Origin: an uncultured Caldilineaceae bacterium
GTDB taxonomy: Bacteria > Chloroflexota > Anaerolineae > Caldilineales > Caldilineaceae
Assembly: GCA_958295915.1 (NCBI GenBank)
Contig: OY282381.1
Location: forward strand, 3,494,722-3,558,721
Length of the DNA: 64,000 bases
Direction: 5' to 3'
In this document: piece by piece, positions 1-64,000 of the stretch
Layout of the letters: each line of letters opens with the position of its first letter
Position numbering within the stretch: position 1 is the first letter of the stretch
Made by a program: the position numbers and the translations under genes
Notes under the pieces: model-generated
The model's database searches: none
What the model saw: only the letters and a program-made list of their open reading frames with translations
Told to the model about the DNA's origin: nothing

Positions 1-404
1 GTAAAATCGTGCGGGTGGACCCGTCCACAGGCACGGTTGAAGACGCCGTCACCGGCCTGACAACGTCGATCGATGTGGCCATCGATCGCGCCGGCAGTAT
101 CTTCGTTGTTGAGATGACCAGCGGGTACGCGGACCTGCTCGACCGCACCCATGATCTATTCGACCCGGACCAACCAGCGCTTCACGGCGGCTATCTGCGC
201 TACAGCGGGCGAGTCAGCCGCTATCTGCCCGGTGGCAGCGCGCCCCATATCCTGGCGGATGGCTTGGACATGCCCACGAATATCACCCTCGCGCCGGATG
301 GAGCGGTTTACATTTCAACCGGCCAGGGCACGCCGAGCCGTCCGATTCCTGGACCGGATGGACCAACACGAATTGTCGGGAAGGTGATTCGCATACGGAT
401 CTGA
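1..404 (+). CDS. ScyD/SMP-30-like beta-propeller protein, C-terminal part
   Basis: The reading frame is open at the left edge (it reads KIVRVDP from base 3), so the start lies outside the window; about 133 residues and the stop at 402-404 are visible. Repeated blades such as GSIFVVEM, GRVSRYLPGG and GAVYISTGQG are typical of ScyD/NHL/SMP-30 propellers, which are often secreted and bind or oxidise small sugars or lactones. The substrate cannot be told. It ends just before the tandem repeat array begins at 412. The family call is by pattern only; another NHL-type propeller is possible. Confidence 0.6.
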   Translation, partial: KIVRVDPSTGTVEDAVTGLTTSIDVAIDRAGSIFVVEMTSGYADLLDRTHDLFDPDQPALHGGYLRYSGRVSRYLPGGSAPHILADGLDMPTNITLAPDGAVYISTGQGTPSRPIPGPDGPTRIVGKVIRIRI

Positions 405-473
405 TTGCAGCGCTCGCATAGCGTGCAGCCAACTATCCGCCTGGATGCGCCCGCAGTACCTCCTCCACAATCT

Positions 474-795
474 CTACGCCCCAACCCGGCCCGGCGGGAA
501 GGTCATATACCCGCCGATGATTTCAGGCGGGTTTGTCACCATCTCGTCCTTCCAGGGTACGTCATCGATATCGATCTCCATAATACGCACATTCGGCAGG
601 ACTGCGCACAGGTTGGCGCTGATGTACGATGACAGGTGGCTGTAGTGGTTGTAGGGAGCAATGTTCATCTGAAAGGTCTGCGCCAGTTCCCCCACCCGTT
701 TAGATGGGGCGAAGCCGTTCCAGGGCACGTCGATCATCAGAAAGTCTGACGCACGGGCCTGGAGATAGAGCAGAATTTCTGACGGGTATTTATGC
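474..795 (-). pseudogene. Enolase-superfamily (mandelate racemase type) C-terminal fragment, copy 1
   Basis: The minus-strand frame reads MIDVPWNGFAPSKRVGELA, then APYNHYSHLSSY and the tail EMVTNPPEIIGGY. This matches the C-terminal barrel end of mandelate racemase/muconate lactonising enzymes, where the His-containing PHN motif sits in the active site. Only about 100 residues remain of the usual 370 or so. In this copy His of APHNHY is Tyr, and a small indel near 495-505 shifts the frame so the end reads PPGRVGA instead of PSGPGWGTEI. It lies directly downstream of the Uma2 stop and is certainly non-functional as an enzyme. Confidence 0.8.
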
Positions 796-1704
796 TCAGG
801 AGAGTTGTTGGCGCAGTCGGGCCAATTCGGCTTCCAGCGCTTGCGCCCGCTCTTCCGCTGCTCGTCGGGCGACCGCTTCCGTTGTGGCCTGTTCCTCTGC
901 CTTCTGACGGGCGGCTGCTTCGGTATCGGCCCTGACGACAGCGGCCCGATATTCGGGTAGGACATACCCCGCATACACCTCATCCAGAGCCAGATTTTTC
1001 ATATCCGGCAACCTCAGCAGATCGCGTCGCCGAAACTGAAATCCAGGCAACACCCGCGAGCGAATCACTCCCTCCGCGTCCGGCCGAATCTCTTCGTAGC
1101 GCCCATCCGCGCCGAGACGATAGAAGCGCATATAGCGGTCGTCCGGATCGAGAATGAAGTATTCCTGCACCCCAGCCAGAGCATAGTCTCTCTTCTTCTC
1201 CTCCGTGTCCCGGCGCACCTCCGCCAGTGTCGAATCGGACACTGCCTCCACGCACAGATTGCAGACCCCCTTAAACGCCCGATCAGTGATCCTCCAGAGT
1301 ATCGGATTGTCATCCAGAACCACGCCGATGTCCGGCTTGCGCACCGCCTCCCGTATGCCAGACAGCTCTTTTGAGTCTGGCATGGTCAGACTGAAGCCAG
1401 TTTCCAGATTGATCAGCCTGGCAATGGGATGGCTCTCCACATAGCGGCGCAAGATGTCGAGGAACCAATTGTAGAGGTCAAGTTGAAGGGGAGTGGGCAA
1501 GGGTTTGGCCTCCAGGATGCCGTTGTTCCATTCGTAGCTGACGTCGATGTTGGGGTAGGGGTTTTCATACCACTTGGCCCAGTACTCTTCCTTGGTGACA
1601 CGGCGGCCATCGTCGGGCGCCAATGGGTTGACCCGCGTGGGTCGGCCGTTGGCCTGCTCTGCCTGTTCCTGAGGCGCGTCACGCAACCGCGTTGTGGATT
1701 CCAT
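796..1704 (-). CDS. Uma2 family (DUF820) PD-(D/E)XK nuclease-like protein, copy 1
   Basis: 302 residues. The Uma2 core is clear: VRKPDIGVVLDD (D125), CVEAVSDST (E153), EEKKRDYALAGVQEYFILDP. After it comes a charged Ala/Glu-rich coiled coil (residues about 245-300). Uma2 proteins have a restriction-endonuclease-like fold, are expanded in cyanobacteria and Chloroflexota, and have no agreed function. The ATG at 1704 is chosen because GAGGAGGGAGC lies just upstream of it. A promoter candidate (TTGCCT, 18 bp, TAGAAT) lies at 1768-1797. This copy has only one ADTEA heptad before an AARQKAEEQATTEA stretch, so it is the shortest of three paralogues. Confidence 0.88.
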   Translation of the reverse strand: MESTTRLRDAPQEQAEQANGRPTRVNPLAPDDGRRVTKEEYWAKWYENPYPNIDVSYEWNNGILEAKPLPTPLQLDLYNWFLDILRRYVESHPIARLINLETGFSLTMPDSKELSGIREAVRKPDIGVVLDDNPILWRITDRAFKGVCNLCVEAVSDSTLAEVRRDTEEKKRDYALAGVQEYFILDPDDRYMRFYRLGADGRYEEIRPDAEGVIRSRVLPGFQFRRRDLLRLPDMKNLALDEVYAGYVLPEYRAAVVRADTEAAARQKAEEQATTEAVARRAAEERAQALEAELARLRQQLS

Positions 1705-1767
1705 GCTCCCTCCTCTCGCTCTGACATAGCGAACTCGGCACTGCGCGCACTGCAGCTATCTGTGGAA

Positions 1768-1797
1768 ATTCTATCACGATTCATTTGATTGAGGCAA
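1768..1797 (-). promoter_or_regulatory. Candidate sigma-70 promoter of Uma2 copy 1
   Basis: On the minus strand TTGCCT (1797-1792) is followed after 18 bases by TAGAAT (1773-1768), about 64 bases before the start codon. The same element occurs in the other two leaders, which are near-identical duplicates, so this repetition is not independent evidence. Confidence 0.5.
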
Positions 1798-1905
1798 TGG
1801 CGCATCTGAGCCAGGGTATGTCCCAGATTTTGAGGAGAGGAACACATTGTCTGAATCAGGATTATCAGGATGGAAGGCTAAACAGCTCGCATAGCGTGCA
1901 GCCAA

Positions 1906-2268
1906 CTATCCGCCTGGATGCGCGCGCAGTGCCTCCTCCACAATCTCTGTGCCCCAACCTGGCCCGGAGGGAATGGTCATATACCCGCCGATGATTTCAG
2001 GCGGGTTTGTCACCATCTCGTCTTTCCAGGGTACGTCATCGATATCGATCTCCATAATACGCACATTCGGCAGGACTGCGCACAGGCTGGCGCTGATGTA
2101 CGATGACAGATGGCTGTAGTAGTTGTGGGGAGCAATGTTCATCTGAAAGGTCTGCGCCAGTTCCCCCACCCGTTTAGATGGGGCGAAGCCGTTCCAAAGC
2201 ACATCGATCATCAGAAAGTCTGACGCACGGGCCTGGAGATAGAGCAGAATTTCTGACGGGTATTTATG
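1906..2268 (-). pseudogene. Enolase-superfamily C-terminal fragment, copy 2
   Basis: Same fragment as at 474-795 but with an intact tail: IPSGPGWGTEIVEEALRAHP, matching the usual vP..PGlGvEid ending of the superfamily. The active-site-like motif reads APHNYYSHLSSY. Pro of DVPWNG is Leu here. There is no N-terminal capping domain and no start codon context. It lies immediately 3' of Uma2 copy 2 on the same strand, so it would only be transcribed as a tail of that message. Confidence 0.8.
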
Positions 2269-2269
2269 C

Positions 2270-3220
2270 TCAGGAGTGTTGTTGGCGCAGTCGGGCCAAT
2301 TCGGCTTCCAGCGCTTGCGCCCGCTCTTCCGCTGCTCGTCGGGCGACTACTTCGGTATCGGCTCGTTGCGCTTCAGTATCGGCTCGTTGCGCTTCAGTAT
2401 CGGCTCGTTGCGCTTCGGTATCGGCTCGCTGCGCTTCGGTATCGGCCCTGACGACAGCGGCCCGATATTCGGGTAGGACATACCCCGCATACACCTCATC
2501 CAGAGCCAGATTTTTCATATCCGGCAACCTCAGCAGATCGCGCCGTCGAAACTGAAATCCAGGCAACACCCGCGAGCGAATCACTCCCTCCGCGTCCGGC
2601 CGAATCTCTTCGTAGCGCCCATCCGCGCCGAGACGATAGAAGCGCATATAGCGGTCGTCCGGATCGAGAATGAAGTATTCCTGCACCCCAGCCAGAGCAT
2701 AGTCTCTCTTCTTCTCCTCCGTGTCCCGGCGCACCTCCGCCAGTGTCGAATCGGACACTGCCTCCACGCACAGATTGCAGACCCCCTTAAACGCCCGATC
2801 AGTGATCCTCCAGAGTATCGGATTGTCATCCAGAACCACGCCGATGTCCGGCTTGCGCACCGCCTCCCGTATGCCAGACAGCTCTTTTGAGTCTGGCATG
2901 GTCAGACTGAAGCCAGTTTCCAGATTGATCAGCCTGGCAATGGGATGGCTCTCCACATAGCGGCGCAAGATGTCGAGGAACCAATTGTAGAGGTCAAGTT
3001 GAAGGGGAGTGGGCAAGGGTTTGGCCTCCAGGATGCCGTTGTTCCATTCGTAGCTGACGTCGATGTTGGGGTAGGGGTTTTCATACCACTTGGCCCAGTA
3101 CTCTTCCTTGGTGACACGGCGGCCATCGTCGGGCGCCAATGGGTTGACCCGCGTGGGTCGGCCGTTGGCCTGCTCTGCCTGTTCCTGAGGCGCGTCACGC
3201 AACCGCGTTGTGGATTCCAT
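2270..3220 (-). CDS. Uma2 family (DUF820) nuclease-like protein, copy 2
   Basis: 316 residues from the ATG at 3220 (Shine-Dalgarno GAGGAGGGGGAGC). An in-frame upstream start at 3295 exists but would place translation upstream of the strong ribosome site. The first 245 residues are almost identical to copy 1, including KPDIGVVLD and VEAVSDST. The coiled-coil tail differs: five ADTE heptads (AQRADTE) and no AARQKAEEQATTEA segment. The protein ends QQHS rather than QQLS. The recent duplication leaves no sign of functional divergence except tail length. Confidence 0.88.
   Translation of the reverse strand: MESTTRLRDAPQEQAEQANGRPTRVNPLAPDDGRRVTKEEYWAKWYENPYPNIDVSYEWNNGILEAKPLPTPLQLDLYNWFLDILRRYVESHPIARLINLETGFSLTMPDSKELSGIREAVRKPDIGVVLDDNPILWRITDRAFKGVCNLCVEAVSDSTLAEVRRDTEEKKRDYALAGVQEYFILDPDDRYMRFYRLGADGRYEEIRPDAEGVIRSRVLPGFQFRRRDLLRLPDMKNLALDEVYAGYVLPEYRAAVVRADTEAQRADTEAQRADTEAQRADTEAQRADTEVVARRAAEERAQALEAELARLRQQHS
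2344..2452 (-). repeat. 21-bp coding VNTR, five heptads (Uma2 copy 2)
   Basis: Tandem 21-bp units (GCTCGTTGCGCTTCAGTATCG and variants on the plus strand) encode the heptad AQRADTE. Hydrophobic/charged spacing of seven fits a coiled coil. Unit count differs among the three paralogues: 1, 5 and 7. Confidence 0.9.
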
Positions 3221-3285
3221 GCTCCCCCTCCTCTCGCTCTGACATAGCGAACTCGGCACTGCGCGCACTGCAGCTATCTGTGGAA

Positions 3286-3315
3286 ATTCTATCACGATTC
3301 ATTTGATTGAGGCAG
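3286..3315 (-). promoter_or_regulatory. Candidate promoter of Uma2 copy 2, weakened -35
   Basis: TAGAAT is intact (3291-3286) but the -35 reads CTGCCT instead of TTGCCT (3315-3310), with the same 18-base spacing as copies 1 and 3. Confidence 0.4.
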
Positions 3316-3423
3316 TGGCGCATCTGAGCCAGGGTATGTCCCAGATTTTGAGGAGAGGAACACATTGTCTGAATCAGGATTATCAGGATGGAAGGCTAAA
3401 CAGCTCGCATAGCGTGCAGCCAG

Positions 3424-3786
3424 CTATCCGCCTGGATGCGCGCGCAGTGCCTCCTCCACAATCTCTGTGCCCCAACCTGGCCCGGAGGGAATGGTCATAT
3501 ACCCGCCGATGATTTCAGGCGGGTTTGTCACCATCTCGTCCTTCCAGGGTACGTCATCGATATCGATCTCCATAATACGCACATTCGGCAGGACTGCGCA
3601 CAGGCTGGCGCTGATGTACGATGACAGATGGCTGTAGTGGTTGTGGGGAGCAATGTTCATCTGAAAGGTCTGCGCCAGTTCCCCCACCCGCTTAGACGGG
3701 GCGAAGCCGTTCCAGGGTACATCGATCATCAGAAAATCTGACGCACGGGCCTGGAGATAGAGCAGAATTTCTGACGGGTATTTATG
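3424..3786 (-). pseudogene. Enolase-superfamily C-terminal fragment, copy 3
   Basis: The best-preserved copy: DVPWNGFAPSKRVGELA, APHNHYSHLSSY, then GPGWGTEIVEEALRAHP and a stop. It lacks the N-terminal domain and the catalytic Lys/Asp/Glu strands of the barrel, so it cannot be a complete enzyme. Its frame is open and conserved among copies 2-4 because the duplications are recent. Confidence 0.8.
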
Positions 3787-3787
3787 C

Positions 3788-4822
3788 TCAGGAGTGTTGT
3801 TGGCGCAGTCGGGCCAATTCGGCTTCCAGCGCTTGCGCCCGCTCTTCCGCTGCTCGTCGGGCGACCGCTTCCGTTGTGGCCTGTTCCTCTGCCTTCTGAC
3901 GGGCGGCTACTTCGGTATCGGCTCGTTGCGCTTCAGTATCAGCTCGTTGCGCTTCAGTATCGGCTCGCTGCGCTTCGGTATCGGCTCGCTGCGCTTCGGT
4001 ATCGGCTCGTTGCGTTTCAGTATCGGCTCGTTGCGCTTCGGTATCGGCCCTGACGACAGCGGCCCGATATTCGGGTAGGACATACCCCGCATACACCTCA
4101 TCCAGAGCCAGATTTTTCATATCCGGCAACCTCAGCAGATCGCGCCGCCGAAACTGAAATCCAGGCAACACCCGCGAGCGAATCACTCCCTCCGCGTCCG
4201 GCCGAATCTCTTCGTAGCGCCCATCCGCGCCGAGACGATAGAAGCGCATATAGCGGTCGTCCGGATCGAGAATGAAGTATTCCTGCACCCCAGCCAGAGC
4301 ATAGTCTCTCTTCTTCTCCTCTGTGTCCCGGCGCACCTCCGCCAGTGTCGAATCGGACACTGCCTCCACGCACAGATTGCAGACCCCCTTAAACGCCCGA
4401 TCAGTGATCCTCCAGAGTATCGGATTGTCATCCAGAACCACGCCGATGTCCGGCTTGCGCACCGCCTCCCGTATGCCAGACAGCTCTTTTGAGTCCGGCA
4501 TGGTCAGACTGAAGCCGGTTTCCAGATTGATCAGCCTGGCAATGGGATGGCTCTCCACATAGCGGCGCAAGATGTCGAGGAACCAATTGTAGAGGTCAAG
4601 TTGAAGGGGAGTGGGCAAGGGTTTGGCCTCCAGGATGCCGTTGTTCCATTCGTAGCTGACGTCGATGTTGGGGTAGGGGTTTTCATACCACTTGGCCCAG
4701 TACTCTTCCTTGGTGACACGGCGGCCATCGTCGGGCGCCAATGGGTTGACCCGCGTGGGTCGGCCGTTGGCCTGCTCTGTCTGTTCCTGAGGCGCGTCAC
4801 GCAACCGCGTTGTGGATTCCAT
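3788..4822 (-). CDS. Uma2 family (DUF820) nuclease-like protein, copy 3
   Basis: 344 residues from the ATG at 4822, with GAGGAGGGGGAGC upstream. Same Uma2 core as copies 1 and 2 (one Ala-to-Thr change in the N-terminal tail, QEQTEQAN). The tail has seven ADTE heptads and then keeps the AARQKAEEQATTEA segment found in copy 1, so copy 2 has lost that segment and copies 2 and 3 have gained heptads. This order of change supports slippage or unequal crossing-over at the 21-bp repeat. Confidence 0.88.
   Translation of the reverse strand: MESTTRLRDAPQEQTEQANGRPTRVNPLAPDDGRRVTKEEYWAKWYENPYPNIDVSYEWNNGILEAKPLPTPLQLDLYNWFLDILRRYVESHPIARLINLETGFSLTMPDSKELSGIREAVRKPDIGVVLDDNPILWRITDRAFKGVCNLCVEAVSDSTLAEVRRDTEEKKRDYALAGVQEYFILDPDDRYMRFYRLGADGRYEEIRPDAEGVIRSRVLPGFQFRRRDLLRLPDMKNLALDEVYAGYVLPEYRAAVVRADTEAQRADTETQRADTEAQRADTEAQRADTEAQRADTEAQRADTEVAARQKAEEQATTEAVARRAAEERAQALEAELARLRQQHS
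3907..4048 (-). repeat. 21-bp coding VNTR, seven heptads (Uma2 copy 3)
   Basis: Seven RADTE-containing heptads with one Thr variant (RADTET). Same unit as at 2344-2452. Confidence 0.9.
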
Positions 4823-4887
4823 GCTCCCCCTCCTCTCGCTCTGACATAGCGAACTCGGCACTGCGCGCACTGCAGCTATCTGTGGAA

Positions 4888-4917
4888 ATTCTATCACGAT
4901 TTATTTGATTGAGGCAA
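4888..4917 (-). promoter_or_regulatory. Candidate promoter of Uma2 copy 3
   Basis: TTGCCT (4917-4912), 18 bases, TAGAAT (4893-4888) on the minus strand, as in copy 1. Confidence 0.5.
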
Positions 4918-5025
4918 TGGCGCATCTGATCCAGGGTATGTCCCAGATTTTGAGGAGAGGAACACATTGTCTGAATCAGGATTATCAGGATGGAAGGCTA
5001 AACAGCTCGCATAGCGTGCAGCCAA

Positions 5026-5279
5026 CTATCCGCCTGGATGCGCGCGCAGTGCCTCCTCCACAATCTCTGTGCCCCAACCTGGCCCGGAGGGAATGGTTAT
5101 ATACCCGCCGATGATTTCAGGCGGGTTTGTCACCATCTCGTCTTTCCAGGGTACGTCATCGATATCGATCTCCATAATACGCACATTCGGCAGGACTGCG
5201 CACAGGCTGGCGCTGATGTACGATGACAGATGGCTGTAGTAGTTGTGGGGAGCAATGTTCATCTGAAAGGTCTGCGCCA
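5026..5279 (-). pseudogene. Enolase-superfamily C-terminal fragment, copy 4, truncated
   Basis: Starts (minus strand) at about 5280 with AQTFQMNIAPHNYYSHLSSY and runs to RAHPGG. The stretch encoding DVPWNGFAPSKRVGE present in the other copies is cut off at about 5278, where unrelated sequence begins. No Uma2 gene belongs to this copy. Confidence 0.8.
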
Positions 5280-5289
5280 ATATCCCCGA

Positions 5290-5313
5290 CCTTCGTCGCG
5301 GCCGCGACGAAGG
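5290..5313. repeat. Perfect 24-bp palindrome at the array boundary
   Basis: CCTTCGTCGCGG followed directly by CCGCGACGAAGG, with no loop. It starts about ten bases past the point where the fourth array unit breaks off and 62 bases before the GyrI-like start codon. It could be a dimeric-protein operator, a recombination site or a cruciform; the sequence does not decide. Confidence 0.85.
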
Positions 5314-5374
5314 CGTTACGATTCACATTCCCATCAATGGCTCGCTATACGAGCGACAAAACAAGGAAAAACAG

Positions 5375-5854
5375 ATGTCCCACGAAATTCAGACGGCAAA
5401 GCTGCCGGACCGCCAGATGATCACTATCACTCGCCATGCCTACATTGGCGAACTGACCGATCACCTGCGCGATGCGTATGAGCGACTGGCGCAGATCATC
5501 GCAGAAACGGGTGTTGAGCGCGATGGCAAACCGGTCGCCATCTATCATGGCCATGTGAACGAAGAGAACAACGGACCGGTGGAGGTCGGGATCCCTGTCA
5601 GGACGGTTCCTGCCGTTAGAGGCGACGTACAGAGCGGGATGCTATCCGGCGGCGCCGTCGCCTATATAGAGCTTACTCTGCGGCAGGCTCATTTCCCAGA
5701 AATTCTCGGATACTATGATGCGGTCTACAAATGGATCGAAGACAACGGCCACCAGATCGCCGACTCTCCTCGCGAGGTCTACATGACCAAACCGATGGAC
5801 AAAGAAGCGGGGATGGATAAACCGTTCCTGGAGATCGTCTGGCCATACAAATAG
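5375..5854 (+). CDS. GyrI-like small-molecule-binding domain protein
   Basis: 159 residues with the layout of the AraC/GyrI effector-binding fold: an N-terminal strand (DRQMITITRHAYIGELTDHL), then GKPVAIYHGHV, VEVGIPV and the C-terminal WPYK. Such domains bind hydrophobic or cationic small molecules, alone or fused to MerR/AraC DNA-binding domains. No DNA-binding domain is present. The frame is also open upstream to the array junction and reads VTIHIPINGSLYERQNKEKQ, so an N-terminal part may have been lost when the array rearranged. AAGGA precedes the ATG weakly. Free-standing sensor or truncated regulator are both possible. Confidence 0.7.
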   Translation: MSHEIQTAKLPDRQMITITRHAYIGELTDHLRDAYERLAQIIAETGVERDGKPVAIYHGHVNEENNGPVEVGIPVRTVPAVRGDVQSGMLSGGAVAYIELTLRQAHFPEILGYYDAVYKWIEDNGHQIADSPREVYMTKPMDKEAGMDKPFLEIVWPYK

Positions 5855-5909
5855 ACGATGCGTAGCGCGTAAGACGTGCCAGGTTCCTTTGTCCTGTCAC
5901 TTAGCCAGC

Positions 5910-5932
5910 GGGGCTGGCGCAAGGCCAGCCCC
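5910..5932. terminator. Bidirectional hairpin between convergent genes (family D repeat)
   Basis: GGGGCTGGC, loop GCAAG, GCCAGCCCC: a perfect 9-bp stem lying between the stops of the GyrI-like gene (5854) and the dioxygenase (5936). No T-tract follows, so termination is inferred from position. It belongs to the hairpin family also seen at 7136, 8329, 55496, 57541 and 58892. Confidence 0.55.
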
Positions 5933-5935
5933 TAA

Positions 5936-6778
5936 CTATTCTGCCTCGGCCGGGCTATGCTCCCGCAGCCACATACGCAAGGGCACATCGTCGTCAGTGG
6001 GTGAAAAGCGGCCATTGGCATTTACGCTCCAGCCCAGCAGCTGGCGGCGAATCGGGCTGCTGCGCTCCCACAGATGCTCAACCGTCATGTCATCTTTCGT
6101 TCGCAGCCACCGATATCCAAACCCGTAAAACAGAACGCGGCGGGTTCTATCCGACCAATTGGGGCTGGCGGTATGCCATAGGCGACGATCGAAAAAGACC
6201 GCATCCCCGGGTCCGGCTAAAACCGGCTTCGCGCCTTGCGGCTGACCGCGGCCATCTGCTGGTCTCTCGATCGTATCTTGTAAATGGCTCCGCGGCGCCA
6301 CCCAGAAGTTGCCGCGTCCTGGCTCGCTGGTATCGGACAGGAAGTAGGCCACTTTGAGCGATAGTCGGGGGCGGGGGTGGCTCTCCATCTCCATGTTGAC
6401 GCGCCCACTGTCTTGATGCCAGCCGAAGGTCTTGTCATTGGGCGCTTCTCCATTCGGCGGCGTCACGATCAGATGGGCATGATACAGATAGATATTCCAG
6501 CCCAGAATCCCCCATACCTTGGGCAGGATGCGCTCGTAATCGACCAGATCCGCGAAATAGGGATCATCTGGGATGAAGTTGGGGTAAAACAATGCCTTGC
6601 GCGGGTCGTGACCCTCTGCCAATTTGATCTGGTGAATGCGTTCAGTGAGGGCAACACCCTGTTCAACTTGCTCTGGCGAGAGGGCATTCCTGACGTATAG
6701 CAGACCCGTATCGTTGAAGGTTTGGCGTTCCTGCGCTGTAAGCCGGTATTGAAGGCAAGCGGGGTTTAGGGCTGTCAT
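5936..6778 (-). CDS. Phytanoyl-CoA dioxygenase (PhyH) family protein 1
   Basis: 280 residues from the ATG at 6778, preceded by GAGGAAAGGAAA; a TTG at 6799 is less likely. The Fe(II)/2-oxoglutarate jelly roll is intact: metal ligands in GWHQDSG (H121, D123) and LWHTASP (H202), and the 2-oxoglutarate-binding Arg in SDRTRRVLFYGF (about R213). Members hydroxylate varied small molecules, so the substrate is unknown. A second PhyH gene lies at 24667-25917. Bases 6117-6154 of this gene recur exactly at 13146-13183. Confidence 0.88.
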   Translation of the reverse strand: MTALNPACLQYRLTAQERQTFNDTGLLYVRNALSPEQVEQGVALTERIHQIKLAEGHDPRKALFYPNFIPDDPYFADLVDYERILPKVWGILGWNIYLYHAHLIVTPPNGEAPNDKTFGWHQDSGRVNMEMESHPRPRLSLKVAYFLSDTSEPGRGNFWVAPRSHLQDTIERPADGRGQPQGAKPVLAGPGDAVFFDRRLWHTASPNWSDRTRRVLFYGFGYRWLRTKDDMTVEHLWERSSPIRRQLLGWSVNANGRFSPTDDDVPLRMWLREHSPAEAE

Positions 6779-7018
6779 AAGAGTATTTCCTTTCCTCAAT
6801 CAGGCTGACTACCACTTCCTAGTTTAGCATGAAATGAATGAGGGGCAACCTGCAATTTTCTTTGGGGTTGTCCCCCATTGCCACTACATAGCGCGTGCGG
6901 GGATGATTTTTCATGCACTTGGCAGACACAAATCAATGTGCTATACATGAGCGTACTTACTTGCAATAGTGTAGTAGAAAACAATTTTCAACCGTGAGCG
7001 TCATAGTAGGAGGTGATG

Positions 7019-7050
7019 CCAATCCAACCATGTAAGAGAAAGTGGATTGG
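7019..7050. repeat. Inverted repeat at the left flank of the TnpB element
   Basis: CCAATCCA (7019-7026) and TGGATTGG (7043-7050), a perfect 8-bp stem with a 16-base loop, directly outside the left 26-bp repeat. The region 6779-7053 holds no gene I can support. Confidence 0.6.
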
Positions 7051-7135
7051 TAAGGGAATTATATACTTGACTGCACAAGGATTCCCGTGGGTTGCGTGTG
7101 AGGATGTGGTATGATGGAGATAGTTCAAGGAACGA

Positions 7136-7155
7136 GGGGCAGGTCTGCCTGTCCC
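7136..7155 (+). repeat. Left hairpin of the TnpB element
   Basis: GGGGCAGG TCTG CCTGTCCC. The flank AAGGAACGA and the loop TCTG are shared with the right hairpin at 8329-8348; the one stem pair that differs (C-G here, T-A there) changes on both sides. Confidence 0.75.
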
Positions 7156-7218
7156 GAGAAGAGAAAAGCCCGTCGGTGTTGGAAGCGCCACGGGCTACGA
7201 TCCACAAGGTCAGAGCTT

Positions 7219-8427
7219 ATGGATACTCTCCAGAGTACCACAATCCACAAAACCTACCAAGAACGAGGCTACTGTTCGCGAGCTGGCTATGCTCGTATCC
7301 GTGAGGTATTGCGCTCATGCTGCTGGCTATACAATCGTTCCCTTGAACAGAGAAAGAACACCTATCTTTCTGATGGCAAGGGCATGACTATGTACAGGCA
7401 GATGAAGGGACTGACCCAACTGCGAAAGGAACAACAGTTCTGGCGTGATATAGGGATAACAGTTTCTCGCGGAGTCTTAGTGAGAGTAGACAGGGCATTC
7501 AAGGCCTTCTTTCGTAGGGTGAAAGCTGGGGAAAAGCCGGGCTATCCACGCTTCAAACCACATCAGCGCTATCAGTGCCTTGAGTTGGCAAGCGTTACAG
7601 CAGGCATGGTGAAAGGCAATCGTATCAAGGTAAAAGGAGTACCCGTTATCAGGATACGGCCCAATCGTAGGATGCCAGACAGTAGCCGGCTGAAAGCCTT
7701 GCGAATCGGTATGCACGGTCGCATTCTGACAGTTGACCTTGTCTATGAAGAGGAACAGAACATCCTGGCGCCTGTGGATACTGCGGTGGGCATAGATATG
7801 GGCGTAAACGAACGCATGACCTTCAGCGATGGGGAAACAGTATCCCGGCGCGTGATTGACAGAAGTAGAGAAACAAGCTTGCAACGCGCCATCTCCACAA
7901 AGAAAAAAGGCAGCAATCGACGGAGAAAGGCGGTAGCTACGTTTGCCCGCGAGAGGCGTAGGAATACAGTACGCAATCGTAATGAATGCCATCGGTTGAC
8001 TACTGCTATCGTGCGAAAATACCAGAAGATAGCGGTAGAAAAGTTGGCAATCAAGAACATGTCTCGATGTGGTGGCAGTCGGAAACGTGGCTTGAATCGC
8101 AGTATGATGGAACAGACATGGGGCATACTATTTCAGCAATTGCGCTACAAGGCAGAATGGGCCGGTAGACAATTCTCTGAAGTGGACCCCCGTAATACGT
8201 CCAAGACCTGTTCCCGTTGCGGTGAAGTAAGGAAAGAGAAGCCGGCAGTTTATCGGATATTTGAATGTTTGCGGTGTGGTCATACGGAAGATCGGGATAC
8301 CAACGCCGCTAAAAACATTAAGGAACGAGGGGTAGGTCTGCCTATCCCCTACAACGCGGGTGGGAATTCCCCGCACAGCCGGCGCAAGTCGGCTGAGAAA
8401 GATATGCTTGTGCAGTTAAGTATATAA
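7219..8427 (+). CDS. tnpB: RNA-guided nuclease TnpB, IS200/IS605 family accessory protein
   Basis: 402 residues from the ATG at 7219 (an earlier in-frame ATG at 7111 would translate the structured left end and is rejected). The RuvC triad is intact: D193 in GIDMGV, E274 in AVEKLAIKN, and D360 in EDRDTNAAKNI. The zinc ribbon has C331-x2-C334 and C350-x2-C353. TnpB proteins cut DNA under guidance of an RNA from the element's right end and help retain the element. No TnpA transposase accompanies it, so mobility would depend on one elsewhere. It appears functional by sequence. Confidence 0.93.
   Translation: MDTLQSTTIHKTYQERGYCSRAGYARIREVLRSCCWLYNRSLEQRKNTYLSDGKGMTMYRQMKGLTQLRKEQQFWRDIGITVSRGVLVRVDRAFKAFFRRVKAGEKPGYPRFKPHQRYQCLELASVTAGMVKGNRIKVKGVPVIRIRPNRRMPDSSRLKALRIGMHGRILTVDLVYEEEQNILAPVDTAVGIDMGVNERMTFSDGETVSRRVIDRSRETSLQRAISTKKKGSNRRRKAVATFARERRRNTVRNRNECHRLTTAIVRKYQKIAVEKLAIKNMSRCGGSRKRGLNRSMMEQTWGILFQQLRYKAEWAGRQFSEVDPRNTSKTCSRCGEVRKEKPAVYRIFECLRCGHTEDRDTNAAKNIKERGVGLPIPYNAGGNSPHSRRKSAEKDMLVQLSI
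8329..8348 (+). repeat. Right hairpin of the TnpB element, inside the coding end
   Basis: GGGGTAGG TCTG CCTATCCC, encoding GVGLPIP. It pairs as the left hairpin does, with a compensatory T-A in place of C-G. Confidence 0.75.
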
Positions 8428-8491
8428 TTCCCATTTGGAAAGGATACCCTCAACCAGGATGAATCCATCCACAGGAAAAAGGAGAGAACCC

Positions 8492-9859
8492 ATGACACAA
8501 CAGAAACGCATGAGTCGGCGGGATTTTCTACGCGGCTCCTTAGTAGGCGCTGCGGGGGTTTTGGCAGTGAGTTGTGTGGAAGGGATGCCGGGCGCCGCGC
8601 CTGCCGAAGAGGGAGCGGTCGCCAAAGAAATAACGGACGTGCGCGCGTCACACTGGTGGGGCGGATTCATGACGCCTAGCTTCGATGCCGCCGCAAAGGC
8701 CCTCCCAATTACAGTCACCGAGGAGATGACCCCCTGGGGAGAATACCCCCAAAAGTTATTGACCCAGATGGCCGGTGGTGTAGCGCCAGATATGATCGAG
8801 GTGGATGCATACTGGTTCGGGGATTTCTGGACCTCCGAGCGGTTGGCCGCTCTGGATGATCTGGTCGCCGATCGCGATATGACCAAGTTCGGAGTCGATC
8901 AGTGGCTCGAGAATGGTTTCAATGGCAAGTTATATGGAATCTCCATATTCTACCCCGAGCAACTGACGCTGTGGATCAACAAGGAGATGGCCGAGGCGGA
9001 GGGCATCGCCATCCCCAATCCCGGGGATCCAGACTTCGACACCTGGACCTGGGACGATCTGCTCGAAGCCCTGAACGCGCTGACCAAGCGGTCAGCCGAT
9101 GGAACAGTGGAACGGTATGGCATGACTATGGGCATAGGCGGCCTTGGAGGCATCGGGGCCACCATGGTGTACCAGAGCGGCGGTATGATGTTCAACACGG
9201 AAGACAACTATGGGGAAACGGAGATCCTGCTCACAACGCCTGAGGTGATCGAGTCTTTCCAACTCCGGTACGATCTGGTCCATACGCACAAAGTGGCCAT
9301 GCCCCCCTCGGAGCTTGAATCGGTCGGTGGTTCATCGCGAGCGTGGTCGGCTGAGCGCAGCGCCATGACGGTAAGCTGGGGCAATCCCCAGAATATCGTC
9401 GAGCACCCCTTCGTCTACGATCACCTGCCCTACCCCTATGTCGAGCAGAAACTTCAGATCTACGGCGGCAACTGCTGGGCGCTCAACAAGGCCTCAGAGG
9501 TGCTTGAGGAAGCCTTTGATCTGATGTGGTTTGTCACTACGGATGACCTGTGGGCGCAGTACAGAACGGATAGTTTCCACAACGCATCCTATGATACTCG
9601 CAACCATATCGATCGCATGCCAGCGGGGACCAATCGGGACCTGGCCGAGGGCGCGGTCTTCAGAGATCCCGCGACCAAGAACCCGGAATTCTCGGGTGGC
9701 GGCGACGGTGTCTTCCGAGCGCGGTGGCTGGGCGAGAAGGCAAGCCTGCGGATTCTTCGCAGAATGAATACAGCCGAAGAAGAGATCTTGTTGCAAAAGA
9801 AGACCGTGGAGGAAGCCCTGGCCGACGCCAAGGCAGAAATCGATGGTTGGCTGCAGTAG
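8492..9859 (+). CDS. Sugar ABC transporter substrate-binding lipoprotein (Tat signal)
   Basis: 455 residues from the ATG at 8492, with AAGGAGAG upstream. The N-terminus SRRDFLRGSLVGAAGVLAVSC combines a twin-arginine motif with a lipobox Cys, so the folded protein is probably exported by Tat and lipid-anchored. The rest fits family 1 extracellular solute-binding proteins (sugar class): a first lobe to about residue 150, the hinge, TWTWDDLLEAL, and YGGNCWALNKAS near the second lobe. It heads an operon with two permeases and a GH4 enzyme, which suggests an oligosaccharide ligand. No ATPase gene is present; a shared MsmK-like ATPase elsewhere would be needed. Confidence 0.9.
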   Translation: MTQQKRMSRRDFLRGSLVGAAGVLAVSCVEGMPGAAPAEEGAVAKEITDVRASHWWGGFMTPSFDAAAKALPITVTEEMTPWGEYPQKLLTQMAGGVAPDMIEVDAYWFGDFWTSERLAALDDLVADRDMTKFGVDQWLENGFNGKLYGISIFYPEQLTLWINKEMAEAEGIAIPNPGDPDFDTWTWDDLLEALNALTKRSADGTVERYGMTMGIGGLGGIGATMVYQSGGMMFNTEDNYGETEILLTTPEVIESFQLRYDLVHTHKVAMPPSELESVGGSSRAWSAERSAMTVSWGNPQNIVEHPFVYDHLPYPYVEQKLQIYGGNCWALNKASEVLEEAFDLMWFVTTDDLWAQYRTDSFHNASYDTRNHIDRMPAGTNRDLAEGAVFRDPATKNPEFSGGGDGVFRARWLGEKASLRILRRMNTAEEEILLQKKTVEEALADAKAEIDGWLQ

Positions 9860-9877
9860 TAGCGGTCGAATAGCGGC

Positions 9878-9911
9878 GCGCTCAGGGAAATAGCCCCTAT
9901 TCCCTGAGCGC
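9878..9911 (+). promoter_or_regulatory. Intercistronic hairpin after the binding-protein gene
   Basis: GCGCTCAGGGAA (9878-9889) pairs perfectly with TTCCCTGAGCGC (9900-9911); the loop can pair further (TAG/CTA). No T-run follows. Hairpins here in importer operons usually protect the upstream binding-protein message and reduce downstream expression. Confidence 0.75.
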
Positions 9912-9949
9912 CCTTGATTCAGAAATGGACGCAAAGGAGGTGAGCCTCT

Positions 9950-10882
9950 ATGGCTATTGCCAAAGGCCTGACATCTAAGCTGGGCGGGTCGGTCTCATTA
10001 CGCCAGCATGAAGAGCGCATCGCGTTTCTGTTCCTAACCCCCTGGCTTATCGGCTTCCTGGCCTTCACCGCGTTTCCCATTGTGGCCTCCCTGTTTCTTT
10101 CATTGACCGAGTATCCAATCCTCAAATCGCCCGAATTCGTGGGGATTCGCAACTACGTATACATGATCACCGGGGATCCCCTGTTCTGGCAATCGCTGAA
10201 GGTGACCACGATTTACACAGTGGCTATTGTGCCGCTGCAATTGGTTACCGCGTACGCGCTGGCCATTCTTCTCAACCAGGCAGTGCACGGTCTCTCCGTA
10301 TTTCGAACCGTCTTTTTCCTGCCCGCCGTCACGCCGGCTGTGGCGACCGCCCTGATGTGGATGTGGGTGTTCCATCCCGAAATCGGCTTGGCCAATGCCG
10401 CCTTGGCCGTGATTGGCGTCGAAGGACCCAAATGGTTGGCCTCGACTGAGTGGGCGCTGCCCACGTTCATAATCATCAGCTTATGGGGAATAGGGGGGGG
10501 CATGGTCATCTATCTGGCCGGGTTGCAGAGCGTACCCACCGCGCTCTACGAAGCAGCCGAGCTGGACGGAGCGGGAGCCTGGGCTAGATTTGTCCATGTC
10601 ACCCTGCCCATGACTTCGCCGGTGATTCTCTTTGTTACCGTGACGAGCATGATCGGCTCCTTCCAGGTGTTCACAGCCGCGTTTGTGATGACCGATGGCG
10701 GGCCTGTCAACGCCACCCTGTTCTTTGTCTTGCATCTCTATAACTATGGCTGGCGTTTTCTCCAGATGGGCTATGCTTCGGCCTTGGCTTGGGTATTGTT
10801 CATCATCATTCTGGGTCTGACCCTCCTACTCCTGCGTCTGTCGGGACGGCTCATTTACTATGAGGCTGAAGAAAGGGCATAA
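9950..10882 (+). CDS. Sugar ABC transporter permease (MalF/UgpA type)
   Basis: 310 residues; ATG at 9950 with the strong site AAAGGAGGTGAG. Six membrane segments are visible, beginning with IAFLFLTPWLIGFLAFTAFPIV. The EAA loop reads LYEAAELDGAGAWARFVHVTLP, the contact site for the ATPase. It lies 90 bases after the binding protein and overlaps the next permease by one base (TAATG). Its ligand is unknown beyond the operon's GH4 enzyme. Confidence 0.92.
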   Translation: MAIAKGLTSKLGGSVSLRQHEERIAFLFLTPWLIGFLAFTAFPIVASLFLSLTEYPILKSPEFVGIRNYVYMITGDPLFWQSLKVTTIYTVAIVPLQLVTAYALAILLNQAVHGLSVFRTVFFLPAVTPAVATALMWMWVFHPEIGLANAALAVIGVEGPKWLASTEWALPTFIIISLWGIGGGMVIYLAGLQSVPTALYEAAELDGAGAWARFVHVTLPMTSPVILFVTVTSMIGSFQVFTAAFVMTDGGPVNATLFFVLHLYNYGWRFLQMGYASALAWVLFIIILGLTLLLLRLSGRLIYYEAEERA

Positions 10883-11811
10883 TGCAAATGCCGACCAAGC
10901 CGCAGACGGGTATGATGTCGCGCCCAACCGTGGCGCGCAATTCAACTTTTCAGTGGTGGCAGCGTCGCCGCACGCGCAATGTCTGGTTAAAGCTGATTAT
11001 CTACGCGTTGCTACTTGGCCTGGGACTTCTCTTCATGATTCCGTTTCTGTTCATGTTGTCCTCCTCCCTGAAGGACCCGCAGGAAGTCTGGCGCGTGCCG
11101 CCTAGCTGGGTCCCCAATCCAGTCTTTTGGCAAAATTACCCCTACGCGCTCGCTCAGATGCCTTTTCTGGGCTACTTTCGGAACACGGCGCTCTTGGTTG
11201 CAGGGGTCGAGATCGGACGCCTGCTTACGGCCAGCATGACCGCTTTCGCTTTTGCCCGCCTGCGTTTCCGTTGGCGGGGGCCGCTCTTCATTCTGGTGCT
11301 GAGCACGATGATGATCCCCTTTCAGGTGACCTTGATTCCCCAGTATCTCATCTTCAAGAACTTACAGTGGCTCAATTCGCTGAAACCGCTGATTGTGCCG
11401 GCATTTTTCGGGGGAGGCGCGTTTTATGTCTTCCTTTTGCGTCAATTCTTCATGACCATCCCGCTGGACTATGACGATGCCGCGCGTATCGATGGGGCCA
11501 GCTACTTTGACATCTTTCTGCGTATCATTCTGCCCTTGTCAATGCCGGTTCTGGGAACAGTGGCGATCTTCACCTTCATGGAGCAGTGGAATGATCTCCT
11601 GGGGCCTTTGATCTACCTCAACACCGCTGATAAACAGACTTTGAGCATTGGCATTGCCATGTGGTCCAAAGGCGGCGCCTATCCGGCAGTCCACTTTTTC
11701 TCGCACACGATGGCGATTGCGCTGTTAATGTCTTTGCCTCCGGTCATTATTTTTTTCTTATTCCAGCGTCATTTCATCCAGGGCGTAGTGATCAGCGGCG
11801 TAAAGGGCTGA
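10882..11811 (+). CDS. Sugar ABC transporter permease (MalG/UgpE type)
   Basis: 309 residues. The start overlaps the previous stop (TAATG). Membrane segments begin at about residue 38 (LIIYALLLGLGLLFMIPFLF); the EAA loop is DYDDAARIDGASYFDIFLRIILP. The cytoplasmic N-terminus carries the peptide MSRPTVARNSTFQ, encoded by a copy of a hairpin repeat found seven times in this window (see 10914-10950). Family members lack this segment, so it looks like a tolerated in-frame insertion. A short remnant of another MalG-type permease lies at 16715-16838. Confidence 0.92.
   Translation: MQMPTKPQTGMMSRPTVARNSTFQWWQRRRTRNVWLKLIIYALLLGLGLLFMIPFLFMLSSSLKDPQEVWRVPPSWVPNPVFWQNYPYALAQMPFLGYFRNTALLVAGVEIGRLLTASMTAFAFARLRFRWRGPLFILVLSTMMIPFQVTLIPQYLIFKNLQWLNSLKPLIVPAFFGGGAFYVFLLRQFFMTIPLDYDDAARIDGASYFDIFLRIILPLSMPVLGTVAIFTFMEQWNDLLGPLIYLNTADKQTLSIGIAMWSKGGAYPAVHFFSHTMAIALLMSLPPVIIFFLFQRHFIQGVVISGVKG
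10914..10950 (+). repeat. Family B hairpin repeat inside the permease gene
   Basis: ATGTCGCGCCCAACCGTGGC, then GCGCAATTCAACTTTT. CGCGCC pairs with a downstream GGCGCG around a 7-base loop. In frame it encodes MSRPTVARNSTF. Confidence 0.85.
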
Positions 11812-11827
11812 GGAAAGGAGAGCGAAC

Positions 11828-13126
11828 ATGGCTAAAATTACTCTGATCGGCGCGGGCAGCACCGGGTTCAGCAAGCGGTTTATTTCAGACATCCTGACGC
11901 GCCCGGCCTTAGTGGAAGGGACACTTTCCCTCATGGACATCAACCAGGAATACCTGGATGTGACCACCGCTCTGGCCAAGAAGATGGCAAAGCAGTTGGG
12001 CGTGCCGACAAAAATTGAATCCACCACCGACCGACGCCGTGCCCTGGACGGGGCCGACTATGTGATCTCGGTGGTGTTGCTCCATGGCCTCGAGGCGCGC
12101 ATGGTCGAGCATAAGATTCAACGCAAATACGGGGTCGATCAGGCAGTAGGCTGCACAACCGGGCCCGGTGGCGTTTTCCACGCGCTACGCTATATTCCAG
12201 TGATGCTGGATATCTGCCGGGACATGGAGGAGCTGTGTCCCGATGGCTGGTTTCTCCACTACGCCAATCCCACCACGACGGTTCCCTGGGCGCTGAACGT
12301 TGCCTCGCCTATCCGCAGCATTGGGCTGTGCCATAGTGTGCAAGGGACAGCGATGGAACTGGCGCGCTACATTGGGGCGCCTTACGCGGAGACAGGCCAC
12401 TGGGTAGCTGGGGTCAACCACCAAGCCTGGTTCCTGCGTTTCGAGTGGAACGGCGAGGACGCCTATCCGCTGCTGAGAGAGAAGATGGAAGATCCCGAGA
12501 TCTACCGGCAAGATATGGTGCGCTGGGAGATGATGCGTTACTTTGGCTACTTCCTCACCGAGTCCAGCTACCACAATTCAGAGTACGTGCCATACTTCCG
12601 CCGCACCCCGGCCCTCATCGAACGTTTCACGCCCAAGGTAGGGAGTTGGCAGGATCTGTTGGTTTCTTCTGAAACGCGGGCTGAAGACCGGCGGGCGGAA
12701 TTGCGGGCAGAGGCATATGGGGATGCGCCGGTGACGATCGATAGGAGTGAAGAGTACTGCATCGAGATCATCAATGCCATGGAGACCAACGTGCCTTACC
12801 GATTCAACGGTAATGTGATGAACAGCGGATTGATCACCAACCTGCCTAACGGCTGCTGTGTGGAGGCGCCCTGCCTGGTGGACAATATGGGGATACATCC
12901 TTGCTATGTTGGCGATCTGCCGCCGCAGTGCGCCTCTCTGAACCGCAACCGCCTGGCAGGAGACGAGTTGACGGTCAAGGGCGCGCTGGAGTCGGACCGT
13001 AAGGCGATCGAACAGGCTGTGGGCTTGGATCCCTTGACCGCGGCCGTTTGCACCCTGGATCAGATTCACGACATGGTAGAGGAACTCTTCGAGGCCGATG
13101 CCGAACACCTACCTCAATTTCAGTAG
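11828..13126 (+). CDS. Glycoside hydrolase family 4 (alpha-galactosidase, MelA-like) 1
   Basis: 432 residues, RBS GGAAAGGAG. GH4 enzymes use NAD+ and a divalent metal (usually Mn2+) in an oxidation-elimination mechanism. The Rossmann start GAGSTGFSKRF binds NAD. The metal ligands are Cys168 in GLCHSVQGT and His198 in GVNHQAW; the CHSVQGT form is characteristic of MelA-type alpha-galactosidases. It is the last gene of the importer operon, 16 bases after the permease, so it likely acts on the imported glycoside in the cytoplasm. A close paralogue is at 23243-24559. An alpha-glucosidase or galacturonidase specificity is not excluded. Confidence 0.85.
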   Translation: MAKITLIGAGSTGFSKRFISDILTRPALVEGTLSLMDINQEYLDVTTALAKKMAKQLGVPTKIESTTDRRRALDGADYVISVVLLHGLEARMVEHKIQRKYGVDQAVGCTTGPGGVFHALRYIPVMLDICRDMEELCPDGWFLHYANPTTTVPWALNVASPIRSIGLCHSVQGTAMELARYIGAPYAETGHWVAGVNHQAWFLRFEWNGEDAYPLLREKMEDPEIYRQDMVRWEMMRYFGYFLTESSYHNSEYVPYFRRTPALIERFTPKVGSWQDLLVSSETRAEDRRAELRAEAYGDAPVTIDRSEEYCIEIINAMETNVPYRFNGNVMNSGLITNLPNGCCVEAPCLVDNMGIHPCYVGDLPPQCASLNRNRLAGDELTVKGALESDRKAIEQAVGLDPLTAAVCTLDQIHDMVEELFEADAEHLPQFQ

Positions 13127-13145
13127 GCTTTTTTTCAAACGATAA

Positions 13146-13183
13146 CCAAACCCGTAAAACAGAACGCGGCGGGTTCTATCCGA
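13146..13183. repeat. 38-bp exact copy of part of the PhyH gene
   Basis: CCAAACCCGTAAAACAGAAC and the next 18 bases are identical to 6117-6154, where they encode part of the dioxygenase. Here they lie in the gap after the GH4 gene. They are followed by a family A motif (CTTAGCGTCCTTGCGCCCTT) that reaches the stop codon of the methyltransferase. Confidence 0.85.
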
Positions 13184-13234
13184 TCGATTCCTGGTTTTTC
13201 TTAGCGTCCTTGCGCCCTTGCGTTAATTTCTGCG

Positions 13235-16222
13235 TCAGAATAACCGCGCCCTGTCGGGTTGATGCATCCGATCCATGATGCGGGGCCACTCGGTTACGAG
13301 CGTATTGAAGATAACAGCATTGTCCGAGTCGCCGGCGCGATCATAGTGGTTATAGAGAAGGCGCGCCAGCCGCTCGACAGAGTTGACGTTGCCATACATG
13401 GCTCTGGCGACATCCGCCGCGCCGTTGATATAGCCTCCATCCTCATACTCCAGGTGGTAGACCATGCGCATGCAGCCCTCCCAGGCCGTCGAAATACTGG
13501 GGAGAGAGGAGTAGTCGGTGTCCCGGTCCCCCTGATATGCCTCCAACGGCAGCAGCTGCACCGCGCCCCGTTCGGCCGTGAGCAGCTCGCTCATAGCTGC
13601 TACGGCCACGTTTTTGGCCCGCGCCAGCGTATCTGCCTCGCCGTATGCGCCTTGGTCGTAGCCATGCTGCTTGAGCCACCCCAGGCAGAAGCGGCTGGCT
13701 GAATCGAGGTCGCCCTCCTGTTTCTGGTCATAATCGGAGATGGCCTTATTGATGGCTGTCAGTGCCTCGCGCACCGTCACCGGCTTGCCGCTGACCGTCG
13801 CCACGCGGCTATAGCGGGAGTAGATCTCCATGCCCGGCCCGATGGTGGCCTGGGCCAGGTCGGTCGGCGCGATGTGGCCCTCGCGCGTGAGATGGTCGAG
13901 GGCGGCCGGCATCTCCCGTTCCAGCGCATCGTAGAACTGGCGGCGCGTGGCCGCGGGCGCATCCACAGGACGCGGCCGGCAGACCAGCACAACCGACGAC
14001 GCCAGAGAATTGGTGGCCATGGCGTTCGATCGCGCTGACATTTCGGTGCGCAACGGCCAGGTGCCGACGATCTGAAAGCCTGCATCCACCAGCGATGTGA
14101 GCATTGTGTCCCAGCCGGTGGATGATCGGCCCGCGCGTTGCTCCTGCTGCTGTTTGTAGGCGTAAAAGATGGACGAAGGAAACTCTTCGGAGCAGCGCGC
14201 CCGTATCAACTTCAGTGTCTTGCCCATCAGTTCCTCGAAGCGTTCCCTTGGGTTTTCAAATCGAGGCGCGGCGATCATCTCCTCCTGTATCGGCACGAGG
14301 ATGCTGGCGAACAGGTCGGGATAGATATCGCGCAGCAGCGGACGAATCCACACGTAGAAAAAGTCGGACAGCTCGGCGTAGCTGATGTTGTCGTAGTAGG
14401 GTGGGTCGGTGACGATGACCGGGCCGCCTTCGGCGTGAATGGTGGTGGCGGCATCCGCCTGATGAACCTCGCCCGCGTTCACATAGGCAGGCAGGCGCTC
14501 GACCACCTTGGCAATCCACTTGATATGCGCCATCCAGTTTCCCGTCGAATTGGAAAAGGGATTGCTTTCAACAAAATCATATATCATTGGAATTGCCTGG
14601 CGGGCGAAAACTCCGGTGACCTTGTCACCGGAGTTATGCCACCTGTTAAAGCTGGAACACATGTCCGCTTCTCTGCCAACGGCAAGCGCTAGATACGTGC
14701 AGACGGCATTGGCATAGTCTTCATCCGCTCCCTGCTGCGTCATCACTGTACGCGCCTCTGCCAGCAGGTCGCTGAACGTGGTCAGCGCGGTCAACTGACG
14801 CTCGCTGAAAAGCTGATGCCAATGCGTGATACCGTACCCACGACCGCTTACCTTGTAAGCGGTCGTGGGCATTCTTTGTGTAGGCCGCCACTCTGGTTCT
14901 GCATCGAGAGCCGCTTTGATATGCTCCTCCGTTGGCGACAGGAACAACCGCCGGCGGTCTCCCTCGGCCACGATAGCGGTCATCTGCTCGCCCATATTGC
15001 CGGCTCTGGCCTGCTCTCGCACGTATTCCAGCCGCGCCGTGCCCCCGCAGGCGGCGCAGAATGCGCCGTTGCGGTTGACTGTGCCGGTCTGCGGCACACC
15101 GCCATCATGCCCCTGAACCACAAACGAAATCCGCTTCTCCGCCCGCTCAACCACCGGCCTCGTCCAGTGCTGATTCTTCGCCTTCTTGGACAGCTGAAAC
15201 GTCTTCATCAGCGGCATCTGCACGCCGCAGGCCGGGTTGGGGCAGGGCACGGTGCGCGCCCACAGCCAGGCGATCACAGTGGCTTGGCTGCCATCGGACA
15301 GCTTTATCTTGGGATAGAAATGGCCGATGCGCTTAAACGCCTCCTCCCGCATCCAGCGCCCATAGTAGCGAATATCGGCGGCCAGCCCTGCCGCGCCATT
15401 GAAATCAACGCCGCCATGCCGCGAAGCCGCAGAGCCACGCTGAAACTCCTGATCATTCTCTGGGTTGTTCTTAGCGTCCTTGCGCCCTTGCGTCCTTGCG
15501 TTAAAAAGTTCAGACTCCTTTGCGTTAAAAAGTTCAGAACGCTGAAACTCCTGGTTTTTCTCTGGGTTGTTCTTAGCGTCCTTGCGCCCTTGCGTCTTTG
15601 CGTTAAAAAGTTCAGACTCCTTTGCGTTAAAAAGCCCAGTCTCGCCACCAGGATTGACCGGCGGCCGCCCGGCGAACTTAGGCGGCAGCTCAATCAGCGC
15701 CTTATTGATAAGCACGGCGACCGGATTGAGATCTGTGCCCACGGCGCGCAGCCCCAGCCGTTGCGCCTCCAGCGGTATGGAGCCGCCGCCGGCGAAGGGA
15801 TCATAGATAGACAGGGCTTGCTCGCCCAGATAGCGCAGCAATTCTGCCGGCGCGCTGGGCGCGCGCTCCCCGCGCGTGCGGGCGACGGAGCGGGCGATTT
15901 CATAGCGCGCCCTGTTCAGGAGATCCCGCGCCTCCGGTTTGCTCTCGTCGGTGTTCTCCCACTTCACCAACTCGCTGATAATGTCGTGCAGTCGTTTGCG
16001 TTCGGCCGCTTGCTCGGCATCGCTGGGGAACTCATCGGGGCAGGCGGACGGGTCGTCCACCAGGCTGGCGAAGATAACAGCGCGGCAGGCCGCCAGGGGC
16101 CGACGCGCCCACCACATATGCAATGTGCTGGGGTGGCCATGGCGGATCGACTTCTCGCGTGCCGCCTCGCGGTTGATATCGTCCAGCGGCAGGTCGACTT
16201 CGATCAGTTTCTTACGATTCAT
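13235..16222 (-). CDS. DUF1156 domain DNA methyltransferase
   Basis: 995 residues. The N-terminus (LIEVDLPLDDINREAAREKS, then HPSTLHMWWARRPLAA) is the DUF1156 signature. Adenine-methylase motifs follow: DPFAGGGSIPLEA (SAM binding, about residue 142) and TDPPYYDNISYAELSDFF (catalytic DPPY, about 615). DUF1156 methylases are known from anti-phage loci with helicases and DUF499 ATPases, but none of these is nearby, so this looks like an orphan. Between SAM motif and target domain there is a 34-residue direct duplication (ESELFNAKTQGRKDAKNNPE type) made of family A repeat DNA. The promoter side abuts a 91-bp tandem array. Confidence 0.88.
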   Translation of the reverse strand: MNRKKLIEVDLPLDDINREAAREKSIRHGHPSTLHMWWARRPLAACRAVIFASLVDDPSACPDEFPSDAEQAAERKRLHDIISELVKWENTDESKPEARDLLNRARYEIARSVARTRGERAPSAPAELLRYLGEQALSIYDPFAGGGSIPLEAQRLGLRAVGTDLNPVAVLINKALIELPPKFAGRPPVNPGGETGLFNAKESELFNAKTQGRKDAKNNPEKNQEFQRSELFNAKESELFNARTQGRKDAKNNPENDQEFQRGSAASRHGGVDFNGAAGLAADIRYYGRWMREEAFKRIGHFYPKIKLSDGSQATVIAWLWARTVPCPNPACGVQMPLMKTFQLSKKAKNQHWTRPVVERAEKRISFVVQGHDGGVPQTGTVNRNGAFCAACGGTARLEYVREQARAGNMGEQMTAIVAEGDRRRLFLSPTEEHIKAALDAEPEWRPTQRMPTTAYKVSGRGYGITHWHQLFSERQLTALTTFSDLLAEARTVMTQQGADEDYANAVCTYLALAVGREADMCSSFNRWHNSGDKVTGVFARQAIPMIYDFVESNPFSNSTGNWMAHIKWIAKVVERLPAYVNAGEVHQADAATTIHAEGGPVIVTDPPYYDNISYAELSDFFYVWIRPLLRDIYPDLFASILVPIQEEMIAAPRFENPRERFEELMGKTLKLIRARCSEEFPSSIFYAYKQQQEQRAGRSSTGWDTMLTSLVDAGFQIVGTWPLRTEMSARSNAMATNSLASSVVLVCRPRPVDAPAATRRQFYDALEREMPAALDHLTREGHIAPTDLAQATIGPGMEIYSRYSRVATVSGKPVTVREALTAINKAISDYDQKQEGDLDSASRFCLGWLKQHGYDQGAYGEADTLARAKNVAVAAMSELLTAERGAVQLLPLEAYQGDRDTDYSSLPSISTAWEGCMRMVYHLEYEDGGYINGAADVARAMYGNVNSVERLARLLYNHYDRAGDSDNAVIFNTLVTEWPRIMDRMHQPDRARLF
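15438..15641 (-). repeat. 102-bp in-frame tandem duplication of family A repeat in the methyltransferase
   Basis: Copies at 15438-15539 and 15540-15641 both start CGCTGAAACTCCTG and contain CTTAGCGTCCTTGCGCCCTT and GCGTTAAAAAGTTCAGA. The unit is 34 codons, so the frame is kept. It encodes a charged, Asn/Lys/Glu-rich linker. Confidence 0.9.
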
Positions 16223-16246
16223 AAATAGCTCTTCTCTACCAATTTT

Positions 16247-16710
16247 AACGCAATGCCGCCATGTCGCGAAGCCGCAAGGTCTTTATCCGGGTTTTCCTTG
16301 CGTCCTTTGCGTCTTTGCGCCTTTGCGTTGTATTGTTCATTGTTTTAACGCAATGCCGCCATGTCGCCAGGCTTTATCCGGGTTTTCCTTGCGTTCTTTG
16401 CGTCTTTGCGTCTTTGCGTTGTATTCTTCATTGTTTCAACGCAATGCCGCCATGTCGCCAGGCTTTATCCGGGTTTTCCTTGCGTCCTTTGCGTCTTTGC
16501 GCCTTTGCGTTGTATTCTTCATTGTTTCAACGCAATGCCGCCATGTCGCCAGGCTTTATCCGGGTTTTCCTTGCGTCCTTTGCGTCTTTGCGCCTTTGCG
16601 TTGTATTCTTCATTGTTTCAACGCAATGCCGCCATGTCGCCAGGCTTTATCCGGGTTTTCCTTGCGTTCTTTGCGTCCTCTGCGTCTTTGCGTTGTATTC
16701 TTCATCATCC
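16247..16710. repeat. Five-copy 91-bp tandem array (family A)
   Basis: AACGCAATGCCGCCATGTCG recurs at 16247, 16347, 16438, 16529 and 16620: one 100-bp unit, three of 91 bp and a final copy that breaks off near 16710. Each unit ends in Thr/Cys-rich low-complexity DNA of the TTGCGTCTTTGCGCCTTTGCG type. Long open frames across it are translations of the repeat and are not genes. There is no spacer diversity, so it is not CRISPR. It separates the methyltransferase start from the permease remnant. Confidence 0.93.
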
Positions 16711-16714
16711 GCGG

Positions 16715-16838
16715 AGATACCGCCTGGGGCCAGATGATGACCATGTCTGTGTTGATGTCTCTGCCGATGATGGCGCTCTCCTATTACGGACAATGCTACT
16801 TTACCGAGGGTTTTACCCTGAGCGGCATCAAGGGCTGA
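16715..16838 (+). pseudogene. Remnant of a MalG-type permease C-terminus
   Basis: Reads GDTAWGQMMTMSVLMSLPMM, then ALSYYGQCYFTEGFTLSGIKG and a stop, which is the usual C-terminal helix and tail of sugar ABC permeases (compare FIQGVVISGVKG at 11811). Everything upstream is replaced by the 91-bp array, so the array replaced or grew into a deleted importer operon. Confidence 0.8.
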
Positions 16839-16848
16839 CCGGCGTTTG

Positions 16849-17412
16849 ATGTCTCTCTTCACCTCCCGCCGGGAGAAGCGCCTCTGGATCTGGACGCTGG
16901 TCGTCGTGGCGACGATCTACTCGACCCTCGGCCTGGCGCGGACACTGGTCGGGGTACTGCGCGACCGTGACCTGCTCGACGGTTTTTTCGTCCTCGGCCT
17001 GCTCCTGATCGGGGCAGCCATCCTGACACAAGGGCTGAAGACGCGGCCGGGCGGCGCTGAGATCTGCGTCGCGCTGGGTGTCGCGGCCATCTACCTCCTG
17101 GTGTTCGCCCGCATAGCGAGCGCGGAGGAGCGCACCCACCTCATCGAGTACGGCGTGGTGGCCATCTTCATCTATGAAGCGCTCATAGAGCGAGCCAGCC
17201 AGGGGCGCAGCGTCCCCGTACCCGCCCTACTCGCCTTCCTGGCGACGGTGCTGGTCGGCCTGCTCGATGAAAGCATCCAGGCCTTTCTGCCCAACCGCGT
17301 CTACGATATCCGCGACGTCGGCTTCAATGTTCTCGCCGCTCTGATGGCGATCGCGGCGAGCCTGGCGCTGGCGCGCGCGCGACGGTGGCGCGGCAAAACG
17401 CAGCCGGATTGA
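16849..17412 (+). CDS. VanZ family membrane protein
   Basis: 187 residues from the ATG at 16849. Five or so membrane helices, and the VanZ signature DESIQAFLPNRVYDIRDVGFNVLAAL (about residues 140-165). VanZ-like proteins are linked to glycopeptide resistance and to envelope or LPS-type functions, mostly uncharacterised. It begins 10 bases after the permease remnant's stop and has no clear ribosome site, so its expression may once have depended on the lost operon. Confidence 0.8.
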   Translation: MSLFTSRREKRLWIWTLVVVATIYSTLGLARTLVGVLRDRDLLDGFFVLGLLLIGAAILTQGLKTRPGGAEICVALGVAAIYLLVFARIASAEERTHLIEYGVVAIFIYEALIERASQGRSVPVPALLAFLATVLVGLLDESIQAFLPNRVYDIRDVGFNVLAALMAIAASLALARARRWRGKTQPD

Positions 17413-17471
17413 GGGTACGACCGCCGAGGCAAACACTGGTCACTGGGTCAGTAACTGCCGTAATAGTCGGT

Positions 17472-18332
17472 CTACCCAACGTATAAAGCGCTCTGTGGGT
17501 CTGCGGGCGCTTTCGCCCGCAGGACAGCGACGAGAAAAACAGCTACCCCAATCACAATTACACCCAGGACGAGCGCAAGCGGCAGATAATTGACGGACTG
17601 AAGCTCCGCCGCCGCCGCGGCGATGAGCTCGGCGCTTGGCTCACACCCGGCGAGTTTGTCGCCCTCCGGCCACGGGCCCACAGGCCAGCCTGCGCTGCGA
17701 CCGAAAGGCATGGGTTCCCATTCCCATCCCTTGGGCCAGGGCGCCCCGGCGCCCGGTGTGCTCACGCACATGCGGCGCAGCGCGCGGACATTCTGCAGCT
17801 GCGGCGCCCGCATGGCAGCCATGACGACGAAATAGGAGGCAACGGCTGCGACGCCGATAGCCCAGCCGCGGAGAACACCGCGGTACGGGGTCACCGAGAG
17901 ACGGAGGAGAACGCAAATCAGGAACAGAGTGGAAATGACGAGACCCAACAACCAATCCTGAACCAGGTCGCCGTGCCCGAGGATCCAGGGCGGAAGGAAA
18001 ACGGCCGGGAAGAGGAACATGTAGAGTCCGTTGAGAATCGCCATGCCAGCCACGAGAGTCTGAACCTTGGGGTTCTTCCACCAGCAGAGAAGGGCAACCG
18101 TGACAAAGAGAATGTTGAAATGGTCTATAAAGGCCATGCTCGGGATACCCAGCGCTGCGCCGAGGCTCAATTGCAGGTCAAAGGCGTCGTTCCGGGCCGC
18201 GTCCACGTCAAAACCGAGGCCAAAGGTGTAGATAGTGAACTGGTACCCGGGGTAGCCAAAGGCCAGGGCGAGCCACAGAAACGTAAGGAGACAGTTGGAG
18301 ATGAGCGCTTTGATGCGTGTTATGTTTCGCAT
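17472..18332 (-). CDS. Hypothetical polytopic membrane protein
   Basis: 286 residues from the ATG at 18332, with TTAAGGA nine bases upstream. Hydrophobic stretches: about residues 10-28, 60-85, 90-115, 125-145, 160-180 and a C-terminal helix LPLALVLGVIVIGVAVFLVAVL, with a polar loop rich in Trp, Pro and Gly (EWEPMPFGRSAGWPVGPWPEG) between the last two. I do not recognise the family. The start lies just inside the fragment of an aldolase gene, so insertion or rearrangement placed it there. Confidence 0.65.
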   Translation of the reverse strand: MRNITRIKALISNCLLTFLWLALAFGYPGYQFTIYTFGLGFDVDAARNDAFDLQLSLGAALGIPSMAFIDHFNILFVTVALLCWWKNPKVQTLVAGMAILNGLYMFLFPAVFLPPWILGHGDLVQDWLLGLVISTLFLICVLLRLSVTPYRGVLRGWAIGVAAVASYFVVMAAMRAPQLQNVRALRRMCVSTPGAGAPWPKGWEWEPMPFGRSAGWPVGPWPEGDKLAGCEPSAELIAAAAAELQSVNYLPLALVLGVIVIGVAVFLVAVLRAKAPADPQSALYVG

Positions 18333-18373
18333 TCTGAAATCCTTAACAAACTGGTGCTTGATGTATGAGCGCA

Positions 18374-18523
18374 ATTGTAGGGCGCATGTTCCTGATCGAT
18401 GATAACCCAGTCGAAGCCCACTCTGGCCAGCATGACAGCGATTGTGGTATCGTAGGAGGTTGACCACGCGCCAATGCTTATCTTATGCGCTTTCAGCTTT
18501 TGCTTCAGTTCCCTGCCGTTCAT
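18374..18523 (-). pseudogene. N-terminal fragment of an HpcH/HpaI-family aldolase
   Basis: About 50 codons: MNGRELKQKLKAHKISIGAW, then VMLARVGFDWVIIDQEHAPYN, matching the first third of HpcH/HpaI aldolases (the IDxEH segment). A good ribosome site (AGGAGG) precedes the ATG at 18523. The homology ends near 18374, and unrelated sequence follows. It differs clearly from the full aldolase at 22444-23205. Confidence 0.75.
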
Positions 18524-18552
18524 AACTTGGCCTCCTGTTTACTGTCTCGAAC

Positions 18553-19143
18553 TCATCCCACATCTTCCTCCAACTGATCGGCCCGCTCCATGGCTTGCCA
18601 ATACGCGCGATCGGCATCATGAACCAGTGTGTTTTCCAAGCTGCGCTTGATGAGTTCGCCTTCCGCCGAATGCGCGCCTGCCGCATGAGCCACGGCCTCG
18701 GGTAGCCCAACGGTAAGGGCCACGTGGACGCCATACACCGAATGACGTATGGCCGGGTAGCCGGAAGCGCCGATATCGTTTTGCCAGCGCTCTTGATTCC
18801 GCGGACTGAACTCAAAGGGCTTGCCCACATCGTGACACAGAGCGCACGCCCATAGAAGGTCTCTATCAAGGCCGATGTCCCCGTGAACCTTCTCCAGACC
18901 ATCGGCAATTCCGTGGGCAATGCGGGCAACGCCCCGCAGATGTTCGGCCTGCGTGCCGTCCTTTAACGACGGCGTATTGGGCCCACCAGATCCTCTGATC
19001 TGTTCGATGCGGGTAAACTCGGTCTGTGACAGCGCAAAGGCCCACGCCTCTACGACCTGGATGCGTAGGTCTTCGTTCTCGATTTCGTTGATCTCAGGCA
19101 GGCTCTTGCCTACCCCTTGGCGTAGGTCCTCCATAGATATCAT
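18553..19143 (-). CDS. HD-domain phosphohydrolase
   Basis: 196 residues; ATG at 19143 with GAGGAGA upstream. HD-superfamily metal ligands are visible: EHLRGVARIAHGI, then the HD pair in CALCHDVGKPFEF, the histidines in RHSVYGVHVAL and AAGAHSAEGE, and the final Asp in LVHDADRAYW. It may hydrolyse a nucleotide or phosphorylated metabolite; the substrate is unknown. It is the last gene of the minus-strand catabolic run that starts at 25917, separated from iolD by 168 bases holding a family B repeat. Confidence 0.8.
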   Translation of the reverse strand: MISMEDLRQGVGKSLPEINEIENEDLRIQVVEAWAFALSQTEFTRIEQIRGSGGPNTPSLKDGTQAEHLRGVARIAHGIADGLEKVHGDIGLDRDLLWACALCHDVGKPFEFSPRNQERWQNDIGASGYPAIRHSVYGVHVALTVGLPEAVAHAAGAHSAEGELIKRSLENTLVHDADRAYWQAMERADQLEEDVG

Positions 19144-19214
19144 CGGTATCGTCTCCTCTCATGATCAGAGACGCTCCGCCGCCGCGCCTCTCACTTGCAT
19201 GATGCCTTATAGGG

Positions 19215-19248
19215 TTGAATTGCGCGACCACTGTTGGGCGCAACAAAG
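19215..19248 (-). repeat. Family B hairpin repeat upstream of the HD gene
   Basis: Read on the minus strand: TTGCGCCCAACAGTGGTCGCG, then CAATTCAA. Lies in the 168-base gap between iolD and the HD gene, which holds nothing else recognisable. Confidence 0.8.
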
Positions 19249-19311
19249 TCTGTCCGTCACCGGCCAAGTGGGTCATGTCCTCGGCAAGCGGGCGCCGGAT
19301 GCTCGACGATT

Positions 19312-21207
19312 TCAATAATGAACCTTCTGGAGCCGTTGGCGATCTGCCTCGTATTCAACGCGCAGCTCTTGGGTGATCTCTGTATTCGTCTCTTCGGCGG
19401 CAGCCACATCCCACCAGACTTCCGAGGCGGGGCCATAACGATGCTTCTCGACTTCCATCACAATGGCGCAGGTTCGTGTCTCCGCGCGGGCTTCCCGCAA
19501 CGCCCGGCGAAGTTCGTCTGGTGTGGTGACATGCCAGGCCCTGGCGCCCATGCTCTCCGCATTTTTGGCGAAGTCAATCGTCAGATAGTCCCCCTCAAGC
19601 CGGTTTGTCCGGGGATCGCGCGCCCGGAATTCGTTGCCAAAACTGACTCCGGCCCGACCCATCTGCAAACGCCGGATGATCTGGTAGCCATGATTTTCTG
19701 CAATGATCAACGTCACCTTCAGGTTTTCTTGCATAGCCGTGACCAATTCGGTAGGGTTCATCAGATAGGTGCCATCACCGACCAGGACATACACCTCCCC
19801 TTCCGATTGTGCCATCCGAACGCCCAGACTGGCCGGTATTTCATACCCCATGCAGGAATAGCCAAACTCGATATGACAGTTGCGGCCGCCGCTGGTGTCC
19901 CACAACTGATGTAAATCTCCCGGCGGGCCGCCCGCCGCGGCAATGATTGTATCCCCCGCTTGCAGGGATTGGTTGATGATGTTGATGGCGTGCAGTTGGC
20001 TCATGGCCTCGCCCGCATGGTCTACGAATACGTCTGTATTCAGATGTTCTTGCCAATCCATCTTCGCCACGCCAACCTCTTCCAAATAGGCCGGATCTGG
20101 TTTGATCTCCGCCGCTGAAGCTGCCTGTAGAAAGGCCCGCAATGCTTCGCGGGCATCAGCCACGATCGGCAGGGCGCCCTGCTTATAGGCATCGTGCCCA
20201 GAGACGTTGATGTTGATGAATTTCACCTCAGGATGGGTAAAAGCCGACTGAGATCCGGTGCTGAAATCGGTCAGGCGGGTGCCCACGGCGATCACCAGAT
20301 CCGCCTGACTCATCAACTGACCCGCCGACCCCGTGCCGGTCACTCCATATCCGCCCAACGACATGGCCGACTCGCCAGCTAAAGCGCCCTTGCCCGCCAT
20401 CGTCTCGCCGACGGGAATGCCAAAGGTCTCAGCAAAGGTCTGCAACGCAGCCCTGGCGTCAGAGTAAATGACGCCCCCACCGGCAACAATCATCGGGCGT
20501 TTGGCAGCCTTGAGCATAGCCACAGCTTCCTCGATCCAATGCGGATGGGGCCGACGCCGTTCAACGCGCCAGATCCGCTTCTCGAAGAAGTAGGCCGGAT
20601 AGTCATAGGCATGGGCTTGAACATCCTGAGGCAATGAAATGGTCACAGCGCCGGTATCAGCCGGATCCGTAAGGACTCTCATCGCCTCCGGTAAGGCCGT
20701 CAGCAGCTGCTCAGGCCGGGAGATGCGATCAAAGAAGCGGCTGACCGGCCGAAAACAGTCGTTGACGCTCACATCCGCTGAAATCGGGTGCTCGAGCTGC
20801 TGTAACACCGGCCCTTGGTAGCGGGTGGCGTAGTAGTCCGCCGGCAACAAGAGCACCGGCAGACGGTTGAGCGTGGCCGTGGCCGCCCCAGTGATCATAT
20901 TGGTTGCGCCAGGCCCAATCGACGAGGCACAAGCGAAAGTGGCCAAGCGTAGATTGGCTTTGGCAAAGCCGCTGGCGGTGTGCACCTGTGATTGCTCGTT
21001 GCAGGGCTGATAAAAAGGCAAGTTCTGACCGTATTCCTCGATCGCCTGCCCCAAACCAGCCACATTGCCGTGGCCAAAAATGCCAAAGATGGCCGGGATG
21101 AAGCGCCGCTGCTGACCATCGCGTTCACTATATTGGGCTTGCAGATACTTCACCACCGCCTGGGCCATGGTGAGACGAACTGTCTCCTGACGATTTGCGT
21201 TTGACAT
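19312..21207 (-). CDS. iolD: 3D-trihydroxycyclohexane-1,2-dione hydrolase (IolD)
   Basis: 631 residues from the ATG at 21207 (AAGGAGA upstream). This thiamine-diphosphate enzyme opens the cyclic dione of myo-inositol catabolism to 5-deoxy-glucuronate. The N-terminus VRLTMAQAVVKYL and FGIFGHGNVAGLGQA is the IolD signature, distinguishing it from acetolactate synthase. The cofactor motif is GDGTYLMNPTELV...AENHG near residues 480-510, and the C-terminus has the family ending EVWWDVAAAE...YEADRQ. It is full length. A family B repeat lies in its leader (21233-21268). It follows a Gfo/Idh oxidoreductase that could supply the ketone. Confidence 0.88.
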   Translation of the reverse strand: MSNANRQETVRLTMAQAVVKYLQAQYSERDGQQRRFIPAIFGIFGHGNVAGLGQAIEEYGQNLPFYQPCNEQSQVHTASGFAKANLRLATFACASSIGPGATNMITGAATATLNRLPVLLLPADYYATRYQGPVLQQLEHPISADVSVNDCFRPVSRFFDRISRPEQLLTALPEAMRVLTDPADTGAVTISLPQDVQAHAYDYPAYFFEKRIWRVERRRPHPHWIEEAVAMLKAAKRPMIVAGGGVIYSDARAALQTFAETFGIPVGETMAGKGALAGESAMSLGGYGVTGTGSAGQLMSQADLVIAVGTRLTDFSTGSQSAFTHPEVKFININVSGHDAYKQGALPIVADAREALRAFLQAASAAEIKPDPAYLEEVGVAKMDWQEHLNTDVFVDHAGEAMSQLHAINIINQSLQAGDTIIAAAGGPPGDLHQLWDTSGGRNCHIEFGYSCMGYEIPASLGVRMAQSEGEVYVLVGDGTYLMNPTELVTAMQENLKVTLIIAENHGYQIIRRLQMGRAGVSFGNEFRARDPRTNRLEGDYLTIDFAKNAESMGARAWHVTTPDELRRALREARAETRTCAIVMEVEKHRYGPASEVWWDVAAAEETNTEITQELRVEYEADRQRLQKVHY

Positions 21208-21232
21208 GCACCATCTCCTTGCTTGGGGTTGC

Positions 21233-21268
21233 GATGTCGCGCCCAACAGTGGCGCGCAATGCAACCTC
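21233..21268 (+). repeat. Family B hairpin repeat in the iolD leader
   Basis: GATGTCGCGCCCAACAGTGG, then CGCGCAATGCAACCT; CGCGCC pairs with GGCGCG. The following bases 21335-21393 hold a family E motif (GAGAGGAGAGAGAAAC...CTCACTCCTCACTTCT). Confidence 0.85.
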
Positions 21269-21388
21269 GATAACTTCAAATAATCTGTTGGCGCGCTTTC
21301 AAGTTTCTCCCCCCATTCATGCCAGCGCTTACCGCGAGAGGAGAGAGAAACATCAACTCTCACTCCTCACTTCTATCTCTTCACTTCT

Positions 21389-22423
21389 CTATAGAGCCAC
21401 CAGCTTACCCGTAGCGGCAGATTGATAAAGCGCTAACACACATCTCAAAAAATCTCGGCTGAAGTGTAAGGGCAGCAATGGCTCTGCGCCGTCGAGCGCA
21501 CACGCTTCCATCATCTCCACTTCAGTCAGATAAGCGTCTTTGGCCGGGGTGATGATCGTCTCTGAGCCACCGTCGCTCGTCGTGAAAATCATGCGCTGAT
21601 CGATCTCTTCCGTGCTGGGACGGATTGAAGGATTATCAAGCGCCAGCGTGCCTTGACTGCCCACAATGTGCAGCCCATAGCGCTCGGGAGTGCGCATGCC
21701 TCCCCATATATGGGCCACCACGCCGTTGGCGAAGCGCATCTGGCCACTCAAGGCGATGTCAACGCCGCTTTCTCCTTTTATCTGGCAGGCCCATACCTCT
21801 ACCGGTAGACCGGCGCCGGCCAATACGATCGCCTGACTTACGGGATAGATCCCAACATCCCAGAGAGCCCCCCCGCCCAGTGCCGGGTTCAGTCGGATGT
21901 TGTCCCGATCTTCCGGCGGCAGATAGAAAGCATGCCAACCCGTAATCAGTTGCAGATCCCCCAGTTTGCCGGCCTCGACCATCGCGCGTGCCGTTTGCAT
22001 TTGCGGGTGATGCAAGTAGGCGAACGCTTCAAAGATGGTCACAGTATTGGCTGCGGCTGCCGATTCGACCTTATCCAGATCGGCCAGGGCGAGGACCAAC
22101 GGCTTTTCGCACAGGACGTGCTTGCCGGCCGCAGCGGCTTTGACCGTCCACTCGCAGTGGAGCGAATTGGGCAGAGGGTTGTAAATCGCGTCCACGTCCG
22201 GGTCGGCCAGCAGGGCCTCATAGCTACCATGCGCTCTGGGTATACCCTTGTCACTGGCATAGGCCTGGGCTTTGGCCGCGCTGCGGCTGGCCACTGCTAC
22301 CAGTTCACTCCGGGGGGCTTGGCGCAGCGGCCCGATCAGGGAGTCATTGATCGCCGCGGTAGACAGCAGTCCCCATCGTAGCCGCGCCCCACAGTAGCGC
22401 GCAGTGTAATTTTTTTCAGACAT
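21389..22423 (-). CDS. Gfo/Idh/MocA family oxidoreductase
   Basis: 344 residues from the ATG at 22423 (ACAGGAGATCAGG). The NAD(P) fold starts RWGLLSTAAINDS, with EKP (the catalytic Lys region) in HVLCEKPLVLA. The C-terminal domain includes LGGGALWDVGIYPV. Families in this superfamily include inositol 2-dehydrogenases, and the position between an aldolase and iolD suggests a cyclitol or sugar substrate. The first dozen residues (NYTARYCGARLRW) are encoded by a family B repeat copy. Confidence 0.87.
   Translation of the reverse strand: MSEKNYTARYCGARLRWGLLSTAAINDSLIGPLRQAPRSELVAVASRSAAKAQAYASDKGIPRAHGSYEALLADPDVDAIYNPLPNSLHCEWTVKAAAAGKHVLCEKPLVLALADLDKVESAAAANTVTIFEAFAYLHHPQMQTARAMVEAGKLGDLQLITGWHAFYLPPEDRDNIRLNPALGGGALWDVGIYPVSQAIVLAGAGLPVEVWACQIKGESGVDIALSGQMRFANGVVAHIWGGMRTPERYGLHIVGSQGTLALDNPSIRPSTEEIDQRMIFTTSDGGSETIITPAKDAYLTEVEMMEACALDGAEPLLPLHFSRDFLRCVLALYQSAATGKLVAL
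22383..22415 (-). repeat. Family B hairpin repeat at the 5' end of the oxidoreductase gene
   Basis: Plus-strand CGCGCCCCACAGTAGCGCGC then AGTGTAATTTTTT. It supplies codons 3-13 of the oxidoreductase. Confidence 0.7.
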
Positions 22424-22443
22424 CCTGATCTCCTGTGCCGCCT

Positions 22444-23205
22444 CTATACAGACCGTCCCAACCGCTGTAATGTCTTCGTTGCCCCGTCGATCATCCACTC
22501 GGCGTCCTCGCCGGCCGTTATAAAGCGACAGCCCCGCTCGATCCAGAATTGGGTATCCGCAACACTTCCGGTCGAGATGCCGGAGATCTTGCCGGTTTTG
22601 CGACAGGCCTCCACTACGTTCAAAATAGCGGCCCGGTGGGCCTCCTTGCCTTCCGCTGTGTTCAGATCAACCCCCATTGAGATGCGCAAATCATTTGGCC
22701 CCACATAGCAGCCATCGACCCCTTCGACGGCCATGATCTCCTCGGCCCGTTCAACAGCCTGCTTGGTTTCGAGCATAACCGCCAGAAATACCTCATCGTT
22801 GCTCCAGCTCATGTAGTCCGGGCCATGGAAACGAACGCCGAATGGCCCTCCAGACCGGCCCCCTTCAGGTGGATAACGAACCGCAAAGGCCGCCGCTTCA
22901 GCCTCCGCAACCGAGTTGACCATGGGGACGATAATCCCCAGCGCGCCGCGATCGAGCAAGCGACCGATGGCCCCGAAATCATTCTGCTCTACACGCGCCA
23001 TAGGTGTTCCCTTGCCCAAGCTAATGCAGCGGAATGCCTGCATAACGGCATCATCGCTCCAAGGCCCATGTTGGGCATCGACCATGAAAAAGTCAAACTC
23101 CATCTGCGAGAGAATTTCAGTGGCCAAAGGCGACCCTAAACTAATCTCAGCCCCGATCGCGGCCTTCCCTTCCAGCATGCGTTGTTTTGCTCTATTGATT
23201 GTCAC
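22444..23205 (-). CDS. HpcH/HpaI-family (class II 2-keto acid) aldolase
   Basis: 253 residues from a GTG at 23205, chosen because AAGGAGG lies six bases upstream; an ATG at 23259 would overlap the GH4 stop. Motifs: FMVDAQHGPWSDD, RGALGIIVPMVNSVAEAEA and GCYVGPNDLRISMG, which hold the metal and pyruvate-enolate site of the family. It would split a 2-keto-3-deoxy sugar acid or similar into pyruvate and an aldehyde, or malonate-semialdehyde-type products. It lies 20 bases upstream of the oxidoreductase, in one transcript. Confidence 0.85.
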   Translation of the reverse strand: MTINRAKQRMLEGKAAIGAEISLGSPLATEILSQMEFDFFMVDAQHGPWSDDAVMQAFRCISLGKGTPMARVEQNDFGAIGRLLDRGALGIIVPMVNSVAEAEAAAFAVRYPPEGGRSGGPFGVRFHGPDYMSWSNDEVFLAVMLETKQAVERAEEIMAVEGVDGCYVGPNDLRISMGVDLNTAEGKEAHRAAILNVVEACRKTGKISGISTGSVADTQFWIERGCRFITAGEDAEWMIDGATKTLQRLGRSV

Positions 23206-23242
23206 TTCAGCCTCCTTCAAGACTCGCTTCCGTAAATTCACA

Positions 23243-24559
23243 TTAGCTGTACTCTCCAAGCTGGGAGGACAGCTCGGCGAAAATTTCCGCTGTCATCGCC
23301 TGGATCTGGTCCAATGCGCAGACAGCCGCGGTCAAGGGATCCAAGGCGATGGCCTGCTCGATTGCCTTGCGATCTCTTTCCAGCGCCCCCTTCACTGTCA
23401 GTTCATCGCCCGCAAGCCGATTGCGGTTCAGAGAGGCGCACTGGGGCGGCAGATCCCCCACAAAGCAAGGATGCACGCCCATATTGTCCACCAGGCAGGG
23501 CACTTCGACACAACATCCATCCGGTAGGTTGGTGATCAACCCGCTGTTCATCACGTTGCCGTTGAAGCGATAAGGTTGGTTGGTCTCCATGGCATTGATG
23601 ATGCCGACGGAATACTCATCACTTTGCGCGATCTCGAGGGGATCATCCCCATACGCCTCTTGTCGTAAGATCTTATCTTTCTGAGCCACAGACTGCTTCC
23701 AGCGCGCCACGCTGCCAATCTGCAACCCGGCGCGGGCCCCAGGCCCGCGCTTATTGCGGAAGCGCTCGATGAGATCGGGGCTTCTGCGGAAGTAGGGGAC
23801 GTACTCGGAGTTGTGCGTGCTCGACTCAGTCAGGAAGTAACCAAAGTAGCGCATCATTTCAAAACGGACGATGTCCCGTTCGTAGATTTCCGGATCCGCC
23901 ATCTTCTCCCATACCAGCGGATAGGCATCTTCGCCCTGCCACTCGAAGCGTAAGAACCAAGCCTGATGATTGATGCCGGCGACCCAGTGCCCTGTCTCCT
24001 CATAGGGCGCGCCGATGTAACGGGCCAATTGCATGGCTGTGCCCTGTACGCTGTGGCACATGCCGATGCTGCGGACCGACGAGATCAGGTTAAGAATCCA
24101 AGGCAGACTGGTCGTCGGATTCGAATAGTGCAGAAAAAGGGCCTCTGGGCAAACCTCCTCCATCGTCTTGACAATTTCGAGCAGAGGAGACATGTACTTA
24201 AGAGCCGTAAACACCCCATTTGGACCGCTGGTGCAGCCCACAGCCTGATCAACACCGTATTTCTTGGCAATCTGCAGCGGCTCTTCTTTGGAATCGACGC
24301 CCGGCGGGCGAATGATCGAGATCACGTAGTCGGCCCCATCCAGAGCCGGGCGCAGATCCAGTGTCGATTCGATCTTGATCGGCACGTCTAGCTGCCTGGC
24401 CATCTTCTGGGCCAACGTTGTTATAACGTCCAGCCGCTCTTGGTTATTGTCCATCAATGCCAGCGCGCACGCGGCCAGGGCAGGCCGGGTCATAATATCC
24501 ATCAGGAACCCTTTGGCAAATCCTCGACTTCCAGCGCCGATTAAAGCAATCTTTGCCAT
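23243..24559 (-). CDS. Glycoside hydrolase family 4 (alpha-galactosidase, MelA-like) 2
   Basis: 438 residues from the ATG at 24559 (AAGGAGATGGAC upstream). Strongly similar to the GH4 at 11828: GAGSRGFAKGF, metal Cys in GMCHSVQGT, His in GINHQAW, and the shared tail PLTAAVC. One difference is the insertion NKRGPGARAGLQIG in the central region. The two genes probably arose by duplication and may act on related glycosides. A family B repeat occupies the leader just upstream (24585-24622). Confidence 0.85.
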   Translation of the reverse strand: MAKIALIGAGSRGFAKGFLMDIMTRPALAACALALMDNNQERLDVITTLAQKMARQLDVPIKIESTLDLRPALDGADYVISIIRPPGVDSKEEPLQIAKKYGVDQAVGCTSGPNGVFTALKYMSPLLEIVKTMEEVCPEALFLHYSNPTTSLPWILNLISSVRSIGMCHSVQGTAMQLARYIGAPYEETGHWVAGINHQAWFLRFEWQGEDAYPLVWEKMADPEIYERDIVRFEMMRYFGYFLTESSTHNSEYVPYFRRSPDLIERFRNKRGPGARAGLQIGSVARWKQSVAQKDKILRQEAYGDDPLEIAQSDEYSVGIINAMETNQPYRFNGNVMNSGLITNLPDGCCVEVPCLVDNMGVHPCFVGDLPPQCASLNRNRLAGDELTVKGALERDRKAIEQAIALDPLTAAVCALDQIQAMTAEIFAELSSQLGEYS

Positions 24560-24584
24560 GTCCATCTCCTTGTCTGTAAATGGC

Positions 24585-24622
24585 AAGTTGAATTGCGCGG
24601 CCACTGTTGGGCGCGACACAGT
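24585..24622 (-). repeat. Family B hairpin repeat in the GH4-2 leader
   Basis: Minus strand: TGTCGCGCCCAACAGTGGCC, then GCGCAATTCAACTT. Same arrangement as the iolD leader copy; the frame upstream of the start would encode SRPTVAAQFN. Confidence 0.85.
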
Positions 24623-24666
24623 CATAAGCTAAGAGTGAACGGTCTGATACAGCGCTGGTTACTCCC

Positions 24667-25917
24667 TTACATTGCAACGATCTGCTCGTTCCAACTGGCA
24701 ATGAAGTCCGCGACCTCAAAATTGGCCGGCATCTCATTGACAATATAATGTGACGGTCTCGAACGGCCCCAAGACACGTGCTGCTCCGTGTCCGCCTGCA
24801 GCCTGGCATCCAAGGGCGCAAACCGCTGCCAGAGCAGGTCGACTTCCGCCGGCGAAAACCGGCCAGCTAAATTCTCATCGAAGTCGAGCATACCCAACAG
24901 CCCCGTGGTTTTGGCCCGCTCAGCCCGTGGCAGGCTGCGCACCCCCGGTCTGGAGAGCGCCCGCATTCTCATGACCACCTTTGAGAGCAACGCGAGACAG
25001 ACCATGCGGCCCTCTTCGCCGGGCCGGAGCGCCGACAATGCGTGGATAAAGGTATCCTCATCCTTGGCCACAATGGCTCGAAACATCGACGCCAGCAGAT
25101 CGCGTTGCTGACCCAGCAACTGCGCCATTCGCTCAAACGTCTGCCGCGCCGCGGGGGATAGATGCGCGCAGAAGCTCATCTGTTGGTCCCAGACAGGAGA
25201 AAAAATATGGGCATAGAGCGGCGGCGCGATGGAAGCATGACCACCGTGAATGGTGCGCCGTAACCGGGTGCTGTAGTTGCTGCCCCAGTGCCAGATGAGG
25301 TTGGTATAGACCACGCCGTCCCCCGCATTGAGCGCTACCGGGATGCCGCTTGGCAGGGGCGCCTGCGGGTCTTGGGCCATCTGACGCTCTTCCGCCTCGC
25401 TATTGGAACGAAGATGGCTGCCTGGCGCCACCCACAGCACATTGTCATCGTACAGTGGAATGTTCCACTGCACATAGCCAGGTCCGTTTTCCTGCAAATC
25501 CGTGGTTAAGCCTTCCACCGGAGCCTGGGTGGCGGGATGAAAATCACGGTGCCAGCCGGTGCCGCCGGGATGGTCACGCACCGGATTGCACATCAGCATC
25601 ATCTCTGTTACCGCCAATTCCGGGGCGCGGATGAGTTGGCGACTGACGCCTAATGTATTCTCATGCAGCCACAGTTCCACGGCGTTAGCCGTGGCCTGAT
25701 CGATCAATGCCTCCACATGCGAAAGCCGGGGCTGCTGATGGGTCTCCCACACGCCACCTGGCGGGTCATCCGGCTGGCGCTCGCGGGCCCAGATCGCCTT
25801 CTGCCTTTCAACCAGGATCTCATAGCTGGCCCGTATCGCCTCCAGCTTGTCCGCTGGGATAACATTGCGAATAATGAGATAGCCTTCTTCCATAAACTGT
25901 GCTTGATTGACACGCAT
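24667..25917 (-). CDS. Phytanoyl-CoA dioxygenase (PhyH) family protein 2
   Basis: 416 residues, RBS CCAGGAG, ATG at 25917. The Fe(II) ligands are H123 and D125 in GWHRDFHP and H210 in LIWHWGSN, followed by the Arg of STRLRRTIHGG. It is longer than the first PhyH (280), with an additional helical C-terminal region of about 150 residues (LGQQRDLLASMFRAIVA onward). It heads the minus-strand run PhyH, GH4, aldolase, oxidoreductase, IolD, HD. The substrate is unknown; hydroxylation or O-demethylation of a sugar derivative would fit the neighbours but is inference. Confidence 0.85.
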   Translation of the reverse strand: MRVNQAQFMEEGYLIIRNVIPADKLEAIRASYEILVERQKAIWARERQPDDPPGGVWETHQQPRLSHVEALIDQATANAVELWLHENTLGVSRQLIRAPELAVTEMMLMCNPVRDHPGGTGWHRDFHPATQAPVEGLTTDLQENGPGYVQWNIPLYDDNVLWVAPGSHLRSNSEAEERQMAQDPQAPLPSGIPVALNAGDGVVYTNLIWHWGSNYSTRLRRTIHGGHASIAPPLYAHIFSPVWDQQMSFCAHLSPAARQTFERMAQLLGQQRDLLASMFRAIVAKDEDTFIHALSALRPGEEGRMVCLALLSKVVMRMRALSRPGVRSLPRAERAKTTGLLGMLDFDENLAGRFSPAEVDLLWQRFAPLDARLQADTEQHVSWGRSRPSHYIVNEMPANFEVADFIASWNEQIVAM

Positions 25918-26080
25918 GATATGATACGACTCCTGGAATGAACGAGTTTGTAACGATTCTATCCGTTTGCCAGCGGTCTGCGCGGAATGATCGGCTGAAT
26001 AATTTCTCGACGCGCCGACGTCGGGCGCGACAACAGTTCAGCGGAAGGGACGTAGCCCCAACGATGAGCGAAGACCGAAG

Positions 26081-26266
26081 CTAGATAACGAAACCGCTAT
26101 AGGTATGGACATCGATATTGCCATACCACTGATCCACCTCTAGCGGGGGCAGGGCATCAATCCAATCGTTAATGACCCGAATGTGGCCGGGATCAAGCGC
26201 TTGCTCTTTCCCGATCCATGATCGTCCCGGCGAATTCCTCGACGACGATCGGCCCGTCCATGCCAA
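26081..26266 (-). pseudogene. Unidentified gene remnant joined to the chaperonin fragment
   Basis: After the chaperonin homology stops near 26200, a different frame reads LDPGHIRVINDWIDALPPLE, then VDQWYGNIDVHTYSGFVI and a stop. It looks like the C-terminal end of a real protein, joined out of frame. I do not recognise it. The gap 25918-26080 holds no gene; a worn family B repeat may sit near 26014-26036. Confidence 0.4.
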
Positions 26267-26887
26267 TGATCTCGAAGATCTCGGCGATCATCTCTGCCAG
26301 ATCTGCATCACCGGTAGCCGCCCCGGCCAACGCCGCGATGGCTGCCTCTCCCTCAAGCGGCTGCGCCATCGCGGCGAACTGTTCGACCGCCGCGCGGACA
26401 CCTTGCTCCAGGCCATGCCGGATCATCACAGGGTTGGCCCCCGCCGCCGCCATGCGCATACCCTCTAGAATCATAGCCCGAGCCAGCACAGCCGCAGTAG
26501 CGCTACCATCCCCTATCGTCCGGCGCGTGTGCCAGGCCAAATGGCGAATCAGCATCGCTCCGCTATTTACATACCGGTTGGGGATCTCGATTACCCGCCG
26601 GGCAATGGTGGCCGCATCGGTCAATATCTCCGGAGCGGCATTCTTGCCGCTCATTGAGGCAATGGCCACCGTGCCGCCCAATGGGCCCAGAGTTGCTGCC
26701 AGAGGCGCTGTCATGGTCTCGACCCCTTGCTTCAACGCCCTAGCAGTTCTGGGGCGAAAAGCGCGCCGCGTCGCTTGTCCTCCCCTCTGGGCACAAAAGC
26801 CGGCGGTTGGGGTGTGCCGGGTGGAGGACGCCTCGGCGGCCGTTTGCGCTGGTCTTCTGTCCGCTTAGCCTTTTGTTGGATGAGCAT
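26193..26887 (-). pseudogene. Divergent Cpn60/GroEL-like gene, frameshifted and truncated
   Basis: The main frame (26735-26193) reads ALKQGVETMTAPLAATLGP, ATIARRVIEIPN, then IGDGSATAAVLARAMI, matching the N-terminal third of a group I-like chaperonin, including the GDGT-type ATP motif (GDGS here). The true N-terminus is in another frame from the ATG at 26887 (MLIQQKAKRTEDQRKRPPRR, then FAPELLGR), so one base is missing near 26742. The product stops after about 180 residues of some 540. Divergent GroEL-like proteins of this kind occur in Chloroflexota; this copy is dead. Confidence 0.7.
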
Positions 26888-26924
26888 GATTCATCCTGCT
26901 TACAATGTCTACTGCTTACAATGT

Positions 26925-27872
26925 CTACTCCGGCATCGTCCGCAAAATCAGTGGCTCGAGGAATTTCACACTCTTGATGATGCCTTCGGCTGCGCTCATC
27001 ATTGGGTCTTCGTGTTCGATGCTTAGCGCTCCGTCGTAGCCTGCGATGCGCAGCGCGCTGACGAAGTCGCGCCACCATACTTCCCCATGTCCATAGCCCA
27101 GTGTGCGGTAGGCCCACGAACGCTCGCCAACCAGGTGCTCGGGCCGCATATCAAGGCCGCCGTTGAGAGCCATTTCATAGGGATTGAGGCGGGTGTCCTT
27201 GGCATGGACGTGAAAAATGAAGTTCTCCCCCAGGGTGGGAATGACGAGGAGCGGGTCCATGCCTTGGAAAAAGAAATGGCTGGGATCGAGGTTAGCGCCC
27301 ACGCTGGGCCCGGCGATCTCGCGCAGACGCAGTATGGTGCGGGTGTTATACACGGATTGGCCAGGGTGCATTTCAATGGCGATTTTGACGCCGTGATCGG
27401 CAGCGAACGGACCGGCCTTTTTCCAGAAAGGAATGATCACTTCATTCCATTGCCACCGCTCCAGTTCAGCGAACTCCGGCTGGTGAGGGTGGGTTGGCCA
27501 ATTGGGGTAGGGAGCCCCGCTCGGATCGCCAGGGCAGCCACTCATCGTCACAATGGTATCCAAGCCGAGTTTGTTGGCTAATTCTATTGTTTTATAGAAG
27601 ACATCCTGAGATTTTTGACCGCGCTCAGGATGCGGGTCGAGCAGGTTGCCGTTGCAGTTGAGGGCGCTTACCATCAGACCACGACTTTCTATAGCAGCCG
27701 TAAACGCTGTCCGTGCGTCTTCGTCATTCAGCAATGTATCCAAGTTGCAATGCGGAGCCGGCGAGAAATTGCCCGTTCCGAGTTCCACAGCTTCGATCCC
27801 CTGCTCGACCACCCAATCAAGCGCTTCGGTGAAGGAAGCTTGTAGGCTATCCGTGAATAGTCCGATTTTCAT
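26925..27872 (-). CDS. Sugar phosphate isomerase/epimerase (xylose-isomerase-like TIM barrel) 1
   Basis: 315 residues, ATG at 27872 with GGAGA upstream. The AP-endonuclease-2-like barrel is clear: MKIGLFTDSLQ, VELGTGNFSP, AIEMHPGQSVYN, VGANLDPSHFFFQGMD, FHVHAKDT and LSIEHEDP, which carry the Glu/Asp/His metal ligands. Such enzymes isomerise or epimerise sugars and inosose-type intermediates (the IolE and IolI families belong here). It is divergently transcribed from the IolH homologue, 133 bases away. The exact reaction is unknown. Confidence 0.87.
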   Translation of the reverse strand: MKIGLFTDSLQASFTEALDWVVEQGIEAVELGTGNFSPAPHCNLDTLLNDEDARTAFTAAIESRGLMVSALNCNGNLLDPHPERGQKSQDVFYKTIELANKLGLDTIVTMSGCPGDPSGAPYPNWPTHPHQPEFAELERWQWNEVIIPFWKKAGPFAADHGVKIAIEMHPGQSVYNTRTILRLREIAGPSVGANLDPSHFFFQGMDPLLVIPTLGENFIFHVHAKDTRLNPYEMALNGGLDMRPEHLVGERSWAYRTLGYGHGEVWWRDFVSALRIAGYDGALSIEHEDPMMSAAEGIIKSVKFLEPLILRTMPE

Positions 27873-28004
27873 AACATTCTTCTCCGTAGAAAGTATGGTG
27901 TAGCTCTGGCTAGAATTTTTTTCCCATTCCCCTATAATAACAGTATCACTGCGCGAATGCGTAACAACAATCTACAAATTGAACACAGTGAAGGAGTGAA
28001 ACAG

Positions 28005-28901
28005 ATGAAAATCACATTGGATCCACTCATACATGCCGATCTCTCCTTGCCGCAGATCCCCTTTATGGCGGCTGACCTGGGGTACGAGTACCTCGAACTT
28101 TGCTCGCGGGATGAGTTCCTGCCGGAATATCACCCACCGCGGGCGAATGCCGATCGCATTCGTAAGTTGAAACAGGCGTTGCGCGAGGCCAAGGTAGAGT
28201 TGGCTTCGATGCTGGTGACCTACCGCTGGGCCAGCCCACTTGAAGATGAGCGCGAGGCAGCCATGCGCTACTGGAAACGCGCCATTGAAATCGCGCTCGA
28301 GTTGGAATGTCAGACAGTGAACTCGATCTTCGATCGTGGACCCTCGCCGCAAAGATCCAATTTCCGGGTAGGGCCTGAAATGGCGGAGGAGTGTGAAACC
28401 GCCTTTTGGAAGTCAATGGAAGAGTTGACGCCCATCTTTGAGCGCGAGAAGCTGCCGTTACATCTGGAAGCGCATCCGGATGATTTTATTGAGGAAAATA
28501 ATCTGGCGGTGGATATCATCCAGGCCATCGGCTCGCCGATGGTGAAGTATCTCTACTGCGCGCCGCATACATTTCATTTGGGAGACGACATGGCCGCCAT
28601 GATCCGGTATGCCGCGCCAGTGTTGGCTCACGTCCACGTCGCCGACACATTTAACCACAAAGCTGGCTGGCGCTATGTCATGAACCCGCCCGGCTCGACA
28701 ACGCGCATCCATCAACATCTCGACATCGGTGAAGGCGAGATCGATTGGGATGTCTTTTTCCAGACATTGGCCGAAGTCGGCTTCGACGGCATCATGACGA
28801 GTCAAGTCTTTGCCTATTTGCCCGACCGGGCCGTTGCTTCTTCAACCTTTATGCGGGAACGCATCCAGCACTACGTCAATACATACTGGAACAACCCGTA
28901 A
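28005..28901 (+). CDS. iolH: IolH-like sugar isomerase/epimerase
   Basis: 298 residues from the ATG at 28005 (GAAGGAGTGAAACAG). The start MKITLDPLIHADLSLPQIPF, then YEYLELCSRDEFLPEYHPPR, and the segment LAHVHVADTFNHKAGWRYVM...RIHQHLDIGEGEIDW follow the IolH family of inositol loci closely. IolH has a TIM-barrel metal site and no firmly established reaction. Its presence strengthens the inositol reading of the iolD region. A TATAAT lies at 27933-27938 in the divergent gap, without a convincing -35. An in-frame ATG at 27957 is less likely. Confidence 0.75.
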   Translation: MKITLDPLIHADLSLPQIPFMAADLGYEYLELCSRDEFLPEYHPPRANADRIRKLKQALREAKVELASMLVTYRWASPLEDEREAAMRYWKRAIEIALELECQTVNSIFDRGPSPQRSNFRVGPEMAEECETAFWKSMEELTPIFEREKLPLHLEAHPDDFIEENNLAVDIIQAIGSPMVKYLYCAPHTFHLGDDMAAMIRYAAPVLAHVHVADTFNHKAGWRYVMNPPGSTTRIHQHLDIGEGEIDWDVFFQTLAEVGFDGIMTSQVFAYLPDRAVASSTFMRERIQHYVNTYWNNP

Positions 28902-29007
28902 GCAGCTTCGACGGCGCAATCGTCGGCCTCCTCGCACTGCCGCGTTCTCCCGCGCTTGGGTTGTATAGCAATGCGTCAACCGTGATAAGCATTGGCTATT
29001 CCTTCGT

Positions 29008-30375
29008 TCATGACGCCTGTTTCGAAGGAATGCCAGACGCGACAGGCTCTGCTCGGGCCAGGATCTGTAGGGAGGCGTTGGGGAAGACAGCAACGGTCGC
29101 GTCCGCGGGCAGTTTTGCCGCCAACTGCTCGATGAGCGCTTCCCAACTGCGGAAGAGAATGTCGTCCCCATGACGGGTGGTGAACTCCGCAGCCTGGAAA
29201 TGTTCAGAGACGATGAGCAGGCTTTCCGGATTGCCCACAACGGCCTCTGGATCGGCGGTCGCGTCGGCGGCGGCTCGGCGTTTCAAGTATTGGGGCCAGG
29301 GTAGCTGTTGATGCAGTCCGTGATAGAAGATGCCGTCACTGGCCGGATTGAGAACGACCGTGTACGGGTTTTGCTGAAAACAGGAGCGGGCCCAGAGCGC
29401 TTTCGGCCCCTGAATCGGATCCGCGTCTAAGGGGTAGGCATTGCAGACCAGCAGATCGGCCTCTTGCCGCAGTGTCTGCGGAATGGCTGTGCCGTATATA
29501 CGCTGGGCAAAGTGGGCGCCAGTGCGATGCGCTGTAACGAAATCACCGACAAAGACGCCTGCAATCCGCCGTCGGCTGGTGAGGACGCAGTTAACGACCA
29601 TATCCAGCCCGATGCGCCGAGCCACGTCTTCCGACACATCTCGGTGATCCCGCGCATCTCCCGGCCCAAGGCTCTCCTCGGCAGAGCCCCTTTGTGTCAG
29701 GGTTGAGCCGCCGCGCGTAGCTTTCCGACGTTCGATGTTGCCCTGTCCCCGCCTGGCGGAAAAGCTGTGGAAGTGAAATATTGTGGCAAAGCCGGCCACC
29801 CCCGGCACAATCAGCTTCGCGCCGCCGCCGAAACCGGCCGAGCCGTGGGGATAGATGCCGCCAACACAGATTTTGAACTCGGCTTCGGCCACAATGCGGT
29901 TGATATAAACCGGCGTGCCGTCATCCAGATTGCCGTAGCCCACCAAGTCACCGGCCATAAAGTCGTGGGAAGTCGTCGCATAGGCGGTGGCCACGTCCGC
30001 GCCCACTTTTTTGATGATCTCCTCGTCCGTCAGAGGGCGGTGGGAGCCGCCGCCAACAACAATCGCCGTCTCGGCCTTGGGCACGCCGGCCGTGGCCAAT
30101 TCCTCTAACACAAAGGGGAGCATCTCCGCCGCCGGCGTGGGCCGGCCTAAATCATCGACGATTATCGCTGCGCTGGCTCGCCCTTTGGCCGCGTCGCGGA
30201 TGCGGGGCGCGCCAATGGGGTTCTCGAACGTCGCCGCGATCTGCGCTGGGCCGAGGGCGGGCGCGTCCTGGCATGCGCAGATATGGACATCCCAGCCGGC
30301 GGGGAATGTGAGCGCGCGGTCGATGTCCCCATACCAGGCGCGGGAGGGGACGATTACGATTTGCGAGGTGTTCAT
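29008..30375 (-). CDS. LarA-like nickel-dependent lactate racemase family protein
   Basis: 455 residues, AAGGAGGAACCT before the ATG at 30375. LarA motifs are present: DDLGRPTP, VVGGGSHRPLTDEE, IYPHGSAGFGGGAKLIVPG and FHFHSF. These hold the pincer-nickel and substrate residues of lactate racemase. Many homologues act on other 2-hydroxy acids. About 35 residues in the middle (ARRGQGNIERRKATRGGSTL, then TQRGSAEESLGPGDARDHRD) lie where family members also vary. The larBCE cofactor genes are not in the window. Confidence 0.85.
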   Translation of the reverse strand: MNTSQIVIVPSRAWYGDIDRALTFPAGWDVHICACQDAPALGPAQIAATFENPIGAPRIRDAAKGRASAAIIVDDLGRPTPAAEMLPFVLEELATAGVPKAETAIVVGGGSHRPLTDEEIIKKVGADVATAYATTSHDFMAGDLVGYGNLDDGTPVYINRIVAEAEFKICVGGIYPHGSAGFGGGAKLIVPGVAGFATIFHFHSFSARRGQGNIERRKATRGGSTLTQRGSAEESLGPGDARDHRDVSEDVARRIGLDMVVNCVLTSRRRIAGVFVGDFVTAHRTGAHFAQRIYGTAIPQTLRQEADLLVCNAYPLDADPIQGPKALWARSCFQQNPYTVVLNPASDGIFYHGLHQQLPWPQYLKRRAAADATADPEAVVGNPESLLIVSEHFQAAEFTTRHGDDILFRSWEALIEQLAAKLPADATVAVFPNASLQILARAEPVASGIPSKQAS

Positions 30376-30423
30376 AGGTTCCTCCTTGCTTCCGGGACAT
30401 CAGATAACGTATCGACAAGAATG

Positions 30424-30579
30424 TCAGAAGTGGGTTGTCACGATTATATTGGACTTGCCCGACCCGTTTGGCCCGATCAATACATTCAACGCCCCCAGCT
30501 CAATAGGGAGAGCGGCTGGGCCGAAAGATAACAGATTCTGAAGTTGGAGCGTCCTGATGAACCTTTTATCACCTGACAT
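30424..30579 (-). pseudogene. N-terminal fragment of a RecF/SMC-type AAA ATPase
   Basis: 51 codons: MSGDKRFIRTLQLQNLLSFG, then ALNVLIGPNGSGKSN (Walker A) and a premature end IIVTTHF. The ribosome site GGGAGAAGGA is intact. It resembles the start of AAA_21/AAA_23 ATPases used in OLD-type and other defence or repair proteins. The rest of the gene is gone; the LarA gene begins 48 bases downstream. Confidence 0.7.
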
Positions 30580-30676
30580 TGCAATCCTTCTCCCTGGCCA
30601 GACAAAGTCATTCACCCAATGGCATTCTATCACAACCGCAGTACGCCGCCGCATCAGTCGATATCTGTCGCTTTCC

Positions 30677-30705
30677 TTGACACGTGCTGCGTCTCCGTTT
30701 ATACT
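30677..30705 (+). promoter_or_regulatory. Sigma-70-type promoter of the peptide importer operon
   Basis: TTGACA (30677-30682), 17 bases, TATACT (30700-30705), giving a leader of about 150 bases before the binding-protein start. The 285 bases between the ATPase remnant and 30865 hold no gene. Confidence 0.75.
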
Positions 30706-30864
30706 CACACATGCCGATGAGGTAAGGCAATCGGTGTTCCCCGCGCCAGACAGTCAGCTCTCATCCGGACCTTCAACCCTTGATCGTTTTCGCTGATCTT
30801 GTGCCAGCGGCAGTTCACCTCAGATTTCTCAGCATACATCAGCATACAAAGGAGACAATCATCT

Positions 30865-32523
30865 ATGAAACAGAAGAATTCGATGACCAGGCGTGAGTTC
30901 CTGCGTTATTCAGCCCTGGGCAGTTCGGCCGCGTTGCTGGTAGCCTGCGCCCCGGCAGCGCCTGCCGCCGAGGACGCCAGCAGCGAAGCAGCGCCTGCCG
31001 AAGCCCCGGCAGAGGCGCCAGCAGCCGAAATGAGCGGTCCCAAGCAGGGCGGCGCCATGACATGGATGGGACACCAGGAAGTGGCCGGTCTCGGCCCGGG
31101 TGACACCGGCCCGACAGTGCATTGGGCAATGATTATCAATATCCATAATCCGCTGGTGGCCGTTGACGAATTCAACGAAATGGAGAAGGTGTTAGCCCAG
31201 TCGTTCGATGTTTCAGCAGACGGCCTCACCTACACATTCAAACTGCATGAGGGCGTCATGTTCCACGACGGCACAGAGTTGACCGCCAATGATGTCGCCT
31301 ATACCTACGATTACTACCGCAACCCGGACAATGGCGCGCCGATCGTCGGCGCTTTCACCGGCGTTGGCTCAGTCGAAGCGACGGACAAGTACACTGTCCA
31401 GGTCAATATGGACGAGGTCAACGCGGCCTCTCTGGTATCTTGGGCAACCACGCCCATCGTGCATGGGGCGTATCACGCCGACGTAGGCGAGGACACCTAC
31501 CGCACCGCGCCGATCGGCACCGGCCCCTATAAACTGAAAGAATGGCGGCCGGCCGAATTCACCGAACTGGTGGCCTTCGATGATCACTTCCGCGGCCGGC
31601 CGCATATCGACGTTCTGCGTCAGGATGTGGTGCCGGAACCGTCTGTGCGCATGATCGCCTTACAGACCGGTGAGACCGACTCAGCCGTGTGGCCCCTGCT
31701 GGTGGAAGACAGCCTCTTTCTGGAATCAGAACCGAGCTTCGTCGTTTTCCGCACGCTTGCCAACTCCATCAAACATTTCCCCCTGAACAACAGCCTGCCC
31801 CAGCTCTCGGAAAAGCAGGTGCGCCAGGCAATGATGCACGCACTGGACCGCCAGCGCATCATCGACGATCTTTGGAACGGCGCCGCGCAGGTTTCCCACT
31901 CCAACCTGACACCAGCCAGCCCCTATCACCACACGGACCTGAAGCAATACGACTTCGATCCGCAGGAGGCGATGGCCTTGCTGGACGGCGCCGGCTGGGC
32001 CGTAGGAGATGATGGTGTGCGGGAGAAGGATGGACAGAAGTTGTCCTTTACGATTACGACAATCACCGGCGACCAGGCCCGCAGGCCCATCGCTGAACTG
32101 GCGCAGTTGATGTTCAGAGATGTGGGCATCGACGTGCAGCTCGAGGAGGCGCCAGTAGCTACAATTCTGCAGGGGATGCGGGAAGGCACGATGGACGCCT
32201 CCCTCTATAACTGGACCTACGGCAGCGCTATCGAGCCGGACCCATTCAGCGCGCTTCACTCCACAGGCGGCAACAACTTTGCCCAGTTCAACAGCTCGCG
32301 AATGGATGAACTGATCGAGAACGGGCTGCAAGTCGTCCCCTTCGAGGAGCGCAAGCCCTTCTACGATGAAATCCAGGAGATCTTTGTCGAAGAACAGCCG
32401 GTGCTCAACCTTCAGTTCGACGAATGGATGAACGTCTTCAACAGCCGCATCAAAGGTCTGCCGGAGAATCCGAAGAACAGCAGTATGTACCAGCAAGCCT
32501 ACAAATGGTGGATTGAGGAATAA
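30865..32523 (+). CDS. Peptide/nickel ABC transporter substrate-binding lipoprotein (SBP family 5)
   Basis: 552 residues from the ATG at 30865 (CAAAGGAGA upstream). The signal TRREFLRYSALGSSAALLVAC has a twin-arginine and lipobox; a Pro/Ala/Glu linker (AAEDASSEAAPAEAPAEAPA) tethers the domain. The family 5 core is plain: LAQSFDVSADGLTYTFKLHEGVMFHDG, TGPYKLKEW, and VRQAMMHALDRQRI. The ligand is probably a peptide or similar solute. It is followed by a hairpin (32534-32558) and two permeases; no ATPases follow. Confidence 0.9.
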   Translation: MKQKNSMTRREFLRYSALGSSAALLVACAPAAPAAEDASSEAAPAEAPAEAPAAEMSGPKQGGAMTWMGHQEVAGLGPGDTGPTVHWAMIINIHNPLVAVDEFNEMEKVLAQSFDVSADGLTYTFKLHEGVMFHDGTELTANDVAYTYDYYRNPDNGAPIVGAFTGVGSVEATDKYTVQVNMDEVNAASLVSWATTPIVHGAYHADVGEDTYRTAPIGTGPYKLKEWRPAEFTELVAFDDHFRGRPHIDVLRQDVVPEPSVRMIALQTGETDSAVWPLLVEDSLFLESEPSFVVFRTLANSIKHFPLNNSLPQLSEKQVRQAMMHALDRQRIIDDLWNGAAQVSHSNLTPASPYHHTDLKQYDFDPQEAMALLDGAGWAVGDDGVREKDGQKLSFTITTITGDQARRPIAELAQLMFRDVGIDVQLEEAPVATILQGMREGTMDASLYNWTYGSAIEPDPFSALHSTGGNNFAQFNSSRMDELIENGLQVVPFEERKPFYDEIQEIFVEEQPVLNLQFDEWMNVFNSRIKGLPENPKNSSMYQQAYKWWIEE

Positions 32524-32533
32524 CGACGAGGAA

Positions 32534-32558
32534 GAGGAGAGAGAACCCCTCTCTCCTC
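32534..32558 (+). promoter_or_regulatory. Hairpin between binding-protein and permease genes (family E repeat)
   Basis: GAGGAGAGAG, loop AACCC, CTCTCTCCTC: a perfect 10-bp stem. Related sequence (with CTCACTTCTATTCTCTCACT) occurs near 21335 and, weaker, 60884. Confidence 0.7.
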
Positions 32559-32618
32559 ACTTCTATTCTCTCACTCCCAGATTCCGTCTGCGCACACCTG
32601 GGTTCGTTTACTCTAGTT

Positions 32619-33581
32619 ATGCTCCTCTACATCGTCCGCCGTCTTCTGCAAGGCGTCGTTGTCATCATCCTGGTCAGCGTCGGCACGTTTATCGTCATGC
32701 GCTTGATGCCAGGCGACCCAGCCTATCTGCTGCTGGGCGAAGGTGAAATCCGCATCAGCGAAGAACAGATCGCAGCCATCCGCCGCCGCTGGGGGCTGGA
32801 CCGACCCTATCACGAACAGTATCTGATCTGGGCGTGGAACCTGTTGCGGGGGGACTTCGGCGATTCTCTCATCCGCACCGGCATGCCGGTGCGACAGATG
32901 ATTTTCGAAACGATTCCGGTAACGGCTACGTTGAATGTAATTTCTCTTGGGCTGGCCCTGCTGGTAGCCCTGCCGGCCGGCATCATCGCCGGGTCGCGCC
33001 GCAATGCCGCCTTTGACTACAGTACTGCTGTCGGCTCGACATTGGGCGTGGCCGTGCCGAATTTCTGGCTGGCGCTGATGTTGATCGTTCTGTTCGCCTT
33101 ATACGTGCCGCGTTGGTTCGGCGATCTGCCAGTGGTTGGCCGGATTCCACCTTTCGGGCTGCGTTCCTGGCAGGGGTATATCCTGCCGGTCCTGGTTCTG
33201 ACGACGGAACAGATGGCGGTTCTGACGCGTGTCATGCGCGCGGCCACCATCGAAGTGCTGGCCCAGGATTACGTGCGCACGGCCTATGCCAAAGGGCTGC
33301 CGAACGTGATTGTGCTTGTGCGCCACGCGGCGCGCAATGCGCTGCTGCCGGTGGTGACAGTCATCGGCTTCCGCATCGCTTTTATCCTCAGCGGCACAAT
33401 CGTCGTTGAAACGGTTTTCGCGATCCCCGGCATCGGGCGCCTCTTCACCGATTCGGTCTTCCGTCTGGACTATCAGGTCGTTCAATCCCTGGTAGTCGTG
33501 CTGGCCGTGTTGGTGGTGGCGGTGAACCTGCTGACCGACCTGACGTACGCTTTTATCGATCCGCGCATCCGCATTGGGTAG
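32619..33581 (+). CDS. dppB: Peptide ABC transporter permease (DppB type)
   Basis: 320 residues. The start MLLYIVRRLLQGVVVIILVS and FIVMRLMPGDPAYLL are typical of DppB/OppB; six membrane segments; the EAA loop is DYVRTAYAKGLPNVIVLVRHAARNALLP. No strong ribosome site precedes the ATG (CTCTAGTT), so translation may be coupled or weak. It lies 95 bases after the binding protein. Confidence 0.9.
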   Translation: MLLYIVRRLLQGVVVIILVSVGTFIVMRLMPGDPAYLLLGEGEIRISEEQIAAIRRRWGLDRPYHEQYLIWAWNLLRGDFGDSLIRTGMPVRQMIFETIPVTATLNVISLGLALLVALPAGIIAGSRRNAAFDYSTAVGSTLGVAVPNFWLALMLIVLFALYVPRWFGDLPVVGRIPPFGLRSWQGYILPVLVLTTEQMAVLTRVMRAATIEVLAQDYVRTAYAKGLPNVIVLVRHAARNALLPVVTVIGFRIAFILSGTIVVETVFAIPGIGRLFTDSVFRLDYQVVQSLVVVLAVLVVAVNLLTDLTYAFIDPRIRIG

Positions 33582-33659
33582 GGACATGCGGGCCTCGCAC
33601 GATGCGCAAAACCTGCGGCGCGCTCAGCCCGAACCTTGTGCTTGCCCGTTGTTTCAGCG

Positions 33660-33724
33660 TATGAGAGGAAACCAGTGGTCAGTGGGACGTTTTTAGTTTC
33701 CACTAGCCACTGGTCACTACAGTT
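33660..33724. repeat. Family F direct/inverted repeat before dppC
   Basis: CCAGTGGTCAGTGG and CCACTAGCCACTGGTCACT can pair (CCAGTGG/CCACTGG). Similar ACTGGTCACTGG strings occur near 17438 and 57600. The start of this gap (33583-33646) also has a family D-like GAACCTTGTGCTTGCCC. Confidence 0.6.
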
Positions 33725-34606
33725 ATGCCGAACATTCAACTCGTCTCCGAACCGGCTCGCCGCTCCGAATGGAGCCAGGCCTGGCGACGTTTTTGCGCCA
33801 ATCGCATCGCGGTTGGTGGACTGGTGGTTATCCTGCTGTTGACGATCCTCGCGGTCTTCGCGCCGCTATTCTCCCCCTACAATCCCATCGATGAGATCTT
33901 TCGCGGTATGCGCGGGGGCAATCCATCGTTGACGCATCCTTTCGGCTTCGATCATCTGGGCCGGGATCTCCTCAGCCGAGTGATCTTCGGCGCCCGAGTC
34001 GCTTTACTGGTGGGCCTGATGGCAACCGGCATCGCCGTTACGATCGGTGTTGTCATCGGCGCGGCGGCTGGCTATTTCGGCAGTTGGGTGGATATGTTGA
34101 TTTCCAGAATTATCGACACCTTCATGGCCTTCCCGATCATCGCTCTGTTGGTGGTGCTGGCCGCAGTGCTGGGACCGAGCCTGAACACGACAATTCTGGT
34201 CATCGGCATGACTGGCTGGGCACGTTTTGCCCGCGTGGTACGGGCCGATGTGATGGCTTTGAAAGCGACGGATTTCATCACCGCGGCCCGGGCCGTGGGT
34301 GTGCGCGACTGGCGTATCATCTGGCGGCATCTGCTGCCCAATGTCATGGGTCCGGTGATCGTTTTGGCGACCCTGGGCATCGGGGGCATTATTATTCTGG
34401 AATCGGCCCTCTCTTTTCTAGGACTGGGCATCCGTCCGCCGAACCCCTCCTGGGGTGGCACATTGGCCGACGGGCGCGCCTTTATTCTGCGCTTTCCCCA
34501 CATTGCCTTCTTTCCCGGCCTGATGATCGCCATTACAGTGCTGGCATTCAACTTTCTGGGGGATGGCCTGCGGGATGCACTGGATCCGCGGGAACGGGAT
34601 TCGTAG
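33725..34606 (+). CDS. dppC: Peptide ABC transporter permease (DppC type)
   Basis: 293 residues, starting MPNIQLVSEPARRSEWSQAW and an N-terminal helix VGGLVVILLLTILAVFAPLF. DppC features: HPFGFDHLGRDLLSRVIFGAR, the EAA loop DFITAARAVGVRDWRIIWRHLLPN, and NFLGDGLRDALDPRERD at the end. It lies 143 bases after dppB, with a repeat between. The same C-terminal motif in decayed form is found at 49820-49876. Confidence 0.9.
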   Translation: MPNIQLVSEPARRSEWSQAWRRFCANRIAVGGLVVILLLTILAVFAPLFSPYNPIDEIFRGMRGGNPSLTHPFGFDHLGRDLLSRVIFGARVALLVGLMATGIAVTIGVVIGAAAGYFGSWVDMLISRIIDTFMAFPIIALLVVLAAVLGPSLNTTILVIGMTGWARFARVVRADVMALKATDFITAARAVGVRDWRIIWRHLLPNVMGPVIVLATLGIGGIIILESALSFLGLGIRPPNPSWGGTLADGRAFILRFPHIAFFPGLMIAITVLAFNFLGDGLRDALDPRERDS

Positions 34607-34687
34607 TCCTGATTCGCTTAGCGCCTGCACAGTGATAATGTGATATGAACCCAAGTTGCTATCTTATGAAAGAGGATATGAAGATTC

Positions 34688-35150
34688 ATGACGCCACCGA
34701 TTGAATTTCCTATCCTCCTCCAGGATGAGGGCGGCAAGCTGTGGGCCGTCGCCGACATCGGCGCCCATTGGCTGGATCTGGCGCAAACCATCAGCGGTTT
34801 GTCCGTCGAAGCGGTCCTGGCGGATCTGAAGACTGCTCACACCACCCGGCAGCGCCCCAGCGGTGAAGTCGCCACCTTTTCTGGCGCAACGCAGCCGACC
34901 GACGCCACCGAATCGATCACCATTGAAATCGAAGATAGCGGCGCGGCTCTGCCGCCCGCGCCCACACCAGCTATCCAGGCGGCCACAACGAAGGCTACGA
35001 CGACTCTTTCAAACACTCTTTCAAATCCTTCTACGACTACATCGCCGCCAGCGACTTTTCTGCGCCCGAGCCTTTCCCCACCTTTGCCGATGGGCACAAT
35101 TTGGCGATGGCTTAGCGCCAACATACGACGGGTCAATTCCAGAGCTTGAT
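34688..35150 (+). pseudogene. Gfo/Idh/MocA oxidoreductase remnant, deleted and frameshifted
   Basis: The first frame reads GGKLWAVADIGAHWLDLAQT, then EAVLADLKTAHTTRQRPSGE, characteristic of the C-terminal domain of these oxidoreductases. After GAALPPAP the coding frame changes to [20 protein letters not shown], then [13 protein letters not shown], the expected end. The NAD-binding half and a central piece are missing. It follows dppC by 81 bases, so a complete oxidoreductase may once have belonged to the operon. Confidence 0.8.
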
Positions 35151-35154
35151 ATGA

Positions 35155-35307
35155 AACACCAACGCCTTTATCGAAATCGGAAATGCCGATCATTCGGCTG
35201 TCTCTGAATACTTAAAAAAATTCAGTGAGGAAGGCAAACTAAGCAATGCTGATCTGGCCAAACTCGCTGCAAACAAACAAACTGAAAAGTACGACTTCAA
35301 TCTATAG
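35155..35307 (+). pseudogene. Unidentified AT-rich C-terminal remnant
   Basis: An open frame without a start: NTNAFIEIGNADHSAVSEYL, then KKFSEEGKLSNADLAKLAAN and a TAG. The protein-like, lysine-rich composition and lower G+C than the surroundings mark it as a foreign fragment. I do not recognise the family. Confidence 0.4.
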
Positions 35308-35366
35308 GGCGTTACGTTTGTTGGTAGTGATCATAAAGTAAGTAGTGAGAGAGGAGGGTACATCCA

Positions 35367-36284
35367 ATGATGCAGTTAGGCTTTGCCAGCGCCATTTTGC
35401 CCGATTTATCCCTGGAAGAGGTGGTTCAGTTTGCCGCTGCCAATGGCTTTGCCACCGTCGAGCTGATGTGCTGGCCTGCCGGCAAGGCAGAGCGCCGGTA
35501 TGCCGGCGTAACGCATATCGACGTGATAGGCTTTACACAAGAGGAGGCCGCCAGAGTGAACGCGCTCGTCACCTCCGCCGGCCTCACAATCAGCGGGTTG
35601 GGCTACTACCCCAACCCATTGGCCCCCGATCAGGAAGAAGCGCAGGTCTGCATAGACCACATCAAGCAGGTGATTCTGGCAGCCGAGCTGCTGGAAGTTG
35701 ACGTCATGAACACGTTTGTGGGGCGCGACTGGACCAAATCGGTGGATGACAACTGGCCGCGCTTCAAGGAAGTGTGGGCGCCGTTGGTTCAGTTTGCCGA
35801 GGATCACAACGTCAGAATCGGCATCGAGAACTGTCCCATGGCCTTTACCCAGGACGAATGGCCCGGCGGCAAAAACCTGGCCCATACCCCAGCCATCTGG
35901 CGTCGCATGTTTGCGGATATCCCCAGCGATCATTTTGGCCTGAATTACGATCCCTCTCATATGATCTGGCAGCATATGGACTACCTGAAGCCCTTGCGGG
36001 AGTTCACCGACAAGCTGTTCCATGTGCATGCCAAAGATGTGCGGATCGATAAACACCGACTCGACGATGTGGGGATTATGGCTACCCCGCTGGAGTTTCA
36101 TGTGCCCAAATTGCCTGGCTTAGGTGATGTGGATTGGGGTCAGTTCTTCTCTGTCTTAAGCGATGTCGGCTACGCAGGTCCGGTCTGCATCGAGGTTGAA
36201 GACCGGGCTTACGAGGAATCTCTGGAAAGCCGCAAAGCCTCCCTTGCGCAGAGCGGGAGATACCTCAAGAATTTCATGCCGTGA
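35367..36284 (+). CDS. Sugar phosphate isomerase/epimerase (TIM barrel) 2
   Basis: 305 residues; GAGAGGAGGG upstream of the ATG. Metal-site segments: [19 protein letters not shown] (Glu), [16 protein letters not shown] (Asp, His), FHVHAKDVR and [13 protein letters not shown] (Glu). Similar to isomerase 1 in fold but not closely related in sequence. It could act on an imported sugar acid or cyclitol. It is followed after 45 bases by a serine hydrolase in the same direction. Confidence 0.87.
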
Positions 36285-36329
36285 TCCGGTCCGACCTTGG
36301 ACAGAATCAAATCAGAAGGGTGGTCGCCC

Positions 36330-37229
36330 ATGTCTCTTGAATCCGATATGCGCCGTATAATTGAGAACAGTGGCGCAGAAATGTCCGTGTCTGCCCGCCA
36401 TCTGGAATCCGGTCAGCAGATCGCCATTGACGCCGATCTGCCCTTCCCTCTGTGCAGCGTTCTGAAGATCCCCGTACTGGTGGAAGCGTTCCGCCACATG
36501 GCAGAGGGTTGCTTTGCGCTGGACGATCGCTGGGAGTTGACAACCGCGCAGAAGAATCTGCCCAGCGGCATCCTCGTCTTCTGCGATGACGGCCTCGCGC
36601 CCACAGTGCGGGATCTACTGACGTTGATGATCATTATCAGCGACAACACCGCCACGGATATGGTGTTGCGCCGGCTGGGAGAAGGCAGCGTTACGCGGAC
36701 AATGCATAATTTGGGTCTGACAGACATTCACGTGCCATTGACGATCCGGCAGATATTTGACGATCTGCTGCCTTCCGCCGATCCCACCCAAGATCTTCTG
36801 ACCCTCGCCACTGCGCCCCGCAATCGCAACGGACGCTGCTATAGCCTGGGGTCGGACAATGACGTGGGGACCCCCGCAGCCCTGACAAAACTACTGACGC
36901 GCATCTGGCAAGGAGAAATCGTCAGCCACGACGCCTGCAACGAGATGCTGAAGATCCTCCGCAAACAGCAGCTCAACGACCGCTTGCCCCGTTATCTTCC
37001 GCCGGGCACACCCTTCGCCCACAAAACCGGTACCCTGCCTGGCATCCGCAATGACAGCGGCATCCTCTACGCAAGCGAGAACTCCCATGTGGCCGTCACC
37101 GTCTTCTCCCGTTGGGACGACGAAACCGTGGCCGACGACCCGATTGCCAGTAAGGAGCAGCCCGTTGCGATCGATCGAGCCTTCGGGCGCATCGGACGGC
37201 TCCTGTACGATGCGTTCCGTGGCTCCTGA
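36330..37229 (+). CDS. Class A beta-lactamase-like serine hydrolase
   Basis: 299 residues from the ATG at 36330. Penicillin-recognising fold motifs: SVLK (SxxK with the nucleophile Ser near residue 39), ISDNTATD (SDN) and HKTGTLPG (KTG). No signal peptide is visible, so it is probably cytoplasmic, unlike true beta-lactamases. It could be an esterase, amidase or D-peptidase. The gene is followed nine bases later by a D-aminoacylase and lies in the peptide importer region, which suggests handling of D-amino-acid amides or peptides. Confidence 0.85.
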   Translation: MSLESDMRRIIENSGAEMSVSARHLESGQQIAIDADLPFPLCSVLKIPVLVEAFRHMAEGCFALDDRWELTTAQKNLPSGILVFCDDGLAPTVRDLLTLMIIISDNTATDMVLRRLGEGSVTRTMHNLGLTDIHVPLTIRQIFDDLLPSADPTQDLLTLATAPRNRNGRCYSLGSDNDVGTPAALTKLLTRIWQGEIVSHDACNEMLKILRKQQLNDRLPRYLPPGTPFAHKTGTLPGIRNDSGILYASENSHVAVTVFSRWDDETVADDPIASKEQPVAIDRAFGRIGRLLYDAFRGS

Positions 37230-37238
37230 CCAAACCGT

Positions 37239-38894
37239 ATGCCCGATTCCAATACCCTCATCCGCAATGCTCGCATCATCGATGGCACGGGCAATCCCTG
37301 GCGTTACGGTGATGTCCTCCTGGTTGGCTACCGTATCGAGGCCATCGCCCCGCCAGGCGCCATAGCCGCTGAAAACTGCGCCGAAGTAGTGGATGCGTCC
37401 GGCATCGCGCCCCACAGTGGCGCGCACTATAATCTTGTCGTCTGTCCTGGCTTTATCGACATCCAAAGCCACTCGATTCTGCCGCTGATGATCGACGGGC
37501 GCTGCCTGTCCAAGATCACCCAAGGCGTGACCACCGAAATCATGGGTGAGGCCTGGACGCCCGCGCCCGTGACCGGCCGCCACACGGATCCGATGACAAA
37601 TGCGATCTCGCCCATGCCCATCGGCGACGAGTGGATGGAAAAGATGCGGGGCTGGACCCGTTTTGGCGACTGGTTACAGTCCGTGGAAGACGCGGGTGTC
37701 GCGCCCAATATCGGCTCTTTTCTTGGCGGTGGCACGCTGCGCGCCGTCGGCAAAGGAATGGAGATGGGCCGGCCCTCCGCCGACGAACTGGCGGTGATGC
37801 AACGGACCATGGCCGAGGCCATGGAAGACGGCGCATTCGGCGTCTCTTATGCGCTGATCTACCCGCCCGATTCCTACACCGACACCCACGAACTGATCGA
37901 AATCTGTAAAGTCGTGAGCCGATACAACGGCCTGTACTGTACACACATGCGCTCGGAATCGGAGCGACTGTTCGAAGGCTTGGCAGAGGCCCTGACAATC
38001 GGTCGCCAGGCCGATCTGCCGCTGGAGATCTACCACCTGAAGGCGTCCGGCCCGGCCAACTGGCACAAAATGCCATCGGTACTTGCCCGCATCGAAGAGG
38101 CCCGCGGCCAGGGGCTGGACGTGACCGCCGATATGTACCCCTACGCCGCCTCCGGTACCGGCCTGTCTTCTCTGCTGCCGACGTGGAGCGCGGCAGATGG
38201 CGAATTCTACAAGAATCTGAGAGATCCAGCTGTGCGGGCGCGCATCCGCGCGGAGACGCTTCAAGGCGCCGGAGGCAATCGCGGGCCGACAACCCAGGGT
38301 GGCGCAGAGGACATCATGCCGGTGGGCTTCCGCAAACCGCAAAACCAACGCTATATAGGCATGCGCCTCGCGCAAATCGCCGCTGAACGGGATCAGGACT
38401 GGCTGGACTGCGCCATCGATCTGCTGCTCTCCGAAGGCCAGCGCATCAGCGCGATTTTCTTTTCCATGAGCGAGGACAACCTGCGTTTGCAACTGCCTCA
38501 GCCCTGGATCAAAATCGCCAGCGACGCCGGCGGGCTGGATCCGGCCTGGGCCGCAGAACTCGGACCCACCCATCCACGCGCCTATGGCGCCTTCCCCCGA
38601 ATGCTGGGCAAATATGTGCGGGAGGAGCGGGTGCTCACATGGGAGGATGCAGTGCATAAGATGACCGGCGCCGTGGCCGATCGGTTGGGCCTGCGCCAAC
38701 GAGGTCAGTTGCGGGCTGGCTTCTACGCCGATGTAGTTCTCTTCGATCCGGAGACCATCGGTGACCAGGCCACCTTTGCCGATTCCCACCGGCTTTCCGT
38801 CGGCGTGCAGGATGTATGGGTCAACGGCGAGCGGGTGCTGCGCAACGGCGCGCACACAGACGCCACCCCAGGACGGTTCATCAGAAGGAACTGA
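37239..38894 (+). CDS. N-acyl-D-amino-acid deacylase family amidohydrolase
   Basis: 551 residues. The D-aminoacylase pattern: LIRNARIIDGTGNPW, CPGFIDIQSHS, KITQGVTTEIMGEAWTPAP, the cis-active Cys/His region YCTHMRSE, and EIYHLKASG (metal His). The usual HxH reads QSH, a Gln for the first His, as in some subfamilies. Between VDASG and VVCPGFID eleven extra residues (IAPHSGAHYNL) are encoded by a family B repeat. It would release D-amino acids or related products in the cytoplasm. Confidence 0.87.
   Translation: MPDSNTLIRNARIIDGTGNPWRYGDVLLVGYRIEAIAPPGAIAAENCAEVVDASGIAPHSGAHYNLVVCPGFIDIQSHSILPLMIDGRCLSKITQGVTTEIMGEAWTPAPVTGRHTDPMTNAISPMPIGDEWMEKMRGWTRFGDWLQSVEDAGVAPNIGSFLGGGTLRAVGKGMEMGRPSADELAVMQRTMAEAMEDGAFGVSYALIYPPDSYTDTHELIEICKVVSRYNGLYCTHMRSESERLFEGLAEALTIGRQADLPLEIYHLKASGPANWHKMPSVLARIEEARGQGLDVTADMYPYAASGTGLSSLLPTWSAADGEFYKNLRDPAVRARIRAETLQGAGGNRGPTTQGGAEDIMPVGFRKPQNQRYIGMRLAQIAAERDQDWLDCAIDLLLSEGQRISAIFFSMSEDNLRLQLPQPWIKIASDAGGLDPAWAAELGPTHPRAYGAFPRMLGKYVREERVLTWEDAVHKMTGAVADRLGLRQRGQLRAGFYADVVLFDPETIGDQATFADSHRLSVGVQDVWVNGERVLRNGAHTDATPGRFIRRN
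37403..37437 (+). repeat. Family B hairpin repeat inserted in the D-aminoacylase gene
   Basis: ATCGCGCCCCACAGTGGCGC, then GCACTATAATCTT; CGCGCC pairs with GGCGCG. It adds IAPHSGAHYNL exactly between two strongly conserved family blocks. Confidence 0.85.
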
Positions 38895-38904
38895 AGGAGA
38901 GGAT

Positions 38905-39468
38905 CTATCGGCCGTCTGCAGCCAACTCGCGGCTGGCCCCGACCCGTTTCAGCTCCTCATCCAGTCGCAGCCGGTGCAGTTCCATGCGCCAGATGGGAAG
39001 GGTGATGTTCAGATCGACGATCCGCTGGTTCAGGCTGCTGATCTGATCTTCCCACTGGGCCACCGTGCGACTCCAGGAGACCTTGAGTGCCTCCCGATCG
39101 GCTCCAACGGTTCCGCAGCGCCTGTGTATTCGATCCCATTGCCGCTGTATTGTCGCGCGCAATGCCTCGACTTCGGCCAGCAATTTCTTGCGCTCACCGA
39201 TCCAGGCAGGCGTCAGATCGTTGTCTTTGAGCAGCTTGTTGGCCATGCGCATGTCCGCAGGCTCGTTGGGATGTTCGCTCAGGCGCAGGGGGCGCCCTGT
39301 GCCCGGCAGATTGTCAAAAGCGCCTTTTGCCATTGCCTCATCGAGCTGCTCAGTGATCAGATCCTGCCATTCGTTCAGCCCCCGTGGCCGCCGACGCCGA
39401 CGCGGTACCGCGCCGGCATTCGTCGTCTGCATCTTCTTCCGTTCTTTTTTGTCACTCTGTTCGTTCAT
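38905..39468 (-). CDS. DUF1992 (DnaJ-like co-chaperone region) protein
   Basis: 187 residues, GGGAGGTTGGAG before the ATG at 39468. The DUF1992 block LITEQLDEAMAKGAFDNLPGTGRPL and MANKLLKDNDLTPAWIGER is clear (residues about 36-95), followed by a coiled coil (LLAEVEALRATIQRQW...). DUF1992 is found as DnaJ family C member 28 in eukaryotes; its role in bacteria is unknown. It converges on the D-aminoacylase with ten bases between stops, and has a basic N-terminal tail (RRRRRPRG). Confidence 0.85.
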   Translation of the reverse strand: MNEQSDKKERKKMQTTNAGAVPRRRRRPRGLNEWQDLITEQLDEAMAKGAFDNLPGTGRPLRLSEHPNEPADMRMANKLLKDNDLTPAWIGERKKLLAEVEALRATIQRQWDRIHRRCGTVGADREALKVSWSRTVAQWEDQISSLNQRIVDLNITLPIWRMELHRLRLDEELKRVGASRELAADGR

Positions 39469-39571
39469 CCTCCAACCTCCCTGCTTGTGTTATGTGTGAA
39501 GTTTATCACAAAGGCTTGCAATCCTGTAAAAATGTGATAGGCTTCTCGCGCAAGGGAGTGTCGAACCATCT

Positions 39572-40540
39572 ATGAATATGATTTTGCGGCCGTTCTGGCA
39601 TCCTGTTGACAGACGCCTCCGATCCTTCTGGCGGCTGTCCCTCCACCAACTCCTGATCACCGTCTTCGTAATCATAGTCGATGCCGTCATCGCGGGGCAG
39701 TTGGACGGAACGGTCTTTAACGGTCTGGCGATTGTGGCCGCCACCTACCTCGCGGCCAGGTTCCTCGATCGCCGGCCGATTGCCGATCTCGGCCTGCAGT
39801 GCACGGCCCGCTGGTGGCGGGATCTGGGCTTCGGCCTGGCCCTGGGCGCTCTGCTCATGCTCCTGATCTTCCTCATCGAACTGGCCCTGGGTTGGATTAG
39901 GCTTGAGAATACCTTTTCCACCCGCCTGCCATATCCCTTCGGCCTGGCGATTCTTTTGTCTCTGGCACGGTTCATGGCAGTGGGAATCTACGAAGAGCTG
40001 GTGTCCCGGGGGTATCAGTTAAAAAATCTGGCCGAGGGTCTCAGCTTTGCGCCTCTCGGCCCGAAAGGGGGGATACTGCTGGCGCTGCTCCTCTCATCGA
40101 CGATTTTCGGCCTGCTCCACGCATTCAATCCCAACGCCTCGGTGGTCAGTACAGTGAACCTCTTCCTGGCCGGCCTGTGTTTGAGCCTCCCGGTCCTGCT
40201 AACCGGTGAGCTGGCGATTCCAATTGGCATGCACATCACCTGGAATTTCTTCCAGGGCAACGTTTTCGGCTTTCCCGTGAGCGGCACGGCGGTCAACCAT
40301 ACGACAGTCATCGCCGTAACGCAGAGCGGACCGGATGTGTGGAGCGGCGGCGTATTCGGGCCGGAGGCCGGCCTGCTGGGGATTGCGGCTATGCTCACCG
40401 GTTTCTTGCTGATCGTGTGGTGGGTGAAGCGGACGCGGGGAACGGTTGGATTCTGTCTGTCTGTGGCCGAATACTCGCGCCCTACTGTAGTGCGCAATAC
40501 AACTTTTCAGCCGAACGAATCATCAGAGGAAGTGGAATGA
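39572..40540 (+). CDS. CPBP family intramembrane metalloprotease
   Basis: 322 residues, eight or so membrane helices. The Abi/CAAX motifs are EELVSRGY (about residue 139), FGLLHAFNPNAS and MHITWNFFQGNVFG, which form the metal site. Such proteases process prenylated or signal peptides, bacteriocins or regulators. The last 22 residues (EYSRPTVVRNTTFQPNESSE) come from a family B repeat. Its stop overlaps the argH start (ATGA). Confidence 0.87.
   Translation: MNMILRPFWHPVDRRLRSFWRLSLHQLLITVFVIIVDAVIAGQLDGTVFNGLAIVAATYLAARFLDRRPIADLGLQCTARWWRDLGFGLALGALLMLLIFLIELALGWIRLENTFSTRLPYPFGLAILLSLARFMAVGIYEELVSRGYQLKNLAEGLSFAPLGPKGGILLALLLSSTIFGLLHAFNPNASVVSTVNLFLAGLCLSLPVLLTGELAIPIGMHITWNFFQGNVFGFPVSGTAVNHTTVIAVTQSGPDVWSGGVFGPEAGLLGIAAMLTGFLLIVWWVKRTRGTVGFCLSVAEYSRPTVVRNTTFQPNESSEEVE
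40472..40512 (+). repeat. Family B hairpin repeat at the end of the CPBP gene
   Basis: ACTCGCGCCCTACTGTAGTGC, then GCAATACAACTTTTCAG. Here the stem-loop keeps pairing through changed bases: CTAC with GTAG flanked by GCGC/GCGC. Confidence 0.8.
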
Positions 40541-41928
40541 GCGCAAAACTATGGGGAGGGCGCTTCAGCGACGCGCTCGACCCGCTCATGGAAAAGTTCA
40601 ACGCCTCAATCGGCTTCGACTGGCGCCTATGGCCGGCTGACATTCGCGGCAGCCAGGCATACGCCCAAGCCTTGGCCCGAGCCGGACTGCTCACCGCAAC
40701 CGAAGCGGAGCGGATCGTCGCCGGTCTGGAGCGAGTAGCCGACGAATGGCGCGCGGAGCGTTTCGTCATTAAGGCGGAGGATGAGGATATTCACACGGCC
40801 AATGAGCGCCGTCTGACCGAGCTGATCGGCCCGCTGGCCGGCAAGCTGCACACCGGACGCAGTCGCAACGATCAGGTAGCGACAGACCTGCGGCTGTGGC
40901 TGCGGGAGGAGCTGCTGGCGCGCGCTGAGCAGTTGCATACATTGATTGAAGTGGCGACCGATCGGGCGGCAACCGAGATCGATCTGCTGATGCCTGGCTA
41001 TACCCATTTACAGCCGGCCCAGCCCATCCGCTGGAGCCAGTGGCTGTTGAGTTACGCCTGGGCCTGGCAGCGGGACGCGCTGCGCCTGCGAGACGTTTTG
41101 CAGCGGGTCAACCTGTTGCCTCTGGGCAACGGCGCGCTGGCCGGCAATCCCTTCCCCATCGATCGCGACTGGCTGGCCCAGGCGTTGGGATTCGCTGCGC
41201 CTACGCCCAATAGTCTGGACGGGGTCTGCGACCGGGATTTCGTCGCCGAAACGCTGTTCTGGGCGACAATGACCATGCTGCACATTAGCCGCTGGGCCGA
41301 GGATCTGATCATATACAGCAGCCGCGAGTTCAGTTTCGTAACCATAGCCGACGCCTACAGCACCGGCAGCAGCCTGATGCCCCAGAAGAAAAATCCGGAT
41401 TCATTGGAACTGCTGCGCGGCAAAGCCGGACGGATCTTCGGCGATATGAGCGGATTGCTGATGACACTGAAGGGGCTGCCTAGCGCCTATAACAAAGATC
41501 TGCAGGAGGACAAAGAGCCGCTATTCGATGCAATGGAGACCCTGGCGGGTGTGCTGCCCATCGCCAGCGGGGCGCTGGCGACGCTGACCGTCAACAGAGA
41601 GCGTATGCTTCAGGCACTGTCGCCGGAGATGCTGGCGACAGACCTGGCCGACTATCTGGTGCGCAAAGGGCTGCCATTCCGGGAGACCCATCAGATCGCT
41701 GGCGCAGCCGTCGCGCGTGCCGAATCCGAGGGGCTTGCCCTCTCCAACCTGTCACTGGCCGCCTTGCAGTCTCTACACCCCGCCTTTGACGAGGACGTGG
41801 CGGAAATCTGGAGCTACGAGCGCAGTGTGGAGCAACGGGATGTGAGCGGCGGGAGCAGCCGGCGAGCGGTGCAGGCACAGATCGCGGCGCTGCGCCAGTG
41901 GCTGGCACAGGCCCGGAAACGACGCTGA
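40537..41928 (+). CDS. argH: Argininosuccinate lyase
   Basis: 463 residues from the ATG at 40537, which overlaps the previous stop. It converts argininosuccinate to arginine and fumarate, the last step of arginine biosynthesis, in the cytoplasm. The start SAKLWGGRFS, TGRSRNDQVATDLRLW, and the superfamily signature GSSLMPQKKNPD (catalytic flexible loop Ser) are all intact. Full length for the family. No other arginine genes are in the window. Confidence 0.96.
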   Translation: MSAKLWGGRFSDALDPLMEKFNASIGFDWRLWPADIRGSQAYAQALARAGLLTATEAERIVAGLERVADEWRAERFVIKAEDEDIHTANERRLTELIGPLAGKLHTGRSRNDQVATDLRLWLREELLARAEQLHTLIEVATDRAATEIDLLMPGYTHLQPAQPIRWSQWLLSYAWAWQRDALRLRDVLQRVNLLPLGNGALAGNPFPIDRDWLAQALGFAAPTPNSLDGVCDRDFVAETLFWATMTMLHISRWAEDLIIYSSREFSFVTIADAYSTGSSLMPQKKNPDSLELLRGKAGRIFGDMSGLLMTLKGLPSAYNKDLQEDKEPLFDAMETLAGVLPIASGALATLTVNRERMLQALSPEMLATDLADYLVRKGLPFRETHQIAGAAVARAESEGLALSNLSLAALQSLHPAFDEDVAEIWSYERSVEQRDVSGGSSRRAVQAQIAALRQWLAQARKRR

Positions 41929-41956
41929 CCACTGTCCAATACGCCAGGATGTGAGA

Positions 41957-44900
41957 ATGCCGACCACACTCGACAGGAATAAGGTCAGAGCGCGCCTGGA
42001 ATGTTTCGAGCTCCGCCCTCTCTTTATCCAAGAGCTCGGCTGGGATCATGGCGGCAACGACATGGAGGTTACTGTAGGCGACCACTCGTTCTCCCTCCAA
42101 GCCATCGCCCACAAACGAGGCATGGTCGCCTACCTCTATGTCGCCCACTCGCCAGCGACATTCCCAGACCATCCCACCCGTCAGAAGATCGAAAAAGCCG
42201 TCGCCAGGTCCGTCCGCGAACACATCATCGTCTACGCGCCCCACGACAGGAGCGCGCAGTATTGGCAGTGGCTGAAACGCGCGCCAGGCCAGCCGGCCCG
42301 CGCCCATCTCCACATCTATCAGCGAGACCAGCCGGGCGAAACCCTGATCCAGAAGCTGGAGCAGCTTGCCTTCACCCTCGACGAAGAAGCCGACCTCACC
42401 ATCGTCGATGTCGCAGGCCGAGCGCGCGCAGCCTTCGATGTCGAAAAGGTCACCAAACGCTTCTACGACCGTTTCAGGCAAGAGCGGCAAACCTTTCTGG
42501 AATGCATCGAGGGGATCGGGAAGCTGGCCGACCGCCAATGGTACGCCTCGCTCATGCTCAACCGCATGATGTTCATCTACTTCATCCAGAAACGCGGCTT
42601 CCTCGACCGCGATCCCGACTATCTGCGCAATCGCCTGCGCTTCATGCAGACGACGCGCGCCAAAGACCGCTTTCAGTCCTTCTACCGCCTGTTCCTGCTG
42701 CGGCTGTTTCACGAAGGCCTGGGCCAGCCCCAGGCCGAACGCGCCCCTGAATTGGCGGAGCTGCTCGGCCAGATCCCCTATCTCAACGGCGGCCTGTTCG
42801 ACGCGCACGACCTGGAAAGCGACAACCCGCAGATCCACATCCCCGATCAGGCCTTCGCCCAGATCTTCGCCTTCTTCGACGCCTATCAGTGGCATCTCGA
42901 TGACCGACCGCTGCGCCAGGACAACGAAATCAATCCCGACGCACTCGGCTACATCTTCGAAAAGTACATCAACCAGAAGCAGATGGGCGCCTACTACACC
43001 AAGGAGGACATCAGCGGCTACATCAGCCGCAACACCATCCTCCCCTTCCTGTTCGACCAGGCCAGAAAGGCCTGCCCCATCGCCTTCACGCCGGCCGGCG
43101 GCGTGTGGCGGCTGCTGGCGGACGACCCCGACCGCTATCTCTACGCGGCAGTCCGCCATGGCATCACCTATGATATCCACAGCAACGAAACCCTGACCGA
43201 CACGCGCGCCCTGCCACCAGAGATAGCCGCCGGCCTGGACGATGTGGCCCAACGCCGCGACTGGAACAAGCCGGCCCCGCGCGCCTATGCCTTGCCGACC
43301 GAAACATGGCGCGAGCACGTGGCCCGCCGCCAGCGCTATGAGAAACTCCATGCCAGGCTCGTCGCCGGCGAGGTCACTTCGATCAATGACGTCATCACCG
43401 GTAATCTGGACATCGAAACCTTCGCCCAGGACGTCATCGCCAGCAGCGAGGGACCCGAACTCATCCGCGCCTTCTGGAAAGCCCTGACCACCATCTCCAT
43501 CCTCGACCCCACCTGCGGCTCCGGCGCCTTCCTCTTCGCAGCCCTCAACATCCTGGAACCGCTCTACCTCGCCTGTCTGGAAGCCATGCAGGGATTCCTC
43601 GACGACCTGGATCGCTCCAAACGCAGACGCAGACCGGAAACACTGCGCGATTTCCGCGCAGCGCTGAAGCAGGTCGCCGGCCATGCCAGCGAACGCTACT
43701 TCATTCTCAAGTCGATCATCGTCGACAATCTCTACGGCGTGGACATCATGGAAGAGGCCGTGGAAATCTGCAAACTGCGGCTGTTCCTGAAGCTGGTCGC
43801 CCAGCTGGAGCGCTACGACCAGATCGAGCCTCTGCCCGATGTCGACTTCAACGTGCGCGCCGGCAACACGCTGGTCGGCTTCACCACGCTGGCGGACATA
43901 CAGGATGCGTTCGTGGCCAGCGCGGATGGCCAGCGCCGCATGCTCTACGCCGAAGACATAGCCGAGCTGGAACGCATCGAAGAGGATGCCGAGATCGCCG
44001 ACCGCGCCTTTCGCGCGTTCCGCGCCATGCAGACCGAGCGCGAGATGGACGCCGGCGCGTTCGCCGACGCCAAGAGGTCATTGCGGACCCGGCTGGACGA
44101 CCTGCGTGGGGAACTGGACCGCCACCTGGCGAGAGAATACGGGGTCAGGGCAGACGCAGAGCAGGCATACGCGACATGGCGGGCCAGCCACCAGCCCTTT
44201 CACTGGTTCGTCGAATTCTACGGCATCATGCGCGGCGGCGGCTTCGATGTGATCATCGGCAATCCGCCGTATGTCTCCACAAAGAAACTTCCATACACTT
44301 TCACGGACAGTGACAGGGGACACTTTCCTGATATATACGGACATATTTTGTTGCAGTCTATCACGCTCACAGTACGTAACGGGCGGTGCGGTATGATTGT
44401 CCCGTTGTCTCTTACATTTAGCCGTGACTTTGCTACGCTGCGGAATATCCTGTGTGATTGGGGAGCGAGTTGGTTTTCGTCGTACGACAATGGGCCGGCT
44501 GCGTTATTCGCTGGTGTCAGTCAGCGTTGTACAATTTGGGTCGGCCATCACGCAGAAACAGGAACCTTTGTCGCCCCTATGTACCGCTGGCGGTCTACGC
44601 ATCGACCATACCTTCTGGGGAACTTGGCCTACGTTCCGATAAAGGATTTTGATGCGGGGGCGTTTGGACTGCCCAAGCTCGCAGATTCTGCGCAGAGAAC
44701 GATCTTGTCCAACGTATCGTCGTCGATTCTGGCCAAGCCCCGTTCAGTCGTATGGGACGGTAACGGGAAGCAAGCGCAACTCGGATTTTCACAAACTGCC
44801 CGTAATTTTATTTCCGTATTTCGCGATGCCCCACCATGCCTCGATGCGAGTTCGCTAAACAAGGTGGTTCCGTCAAAAATCGGCTCATTAGGCTTGTCAA

Positions 44901-45463
44901 ATGACGAGCATACATACGCTGCCTTAGCCACGTTATCTGGAGAGCTGTTTTTCTGGTACTGGCTGGTTCGTGGAGATGGCTTTGATGTCACCAGTTGGCT
45001 GATTCGCGACTATGTAGCTATGCTGGATTTTCTACCTCCTGACCATTACAGCTTTCTCATTGAGCTTGGACATATCCTCGACACAGAAAGGAATAGATGG
45101 CTCGTGTTCAAGAAGAACGCGGGGCGATATGTCGGCAACTTCAACTATAGAGGCGCATACCAGATCACAAGGCGCGCAGACCTTTTGGTCCTTGACGGAA
45201 TGTCACTACGGAGGGACGAGGCGCTTGCGGTTTTGGGATACGTGCAGCGAGTGTTGGCGATCAACGAACATGCTGGAGAAAAGGGCATACCAGCAGACGT
45301 AAAAGCACTGTTCCCCATCCTTCATACAGATTCTGAATTGAACCGCGACACGTTTTCTGACGTTGACGCATTGTTAGCCAACAGATTTTCCTTTAGTGAG
45401 AAGGAACTCGACTTTATCATCAACTACGACATCAAATATCGTATGGGGCAAGGAAAATCATGA
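41957..45463 (+). CDS. Eco57I/type IIG-like restriction-modification enzyme (N6-adenine methyltransferase)
   Basis: 1168 residues from the ATG at 41957. Long N-terminal helical domain, then the connector NPDALGYIFEKYINQKQMGAYYTKEDI, SAM motif ILDPTCGSGAFLFAAL (about 516) and catalytic GNPPYVSTKK (about 768). DNLYGVDIMEEAVEICKLRL is typical of Eco57I-type methylases. The C-terminal 390 residues would hold the target-recognition domain. From about 44280 the base composition falls visibly and codon use changes, suggesting exchange of that domain. I do not see a clear PD-(D/E)XK nuclease motif. It starts 28 bases after argH and overlaps the DUF2283 gene by four. Confidence 0.87.
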   Translation: MPTTLDRNKVRARLECFELRPLFIQELGWDHGGNDMEVTVGDHSFSLQAIAHKRGMVAYLYVAHSPATFPDHPTRQKIEKAVARSVREHIIVYAPHDRSAQYWQWLKRAPGQPARAHLHIYQRDQPGETLIQKLEQLAFTLDEEADLTIVDVAGRARAAFDVEKVTKRFYDRFRQERQTFLECIEGIGKLADRQWYASLMLNRMMFIYFIQKRGFLDRDPDYLRNRLRFMQTTRAKDRFQSFYRLFLLRLFHEGLGQPQAERAPELAELLGQIPYLNGGLFDAHDLESDNPQIHIPDQAFAQIFAFFDAYQWHLDDRPLRQDNEINPDALGYIFEKYINQKQMGAYYTKEDISGYISRNTILPFLFDQARKACPIAFTPAGGVWRLLADDPDRYLYAAVRHGITYDIHSNETLTDTRALPPEIAAGLDDVAQRRDWNKPAPRAYALPTETWREHVARRQRYEKLHARLVAGEVTSINDVITGNLDIETFAQDVIASSEGPELIRAFWKALTTISILDPTCGSGAFLFAALNILEPLYLACLEAMQGFLDDLDRSKRRRRPETLRDFRAALKQVAGHASERYFILKSIIVDNLYGVDIMEEAVEICKLRLFLKLVAQLERYDQIEPLPDVDFNVRAGNTLVGFTTLADIQDAFVASADGQRRMLYAEDIAELERIEEDAEIADRAFRAFRAMQTEREMDAGAFADAKRSLRTRLDDLRGELDRHLAREYGVRADAEQAYATWRASHQPFHWFVEFYGIMRGGGFDVIIGNPPYVSTKKLPYTFTDSDRGHFPDIYGHILLQSITLTVRNGRCGMIVPLSLTFSRDFATLRNILCDWGASWFSSYDNGPAALFAGVSQRCTIWVGHHAETGTFVAPMYRWRSTHRPYLLGNLAYVPIKDFDAGAFGLPKLADSAQRTILSNVSSSILAKPRSVVWDGNGKQAQLGFSQTARNFISVFRDAPPCLDASSLNKVVPSKIGSLGLSNDEHTYAALATLSGELFFWYWLVRGDGFDVTSWLIRDYVAMLDFLPPDHYSFLIELGHILDTERNRWLVFKKNAGRYVGNFNYRGAYQITRRADLLVLDGMSLRRDEALAVLGYVQRVLAINEHAGEKGIPADVKALFPILHTDSELNRDTFSDVDALLANRFSFSEKELDFIINYDIKYRMGQGKS

Positions 45464-45690
45464 AACTGCATGTCGATAAGGAAGCCGACGCGCTCTACCT
45501 GCGCCTTGACAACTCCGCCATCGTCGAGTCCGAAGAGGTCTCGCCGGGCGTGGCGCTCGATTCCAACGAAGCCGACCAAGTGGTGGGCATAGAAATGCTC
45601 TGTCTCTCGAAACGCTCCTCCAATCTGAATCCCCCACCCTGGAATTCGAGACAGCGTAATCGCCGAACCACTCTTTCACTCCGAAGGTGA
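45460..45690 (+). CDS. DUF2283 family protein with a frameshifted end
   Basis: The first 50 residues (MKLHVDKEADALYLRLDNSA, then SEEVSPGVALDSNEADQVVG and IEMLCLSKRS) match DUF2283, a short family often coupled to toxin-like DUF4258 genes. After SSNLN the frame reads PPPWNSRQRNRRTTLSLRR, while the +1 frame gives PTLEFETA and a stop at about 45655, the family's normal end. So one base was probably gained in the CCCCCACCC run. ATGA overlap with the methyltransferase. Confidence 0.75.
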   Translation: MKLHVDKEADALYLRLDNSAIVESEEVSPGVALDSNEADQVVGIEMLCLSKRSSNLNPPPWNSRQRNRRTTLSLRR

Positions 45691-45791
45691 ACGATTGAAG
45701 ACCAGACGCTATGAGCCGGGGATAGCTATGCTGGCATAGCGGGCGCACAAGCCGCGCTGATCAGTCGTGTGCCCGCCTTTACTGATTTCGC

Positions 45792-45818
45792 TTGACAGCA
45801 GAGGATGGTCTATATACT
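45792..45818 (+). promoter_or_regulatory. Possible promoter before the decayed antitoxin-like gene
   Basis: TTGACA (45792-45797) and TATACT (45813-45818) with a short 15-base spacer. Between 45691 and 45790 there is a GCGGGCGCACA/TGTGCCCGC hairpin and no gene. Confidence 0.4.
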
Positions 45819-45837
45819 ACGCTGGGTCAGCTTAGAA

Positions 45838-46240
45838 GGGAGGAGTTACTCATAAATGCCGCAGTCACAACGACACCTGAGGTTACATTTGATCAAGTAC
45901 GTACCCTGGCCCAGCGGCTTACAACCTATAGATCAAGCGCGGCTAATGGCTCAACTTGCCCCAGCGATTGAAAGCCTGCTTGAGCAATCAGAACCGCTGA
46001 AATCAGTGCCGCCTCATAGACCGCTGCGAGGATTGCTTACCGAACCAGCTTGCCGAATCCACTGTAGCTGCCCAAAGGTGAGCCAGAGCGACGCCCCCAT
46101 CTTGGGACGCACATCCATGAAACGGCGCAATTTGTCTTTACGCCAGAACACCCCCTATACTTATGTGACGATGGTACGGCAGACCCTCTACGATATTCAG
46201 TGGCTCTTTCTCAGGTGTGTAGATAGGGGAACGATGAGAC
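45838..46240 (+). pseudogene. Decayed antitoxin-like gene and adjoining remnant
   Basis: After the site AAGGGAGGAG one frame reads INAAVTTTPEVTFDQVRTLAQRL, where ATA stands in the start position; the next frame continues PIDQARLMAQLAPAIESLLEQSE and RPLRGLL. Together these match the small antitoxin-like proteins common in Chloroflexota and cyanobacteria (TLAQRLxPxDQARLMxxLAP). It has lost its start codon and one base near 45930, and is cut after RGLL. Further on (about 46090-46224) another frame reads HLGTHIHETAQFVFTPEHPLY, the end of an unidentified protein. Confidence 0.55.
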
Positions 46241-46241
46241 G

Positions 46242-46733
46242 ATGACAATGCTCGAAGAATGGGTGGAAGCCATCGAGGAGAAAACCGACCGCTTGGAAAC
46301 GCTGTTCGGACAGTTCATGCTCCAGACCGGAACCGTCCTGCTCCGCATGGAGTCCACAATTGCCGAGATGAAGGCGGAATCCAGCAGAGACCGCGCGGAA
46401 TCCGCCCGATTGCGAGGGAAGATGAACAAGCGCTGGGGTGATCTGGCCAACAAGATGGACGCCATCGTAGAGGATATCATTGCGCCCAGTTTGCGACGCA
46501 TGGCGCGAGAGGAGTTCAACTGTGGCGAGGAACGCTTCTTCAGCGCCCGGATTTCCCGCGCCCGCAGCGACGACTCCAGCCTGCGGCGAGAGTTCGACGT
46601 CCTCTACATAGGCGCGCAGGCCATGCTGCTCAACGAGACCAAATCCACACCCCGCAGCGAGGAGGTCATGCAGGCGCTCAACGACGGGCACAATGCAGTG
46701 TGGAGGCATGCAGTGTGGAGGCGTCCGGGCTGA
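46242..46733 (+). CDS. Truncated coiled-coil PD-(D/E)XK-like protein (DUF3782 type)
   Basis: 163 residues. An N-terminal coiled coil (residues 1-60), the segment NKRWGDLANKMDAIVEDIIAP, then EFDVLYIGAQAMLLNETKST, which holds the D...ExK of a nuclease-like fold. Homologues usually continue another 40 or more residues with LPEY-type segments; here the protein runs into a perfect 15-base duplication (46693-46722) and ends HAVWRRPG. So the gene is probably 3'-truncated. Function unknown. Confidence 0.6.
   Translation: MTMLEEWVEAIEEKTDRLETLFGQFMLQTGTVLLRMESTIAEMKAESSRDRAESARLRGKMNKRWGDLANKMDAIVEDIIAPSLRRMAREEFNCGEERFFSARISRARSDDSSLRREFDVLYIGAQAMLLNETKSTPRSEEVMQALNDGHNAVWRHAVWRRPG
46693..46722 (+). 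repeat. Perfect 15-bp direct duplication
   Basis: ATGCAGTGTGGAGGC twice in tandem, in the last codons of the truncated DUF3782-type gene. Confidence 0.9.
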
Positions 46734-46791
46734 GCGCGCCGCCGGGGTTGCGCATCGTGCGAAGCCCGAAAATGAAAGACGAAAATGAATA

Positions 46792-46820
46792 TTGACAAAG
46801 ATCCTGAATGTTGCTAGAAT
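46792..46820 (+). promoter_or_regulatory. Sigma-70-type promoter of dppD-dppF
   Basis: TTGACA (46792-46797), 17 bases, TAGAAT (46815-46820), about 45 bases before the likely leader's ribosome site AAGAAGAGAC. Confidence 0.8.
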
Positions 46821-46872
46821 AGCTCATCCAATATAGCTCAACAGAGAGCAAAGAAAAGAAGAAAGAAGAGAC

Positions 46873-47895
46873 ATGGGCAACCTGATTGAAGTCCGCAATC
46901 TCCAGACACAGTTCTTCACCCAAGATGGAATTGTCCACGCGGTGAACGGCATCACCTATGAAGTCGCCGAGGGAGAAACGGTCGCAATCGTTGGCGAATC
47001 GGGCAGTGGTAAGAGCGTCGGTGTCATGTCCCTGATCCGGCTGATTCCCGAACCACCGGGGAAGATCGTCGATGGAGAGGTGAATTTCGACGGCCAGGAT
47101 CTGTTGAAACTCAATGAGGAAGAGTTGCGACAGATCCGCGGGAATCGAATTGCCATGATCTTCCAGGACCCGATGACCTCCCTCAACCCAGTGCTGACGA
47201 TCGGTCGGCAGATCACCGAGGCGCTGGAACTGCACCTGAACATGAACCGGGAAGAAAGCCGCAAACGGGCTATCGAACTGTTGGAACTGGTGGGCATCCC
47301 CGACGCCGCAGCCCGGCTGGATGATTACCCCCATCAGTTCTCCGGCGGCATGCGCCAACGCGTGATGATCGCAATGGGCCTGAGTTGTAATCCCCAACTT
47401 CTCATCGCCGATGAGCCGACAACCGCCCTGGATGTGACGATTCAGGCGCAGATCGTCGATCTGGTGAGGCGGCTGCAAAATGAGTTGGGAATGGCGATCA
47501 TTTGGATCACCCACGACTTGGGCGTTGTGGCCGGTCTGGCAGACCGCGTGCTGGTGATGTACTCCGGCTTTATCGTCGAAGAGGGGCCGGTAGACATCAT
47601 CTACGGCCAACCCCGACACCCGTATACCCTCGGGCTGCTGCGATCCATCCCTCGGCTGGACCTGGGTCGTCAGAAAAGGCTGATTCCAATCGAAGGTCTG
47701 CCGCCAGATCTGCTCGACCCCCCCAAGAGCTGCCCCTTTGCGCCTCGCTGCACCTTTGTCATCGACAGATGCCTGGAGGAGAATCCACCGCTTATGTCGC
47801 TTGGCTCGGGCCGCAAATCAGCCTGCTGGGTAGACCTCTCTGACGTTGAAATCTATGACACGAGCGCTGACACACAGGTAGAGGCCGTCGTATGA
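46873..47895 (+). CDS. dppD: Peptide ABC transporter ATP-binding protein (DppD)
   Basis: 340 residues. Walker [10 protein letters not shown] (residues about 41-49), Q-loop [10 protein letters not shown], signature [15 protein letters not shown], Walker [14 protein letters not shown]-loop THDLGVVAG, and the oligopeptide-specific C-terminal cluster [14 protein letters not shown] with Cys residues that in family members can bind an iron-sulfur cluster. It pairs with DppF, sharing an ATGA overlap. The permeases that followed it have decayed (49002-49876). Confidence 0.93.
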
Positions 47896-48971
47896 GTGAA
47901 CAAAATTTGCAACAGGCTTCCAATGCAAGCCAGAATACGGGCGCCGATGAAGTGTTGTTGCGTGTGCTCAATCTGAAAATGCATTTCCCTATCACCCGCG
48001 GCATCATATTGCAGCGGCAGGTGGGGAGCATCAAAGCGGTAGATGGCATCACATTCGATCTGCTGCGCGGCGAAACCCTGGGCCTGGTGGGCGAATCCGG
48101 CTGTGGCAAATCCACCACAGGGCGCGCTATTCTGCAGTTGTACGAACCGACCGACGGCGAAGTCATCTTTGAAGGACAGGATTTGACCCAAATCGGCAGC
48201 GGTGATCTGCGCCGCATGCGACGCCGGATGCAGATGATCTTCCAGGACCCCTACGCCTCCTTAAACCCGCGCATGACCGTAGGCAGCATTGTGGGCGAAC
48301 CGCTGGAAGTGCATAAGATCGGCGGCAGCCGCAGGGAACAACAGGAACGCGTTCAGGAACTTCTCAAAATCGTCGGCCTGAACCCCTATTTCATCAATCG
48401 ATACCCCCACGAGTTTTCCGGCGGTCAACGGCAGCGGATAGGCGTTGCCCGCGCCCTGGCCGTGAATCCATCTTTTATCGTCTGCGATGAGCCAATTTCG
48501 GCGCTGGATGTCTCGATTCAGGCCCAGGTGATCAATCTCCTGGAAGATCTGCAGAGTGAAATGGGCCTGACATATCTCTTCATTGCCCATGACCTCTCCG
48601 TTGTGCGGCATATCTCCGACCGCATCGCCGTGATGTATCTGGGCAAGATCGTAGAGTTGGCCGACCGCGAAGAACTGTATGAGAATCCGCTCCATCCCTA
48701 TACGCAGGCCCTGCTTTCCGCTGTGCCGATTCCTGATCCACAGATCGAAAAGAAGAGGCAGAGAATCATTCTGGAAGGGGATGTGCCCAGCCCAGCGGAT
48801 CCGCCGACCGGTTGTAACTTCAGCACCCGCTGCCCGCAGGTGATGGACATCTGCCGCCAGCATGAACCGTCCTTTGCCGATGTTGGCGATGGGCACTATG
48901 TCGCCTGCTTCCTCTATGATGAGGTACAGCCCTTAAACGCAGAAGGCAAGCCGGTCACAGTCGCAGCCTGA
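47892..48971 (+). CDS. dppF: Peptide ABC transporter ATP-binding protein (DppF)
   Basis: 359 residues. Walker [61 protein letters not shown] and [11 protein letters not shown]-terminal [14 protein letters not shown]. It forms a heterodimer with DppD to drive peptide permeases. With the local permeases gone, it may serve the binding-protein/permease operon at 30.9-34.6 kb, which lacks ATPases. Confidence 0.93.
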
Positions 48972-49001
48972 TCCATCAGGCGTAGGATTTCGAGTCAGAC
49001 C

Positions 49002-49384
49002 ATGTGGACCGCCGCCTTTCCGCAGGTAGACGTGATCATCGAGACTCAGGAATGGGGTGTCTATCTGGACAGCCTGGATGCCGATTCGCCCCCGGAAGGC
49101 AAGCCAGACATCTGCTTAGCTGTGACGACCCGCAGATTGCGGATCTGATGCAGCAGTTCAATGATGCCACAATTGCTGCCCAGACCGCTTCGCCGGCAGA
49201 GCAGCTTGCACTCTACAAAGAAGCGGAGAAGCTGTTCATCGACGATATCGCGGGCATTATTCCCATCTACTACTACACCCGTAATGTTGTCACCAAGCCG
49301 TGGATCGACCACCTGTACTCCGACGATCTGTACATCTATCGTTGGTCGATCGATCAGGCTGCCAAAGCGGACGCGCAGCAGTAG
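49002..49384 (+). pseudogene. Peptide-binding protein (SBP family 5) remnant
   Basis: Two pieces in different frames. The first reads MWTAAFPQVDVIIETQEWGVY, then LDSLDADSPPEGK; the second, from about 49125, DDPQIADLMQQFNDATIAAQ, LYKEAEKLFIDDIAGIIPIY and YYTRNVVTKPWIDHLY. They are the C-terminal quarter of an OppA-type protein with an internal deletion. Confidence 0.85.
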
Positions 49385-49431
49385 ATCCCTGGCAGACTGA
49401 GAGTTCCATCCGAAATACCCTCATTTGTATC

Positions 49432-49468
49432 CGGGGCACTGTCAAGGTTGCTAATTGACAGTGCCCCG
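49432..49468 (+). terminator. Strong hairpin after the binding-protein remnant
   Basis: CGGGGCACTGTCA pairs perfectly with TGACAGTGCCCCG over 13 bp with an 11-base loop, followed by TTTCTT. It fits a Rho-independent terminator, or the stabilising hairpin usual after oppA. Confidence 0.75.
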
Positions 49469-49553
49469 TTTCTTCGTGGAAAAATTTCGTCTCAAGTAAC
49501 TGCAGTTCACTGCTGCTGACTACTGAAAACGAACAAACAGTGAGAAAGCCGCC

Positions 49554-49876
49554 ATGACCGGCTATATCATCAGACCTACCATCTGGGCGATTCCCGTGCT
49601 GTTCTGTATCGTCCTGGTAACGTTTATTCTGGCGCGCGATTCCTGGATGCCCATTTGACAGGGCCGAAGATAAGTTTCTGCCTGAGAGCGTTCGGCGAAA
49701 TCTGGAGGCCAAATATGGGTTGGATCGGCCGCTGCTGGAGCGGTTCGTCAGGTATATCACGGACGTTTTGAGAGGCGATCTGGGACCGTCTTTCTTCTAC
49801 CAGGGGCGAACGGTCAATCAGATTTCTCGGCGACGGCCTGCGGGATGCCTTCGAACCCCGTCTGCGAGGCGAGTAG
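49554..49876 (+). pseudogene. Fused remnants of OppB and OppC permeases
   Basis: The start MTGYIIRPTIWAIPVLFCIV, then in the next frame PESVRRNLEAKYGLDRPLLE and GDLGPSFFYQGRTV, is an OppB N-terminus with a frameshift near 49655. Near 49830 it passes into FLGDGLRDAFEPRLRGE, the OppC C-terminus (compare 34606). About 1.5 kb between them is deleted. The order oppA, oppB, oppC behind dppDF shows a complete operon once stood here. Confidence 0.85.
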
Positions 49877-49895
49877 GGGACGGAGTCATACTCTT

Positions 49896-50585
49896 TCACT
49901 CCCTGCCGTACAGGAAGCACAAGATACTTTCCACAATGCCCGTGGCGACCCGTTCCGGTTCTTCGACAAGCAGTTGCTTGTCGCCGCCCAGAAAGCCCAT
50001 CTCCAGGATCGCCGTTGGCGTGCTGGGCAGAACTTTGCGAAATGCGTGATAATGGGTCATGTTGTGGGTGATAGAGTTCGGGTGGAACGCCAAGCCCGTT
50101 TGCGCCGCGTAGTGGACGTCGATGCAGGCGACCAGTCTTTCCTCCGTCTCGGGAATGGCGCTGTTCGCCGGATAGGTCGCTTTGTAACCACTGACGGGAA
50201 TACAACTGTCGGCATGCAGGCTGAGCAATAGGTCCGTATCCAGATTGGTCAGCCGCGGATCGTATTCATCCAGCAGCAATACCGCCATACCCATATCCGC
50301 CAGTCGACCGCCTACCAGTTCGGCGATGCGCGCCACAACATCCACTTCCTGTAAAGTGGGGGACGCATCCTCGCCACAGACGGCGCCGGAATCGAATCCG
50401 GCGTGGCCGCTGATCAGCGCGACCGTATCCCACTCCGGCGTTGGCGTGATGAAGATGGGCAGCTCGACAGACCGGGAAAGCGAGGCGCCGACGCTTTGAG
50501 CCGCCAGATACACGACGCCTGCAGAGAGGAGGAGGCTGATGAAGAAAAACAGACGCTGCAATCTGCGTATCAGAACAATGCGCAT
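49896..50585 (-). CDS. N-acetylmuramoyl-L-alanine amidase (Amidase_3)
   Basis: 229 residues with an N-terminal signal anchor (RLFFFISLLLSAGVVYLAAQ). The zinc ligands and catalytic Glu of the family are visible: H61 in ISGHAGFDSGA, E80 in LQEVDVV, H124 in SLHADSC and E195 in ILEMGFL. It would cleave the amide between MurNAc and the stem peptide outside the membrane. It stands alone, divergent from the RodZ-like gene. Confidence 0.87.
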   Translation of the reverse strand: MRIVLIRRLQRLFFFISLLLSAGVVYLAAQSVGASLSRSVELPIFITPTPEWDTVALISGHAGFDSGAVCGEDASPTLQEVDVVARIAELVGGRLADMGMAVLLLDEYDPRLTNLDTDLLLSLHADSCIPVSGYKATYPANSAIPETEERLVACIDVHYAAQTGLAFHPNSITHNMTHYHAFRKVLPSTPTAILEMGFLGGDKQLLVEEPERVATGIVESILCFLYGRE

Positions 50586-50748
50586 TTTTTCCCCGTGCCC
50601 CTGATGAAAAGGGGCTGATCGTCATGCGGGCCCGATTGTCTCAGTCTGCAGCCATTGCCGGGCCTTTCGATTGGCTCTGGCCCTGTGCGACTTTCGCATT
50701 GTACCTGCTTCTATAAGGCTGTCAACACTCTGCGCCGATTTGCTGATT

Positions 50749-50777
50749 TTGAAAGAACGGATCCATCTGTGTACAAT
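50749..50777 (+). promoter_or_regulatory. Promoter that decides the rodZ-like start
   Basis: TTGAAA (50749-50754), 17 bases, TACAAT (50772-50777). The -10 overlaps the in-frame ATG at 50776, so that codon cannot be in the message; transcription from about 50784 would give a leader of only a few bases before the ATG at 50788. Confidence 0.65.
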
Positions 50778-50787
50778 GGAATCGATC

Positions 50788-52005
50788 ATGAGCGAAAATG
50801 CCATTTTTCTGGAATCCCAGACCTCATCTTCTGAAGGCATAGCGGACGGCAGCGCCAGAGACGTCCCGTCCCTCCAGACCTTAGGCGCAATTCTGCGCGA
50901 TCGCCGGGAAAGCGCCGACATCGCGCTGACAGAAGTGGAAAAAGCGACGCGGATCCGACAGAAATATCTGGCAGCCATTGAAGCGGATGAGTGGCATCTG
51001 TTGCCCGGCGAAGTTGTCGGCCGCGGGTTTCTGCGTAACTATGCCTATTTTCTGAATCTGGATCCCAATCAGATGATCGACCGGCGGCGAGCGATGGTGG
51101 ACAATAGCCTGTCCCACACCTTGGCAAGTACCAGTGCGGGTGTGCGACTGCCGCCGGTACGCACGGTCGATTACCGACCGAAAGACGTCGATCTCGAGCA
51201 TACGCCTCTTTCCGTCCGCATATCTGAATATGTGGAGTCCGGGCGGGATTGGCTGGCGCCAATTCTGGCCGCGTGCGTAATTGTGTTCATTGTTGTCGCA
51301 GTCGGCTGGGGTATAGGGCAGGTGAGCGGACAGGTCGGTGGCGTCTTGTCCACGCTCCAAGAGCGGATTTCCTCATTGACCCAGAGGAACCCGTTCAACC
51401 GCGACCAACAAGCCGGCGGCCCCGACGCTCAGAACGGTGATGAACAGGGCGCCGGTCAGGTTGCGACAATGGTTATATTTACGCCGACCGCAACCCCCAT
51501 GCCCTCCCCAACCGCTACAAACACGCCAGTGCCGTCTCCAACGCCTACCGAGACACCGCGCCCTTCACCCACAGCGACGGAAACGCCGATCCCCTTGCCG
51601 ACGGCTACACCGTCTGCGGTCGTTCCCGTTGTGTTGGAAGCGCCCCCAGAGCCTGAGCCAGCTATCGTGCCCGTGAAGTGTGCCGATAGCCGCCTGGCGA
51701 TTCTCTCGCCAGGTGTGAATCAGACCGTTAGCGGCGTTGTGCCCATCATCGGCCGAGCTGTGCATGAACGCTTTCAGTACTACAAATTGGAATTCGCGCC
51801 GGGTACCAATGCCGGGGATGGCTTCTCTTATTTTACCGGCAGCGAAACCGACGGCGTCAAAGGGCCGCCAGTAGAAAACGGTCTGCTGGGCAACTTCAAC
51901 AGCGCTGGCATGGCCAATGGCCCCTATACCCTGATGCTGACCGTCGTCGACATAACCAGCAACTACCTCCCGCCCTGTCGGGTCACCGTCAATGTGCAGA
52001 ATTGA
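50788..52005 (+). CDS. RodZ-like helix-turn-helix membrane protein
   Basis: 405 residues from the ATG at 50788. N-terminal HTH_25 domain (LGAILRDRRESADIALTEVE, then TRIRQKYLAAIEADEWHLLP), a single membrane helix at about 156-178 (LAPILAACVIVFIVVAVGWG), a Pro/Thr-rich external linker (PSPTATNTPVPSPTPTETPR) and a C-terminal beta domain. RodZ anchors MreB and shapes the cell; in many Gram-positive-like lineages such proteins have different outer domains. The C-terminal domain (CADSRLAILSPGVNQTVSGV) resembles Ig-like adhesive domains. Role in cell shape is inferred from the HTH_25/TM plan. Confidence 0.8.
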   Translation: MSENAIFLESQTSSSEGIADGSARDVPSLQTLGAILRDRRESADIALTEVEKATRIRQKYLAAIEADEWHLLPGEVVGRGFLRNYAYFLNLDPNQMIDRRRAMVDNSLSHTLASTSAGVRLPPVRTVDYRPKDVDLEHTPLSVRISEYVESGRDWLAPILAACVIVFIVVAVGWGIGQVSGQVGGVLSTLQERISSLTQRNPFNRDQQAGGPDAQNGDEQGAGQVATMVIFTPTATPMPSPTATNTPVPSPTPTETPRPSPTATETPIPLPTATPSAVVPVVLEAPPEPEPAIVPVKCADSRLAILSPGVNQTVSGVVPIIGRAVHERFQYYKLEFAPGTNAGDGFSYFTGSETDGVKGPPVENGLLGNFNSAGMANGPYTLMLTVVDITSNYLPPCRVTVNVQN

Positions 52006-52138
52006 CGAGTGAAGCGGCGACATTCTTCACGCACAAATTCGTATGCCAACACAATCCTTGGCGTATGCAGTTTGTTTCCCATAGACGGAAATCTTGCCGG
52101 CCTTACCTCTCCGACATAGAAACTGTCAGCAAGCGCTC

Positions 52139-53206
52139 TCAGTTCGGCATATGGCGCGCCGGCAGTAAAGTGAGAAAGGTAACATGAGGCGGCGCGCCGA
52201 ATCGCATCGGGAAACTTTCGCCCAGACCGCGATGAATGTAGACGTGTGTGTCATCGCGCCGCCAATAGCCGGATGCTTCACTGCGGGATATCTGCTCCGT
52301 TTGGGTGCAGACAGGGCCCAACAGCGGCAAAACGATCTGCCCACCATGGGTGTGTCCAGCCAGAACCAGGTCGGCCCGGCTAGTTGCCGCCATCTCGAGG
52401 ATATCCGGATTGTGCGATAACAGAATCGTCGGCGCGTCTTGGGGAACGCTTTGCAGCCCTCCGTTCAGATCCGGCTGCCCCTTCAGCAGATCCTCAATCC
52501 CTACCAGATAGGCGCCCGTCCCCTCTAAGCGAACCGCTTGATTGTTCAGAAACTGCATGCCCCGGCGCTCCAATTCGTGGCGCAAGCGCACAATGTCATT
52601 GACCCCCCTCGGTTCCCCATCGAGCTTGTTGAGCGCATAGTGCGCAAAGCGCAGAAAATAACAGAACCGCGCTCTGCGAGAACAGGCCAGTTCCGGCGCA
52701 GAGCGCGCGCCGTTGCCTGCCTCTTGGTCTTTGAACCGCCGCCACGTGTAATGAAGTGCCCACTTCATCCCATAGACAACATGATCATGGTTGCCCGAAA
52801 CAGCAAAGCAGCCGAGACGGGGCTTAGGGAGGCTATCCATCAATGTCAATACGTTTTCCAATCCGTTGTCGTTATGCAGAAAATCGCCCGTATGAATGAG
52901 CAGATCGATGTTCGCGTCGGCGGTGACGCGGCGCACCTGCGCGATTTTGGCATGTTCACGGCGATCTGCGCCGCGAAAATGGGTATCTGAGAGATGGAGA
53001 ATGCGCAGCCCTTCGCTTGGCAGGCCGGCCCGGTCCCGCAAGAGCCGCATCACCAGTCGCTCTGCGCGCACGCGAAAAGGTTCGTAGAACAACGCATAGC
53101 CCCCCAGGGCAGCGCCGATACCGGCCATCGCGCCGAGGCCGGCCAGCCAAACCGGCATGCCCTGTCTACCCTTGGTGTTCGCGCTTCTCTCTGCGCCTGC
53201 AGACAT
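52139..53206 (-). CDS. Calcineurin-like metallophosphoesterase (YkuE type)
   Basis: 355 residues. A membrane helix near the start (WLAGLGAMAGIGAALGGYAL), then the metal-site motifs ILHLSDTHFRG, IHTGDF, AVSGNHDH, LSHNPDI and LAGHTHGGQI. It probably hydrolyses phosphoesters at the membrane surface. Between GNHD and the next motif there is an unusual Arg-rich stretch (DQEAGNGARSAPELACSRRA) that may be an insertion. It converges on the rodZ-like gene. Confidence 0.87.
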   Translation of the reverse strand: MSAGAERSANTKGRQGMPVWLAGLGAMAGIGAALGGYALFYEPFRVRAERLVMRLLRDRAGLPSEGLRILHLSDTHFRGADRREHAKIAQVRRVTADANIDLLIHTGDFLHNDNGLENVLTLMDSLPKPRLGCFAVSGNHDHVVYGMKWALHYTWRRFKDQEAGNGARSAPELACSRRARFCYFLRFAHYALNKLDGEPRGVNDIVRLRHELERRGMQFLNNQAVRLEGTGAYLVGIEDLLKGQPDLNGGLQSVPQDAPTILLSHNPDILEMAATSRADLVLAGHTHGGQIVLPLLGPVCTQTEQISRSEASGYWRRDDTHVYIHRGLGESFPMRFGAPPHVTFLTLLPARHMPN

Positions 53207-53328
53207 CCCTGTTCACGAACCCCCTTGCATTCCCAACAGACGCCTCAGAATATATGCCCTGCACAAAGAACCAATCTTACAGCAGTGGATGCGTTCTGGC
53301 AAACTGACTACAGCCGCTGTAGTGGTCG

Positions 53329-53691
53329 ACTATCGAGACGGTCGTGGGGGAACGGGGCAGGACGCTTTCCGGCGGCGAACGTCAACGCCTGGCCATCGCG
53401 CGTGCGCTCCTGCGGCAGCCCAGGATCCTCCTGCTGGATGAGGCCACTTCGGTATTGGACGCCTTGACAGAGCTGAAGGCGCGCGAGGCCATCGACAAAG
53501 CGAGATTCGGACGGACAACCATCGTCGTGGCCCATCGGCTGATCACCGTCCTGCAGGCAGACAGGATCTTGGTGATCGACCGCGGTCGGATTGTGGAAAT
53601 GGGCAGCATCAAGGATCTGTTGGCGCAACGCGGCCTCTTCTTTGACCTGTACCAGGCGCAATCTTTCGATTTTCCCCAGATCGCGCTATAA
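53329..53691 (+). pseudogene. C-terminal half of an ABC exporter ATPase domain
   Basis: The frame reads [58 protein letters not shown], matching the end of MsbA-type exporters from the signature motif on. The membrane domain and Walker A are absent. The gap 53207-53328 before it has no gene. Confidence 0.85.
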
Positions 53692-53775
53692 TCCCTTTTG
53701 AATAGCTATATACCGGCGCAGGTGTAGACGCGCCGGTTTCACGCCTGAAAAATTCTGCTCATAAGGATTCCGCGC

Positions 53776-55902
53776 ATGTCGTCTGTGACAGTTGTGCCTT
53801 TCGATAGCCCCACCCTCGACCCGGAACTGGAAGAAAGAGTAGTGAATACCATTCGAATGCTGGCGCTGGATGCTGTGCAGGCCGCAGACTCCGGGCACGC
53901 CGGCCTGCCGATGGGCATGGCCACGGCCGCGTTGACGCTCTGGCGCAGACACCTGCGCTTCAATCCAGCCAATCCCGGTTGGCCGAACCGCGACCGGTTC
54001 ATCCTCAGCGCCGGCCACGGCTCGATGCTCCTCTATGCCCTTCTCCACCTGACCGGCTACGATCTGTCCCTGCAGGAGTTGAGGAGCTTTCGCCAGTGGG
54101 GTAGCAAGACCCCCGGTCACCCGGAATATGGCCACGCCCCCGGCATCGAGACGACAACCGGCCCTTTAGGACAGGGCTTTGCCAACGGTGTGGGCATGGC
54201 CATCGCCGAACAGTGGCTGGCCGCCAACTACAACCGCCCCGAATTCGCCGTCGTGGCCCACCACACCTATGCGATTGTCAGTGACGGCGACCTTATGGAA
54301 GGCGTCGCCCAGGAGGCCGCCAGCCTGGCCGGTCACCTGCGGCTTGGCAAACTCATCTATCTCTACGACGACAACCAGGTCACGATCGATGGCTACACGG
54401 ACCTGGCCTTCACAGAGGATCAGTATCAGCGTTTCAAGGCCTATGGCTGGCGCGTCGAGAAGGTGGACGGGATGGACAGCGCGGCGGTCGATGCAGCCAT
54501 CGCCGCCGCCAAACAGGACCCGCGCCCCAGTCTCATCGGCTGCGCAACCGTTATCGGCTTCGGCGCTCCCAAGCAGGGCGAACCGGATATGCACAGCGAT
54601 GCGCTCCCCGCCGCAGAAGTGGCCCAGACAAAAGCCAATCTCGAATGGCCCCAGGAGCCGACATTTTACCTGCCGCCAGAGGCGCGCAGCTTCTGTCGGC
54701 AGGCCGTCGAACGGGGTAGAACGCTGGAAAGCGACGATCGGCAGCTGTGGAATGCCTACGCACAGGCATACCCAGCCCTGGCGACTGAACTGCAACAGGC
54801 TTTGCAGGGCGAGCTGCCCGACAACTGGGAAGATGCCTTGCCCAGCTTCGAAGCCGGCGACAGCCAAGCCACCCGCAACGCCAGCGGCGCTACGCTCAAC
54901 GCCTTGGCCCCGGTTATCCCCAATCTCATCGGCGGCAGCGCGGATCTGGCCCCCAGCAACAAAACGATCATCAGCGGCAGTCCGGACTTCCAGCCCGACT
55001 TGTACGCCGGCCGCAACGTCCGCTTTGGCGTGCGCGAACACGGGATGGGCGCCATCCTCAACGGTATGGCCCTGCATGGCGGCGTCATACCCTATGGCGG
55101 CACATTCCTCGTGTTCAGCGATTATATGCGGGCCAGTGTGCGCCTGGCCGCGTTGATGGGCGTTCCCGTTGTATACATCTTCACCCACGACAGCATCGGC
55201 GTCGGTGAAGACGGGCCCACGCATCAGCCGATTGAGCAAGTGGCCGCGCTACGCGCCATCCCCAACCTGACTGTCATACGTCCTGCGGATGCCAACGAAG
55301 TGGCCCAGGCGTGGAAAGTCGCGCTGACAAACAGAAACGGCCCCACAGCTTTGATCCTCTCCCGGCAATCTCTACCGGTCTTCGACCGCGCGGCGGCCGG
55401 CATCGCGTCTGCCGACGGCGTGGCCCAAGGCGGATATGTCTTCTTCGACCGCAAAGATCTCTCCGGCGCAAACGAAGAGCGCTTTGACACCGGGACGGTA
55501 GGGGCGAATCTTGTGCCCGCCCACTCGGACAGCGCGAACAGTACACCGGACATGGTGTTCATCTCCTGCGGCAGCGAATTGGAGATCGCCTACAGCGCGG
55601 CCCAGCGGTTGGCCGCCGCTGGCAGTGCAGTGCGGGTCGTCAGTCTGCCCAGTTGGGAGTTGTTCGCTGCGCAGACACCCGCATATCAGCAGGAAGTGCT
55701 GCCGCCGGACGCCCTGAAAGTCGCCATCGAAGCCGGCGTCCCCCAGGGATGGGAGCGCTGGGTCGGCAACGATCCTGCCAGCGGGTCTATAGTTGGCCTC
55801 GATCGCTTCGGGGCCAGCGCGCCGCACAAAGATGTCTACAACAACCTCGGTCTGACCGTCGAAGCAGTGGTCAGCGCCGCGCAAGCCTTACTGGGGGCGT
55901 AG
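53776..55902 (+). CDS. tkt: Transketolase
   Basis: 708 residues, AAGGA before the ATG. It transfers two-carbon units in the pentose phosphate and related pathways with thiamine diphosphate. Start [25 protein letters not shown] (catalytic His41), then [38 protein letters not shown]...DDN (cofactor site), [11 protein letters not shown] (Glu for cofactor activation) and [20 protein letters not shown]. Between YVFFDRKD and [11 protein letters not shown] an unusual stretch contains [15 protein letters not shown], encoded by a family D hairpin repeat. The rest is standard length. Confidence 0.95.
55496..55524 (+). repeat. Family D repeat inside the transketolase gene
   Basis: GGTAGGGGCGAATCTTGTGC, then CCGCCCACTC. 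It keeps the frame and adds residues between two conserved blocks. Confidence 0.8.
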
Positions 55903-55908
55903 CCGGCA

Positions 55909-56406
55909 ATGTCTACCCCCATCTTTCAGCAGGCTCCGCTGAAGCGGATCCGACAGCATCATGCCATTGAACACGCTACGATCCACCTGCTGGCGGCCCG
56001 CTATCCGCGCGTTGCTTTGGCCGGGTTGAGCGATCCCTGGGGCTTTACGCTGTACGGGCGCGTGCCTGAGGAAGCCGTTGAGCAGGCGGTTGGCGAAGCC
56101 CTTCAGCGGCTACAGGCCGGTGAAGAGGAGATCGCTATCCATCCGAACTGCGGCACGAACTTCACGACGAGCATCTTTCTGGCGACCGCGGCTGCGCTCA
56201 TCAGCACTGCCGGACACCGCCGTACGTTTCTGGACAAAGTGACGAGTACCGCCGGCCTCGTGACCCTTGCGCTTCTCATCGCTGGGCCGCTAGGTATGCG
56301 CCTCCAGCGTTTCACGACCTCAGCCGCTGTGGGCGACCGCTGGCTGGCGCAGATCACGCCCGTGGCTATAGGAAGCAGGCAGGCGCATCGAATCACATTC
56401 GTATGA
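55909..56406 (+). CDS. DUF6391 family membrane protein
   Basis: 165 residues. HHAIEHATIHLLAARYP near the start, GLSDPWGFTLYG, and HPNCGTNF before two membrane helices (IFLATAAALIS; GLVTLALLIAGPLGM) follow the DUF6391 family known from cyanobacteria and Chloroflexota. Function unknown; the conserved His/Glu pattern suggests a metal site. It begins seven bases after tkt and overlaps holA by ATGA. Confidence 0.75.
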   Translation: MSTPIFQQAPLKRIRQHHAIEHATIHLLAARYPRVALAGLSDPWGFTLYGRVPEEAVEQAVGEALQRLQAGEEEIAIHPNCGTNFTTSIFLATAAALISTAGHRRTFLDKVTSTAGLVTLALLIAGPLGMRLQRFTTSAAVGDRWLAQITPVAIGSRQAHRITFV

Positions 56407-57422
56407 TCTATCTGTTCCTCGCGCCGGATGAATTTCTGTTGAAGCAGCGCCTGGGCCGCTTGAAGCAGGCGATGGGCGACGCGGAGATGGCGTCTCTGAA
56501 CCTGACCGAACTGGACGGCGCCCGTACCAACGCAGCCGATATTCTCTATCACGCCGGCACGATGCCCTTCCTGGCCGAGCGGCGGTTGGTGGTGACGCGC
56601 GGTTATCTGTCGAATCTGGACTCCCGTCTGGGTACAGCCAGAACGCCGAACAAAACGGCGCAGGCTGAGGCGCTACAGATTCTGACAGGGCTGGCTGATC
56701 AGTCGGGCTCGAGTGATCTGGTCTTTATCGAAGAGAAACTGGACAAGCGGCGCGCCATCTGGAAGGGCAAGGGTGACATCGCCGGTGTCGAACAGCTGAG
56801 CAAAGACGGTCTGCTGACGATCGAGGAGTTGAACACGCCGGATGGCCGCCAACTGCCCGGCTGGGTCGCCCGTACAGCCAGACAAGAAGGGATTCCCATT
56901 GAGGGGAGAGCGGTTCAGATGTTGGCGACCTTTGTAGGGCCGGATCTGCGGCGACTGAGCATGGAAATAGAAAAATTGCGTACCTATGCCAACGGCCGGC
57001 CCATCACCGCCGCAGATGTGCAACTGCTGGTGAGCGACACCAGCGAAGCGCTCATCTGGGATCTGACCGACGCCATCGGCCAATGTGACGGGCGCAAGGC
57101 CATGCGCTCCCTGTACGCATTGCGGCGCAATGACGCCAATCCCTTCTATCTGTTGACGATGATCACCCGGCAGTATCGGATACTGATCAAAGTGAAAGAG
57201 GCGATGGTTCGCGCGCCCGGCAACGAGTATGATATCGCCAGCCAGGTCGGAGAGCGTCCCTTTCCCGTGAAGAAGGCGATGGCCCAGAGCCGCAACTACC
57301 CAATTGTCCAGTTGGAAGCCATACTGGACCGACTCTTGACATTGGACTTCGCCATGAAGACCGGCGCCGATCCGGACACGGAACTGGACATCTTGGTGGC
57401 GGAGCTAACCGCTGAATCATAG
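56403..57422 (+). CDS. holA: DNA polymerase III subunit delta
   Basis: 339 residues. Delta opens the sliding clamp within the clamp-loader complex. The start IYLFLAPDEFLLKQRLGRLK (substituting for the usual YLLxGxExxL), MPFLAERRLVVTRGY, and the C-terminal helical part DLTDAIGQCDGRKAMRSLYAL...MITRQYRILIKVKE match HolA. No nucleotide-binding site is expected in this subunit. Full length. It may be co-transcribed with tkt and DUF6391. Confidence 0.88.
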   Translation: MIYLFLAPDEFLLKQRLGRLKQAMGDAEMASLNLTELDGARTNAADILYHAGTMPFLAERRLVVTRGYLSNLDSRLGTARTPNKTAQAEALQILTGLADQSGSSDLVFIEEKLDKRRAIWKGKGDIAGVEQLSKDGLLTIEELNTPDGRQLPGWVARTARQEGIPIEGRAVQMLATFVGPDLRRLSMEIEKLRTYANGRPITAADVQLLVSDTSEALIWDLTDAIGQCDGRKAMRSLYALRRNDANPFYLLTMITRQYRILIKVKEAMVRAPGNEYDIASQVGERPFPVKKAMAQSRNYPIVQLEAILDRLLTLDFAMKTGADPDTELDILVAELTAES

Positions 57423-57513
57423 TCAGAAACTGTGATTCTTCTGATTCAGATGATGGACAGGATGAAGTCATGGTCGATAATCACATGAATCATAGTCAGG
57501 AATAGAGCGCCCA

Positions 57514-58878
57514 ATGATACCGACACAACACACAACCAGTAGGGGCTGGCCTTGTGCCTGCCCTCGTGAGCGCCCACAAGAGGCGCCTCTACTAGACACC
57601 GACCACTGGCCACTGACCACAGCAGTTCACCGTATACAGACAGCGAATGGCATGACAATTCTTGTCCGTCCGAACCCATCCGCGCCAGTGGCCGTGCTGG
57701 AAGGATACCTCCGCGCCGGCAGTGTGGATGCGCCAGCGGAGAAAGCCGGGCTGGCTTCGTTCACCGCGTCCCTGGTAAGCCGGGGCAGCGCGCGCTACGA
57801 TTTTGATCGCTACAACGAAGCAGTGGAATCGGTGGGCGCGAGTATCGGTGTGGGTAGCGGCGACCACGTCACAAACTTTAGCAGCGAAAGTCTGGTCGAG
57901 GATTTTCCGCTGATGGTGGAAATTCTGGCTGATATTCTGCAGCGCCCGACCTTCCCGCCAGAGCATATCGAACGGGTGCGAGGACAGTGGCTGGTGCGTT
58001 TGCAGGAGCGGGAGCAAAATACCCGCAGTGTTGCCGGCCGGCGTTTCAATGAGATGATCTATGGTGATCATCCCTATGGTCTGCCCACCTCCGGGTATAT
58101 GGAGACGATCCAGTCGATCAGCCGGAAAGACCTGATCGGTTTTCATCAGACCTATTACCGGCCAGCCCAGGCGATCGTCGTCGTCAGCGGTGATGTGCAA
58201 CCGGAGGCGGTGGTGGCCTTGATTGAAACTCAGTTCGGCGGCTGGTCAGCCGGGGCGGATCTGGATCCCGCGCGCGCGCCAGCCGACAGCATTCCGCCGG
58301 TGCAGCGCGTGACCGATATACAACGCCAAGCGATCGCCATGCCCGGCAAAGTGCAGACAGATATCATCATCGGCTGCCTGGCCATCGCCCGTAACCATCC
58401 CGACTACTATGCGGCGCAGGTTGCAAACAACATTCTGGGCCAGTTCGGTCTGATGGGCCGGCTGGGCGAAAACGTGCGCGAACGGCAGGGGCTGGCCTAT
58501 TATAGCTACAGTCTGCTGGACGCGGACATCGGCATCGGGCCGTGGATGGCCTTCGCCGGTGTAAACCCGCAAAATGTCAACCAGGCAGTAGACAGCATTC
58601 TGCATGAATTTGAGCGGATGGGCCAGGAGCCGGTGCGCGATGAAGAACTTTCAGACAGCATCGCCAACCTGACCGGCACACTCCCCCTGCGCCTGGAGAC
58701 GAACGACGGTGTGGCTTCCATCCTGCTCAATATGGAGTGGTTCGGGCTGGGGGTGGACTATTTGCAGACCTATCAGGAGCGAATTCGCGCCATCACCAAA
58801 GAGGACGTGCAACGGGTGGCCGCGCAGTATCTGCGTGGAGATTCATATACTCTTGTGACCGCAGGGCCGCAATCCTGA
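57514..58878 (+). CDS. M16-family peptidase homologue lacking the zinc motif
   Basis: 454 residues as called. The LuxS/MPP-like fold is clear: GMTILVRPNPSAPVAVLEGY, LRAGSVDAPAEKAGLASFTA, then HPYGLPTSG, and RERQGLAYYSYS of the C-terminal domain. The HxxEH zinc motif that should follow AGxxH is absent (AGLASFTASL), so it is not a peptidase by itself; inactive M16 subunits usually pair with an active one, which is not seen here. The first 38 residues come from repeat DNA (SRGWPCACPRERPQ), so the true start is uncertain. Confidence 0.8.
   Translation: MIPTQHTTSRGWPCACPRERPQEAPLLDTDHWPLTTAVHRIQTANGMTILVRPNPSAPVAVLEGYLRAGSVDAPAEKAGLASFTASLVSRGSARYDFDRYNEAVESVGASIGVGSGDHVTNFSSESLVEDFPLMVEILADILQRPTFPPEHIERVRGQWLVRLQEREQNTRSVAGRRFNEMIYGDHPYGLPTSGYMETIQSISRKDLIGFHQTYYRPAQAIVVVSGDVQPEAVVALIETQFGGWSAGADLDPARAPADSIPPVQRVTDIQRQAIAMPGKVQTDIIIGCLAIARNHPDYYAAQVANNILGQFGLMGRLGENVRERQGLAYYSYSLLDADIGIGPWMAFAGVNPQNVNQAVDSILHEFERMGQEPVRDEELSDSIANLTGTLPLRLETNDGVASILLNMEWFGLGVDYLQTYQERIRAITKEDVQRVAAQYLRGDSYTLVTAGPQS
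57541..57572 (+). repeat. Family D repeat at the M16 5' end
   Basis: GTAGGGGCTGGCCTTGTGCC, then TGCCCTCGTGAG. Followed by a family F string GACCACTGGCCACTGACCAC at 57601-57620. Confidence 0.75.
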
Positions 58879-58891
58879 TGATGGGAGTTGC

Positions 58892-58918
58892 GTAGGGACG
58901 GGTCTGGCGCCCGCCCAC
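58892..58918 (+). repeat. Family D repeat in the ABC ATPase leader
   Basis: GTAGGGACGGGTCTGGCGCC, then CGCCCAC. Just upstream of the ATPase start. Confidence 0.65.
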
Positions 58919-58938
58919 AAAGCAATGGCGGGCATATC

Positions 58939-59985
58939 ATGGCGGAATCCCCTGTAATTCAGATCGATGAACTTAGCAAAATCTATACGGTCACGGAACG
59001 GGAAGCGGGCCTGGTTGCAGCCATGCGCAGTCTCGTCAAGCGCAAGACCCGGGACGTGCGGGCAGTGGATGGCATCTCCTTTTCTGTCAGCGAAGGGGAG
59101 ATCGTCGGTTTTCTCGGCCCCAACGGCGCCGGCAAGACGACGACATTGAAAATGCTGTCCGGCCTGCTCTATCCGACCAGCGGCCGCGCCACGGTGCTCG
59201 GTTTTCGTCCCTGGGAGCGCAACCGAGACTACCTGCGACGCATGACCCTTGTGATGGGGCAGCGCAATCAGCTGGTGTGGGACATCCCGGTCATTGATAC
59301 GTTCGAGTTGAACCGAGCGGTCTACCGCATCCCGGAAGCAGAGTATACGCGTACTGTCGGCGTCCTGACGGAACTGCTGGAGCTGGCTCCGCTGTTGCGC
59401 AAACCCACCCGCAATCTCTCGCTGGGCGAACGCATGAAATGCGAAATCGCCGCCGCGCTGCTCCACCGCCCTTGGGTGTTGTTCCTGGACGAGCCGACTA
59501 TCGGGCTGGATGTGACCATGCAGAGGCGCATCCGCCAGTTTATCGCCGAATACAATCAGCGTACCGGCGCCACAGTCCTGCTGACCAGTCACTATATGGC
59601 CGATGTAGAAGCCCTGTGCAAGCGGGTGATCGTCATCCATCATGGCAAACTGCTCTACGACGGCGATCTCAGTGGCCTGGCCGACCGCTTTGCCCCCTTC
59701 AAAACCGTCGAAGTGGAGCTGCAGAACGGCGCCGGCGGTCGTCCGCTGGATCGATACGGCGAGGTGCTTGTTCAGAGTGAAGGCCGGATCACGTTGCGGG
59801 TGCCGAAAGTCGAAACCGCCACCGTCACCGGACGTCTGTTGGCCGAGCTGGATGTGGTTGATCTGACCGTTCAGGACCCGCCGATCGAGGATGTGATCGA
59901 GCAGGTGTTCAGTCAGCCGGACGGCGCAACCTCCCATCTGCCGGGCACTGTTGCGGACGCGCCGTTCGATTCACAAAAACAGTGA
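58939..59985 (+). CDS. ABC-2 type exporter ATP-binding protein
   Basis: 348 residues from the ATG at 58939. Walker A GPNGAGKTTTLKMLSG, signature LSLGERMKCEIAAAL (an LSLGE variant typical of the COG4586 group), Walker B VLFLDEPTIGLDVTMQ and TSHYMADVEAL. It powers the two permeases that follow. In a cyanobacterium the same three-gene type exports viologens; the natural substrate is unknown. Confidence 0.92.
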   Translation: MAESPVIQIDELSKIYTVTEREAGLVAAMRSLVKRKTRDVRAVDGISFSVSEGEIVGFLGPNGAGKTTTLKMLSGLLYPTSGRATVLGFRPWERNRDYLRRMTLVMGQRNQLVWDIPVIDTFELNRAVYRIPEAEYTRTVGVLTELLELAPLLRKPTRNLSLGERMKCEIAAALLHRPWVLFLDEPTIGLDVTMQRRIRQFIAEYNQRTGATVLLTSHYMADVEALCKRVIVIHHGKLLYDGDLSGLADRFAPFKTVEVELQNGAGGRPLDRYGEVLVQSEGRITLRVPKVETATVTGRLLAELDVVDLTVQDPPIEDVIEQVFSQPDGATSHLPGTVADAPFDSQKQ

Positions 59986-60007
59986 TCAGTATAGCCACTG
60001 ATTCCCA

Positions 60008-60811
60008 ATGACCGCCTTCTTTTCCATCTACAAGGGCTACTTCCGCACCGCTCTGGCGATTCAGTTCCAGTACCGGATTGCGATGCTCATCTGGTTGCTG
60101 GGCGGGATTATCGAGCCGCTGATGTATCTGGTGGTATGGCGCACAGTCGCGCAACAGCAGGGCGGGGCCGTGGGCGACTATGCTGTCAACGATTTTGTCG
60201 TATACTACATCGCCATGATGCTGGTGAACCACGGCACATTCACCTGGATCATGTGGGAATACGACCACCGTATCCGCATGGGCCAGTTCTCAGCGCTCCT
60301 GTTGAAGCCGATCCACCCGATCCACAGCGACATCGCTGACAACATTGGCTACAAATTCTTGACCTTGACCGTCCTGGGACCGACCGCCGCGCTGCTGGCC
60401 TGGTTCTTCAACGCCACCTGGCAGCCGGACCTTTGGACGTTGGCGGCGTTTGTGCCCGTGCTCTTTCTGGCCTTCCTCATGCGCTTCTTCTGGGAGTGGA
60501 CCCTGGCGATGCTGGCCTTCTGGACCACCCGGGTCGATGCCATCAACCAGGCCTATTTCGTCATCGTTCTCTTCTTTTCCGGGCGATTGGCCCCGTTGGA
60601 TCTCTTCCCGCAAGTCGTGCAGAGCGTGGCCGCGATACTGCCCTTCCGCTGGATGCTGGCCTTCCCTGTCGAGCTGCTGTTAGGCCGGCTCACGCCCGGA
60701 GAACTGCTCATCGGCATCGGCGCGCAGCTGTTCTGGCTGATCGCTGGCTATCTGTCTCTTCAGCTCATCTACCGGGCCGGCATTCGCCGCTACGCCGCCT
60801 TTGGAGCCTGA
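60008..60811 (+). CDS. ABC-2 type permease (COG4587 type)
   Basis: 267 residues, six membrane helices, starting YKGYFRTALAIQFQYRIAML and containing MWEYDHRIRMGQFSALLLKPIHP, the family's amphipathic segment. It lies 22 bases after the ATPase. Forms half of the transmembrane pore with the next gene. Confidence 0.88.
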   Translation: MTAFFSIYKGYFRTALAIQFQYRIAMLIWLLGGIIEPLMYLVVWRTVAQQQGGAVGDYAVNDFVVYYIAMMLVNHGTFTWIMWEYDHRIRMGQFSALLLKPIHPIHSDIADNIGYKFLTLTVLGPTAALLAWFFNATWQPDLWTLAAFVPVLFLAFLMRFFWEWTLAMLAFWTTRVDAINQAYFVIVLFFSGRLAPLDLFPQVVQSVAAILPFRWMLAFPVELLLGRLTPGELLIGIGAQLFWLIAGYLSLQLIYRAGIRRYAAFGA

Positions 60812-60991
60812 TCAATCTTGGAGAACCACGGGAAACGTAGCAGATGCCTGAAATCAGGAGTGAGATGAGGTAGAGGCAACCCTTGTGATTGCCCAGAGAA
60901 GAAGAGAGAAGGTGTCTCTTTCCTCTCGCCTCACCACTATTGTCACTGTAGAATATTCAGGCGAGTATACCCTTCGCCTTATGATTTTCTT

Positions 60992-61777
60992 ATGCGCTAT
61001 TTTCGTCTCTTCGCCACATATTTGCGCCTGGGCGTGCTGGGTGAATTGGAATACCGGGCCAATTTCTGGATCAATCTGCTCCAGTCCCTGCTGGAGCTGG
61101 GCGTGGCCCTGGGCGGGCTGGCCGTTGTCTTCACCCATACGGACAATCTGGGCGGCTGGCAGCCGGATGAATTGCTGGCGCTGGTGGGCGTCTACTTCCT
61201 CATTGGCGGCCTGATCCGCACCCTGATCCGCCCTTCGATGTCCAAATTTATGGAGGATGTGCGCCAGGGCACTCTCGATTTCACCTTGACAAAACCGGCT
61301 GACGCACAGGTATTGGTCAGTATTCAGCGGGTGGAGATCTGGCGCATGGTGGATGTGCTCATCGCCATTCCCGTATTGAGCACGGCCTTGCTGCGGTTGG
61401 GCGCGCAGCTTGGCCCGGCCGAGACCCTCACCTTCGCCGTTACCTTGCTGAGCGGCAGCTTGATCATCTACAGCTTTTTACTCATGCTCAGCACCTGCGC
61501 ATTCTGGTTCGTGCGGGTCGAGAATATCCAGGTGATCTTCATGAGTATGTGGCAGGCCGGTCGCTGGCCTGTCAGCATCTATCCGGCGTGGCTGCGCGCA
61601 GTCCTGACATTTCTGGTGCCGGTAGCCTTCGCCACAACCGTTCCCGCATCCGCGGTCAGTGGGCGCATCACCACCGCTACCCTATTCGGCTCTATAGCTT
61701 TGGCGGCCGCCCTGTTGCTTGTATCCCGCTGGTTTTGGCGGCTGGGGATTCGGTTCTATTCGGGCGCGTCGGCGTGA
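60992..61777 (+). CDS. ABC-2 type permease (COG3694 type)
   Basis: 261 residues, six helices; MRYFRLFATYLRLGVLGELEY, MEDVRQGTLDFTLTKPADAQ and the closing helix LFGSIALAAALLLVSRWFW follow the family. The gap of 180 bases before it holds a family D-like hairpin (AGGCAACCCTTGTGATTGCC) and a family E motif; no strong ribosome site precedes the ATG. Confidence 0.88.
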   Translation: MRYFRLFATYLRLGVLGELEYRANFWINLLQSLLELGVALGGLAVVFTHTDNLGGWQPDELLALVGVYFLIGGLIRTLIRPSMSKFMEDVRQGTLDFTLTKPADAQVLVSIQRVEIWRMVDVLIAIPVLSTALLRLGAQLGPAETLTFAVTLLSGSLIIYSFLLMLSTCAFWFVRVENIQVIFMSMWQAGRWPVSIYPAWLRAVLTFLVPVAFATTVPASAVSGRITTATLFGSIALAAALLLVSRWFWRLGIRFYSGASA

Positions 61778-61818
61778 GAAAAAATCGAGGAATGAAGGTA
61801 AAATAAAAGGAGACCACT

Positions 61819-62433
61819 ATGAAAATTCTACTGACAGCGGCCGGCGCGCAGCGCTCCGCAGCCTTGGCGGACTGCCTGGCGAGGGCTGCGCCCGAAGAGA
61901 GAGAGGGGAAAGGGCAAAGCCCGAACAAGACCCACGAGATCCGGCTGACGGAGCGGGTGTATGTGGAAACTGAGCACGAATTCGCGCAGTGTGGGCTGGG
62001 CCACGACCGCTCGACGAATCTGCTGGTGCGGGGAATGGATGCGATCATTCACGCCGTGGACCCCGTGCCAGGAGAAGATGTTAGCACGCAGATCGACACG
62101 GCTACCCGCTGCACATACAATCTGCTGATGGCCGCGACCGAGGAAGGGGTACCGCGGATAGTGCTGCTGAGCGCACTGGAGCTGATGGCCGATTATCCCG
62201 ACCACTATCGGGTAGACGAGCGCTGGCGGCCCCTGCCCCGCACACAACCGCCGACCTTATCGGCGCATCTGGCCGAACAGATCAGCCGCGAGTTCGCCCG
62301 CGAAGGCAAGCTGGCGGTGACGATCCTGCGCCTGGGAGACGTGCCCACAGAGACCGTCGCCGCAGCAGTTCATGGGGCGCTGACGAACGCCAGCGCCTGG
62401 TCGATAGCGCATATAGGAGAGATAGCCTTATGA
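61819..62433 (+). CDS. NAD-dependent epimerase/dehydratase-like protein, short
   Basis: 204 residues, AAAAGGAGACCAC before the ATG. It starts MKILLTAAGAQRSAALADCL, with the Rossmann glycines partly altered, and continues RGMDAIIHAVDPVPGEDVST, YNLLMAATEEGVPRIVLLSAL, which follow the extended SDR plan. The catalytic YxxxK is not seen, and the protein lacks the substrate domain, so activity is doubtful. Charged residues APEEREGKGQSPNKTHE early on may be an insertion. ATGA overlap with the next gene. Confidence 0.65.
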   Translation: MKILLTAAGAQRSAALADCLARAAPEEREGKGQSPNKTHEIRLTERVYVETEHEFAQCGLGHDRSTNLLVRGMDAIIHAVDPVPGEDVSTQIDTATRCTYNLLMAATEEGVPRIVLLSALELMADYPDHYRVDERWRPLPRTQPPTLSAHLAEQISREFAREGKLAVTILRLGDVPTETVAAAVHGALTNASAWSIAHIGEIAL

Positions 62434-63179
62434 ACGTACTCATTCTCGGCGGCGCCGGCATGCTCGGCCCGTATGTGGCGCGCCAACTTGCGCCTCGGTA
62501 CACGCTGCGCATCACCGACGTGAAGCCGCCAGCAGAAGAGCTGCCCGGCGAGTTTCGCCTGCTGGACGTATCCGACCTGGACGGGGTCGTGGAAGCGGCC
62601 GAGGGCATGGATGCGATTATCAATCTGTCCGTCCTGCGCCGTCACCGCAAAGTCGCCTGGGATGTAAGTGCCCGGGGCTGCTACAATATGATGCAGGCGG
62701 CGGTCACACATGGCATTCGCCGGGTGATCAACACCGGCCCTCATTACACAGTCGCAGGCCGGAACATCACCGAGTGCTTCGATTTCGGCATCGGCCCGGA
62801 CATTCCCCCTCAATCCGGCGCCGATCTCTATGCCATTACGAAGTCGATGGGCCTGGAAATCTGCCGCATCTTCAGCCAACATCACGACATCAGCGTGCAG
62901 ACCTATCTGTTCTACAACTTCAAAGACCCGGCGACCATCCAGCCCGGTGAACACCACGCGCCCTTTGTCATCTCCTGGGAAAACGCGGCCGAAGTCTTCC
63001 CGTTGGGGTTGGAGATCGACCTGGACGCCTTGCCCTCCCGCTGTGAAGTGTTCTATGTGTTCGCCGATATGCCCCATGGCAAATTCAGCAATGAAAAGAC
63101 GAAACGCATCCTCGGCTTCCAACCCCGCCAGGACGTGGAAACGCTGTGGAGGCGGACGGCTGTCCCTCCACATCTGTGA
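62430..63179 (+). CDS. NAD-dependent epimerase/dehydratase (extended SDR)
   Basis: 249 residues. The NAD motif is GGAGMLG, then DVSDLDGVVEAAEGMDAIINL, CYNMMQAAVTHGIRRVINTG and the catalytic YAITKSMGLEICR (Tyr and Lys). The substrate-binding lobe is short. It acts on a nucleotide sugar or similar substrate, unknown here. Likely one transcription unit with the preceding gene. Confidence 0.8.
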   Translation: MNVLILGGAGMLGPYVARQLAPRYTLRITDVKPPAEELPGEFRLLDVSDLDGVVEAAEGMDAIINLSVLRRHRKVAWDVSARGCYNMMQAAVTHGIRRVINTGPHYTVAGRNITECFDFGIGPDIPPQSGADLYAITKSMGLEICRIFSQHHDISVQTYLFYNFKDPATIQPGEHHAPFVISWENAAEVFPLGLEIDLDALPSRCEVFYVFADMPHGKFSNEKTKRILGFQPRQDVETLWRRTAVPPHL

Positions 63180-63417
63180 GACATGCGCAGGCGTTCGGTT
63201 CGGTGAAAAGGCTGCCGAAAATTTCGGTAAAGGTGAAAGTGGAAAGTTAGGAAACCCTCCACGATCACTCACCTGAAAACCGTCTGACACCTTACTATTC
63301 TCCTGTTTATAGTTGACACAGATCGACAATGACGGATTGCACAATCTGAAAATCGTTTGCCTACTCATGTTACGCAGTAGTTGACGAAGCGTGTAAAATA
63401 AGGTCAGGAGGTGAATC

Positions 63418-63468
63418 ATGGGCTTCAAGCTCTTTAGATCTGTACACAACTGTCGTCTGAGTCGCTGA
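63418..63468 (+). CDS. Possible 16-residue peptide with strong ribosome site
   Basis: AGGAGGTGAATC precedes ATG, giving MGFKLFRSVHNCRLSR and a stop. Could be a leader peptide or a remnant of a gene start; too short to judge. Confidence 0.25.
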   Translation: MGFKLFRSVHNCRLSR

Positions 63469-63487
63469 TTTGAAGCGTTTCCGGTTG

Positions 63488-63515
63488 TTGACAGCGGAAG
63501 ATATACCTCTATAAT
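63488..63515 (+). promoter_or_regulatory. Perfect consensus sigma-70 promoter
   Basis: TTGACA (63488-63493), 16 bases, TATAAT (63510-63515). The expected start of transcription (about 63522) is only six bases before the ATG at 63528, with no ribosome site, so the message would be almost leaderless. Confidence 0.85.
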
Positions 63516-63527
63516 CAAACAACTTTT

Positions 63528-64000
63528 ATGGGTATAGACGATTCAGAATTTACCGAGCGCAACTCGGTAACTAAACCGCCCATCTGCTTTCATTGCCAGC
63601 ATGATTCCTTTGTACAACCCTTTAACGTGAGCCAAACTCAGGGCATAAAGATGCTTGTTCAAACAATACAAAGACAAGTCCCTATTGGGGAAAACGTTAG
63701 ATTCTTGCGAAAAGATGGACGTGAGATATCTGGATGCCTGGTTGAACTTAGCCAGGATCACGTTACCTTAGATAGTTCAGGAAAACGAACCACAATACTG
63801 ATAGATATGATAGGGGGCTGGGAGATCTTGCAGGACACCTTGCCGCCTGCAAGTGACGAGTCTGTTAGCAAAACTGTCATTTCTGAGCAGGAAAATAGTT
63901 CCGATGGCAGATCGGACATTCCCTCTGACAGAAATCTTGAGGAAGTCCTGAGAATTATTCTTAAGATTGAAGCCCGCTTTCAAGCCAATTTAGCGGCAGT
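63528..64000 (+). CDS. AT-rich partial gene with a possible Sm-like domain
   Basis: 157 residues are readable and the frame is open at the window's edge. A CFHC pair lies at about residues 20-23. Residues about 52-85 (VPIGENVRFLRKDGREISGC, then LVELSQDHVTLDS and TTILIDMIGGWEIL) have the alternating pattern of a small beta-barrel resembling Sm/Hfq-type domains. The next part is Ser/Asp/Glu-rich and probably flexible; then LEEVLRIILKIEARFQANLA starts a helical region. Codon use and G+C differ clearly from the flanking genes, so recent transfer is likely. I cannot name the family. Confidence 0.6.
   Translation, partial: MGIDDSEFTERNSVTKPPICFHCQHDSFVQPFNVSQTQGIKMLVQTIQRQVPIGENVRFLRKDGREISGCLVELSQDHVTLDSSGKRTTILIDMIGGWEILQDTLPPASDESVSKTVISEQENSSDGRSDIPSDRNLEEVLRIILKIEARFQANLAA

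Follow-up and report, generated by a model that had tools for sequence, protein, structure and literature searches.

The closest described systems are the mobile two-gene nSTAND2 operons, for which Kaur et al. (2021; eLife, PMC8195603, Fig. 6C) predicted a counter-invader role without experiments; their effectors are variable and most often HEPN or GT4. No laboratory study of such dual-STAND two-gene systems was found in the portions of the literature available, where they stand as predictions. Swt1-like HEPN domains fused to a STAND ATPase, TPRs and S1 have also been described (Anantharaman et al. 2013; PMC3710099, Table 1), and an action on RNA has been predicted for the CoCoNuT systems (PMC11090510), in which an NTPase is combined with cold-shock folds and HEPN effectors.

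The locus described here begins at the end of a stretch of 64,000 nucleotides (the window), bases 3,494,722-3,558,721 of the complete 5.06-Mb genome of an uncultured Caldilineaceae bacterium, and was followed into a 20-kb continuation stretch (L009; window coordinate = 62,000 + L009 coordinate). Close relatives found by search were mostly Chloroflexota. A maximum-likelihood two-breakpoint fit places a fall in G+C from 61.5% to 45.0% at window position 63,205 and a return to 62.7% at 70,245, beyond the window (log-likelihood gain of 179). The flanking SDR and rnhB genes are kept by all 16 congeners searched, the SDR gene lying outside the block; congener matches run up to about L009:1150 on the SDR side and from about L009:8405 on the rnhB side, and the 7.2 kb between the two genes is missing from every one of these genomes. 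Junction sequences show that the SDR-rnhB distance is only tens of bases in several congeners. The block is thus an insertion of foreign DNA. The initial annotation had placed the edge of an AT-rich foreign block near the window end, had expected most of an accessory system with an Sm-like gene to lie beyond it and had proposed comparing the boundary with relatives; this core reading is supported by the breakpoints, the congeners and the continuation DNA, and the system proves to be a pair of STAND ATPases, one of them with an RNase-type HEPN domain (genes A and B; Table 1).

The block's right edge (L009:7914-8384, window ~69,914-70,384) carries several other dispersed repeats of the same genome, one of which has 24-nt inverted arms. 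A dispersed repeat also lies at the left edge, so that both insertion edges are repeat-rich. The SDR-rnhB gap of one congener (L082, genome G236) contains more than 1 kb of repeats that look tandem, with units of about 110-120 bp. Insertion at a tRNA gene, or together with some known RNA, was rejected, as there is no tRNA in the 20-kb stretch and no Rfam match within the block. A clear target-site duplication was not found at the insertion, where only short or distant repeats were seen.

Table 1. Features of the block and its surroundings (window coordinates; values above 64,000 lie in the continuation DNA)
Feature	Coordinates	Strand	Basis or remark
Left chromosomal neighbour, NAD-epimerase/SDR-like gene	62430..63179	+	73-75% DNA identity to 16 congeners
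AT-rich block, left part	63205..64000		Breakpoint fit, absence from 16/16 congeners, junction sequences
Whole AT-rich block, ~7 kb	63,205 to ~70,245 (L009:1205-8245)		G+C breakpoints
Dispersed repeat copy, left block edge	63362..63444	+	Genome repeat search
Short open frame MGFKLFRSVHNCRLSR inside repeat, after ribosome-site-like AGGAGGTGA	63418..63468	+	Similar short frames in two other copies
Perfect sigma-70-type promoter, TTGACA-16-TATAAT	63488..63515	+	Pattern search; near-consensus sites before A in several relatives
Residues 1-41 of A, with CxxC pair (CFHC)	63528..63650	+	Extension missing in every aligned relative
Gene A, 1611 aa	63528..64000 in window (first 157 codons), on to ~68,363	+	Open frame on continuation
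Hfq/Sm-like small beta-barrel domain, residues 42-101 of A	63651..63830	+	AlphaFold2 model, Foldseek
Gene B, 496 aa, STAND + Swt1-HEPN	~68,375-69,865 (L009:6375-7865), outside window		~12 nt after A
rnhB, right of block	~70,382		Follows block

From its N-terminus, the product of gene A has an Hfq/Sm-like domain, a cold-shock domain with TPRs on either side of it, and then a predicted beta-sandwich followed by a STAND ATPase. Pfam recognises the TPRs, the cold-shock domain (CSD; 3.7e-8, residues 402-468) and an AAA/nSTAND1-like region near 1217-1516. An alignment of relatives, read by eye, suggests the beta-sandwich at about residues 1086-1208, and the C-terminal end may be winged-helix-like. 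The N-terminal part had been annotated as containing a small beta-barrel of Sm-like type, and structure prediction agrees: an AlphaFold2 model built from 21 sequences (pLDDT 84) has one helix and five strands in the Sm order, and most of the top 50 Foldseek matches in the PDB are Hfq (TM-score 0.6-0.7), with a designed SH3-like barrel also among the matches. Profile searches of the same part, likewise proposed at the outset, yielded weak matches only. Pfam gave no LSM or Hfq match above the cutoff for the window domain (best match, RimP C-terminal SH3, 0.012); among the 21 members of the domain set, LSM appeared in three, at best at 0.015, and SM-ATX and Hfq-related matches in others. A PDB sequence search returned LSm4 (E 0.016). 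The N-terminal domain is accordingly described as an Sm/Hfq-like fold, as modelled, and not as a member of the Hfq/LSM sequence families. Judged by their folds, this domain and the cold-shock domain would bind RNA; Sm-like and OB folds can bind protein or DNA too.

Gene B encodes an AAA/STAND ATPase followed by an HEPN_Swt1 domain (PF18731; 3.6e-7, 30.9 bits against a cutoff of 27.5). The catalytic Rx4-6H motif of HEPN is intact (RNPLAH), and R-N-P-x-A-H is retained in most B proteins of relatives, with loss in two (L106 and L115). The Walker A and B motifs are intact in both ATPases of the window genome; in B, Walker A (GxxRxGKSS) and Walker B (DEFD) are also intact in most relatives, and are eroded only in the two whose effector has been swapped (L121 and L123). 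A model of a B relative of 60% identity (pLDDT 87) has an ATPase that resembles archaeal STAND-type ATPases, Orc1/Cdc6 and TnsC and, less strongly, plant NLRs (NRC receptors) and Avs5 (EfAvs5, 9.3e-4). PADLOC model PDC-M34 matches only the HEPN part, and the block is therefore not the same system.

Profile-profile comparison matched B (E 1e-27) and A (E 9e-18) to Pfam-nSTAND2-positive proteins. The nSTAND2 family is absent from the Pfam matches shown for A and B of the window genome, and in one relative (L078) it reaches 17.7 bits, short of the cutoff of 24 bits. Arginines are invariant at R172 and R189 of B and at R1358, R1435, R1462 and R1464 of A; the nSTAND2 description has a conserved arginine finger in both proteins. 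Taken with the description by Kaur et al., these profile matches suggest that the A-B family is a variant of the mobile two-gene dual-STAND operons. As far as that source describes them, the nSTAND2 systems share with A-B a mobile two-gene operon in which both products are STAND proteins of the same clan, and an HEPN RNase is among their commonest effectors. They differ in that the effector-bearing STAND of the nSTAND2 system has eroded NTP motifs, whereas those of A-B are intact in the HEPN-bearing copies; the erosion reported in the available text was not seen in B of the window genome. The Hfq/Sm-like domain, the TPR-CSD-TPR sensor and the kinase effector of the A-B family are unmentioned in the text of Kaur et al. 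that was available. Against that text, the Hfq-like and cold-shock sensor architecture, the intact motifs in both ATPases and the kinase effector are new here; the subfamily may already be among the examples in the figure or source data of PMC8195603.

Other known systems share parts of this arrangement. The HEPN fusions of Anantharaman et al. (PMC3710099) likewise combine a Swt1-type HEPN with a STAND ATPase, TPRs and an OB-fold, but there these lie on the HEPN protein, whereas A-B divides them between two genes, has a cold-shock domain instead of the S1 OB-fold and adds a second STAND and the Hfq-like domain. A STAND switch, a sensor region and an effector also occur together in the NLR-like antiviral STAND ATPases, such as the Avs type, in one polypeptide rather than two strictly paired ATPases, and the structural similarity of these proteins to B is weak. 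CoCoNuT systems are built on a McrB-type GTPase with McrC, and the genes of the block match no such architecture in Pfam or PADLOC. Weak matches to A within the class were mostly paired STAND operons again. Such operons (L085-L097) recur in the class and encode two STAND ATPases, with large partners bearing beta-propellers, HEAT or other repeats.

A scan of 84,980 genomes recovered 27 A loci. B, also with a STAND/AAA core, directly follows A in all 26 loci on continuing contigs, and the 27th contig ends soon after A. Co-divergence, judged by distance correlation, was strong (Mantel r 0.81; 0/2000 permutations). Strict two-gene pairing of this kind, together with mobility, would be expected of a selfish pair of toxin-antitoxin type, with B as a toxin that A restrains and no sensing of invaders, and HEPN domains are common as toxins (PMC3710099). 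That reading is very improbable: with 1600 residues, several domains, an ATPase and sensor-like repeats, A greatly exceeds the usual antitoxin, and B has an ATPase switch of its own.

The module has been widely transferred. The 27 loci span Chloroflexota, Cyanobacteriota, Latescibacterota, Poribacteria, Bacteroidota, Bacillota, Spirochaetota, Pseudomonadota, Thermodesulfobacteriota and one unplaced genome. A class search found gene A in 0/5 same-genus and 0/9 same-family genomes, and full-length homologues (51-56% identity) in four genomes of other families. The nearest copies to the A protein of the window genome come from one Spirochaetota and one Bacillota genome (57-59%), while several Chloroflexota copies reach 43-45%, which fits repeated transfer; several of these are from metagenome bins, so that single assignments may be wrong. 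Compared with its flanks, the module is richer in A+T at 22 of 23 loci (median -9.4 points). A chromosomal homologue of normal composition in sister genomes without accessory neighbours, which the initial annotation had named as evidence against its own reading, did not appear: the congeners lack the block, homologues are scattered over distant phyla, and several sit beside defence-type genes. Carriage by phage or plasmid was not supported: viral contigs scanned by pattern contained no relative, B had no tblastn match in plasmids and A had none in phages. Some copies are damaged, through an insertion, frameshifts or truncation: one gene A is split by an inserted transposase-like gene (L078:3781-10114, by eye), and A or B frames are broken or truncated in L105, L108 and L114.

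The effector of the family varies, and most members have HEPN. In Thermogemmatispora (L079/L123) its place is taken by a protein kinase (2e-37), and the C-terminus of B in Tengunoibacter (L080/L121) differs and carries an RNDRTH motif; a GT4 effector was not seen among A-B relatives. The kinase variant would suit a signalling or transcription module, in which the paired STANDs adjust gene expression through an output domain (winged helix, kinase or HEPN, the last perhaps as a binding domain), as would the wider Anaerolineae operons, whose small, B-like nSTAND2 proteins end in a winged helix (Trans_reg_C), a protein kinase or uncharacterised parts. Such a module is nevertheless improbable, since the catalytic RNPxAH is intact in most close relatives and would be needless in a pure binding domain.

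Neighbours of the pair, picked by eye, include AbiLi-like (AbiL-resembling) genes in L104 and L122, a PLD-helicase-like gene in L116, NERD-UvrD in L103 and nSTAND1-WD40 in L115; as so selected, they agree with the conflict-system model. An NYN-domain protein with effector-associated domain EAD11 (L120:7578-8594) is encoded immediately ahead of the A-B pair that diverges most. Beside the pair in the window genome no further defence gene was seen, which is compatible with a cellular stress-response or RNA quality-control module, where A would sense RNA state under stress and B would trim RNA; RNA metabolism is also the usual context of Hfq-like and cold-shock folds. This is unlikely, however, given the lack of the block in all congeners, the scattered, AT-rich copies in about ten phyla, and the exchange of the effector in some relatives and breakage of the genes in others, a pattern of conflict systems.

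The block is thus probably a horizontally acquired two-gene conflict module, likely anti-phage and of the abortive-infection type. A would be the sensor and switch: its Hfq/Sm-like barrel and its cold-shock OB-fold among the TPRs would bind RNA of the invader, free or in complex with protein, and sensing would switch the state of its C-terminal STAND ATPase. B would be the effector: its STAND ATPase, which belongs to the same clan, would assemble with A into a mixed oligomer, and its C-terminal Swt1-type HEPN RNase would then dimerise and cut cellular and viral RNA, halting growth ahead of phage release. A tentative further proposal is that the pair is NLR-like, with direct detection of invader RNA or of a disturbance of cellular RNA by the Hfq-like barrel and cold-shock fold, a mixed two-STAND ring that activates HEPN, and an effector position freely exchangeable between RNase and kinase. 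The subfamily is compact, with two genes in 6.3 kb; it occurs in about ten phyla, and the catalytic motifs of its two ATPases and of the RNase domain are intact. Its two folds of RNA-binding type are an obvious candidate sensor, so that trigger, partner assembly and effector could be tested separately, and the lineage in which a kinase has replaced the RNase offers a natural experiment on how modular the coupling of effectors is in STAND immunity.

The promoter upstream of A, presumed to drive the A-B operon, had been called flawless. Its sequence and position were as annotated, and the window has no second site of this kind (100 shuffles give an expectation of 0); in the genome it is not unique, being one of 14 perfect TTGACA-N16-18-TATAAT sites in the genome, against 0 for a reversed control pattern. 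Across loci, the best promoter-like site 5' of A outscores random stretches of the same loci (8.8 vs 7.4 of 12, p 3e-5, intergenic AT-richness being uncontrolled). An open frame does begin at the annotated start of 63,528, but aligned relatives of A all begin at or near the residue matching Met42, and the true start codon may be at 63,651. The leader would then be ~127 nt long, with residues 1-41 perhaps untranslated, and the description of the mRNA as nearly leaderless, which depends on the upstream start, is unproven. The CxxC pair, previously assigned to the N-terminal part of the gene, falls within these residues; they are missing in the relatives, so that a zinc-binding CxxC was ruled out as a family feature.

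The dispersed repeat at the left edge (TACTCATGTTACGCAGTAGTTGACAAAGC..TAGAATAAGGTCAGGAGGTGAAA) has 22-23 copies in the source genome (including L010, L011 and L012-L026), and a search of the 16 congeners for its 22-base core pattern (<=3 mismatches) gave no match. It was rejected as a standard promoter, as its TTGAC(A/G) and TA(G/A)AAT boxes are only ~7 nt apart. About 16 copies stand before genes of one family, encoding small coiled-coil proteins whose C-terminus is hydrophobic (MATTAAPASLEERIARLE..), with five of these in a single tandem array; the other copies of the repeat are solitary. The short open frame in the block's copy is possibly a decayed leader. Many copies (L013, L014, L016, L018, L020 and L022) have a ribosome-site-like AGGTCAGGA facing a later CCTCCTCTCTGACC able to pair with it, with a small hairpin between the two, an arrangement which, as seen by eye, suggests a translation-controlling leader.
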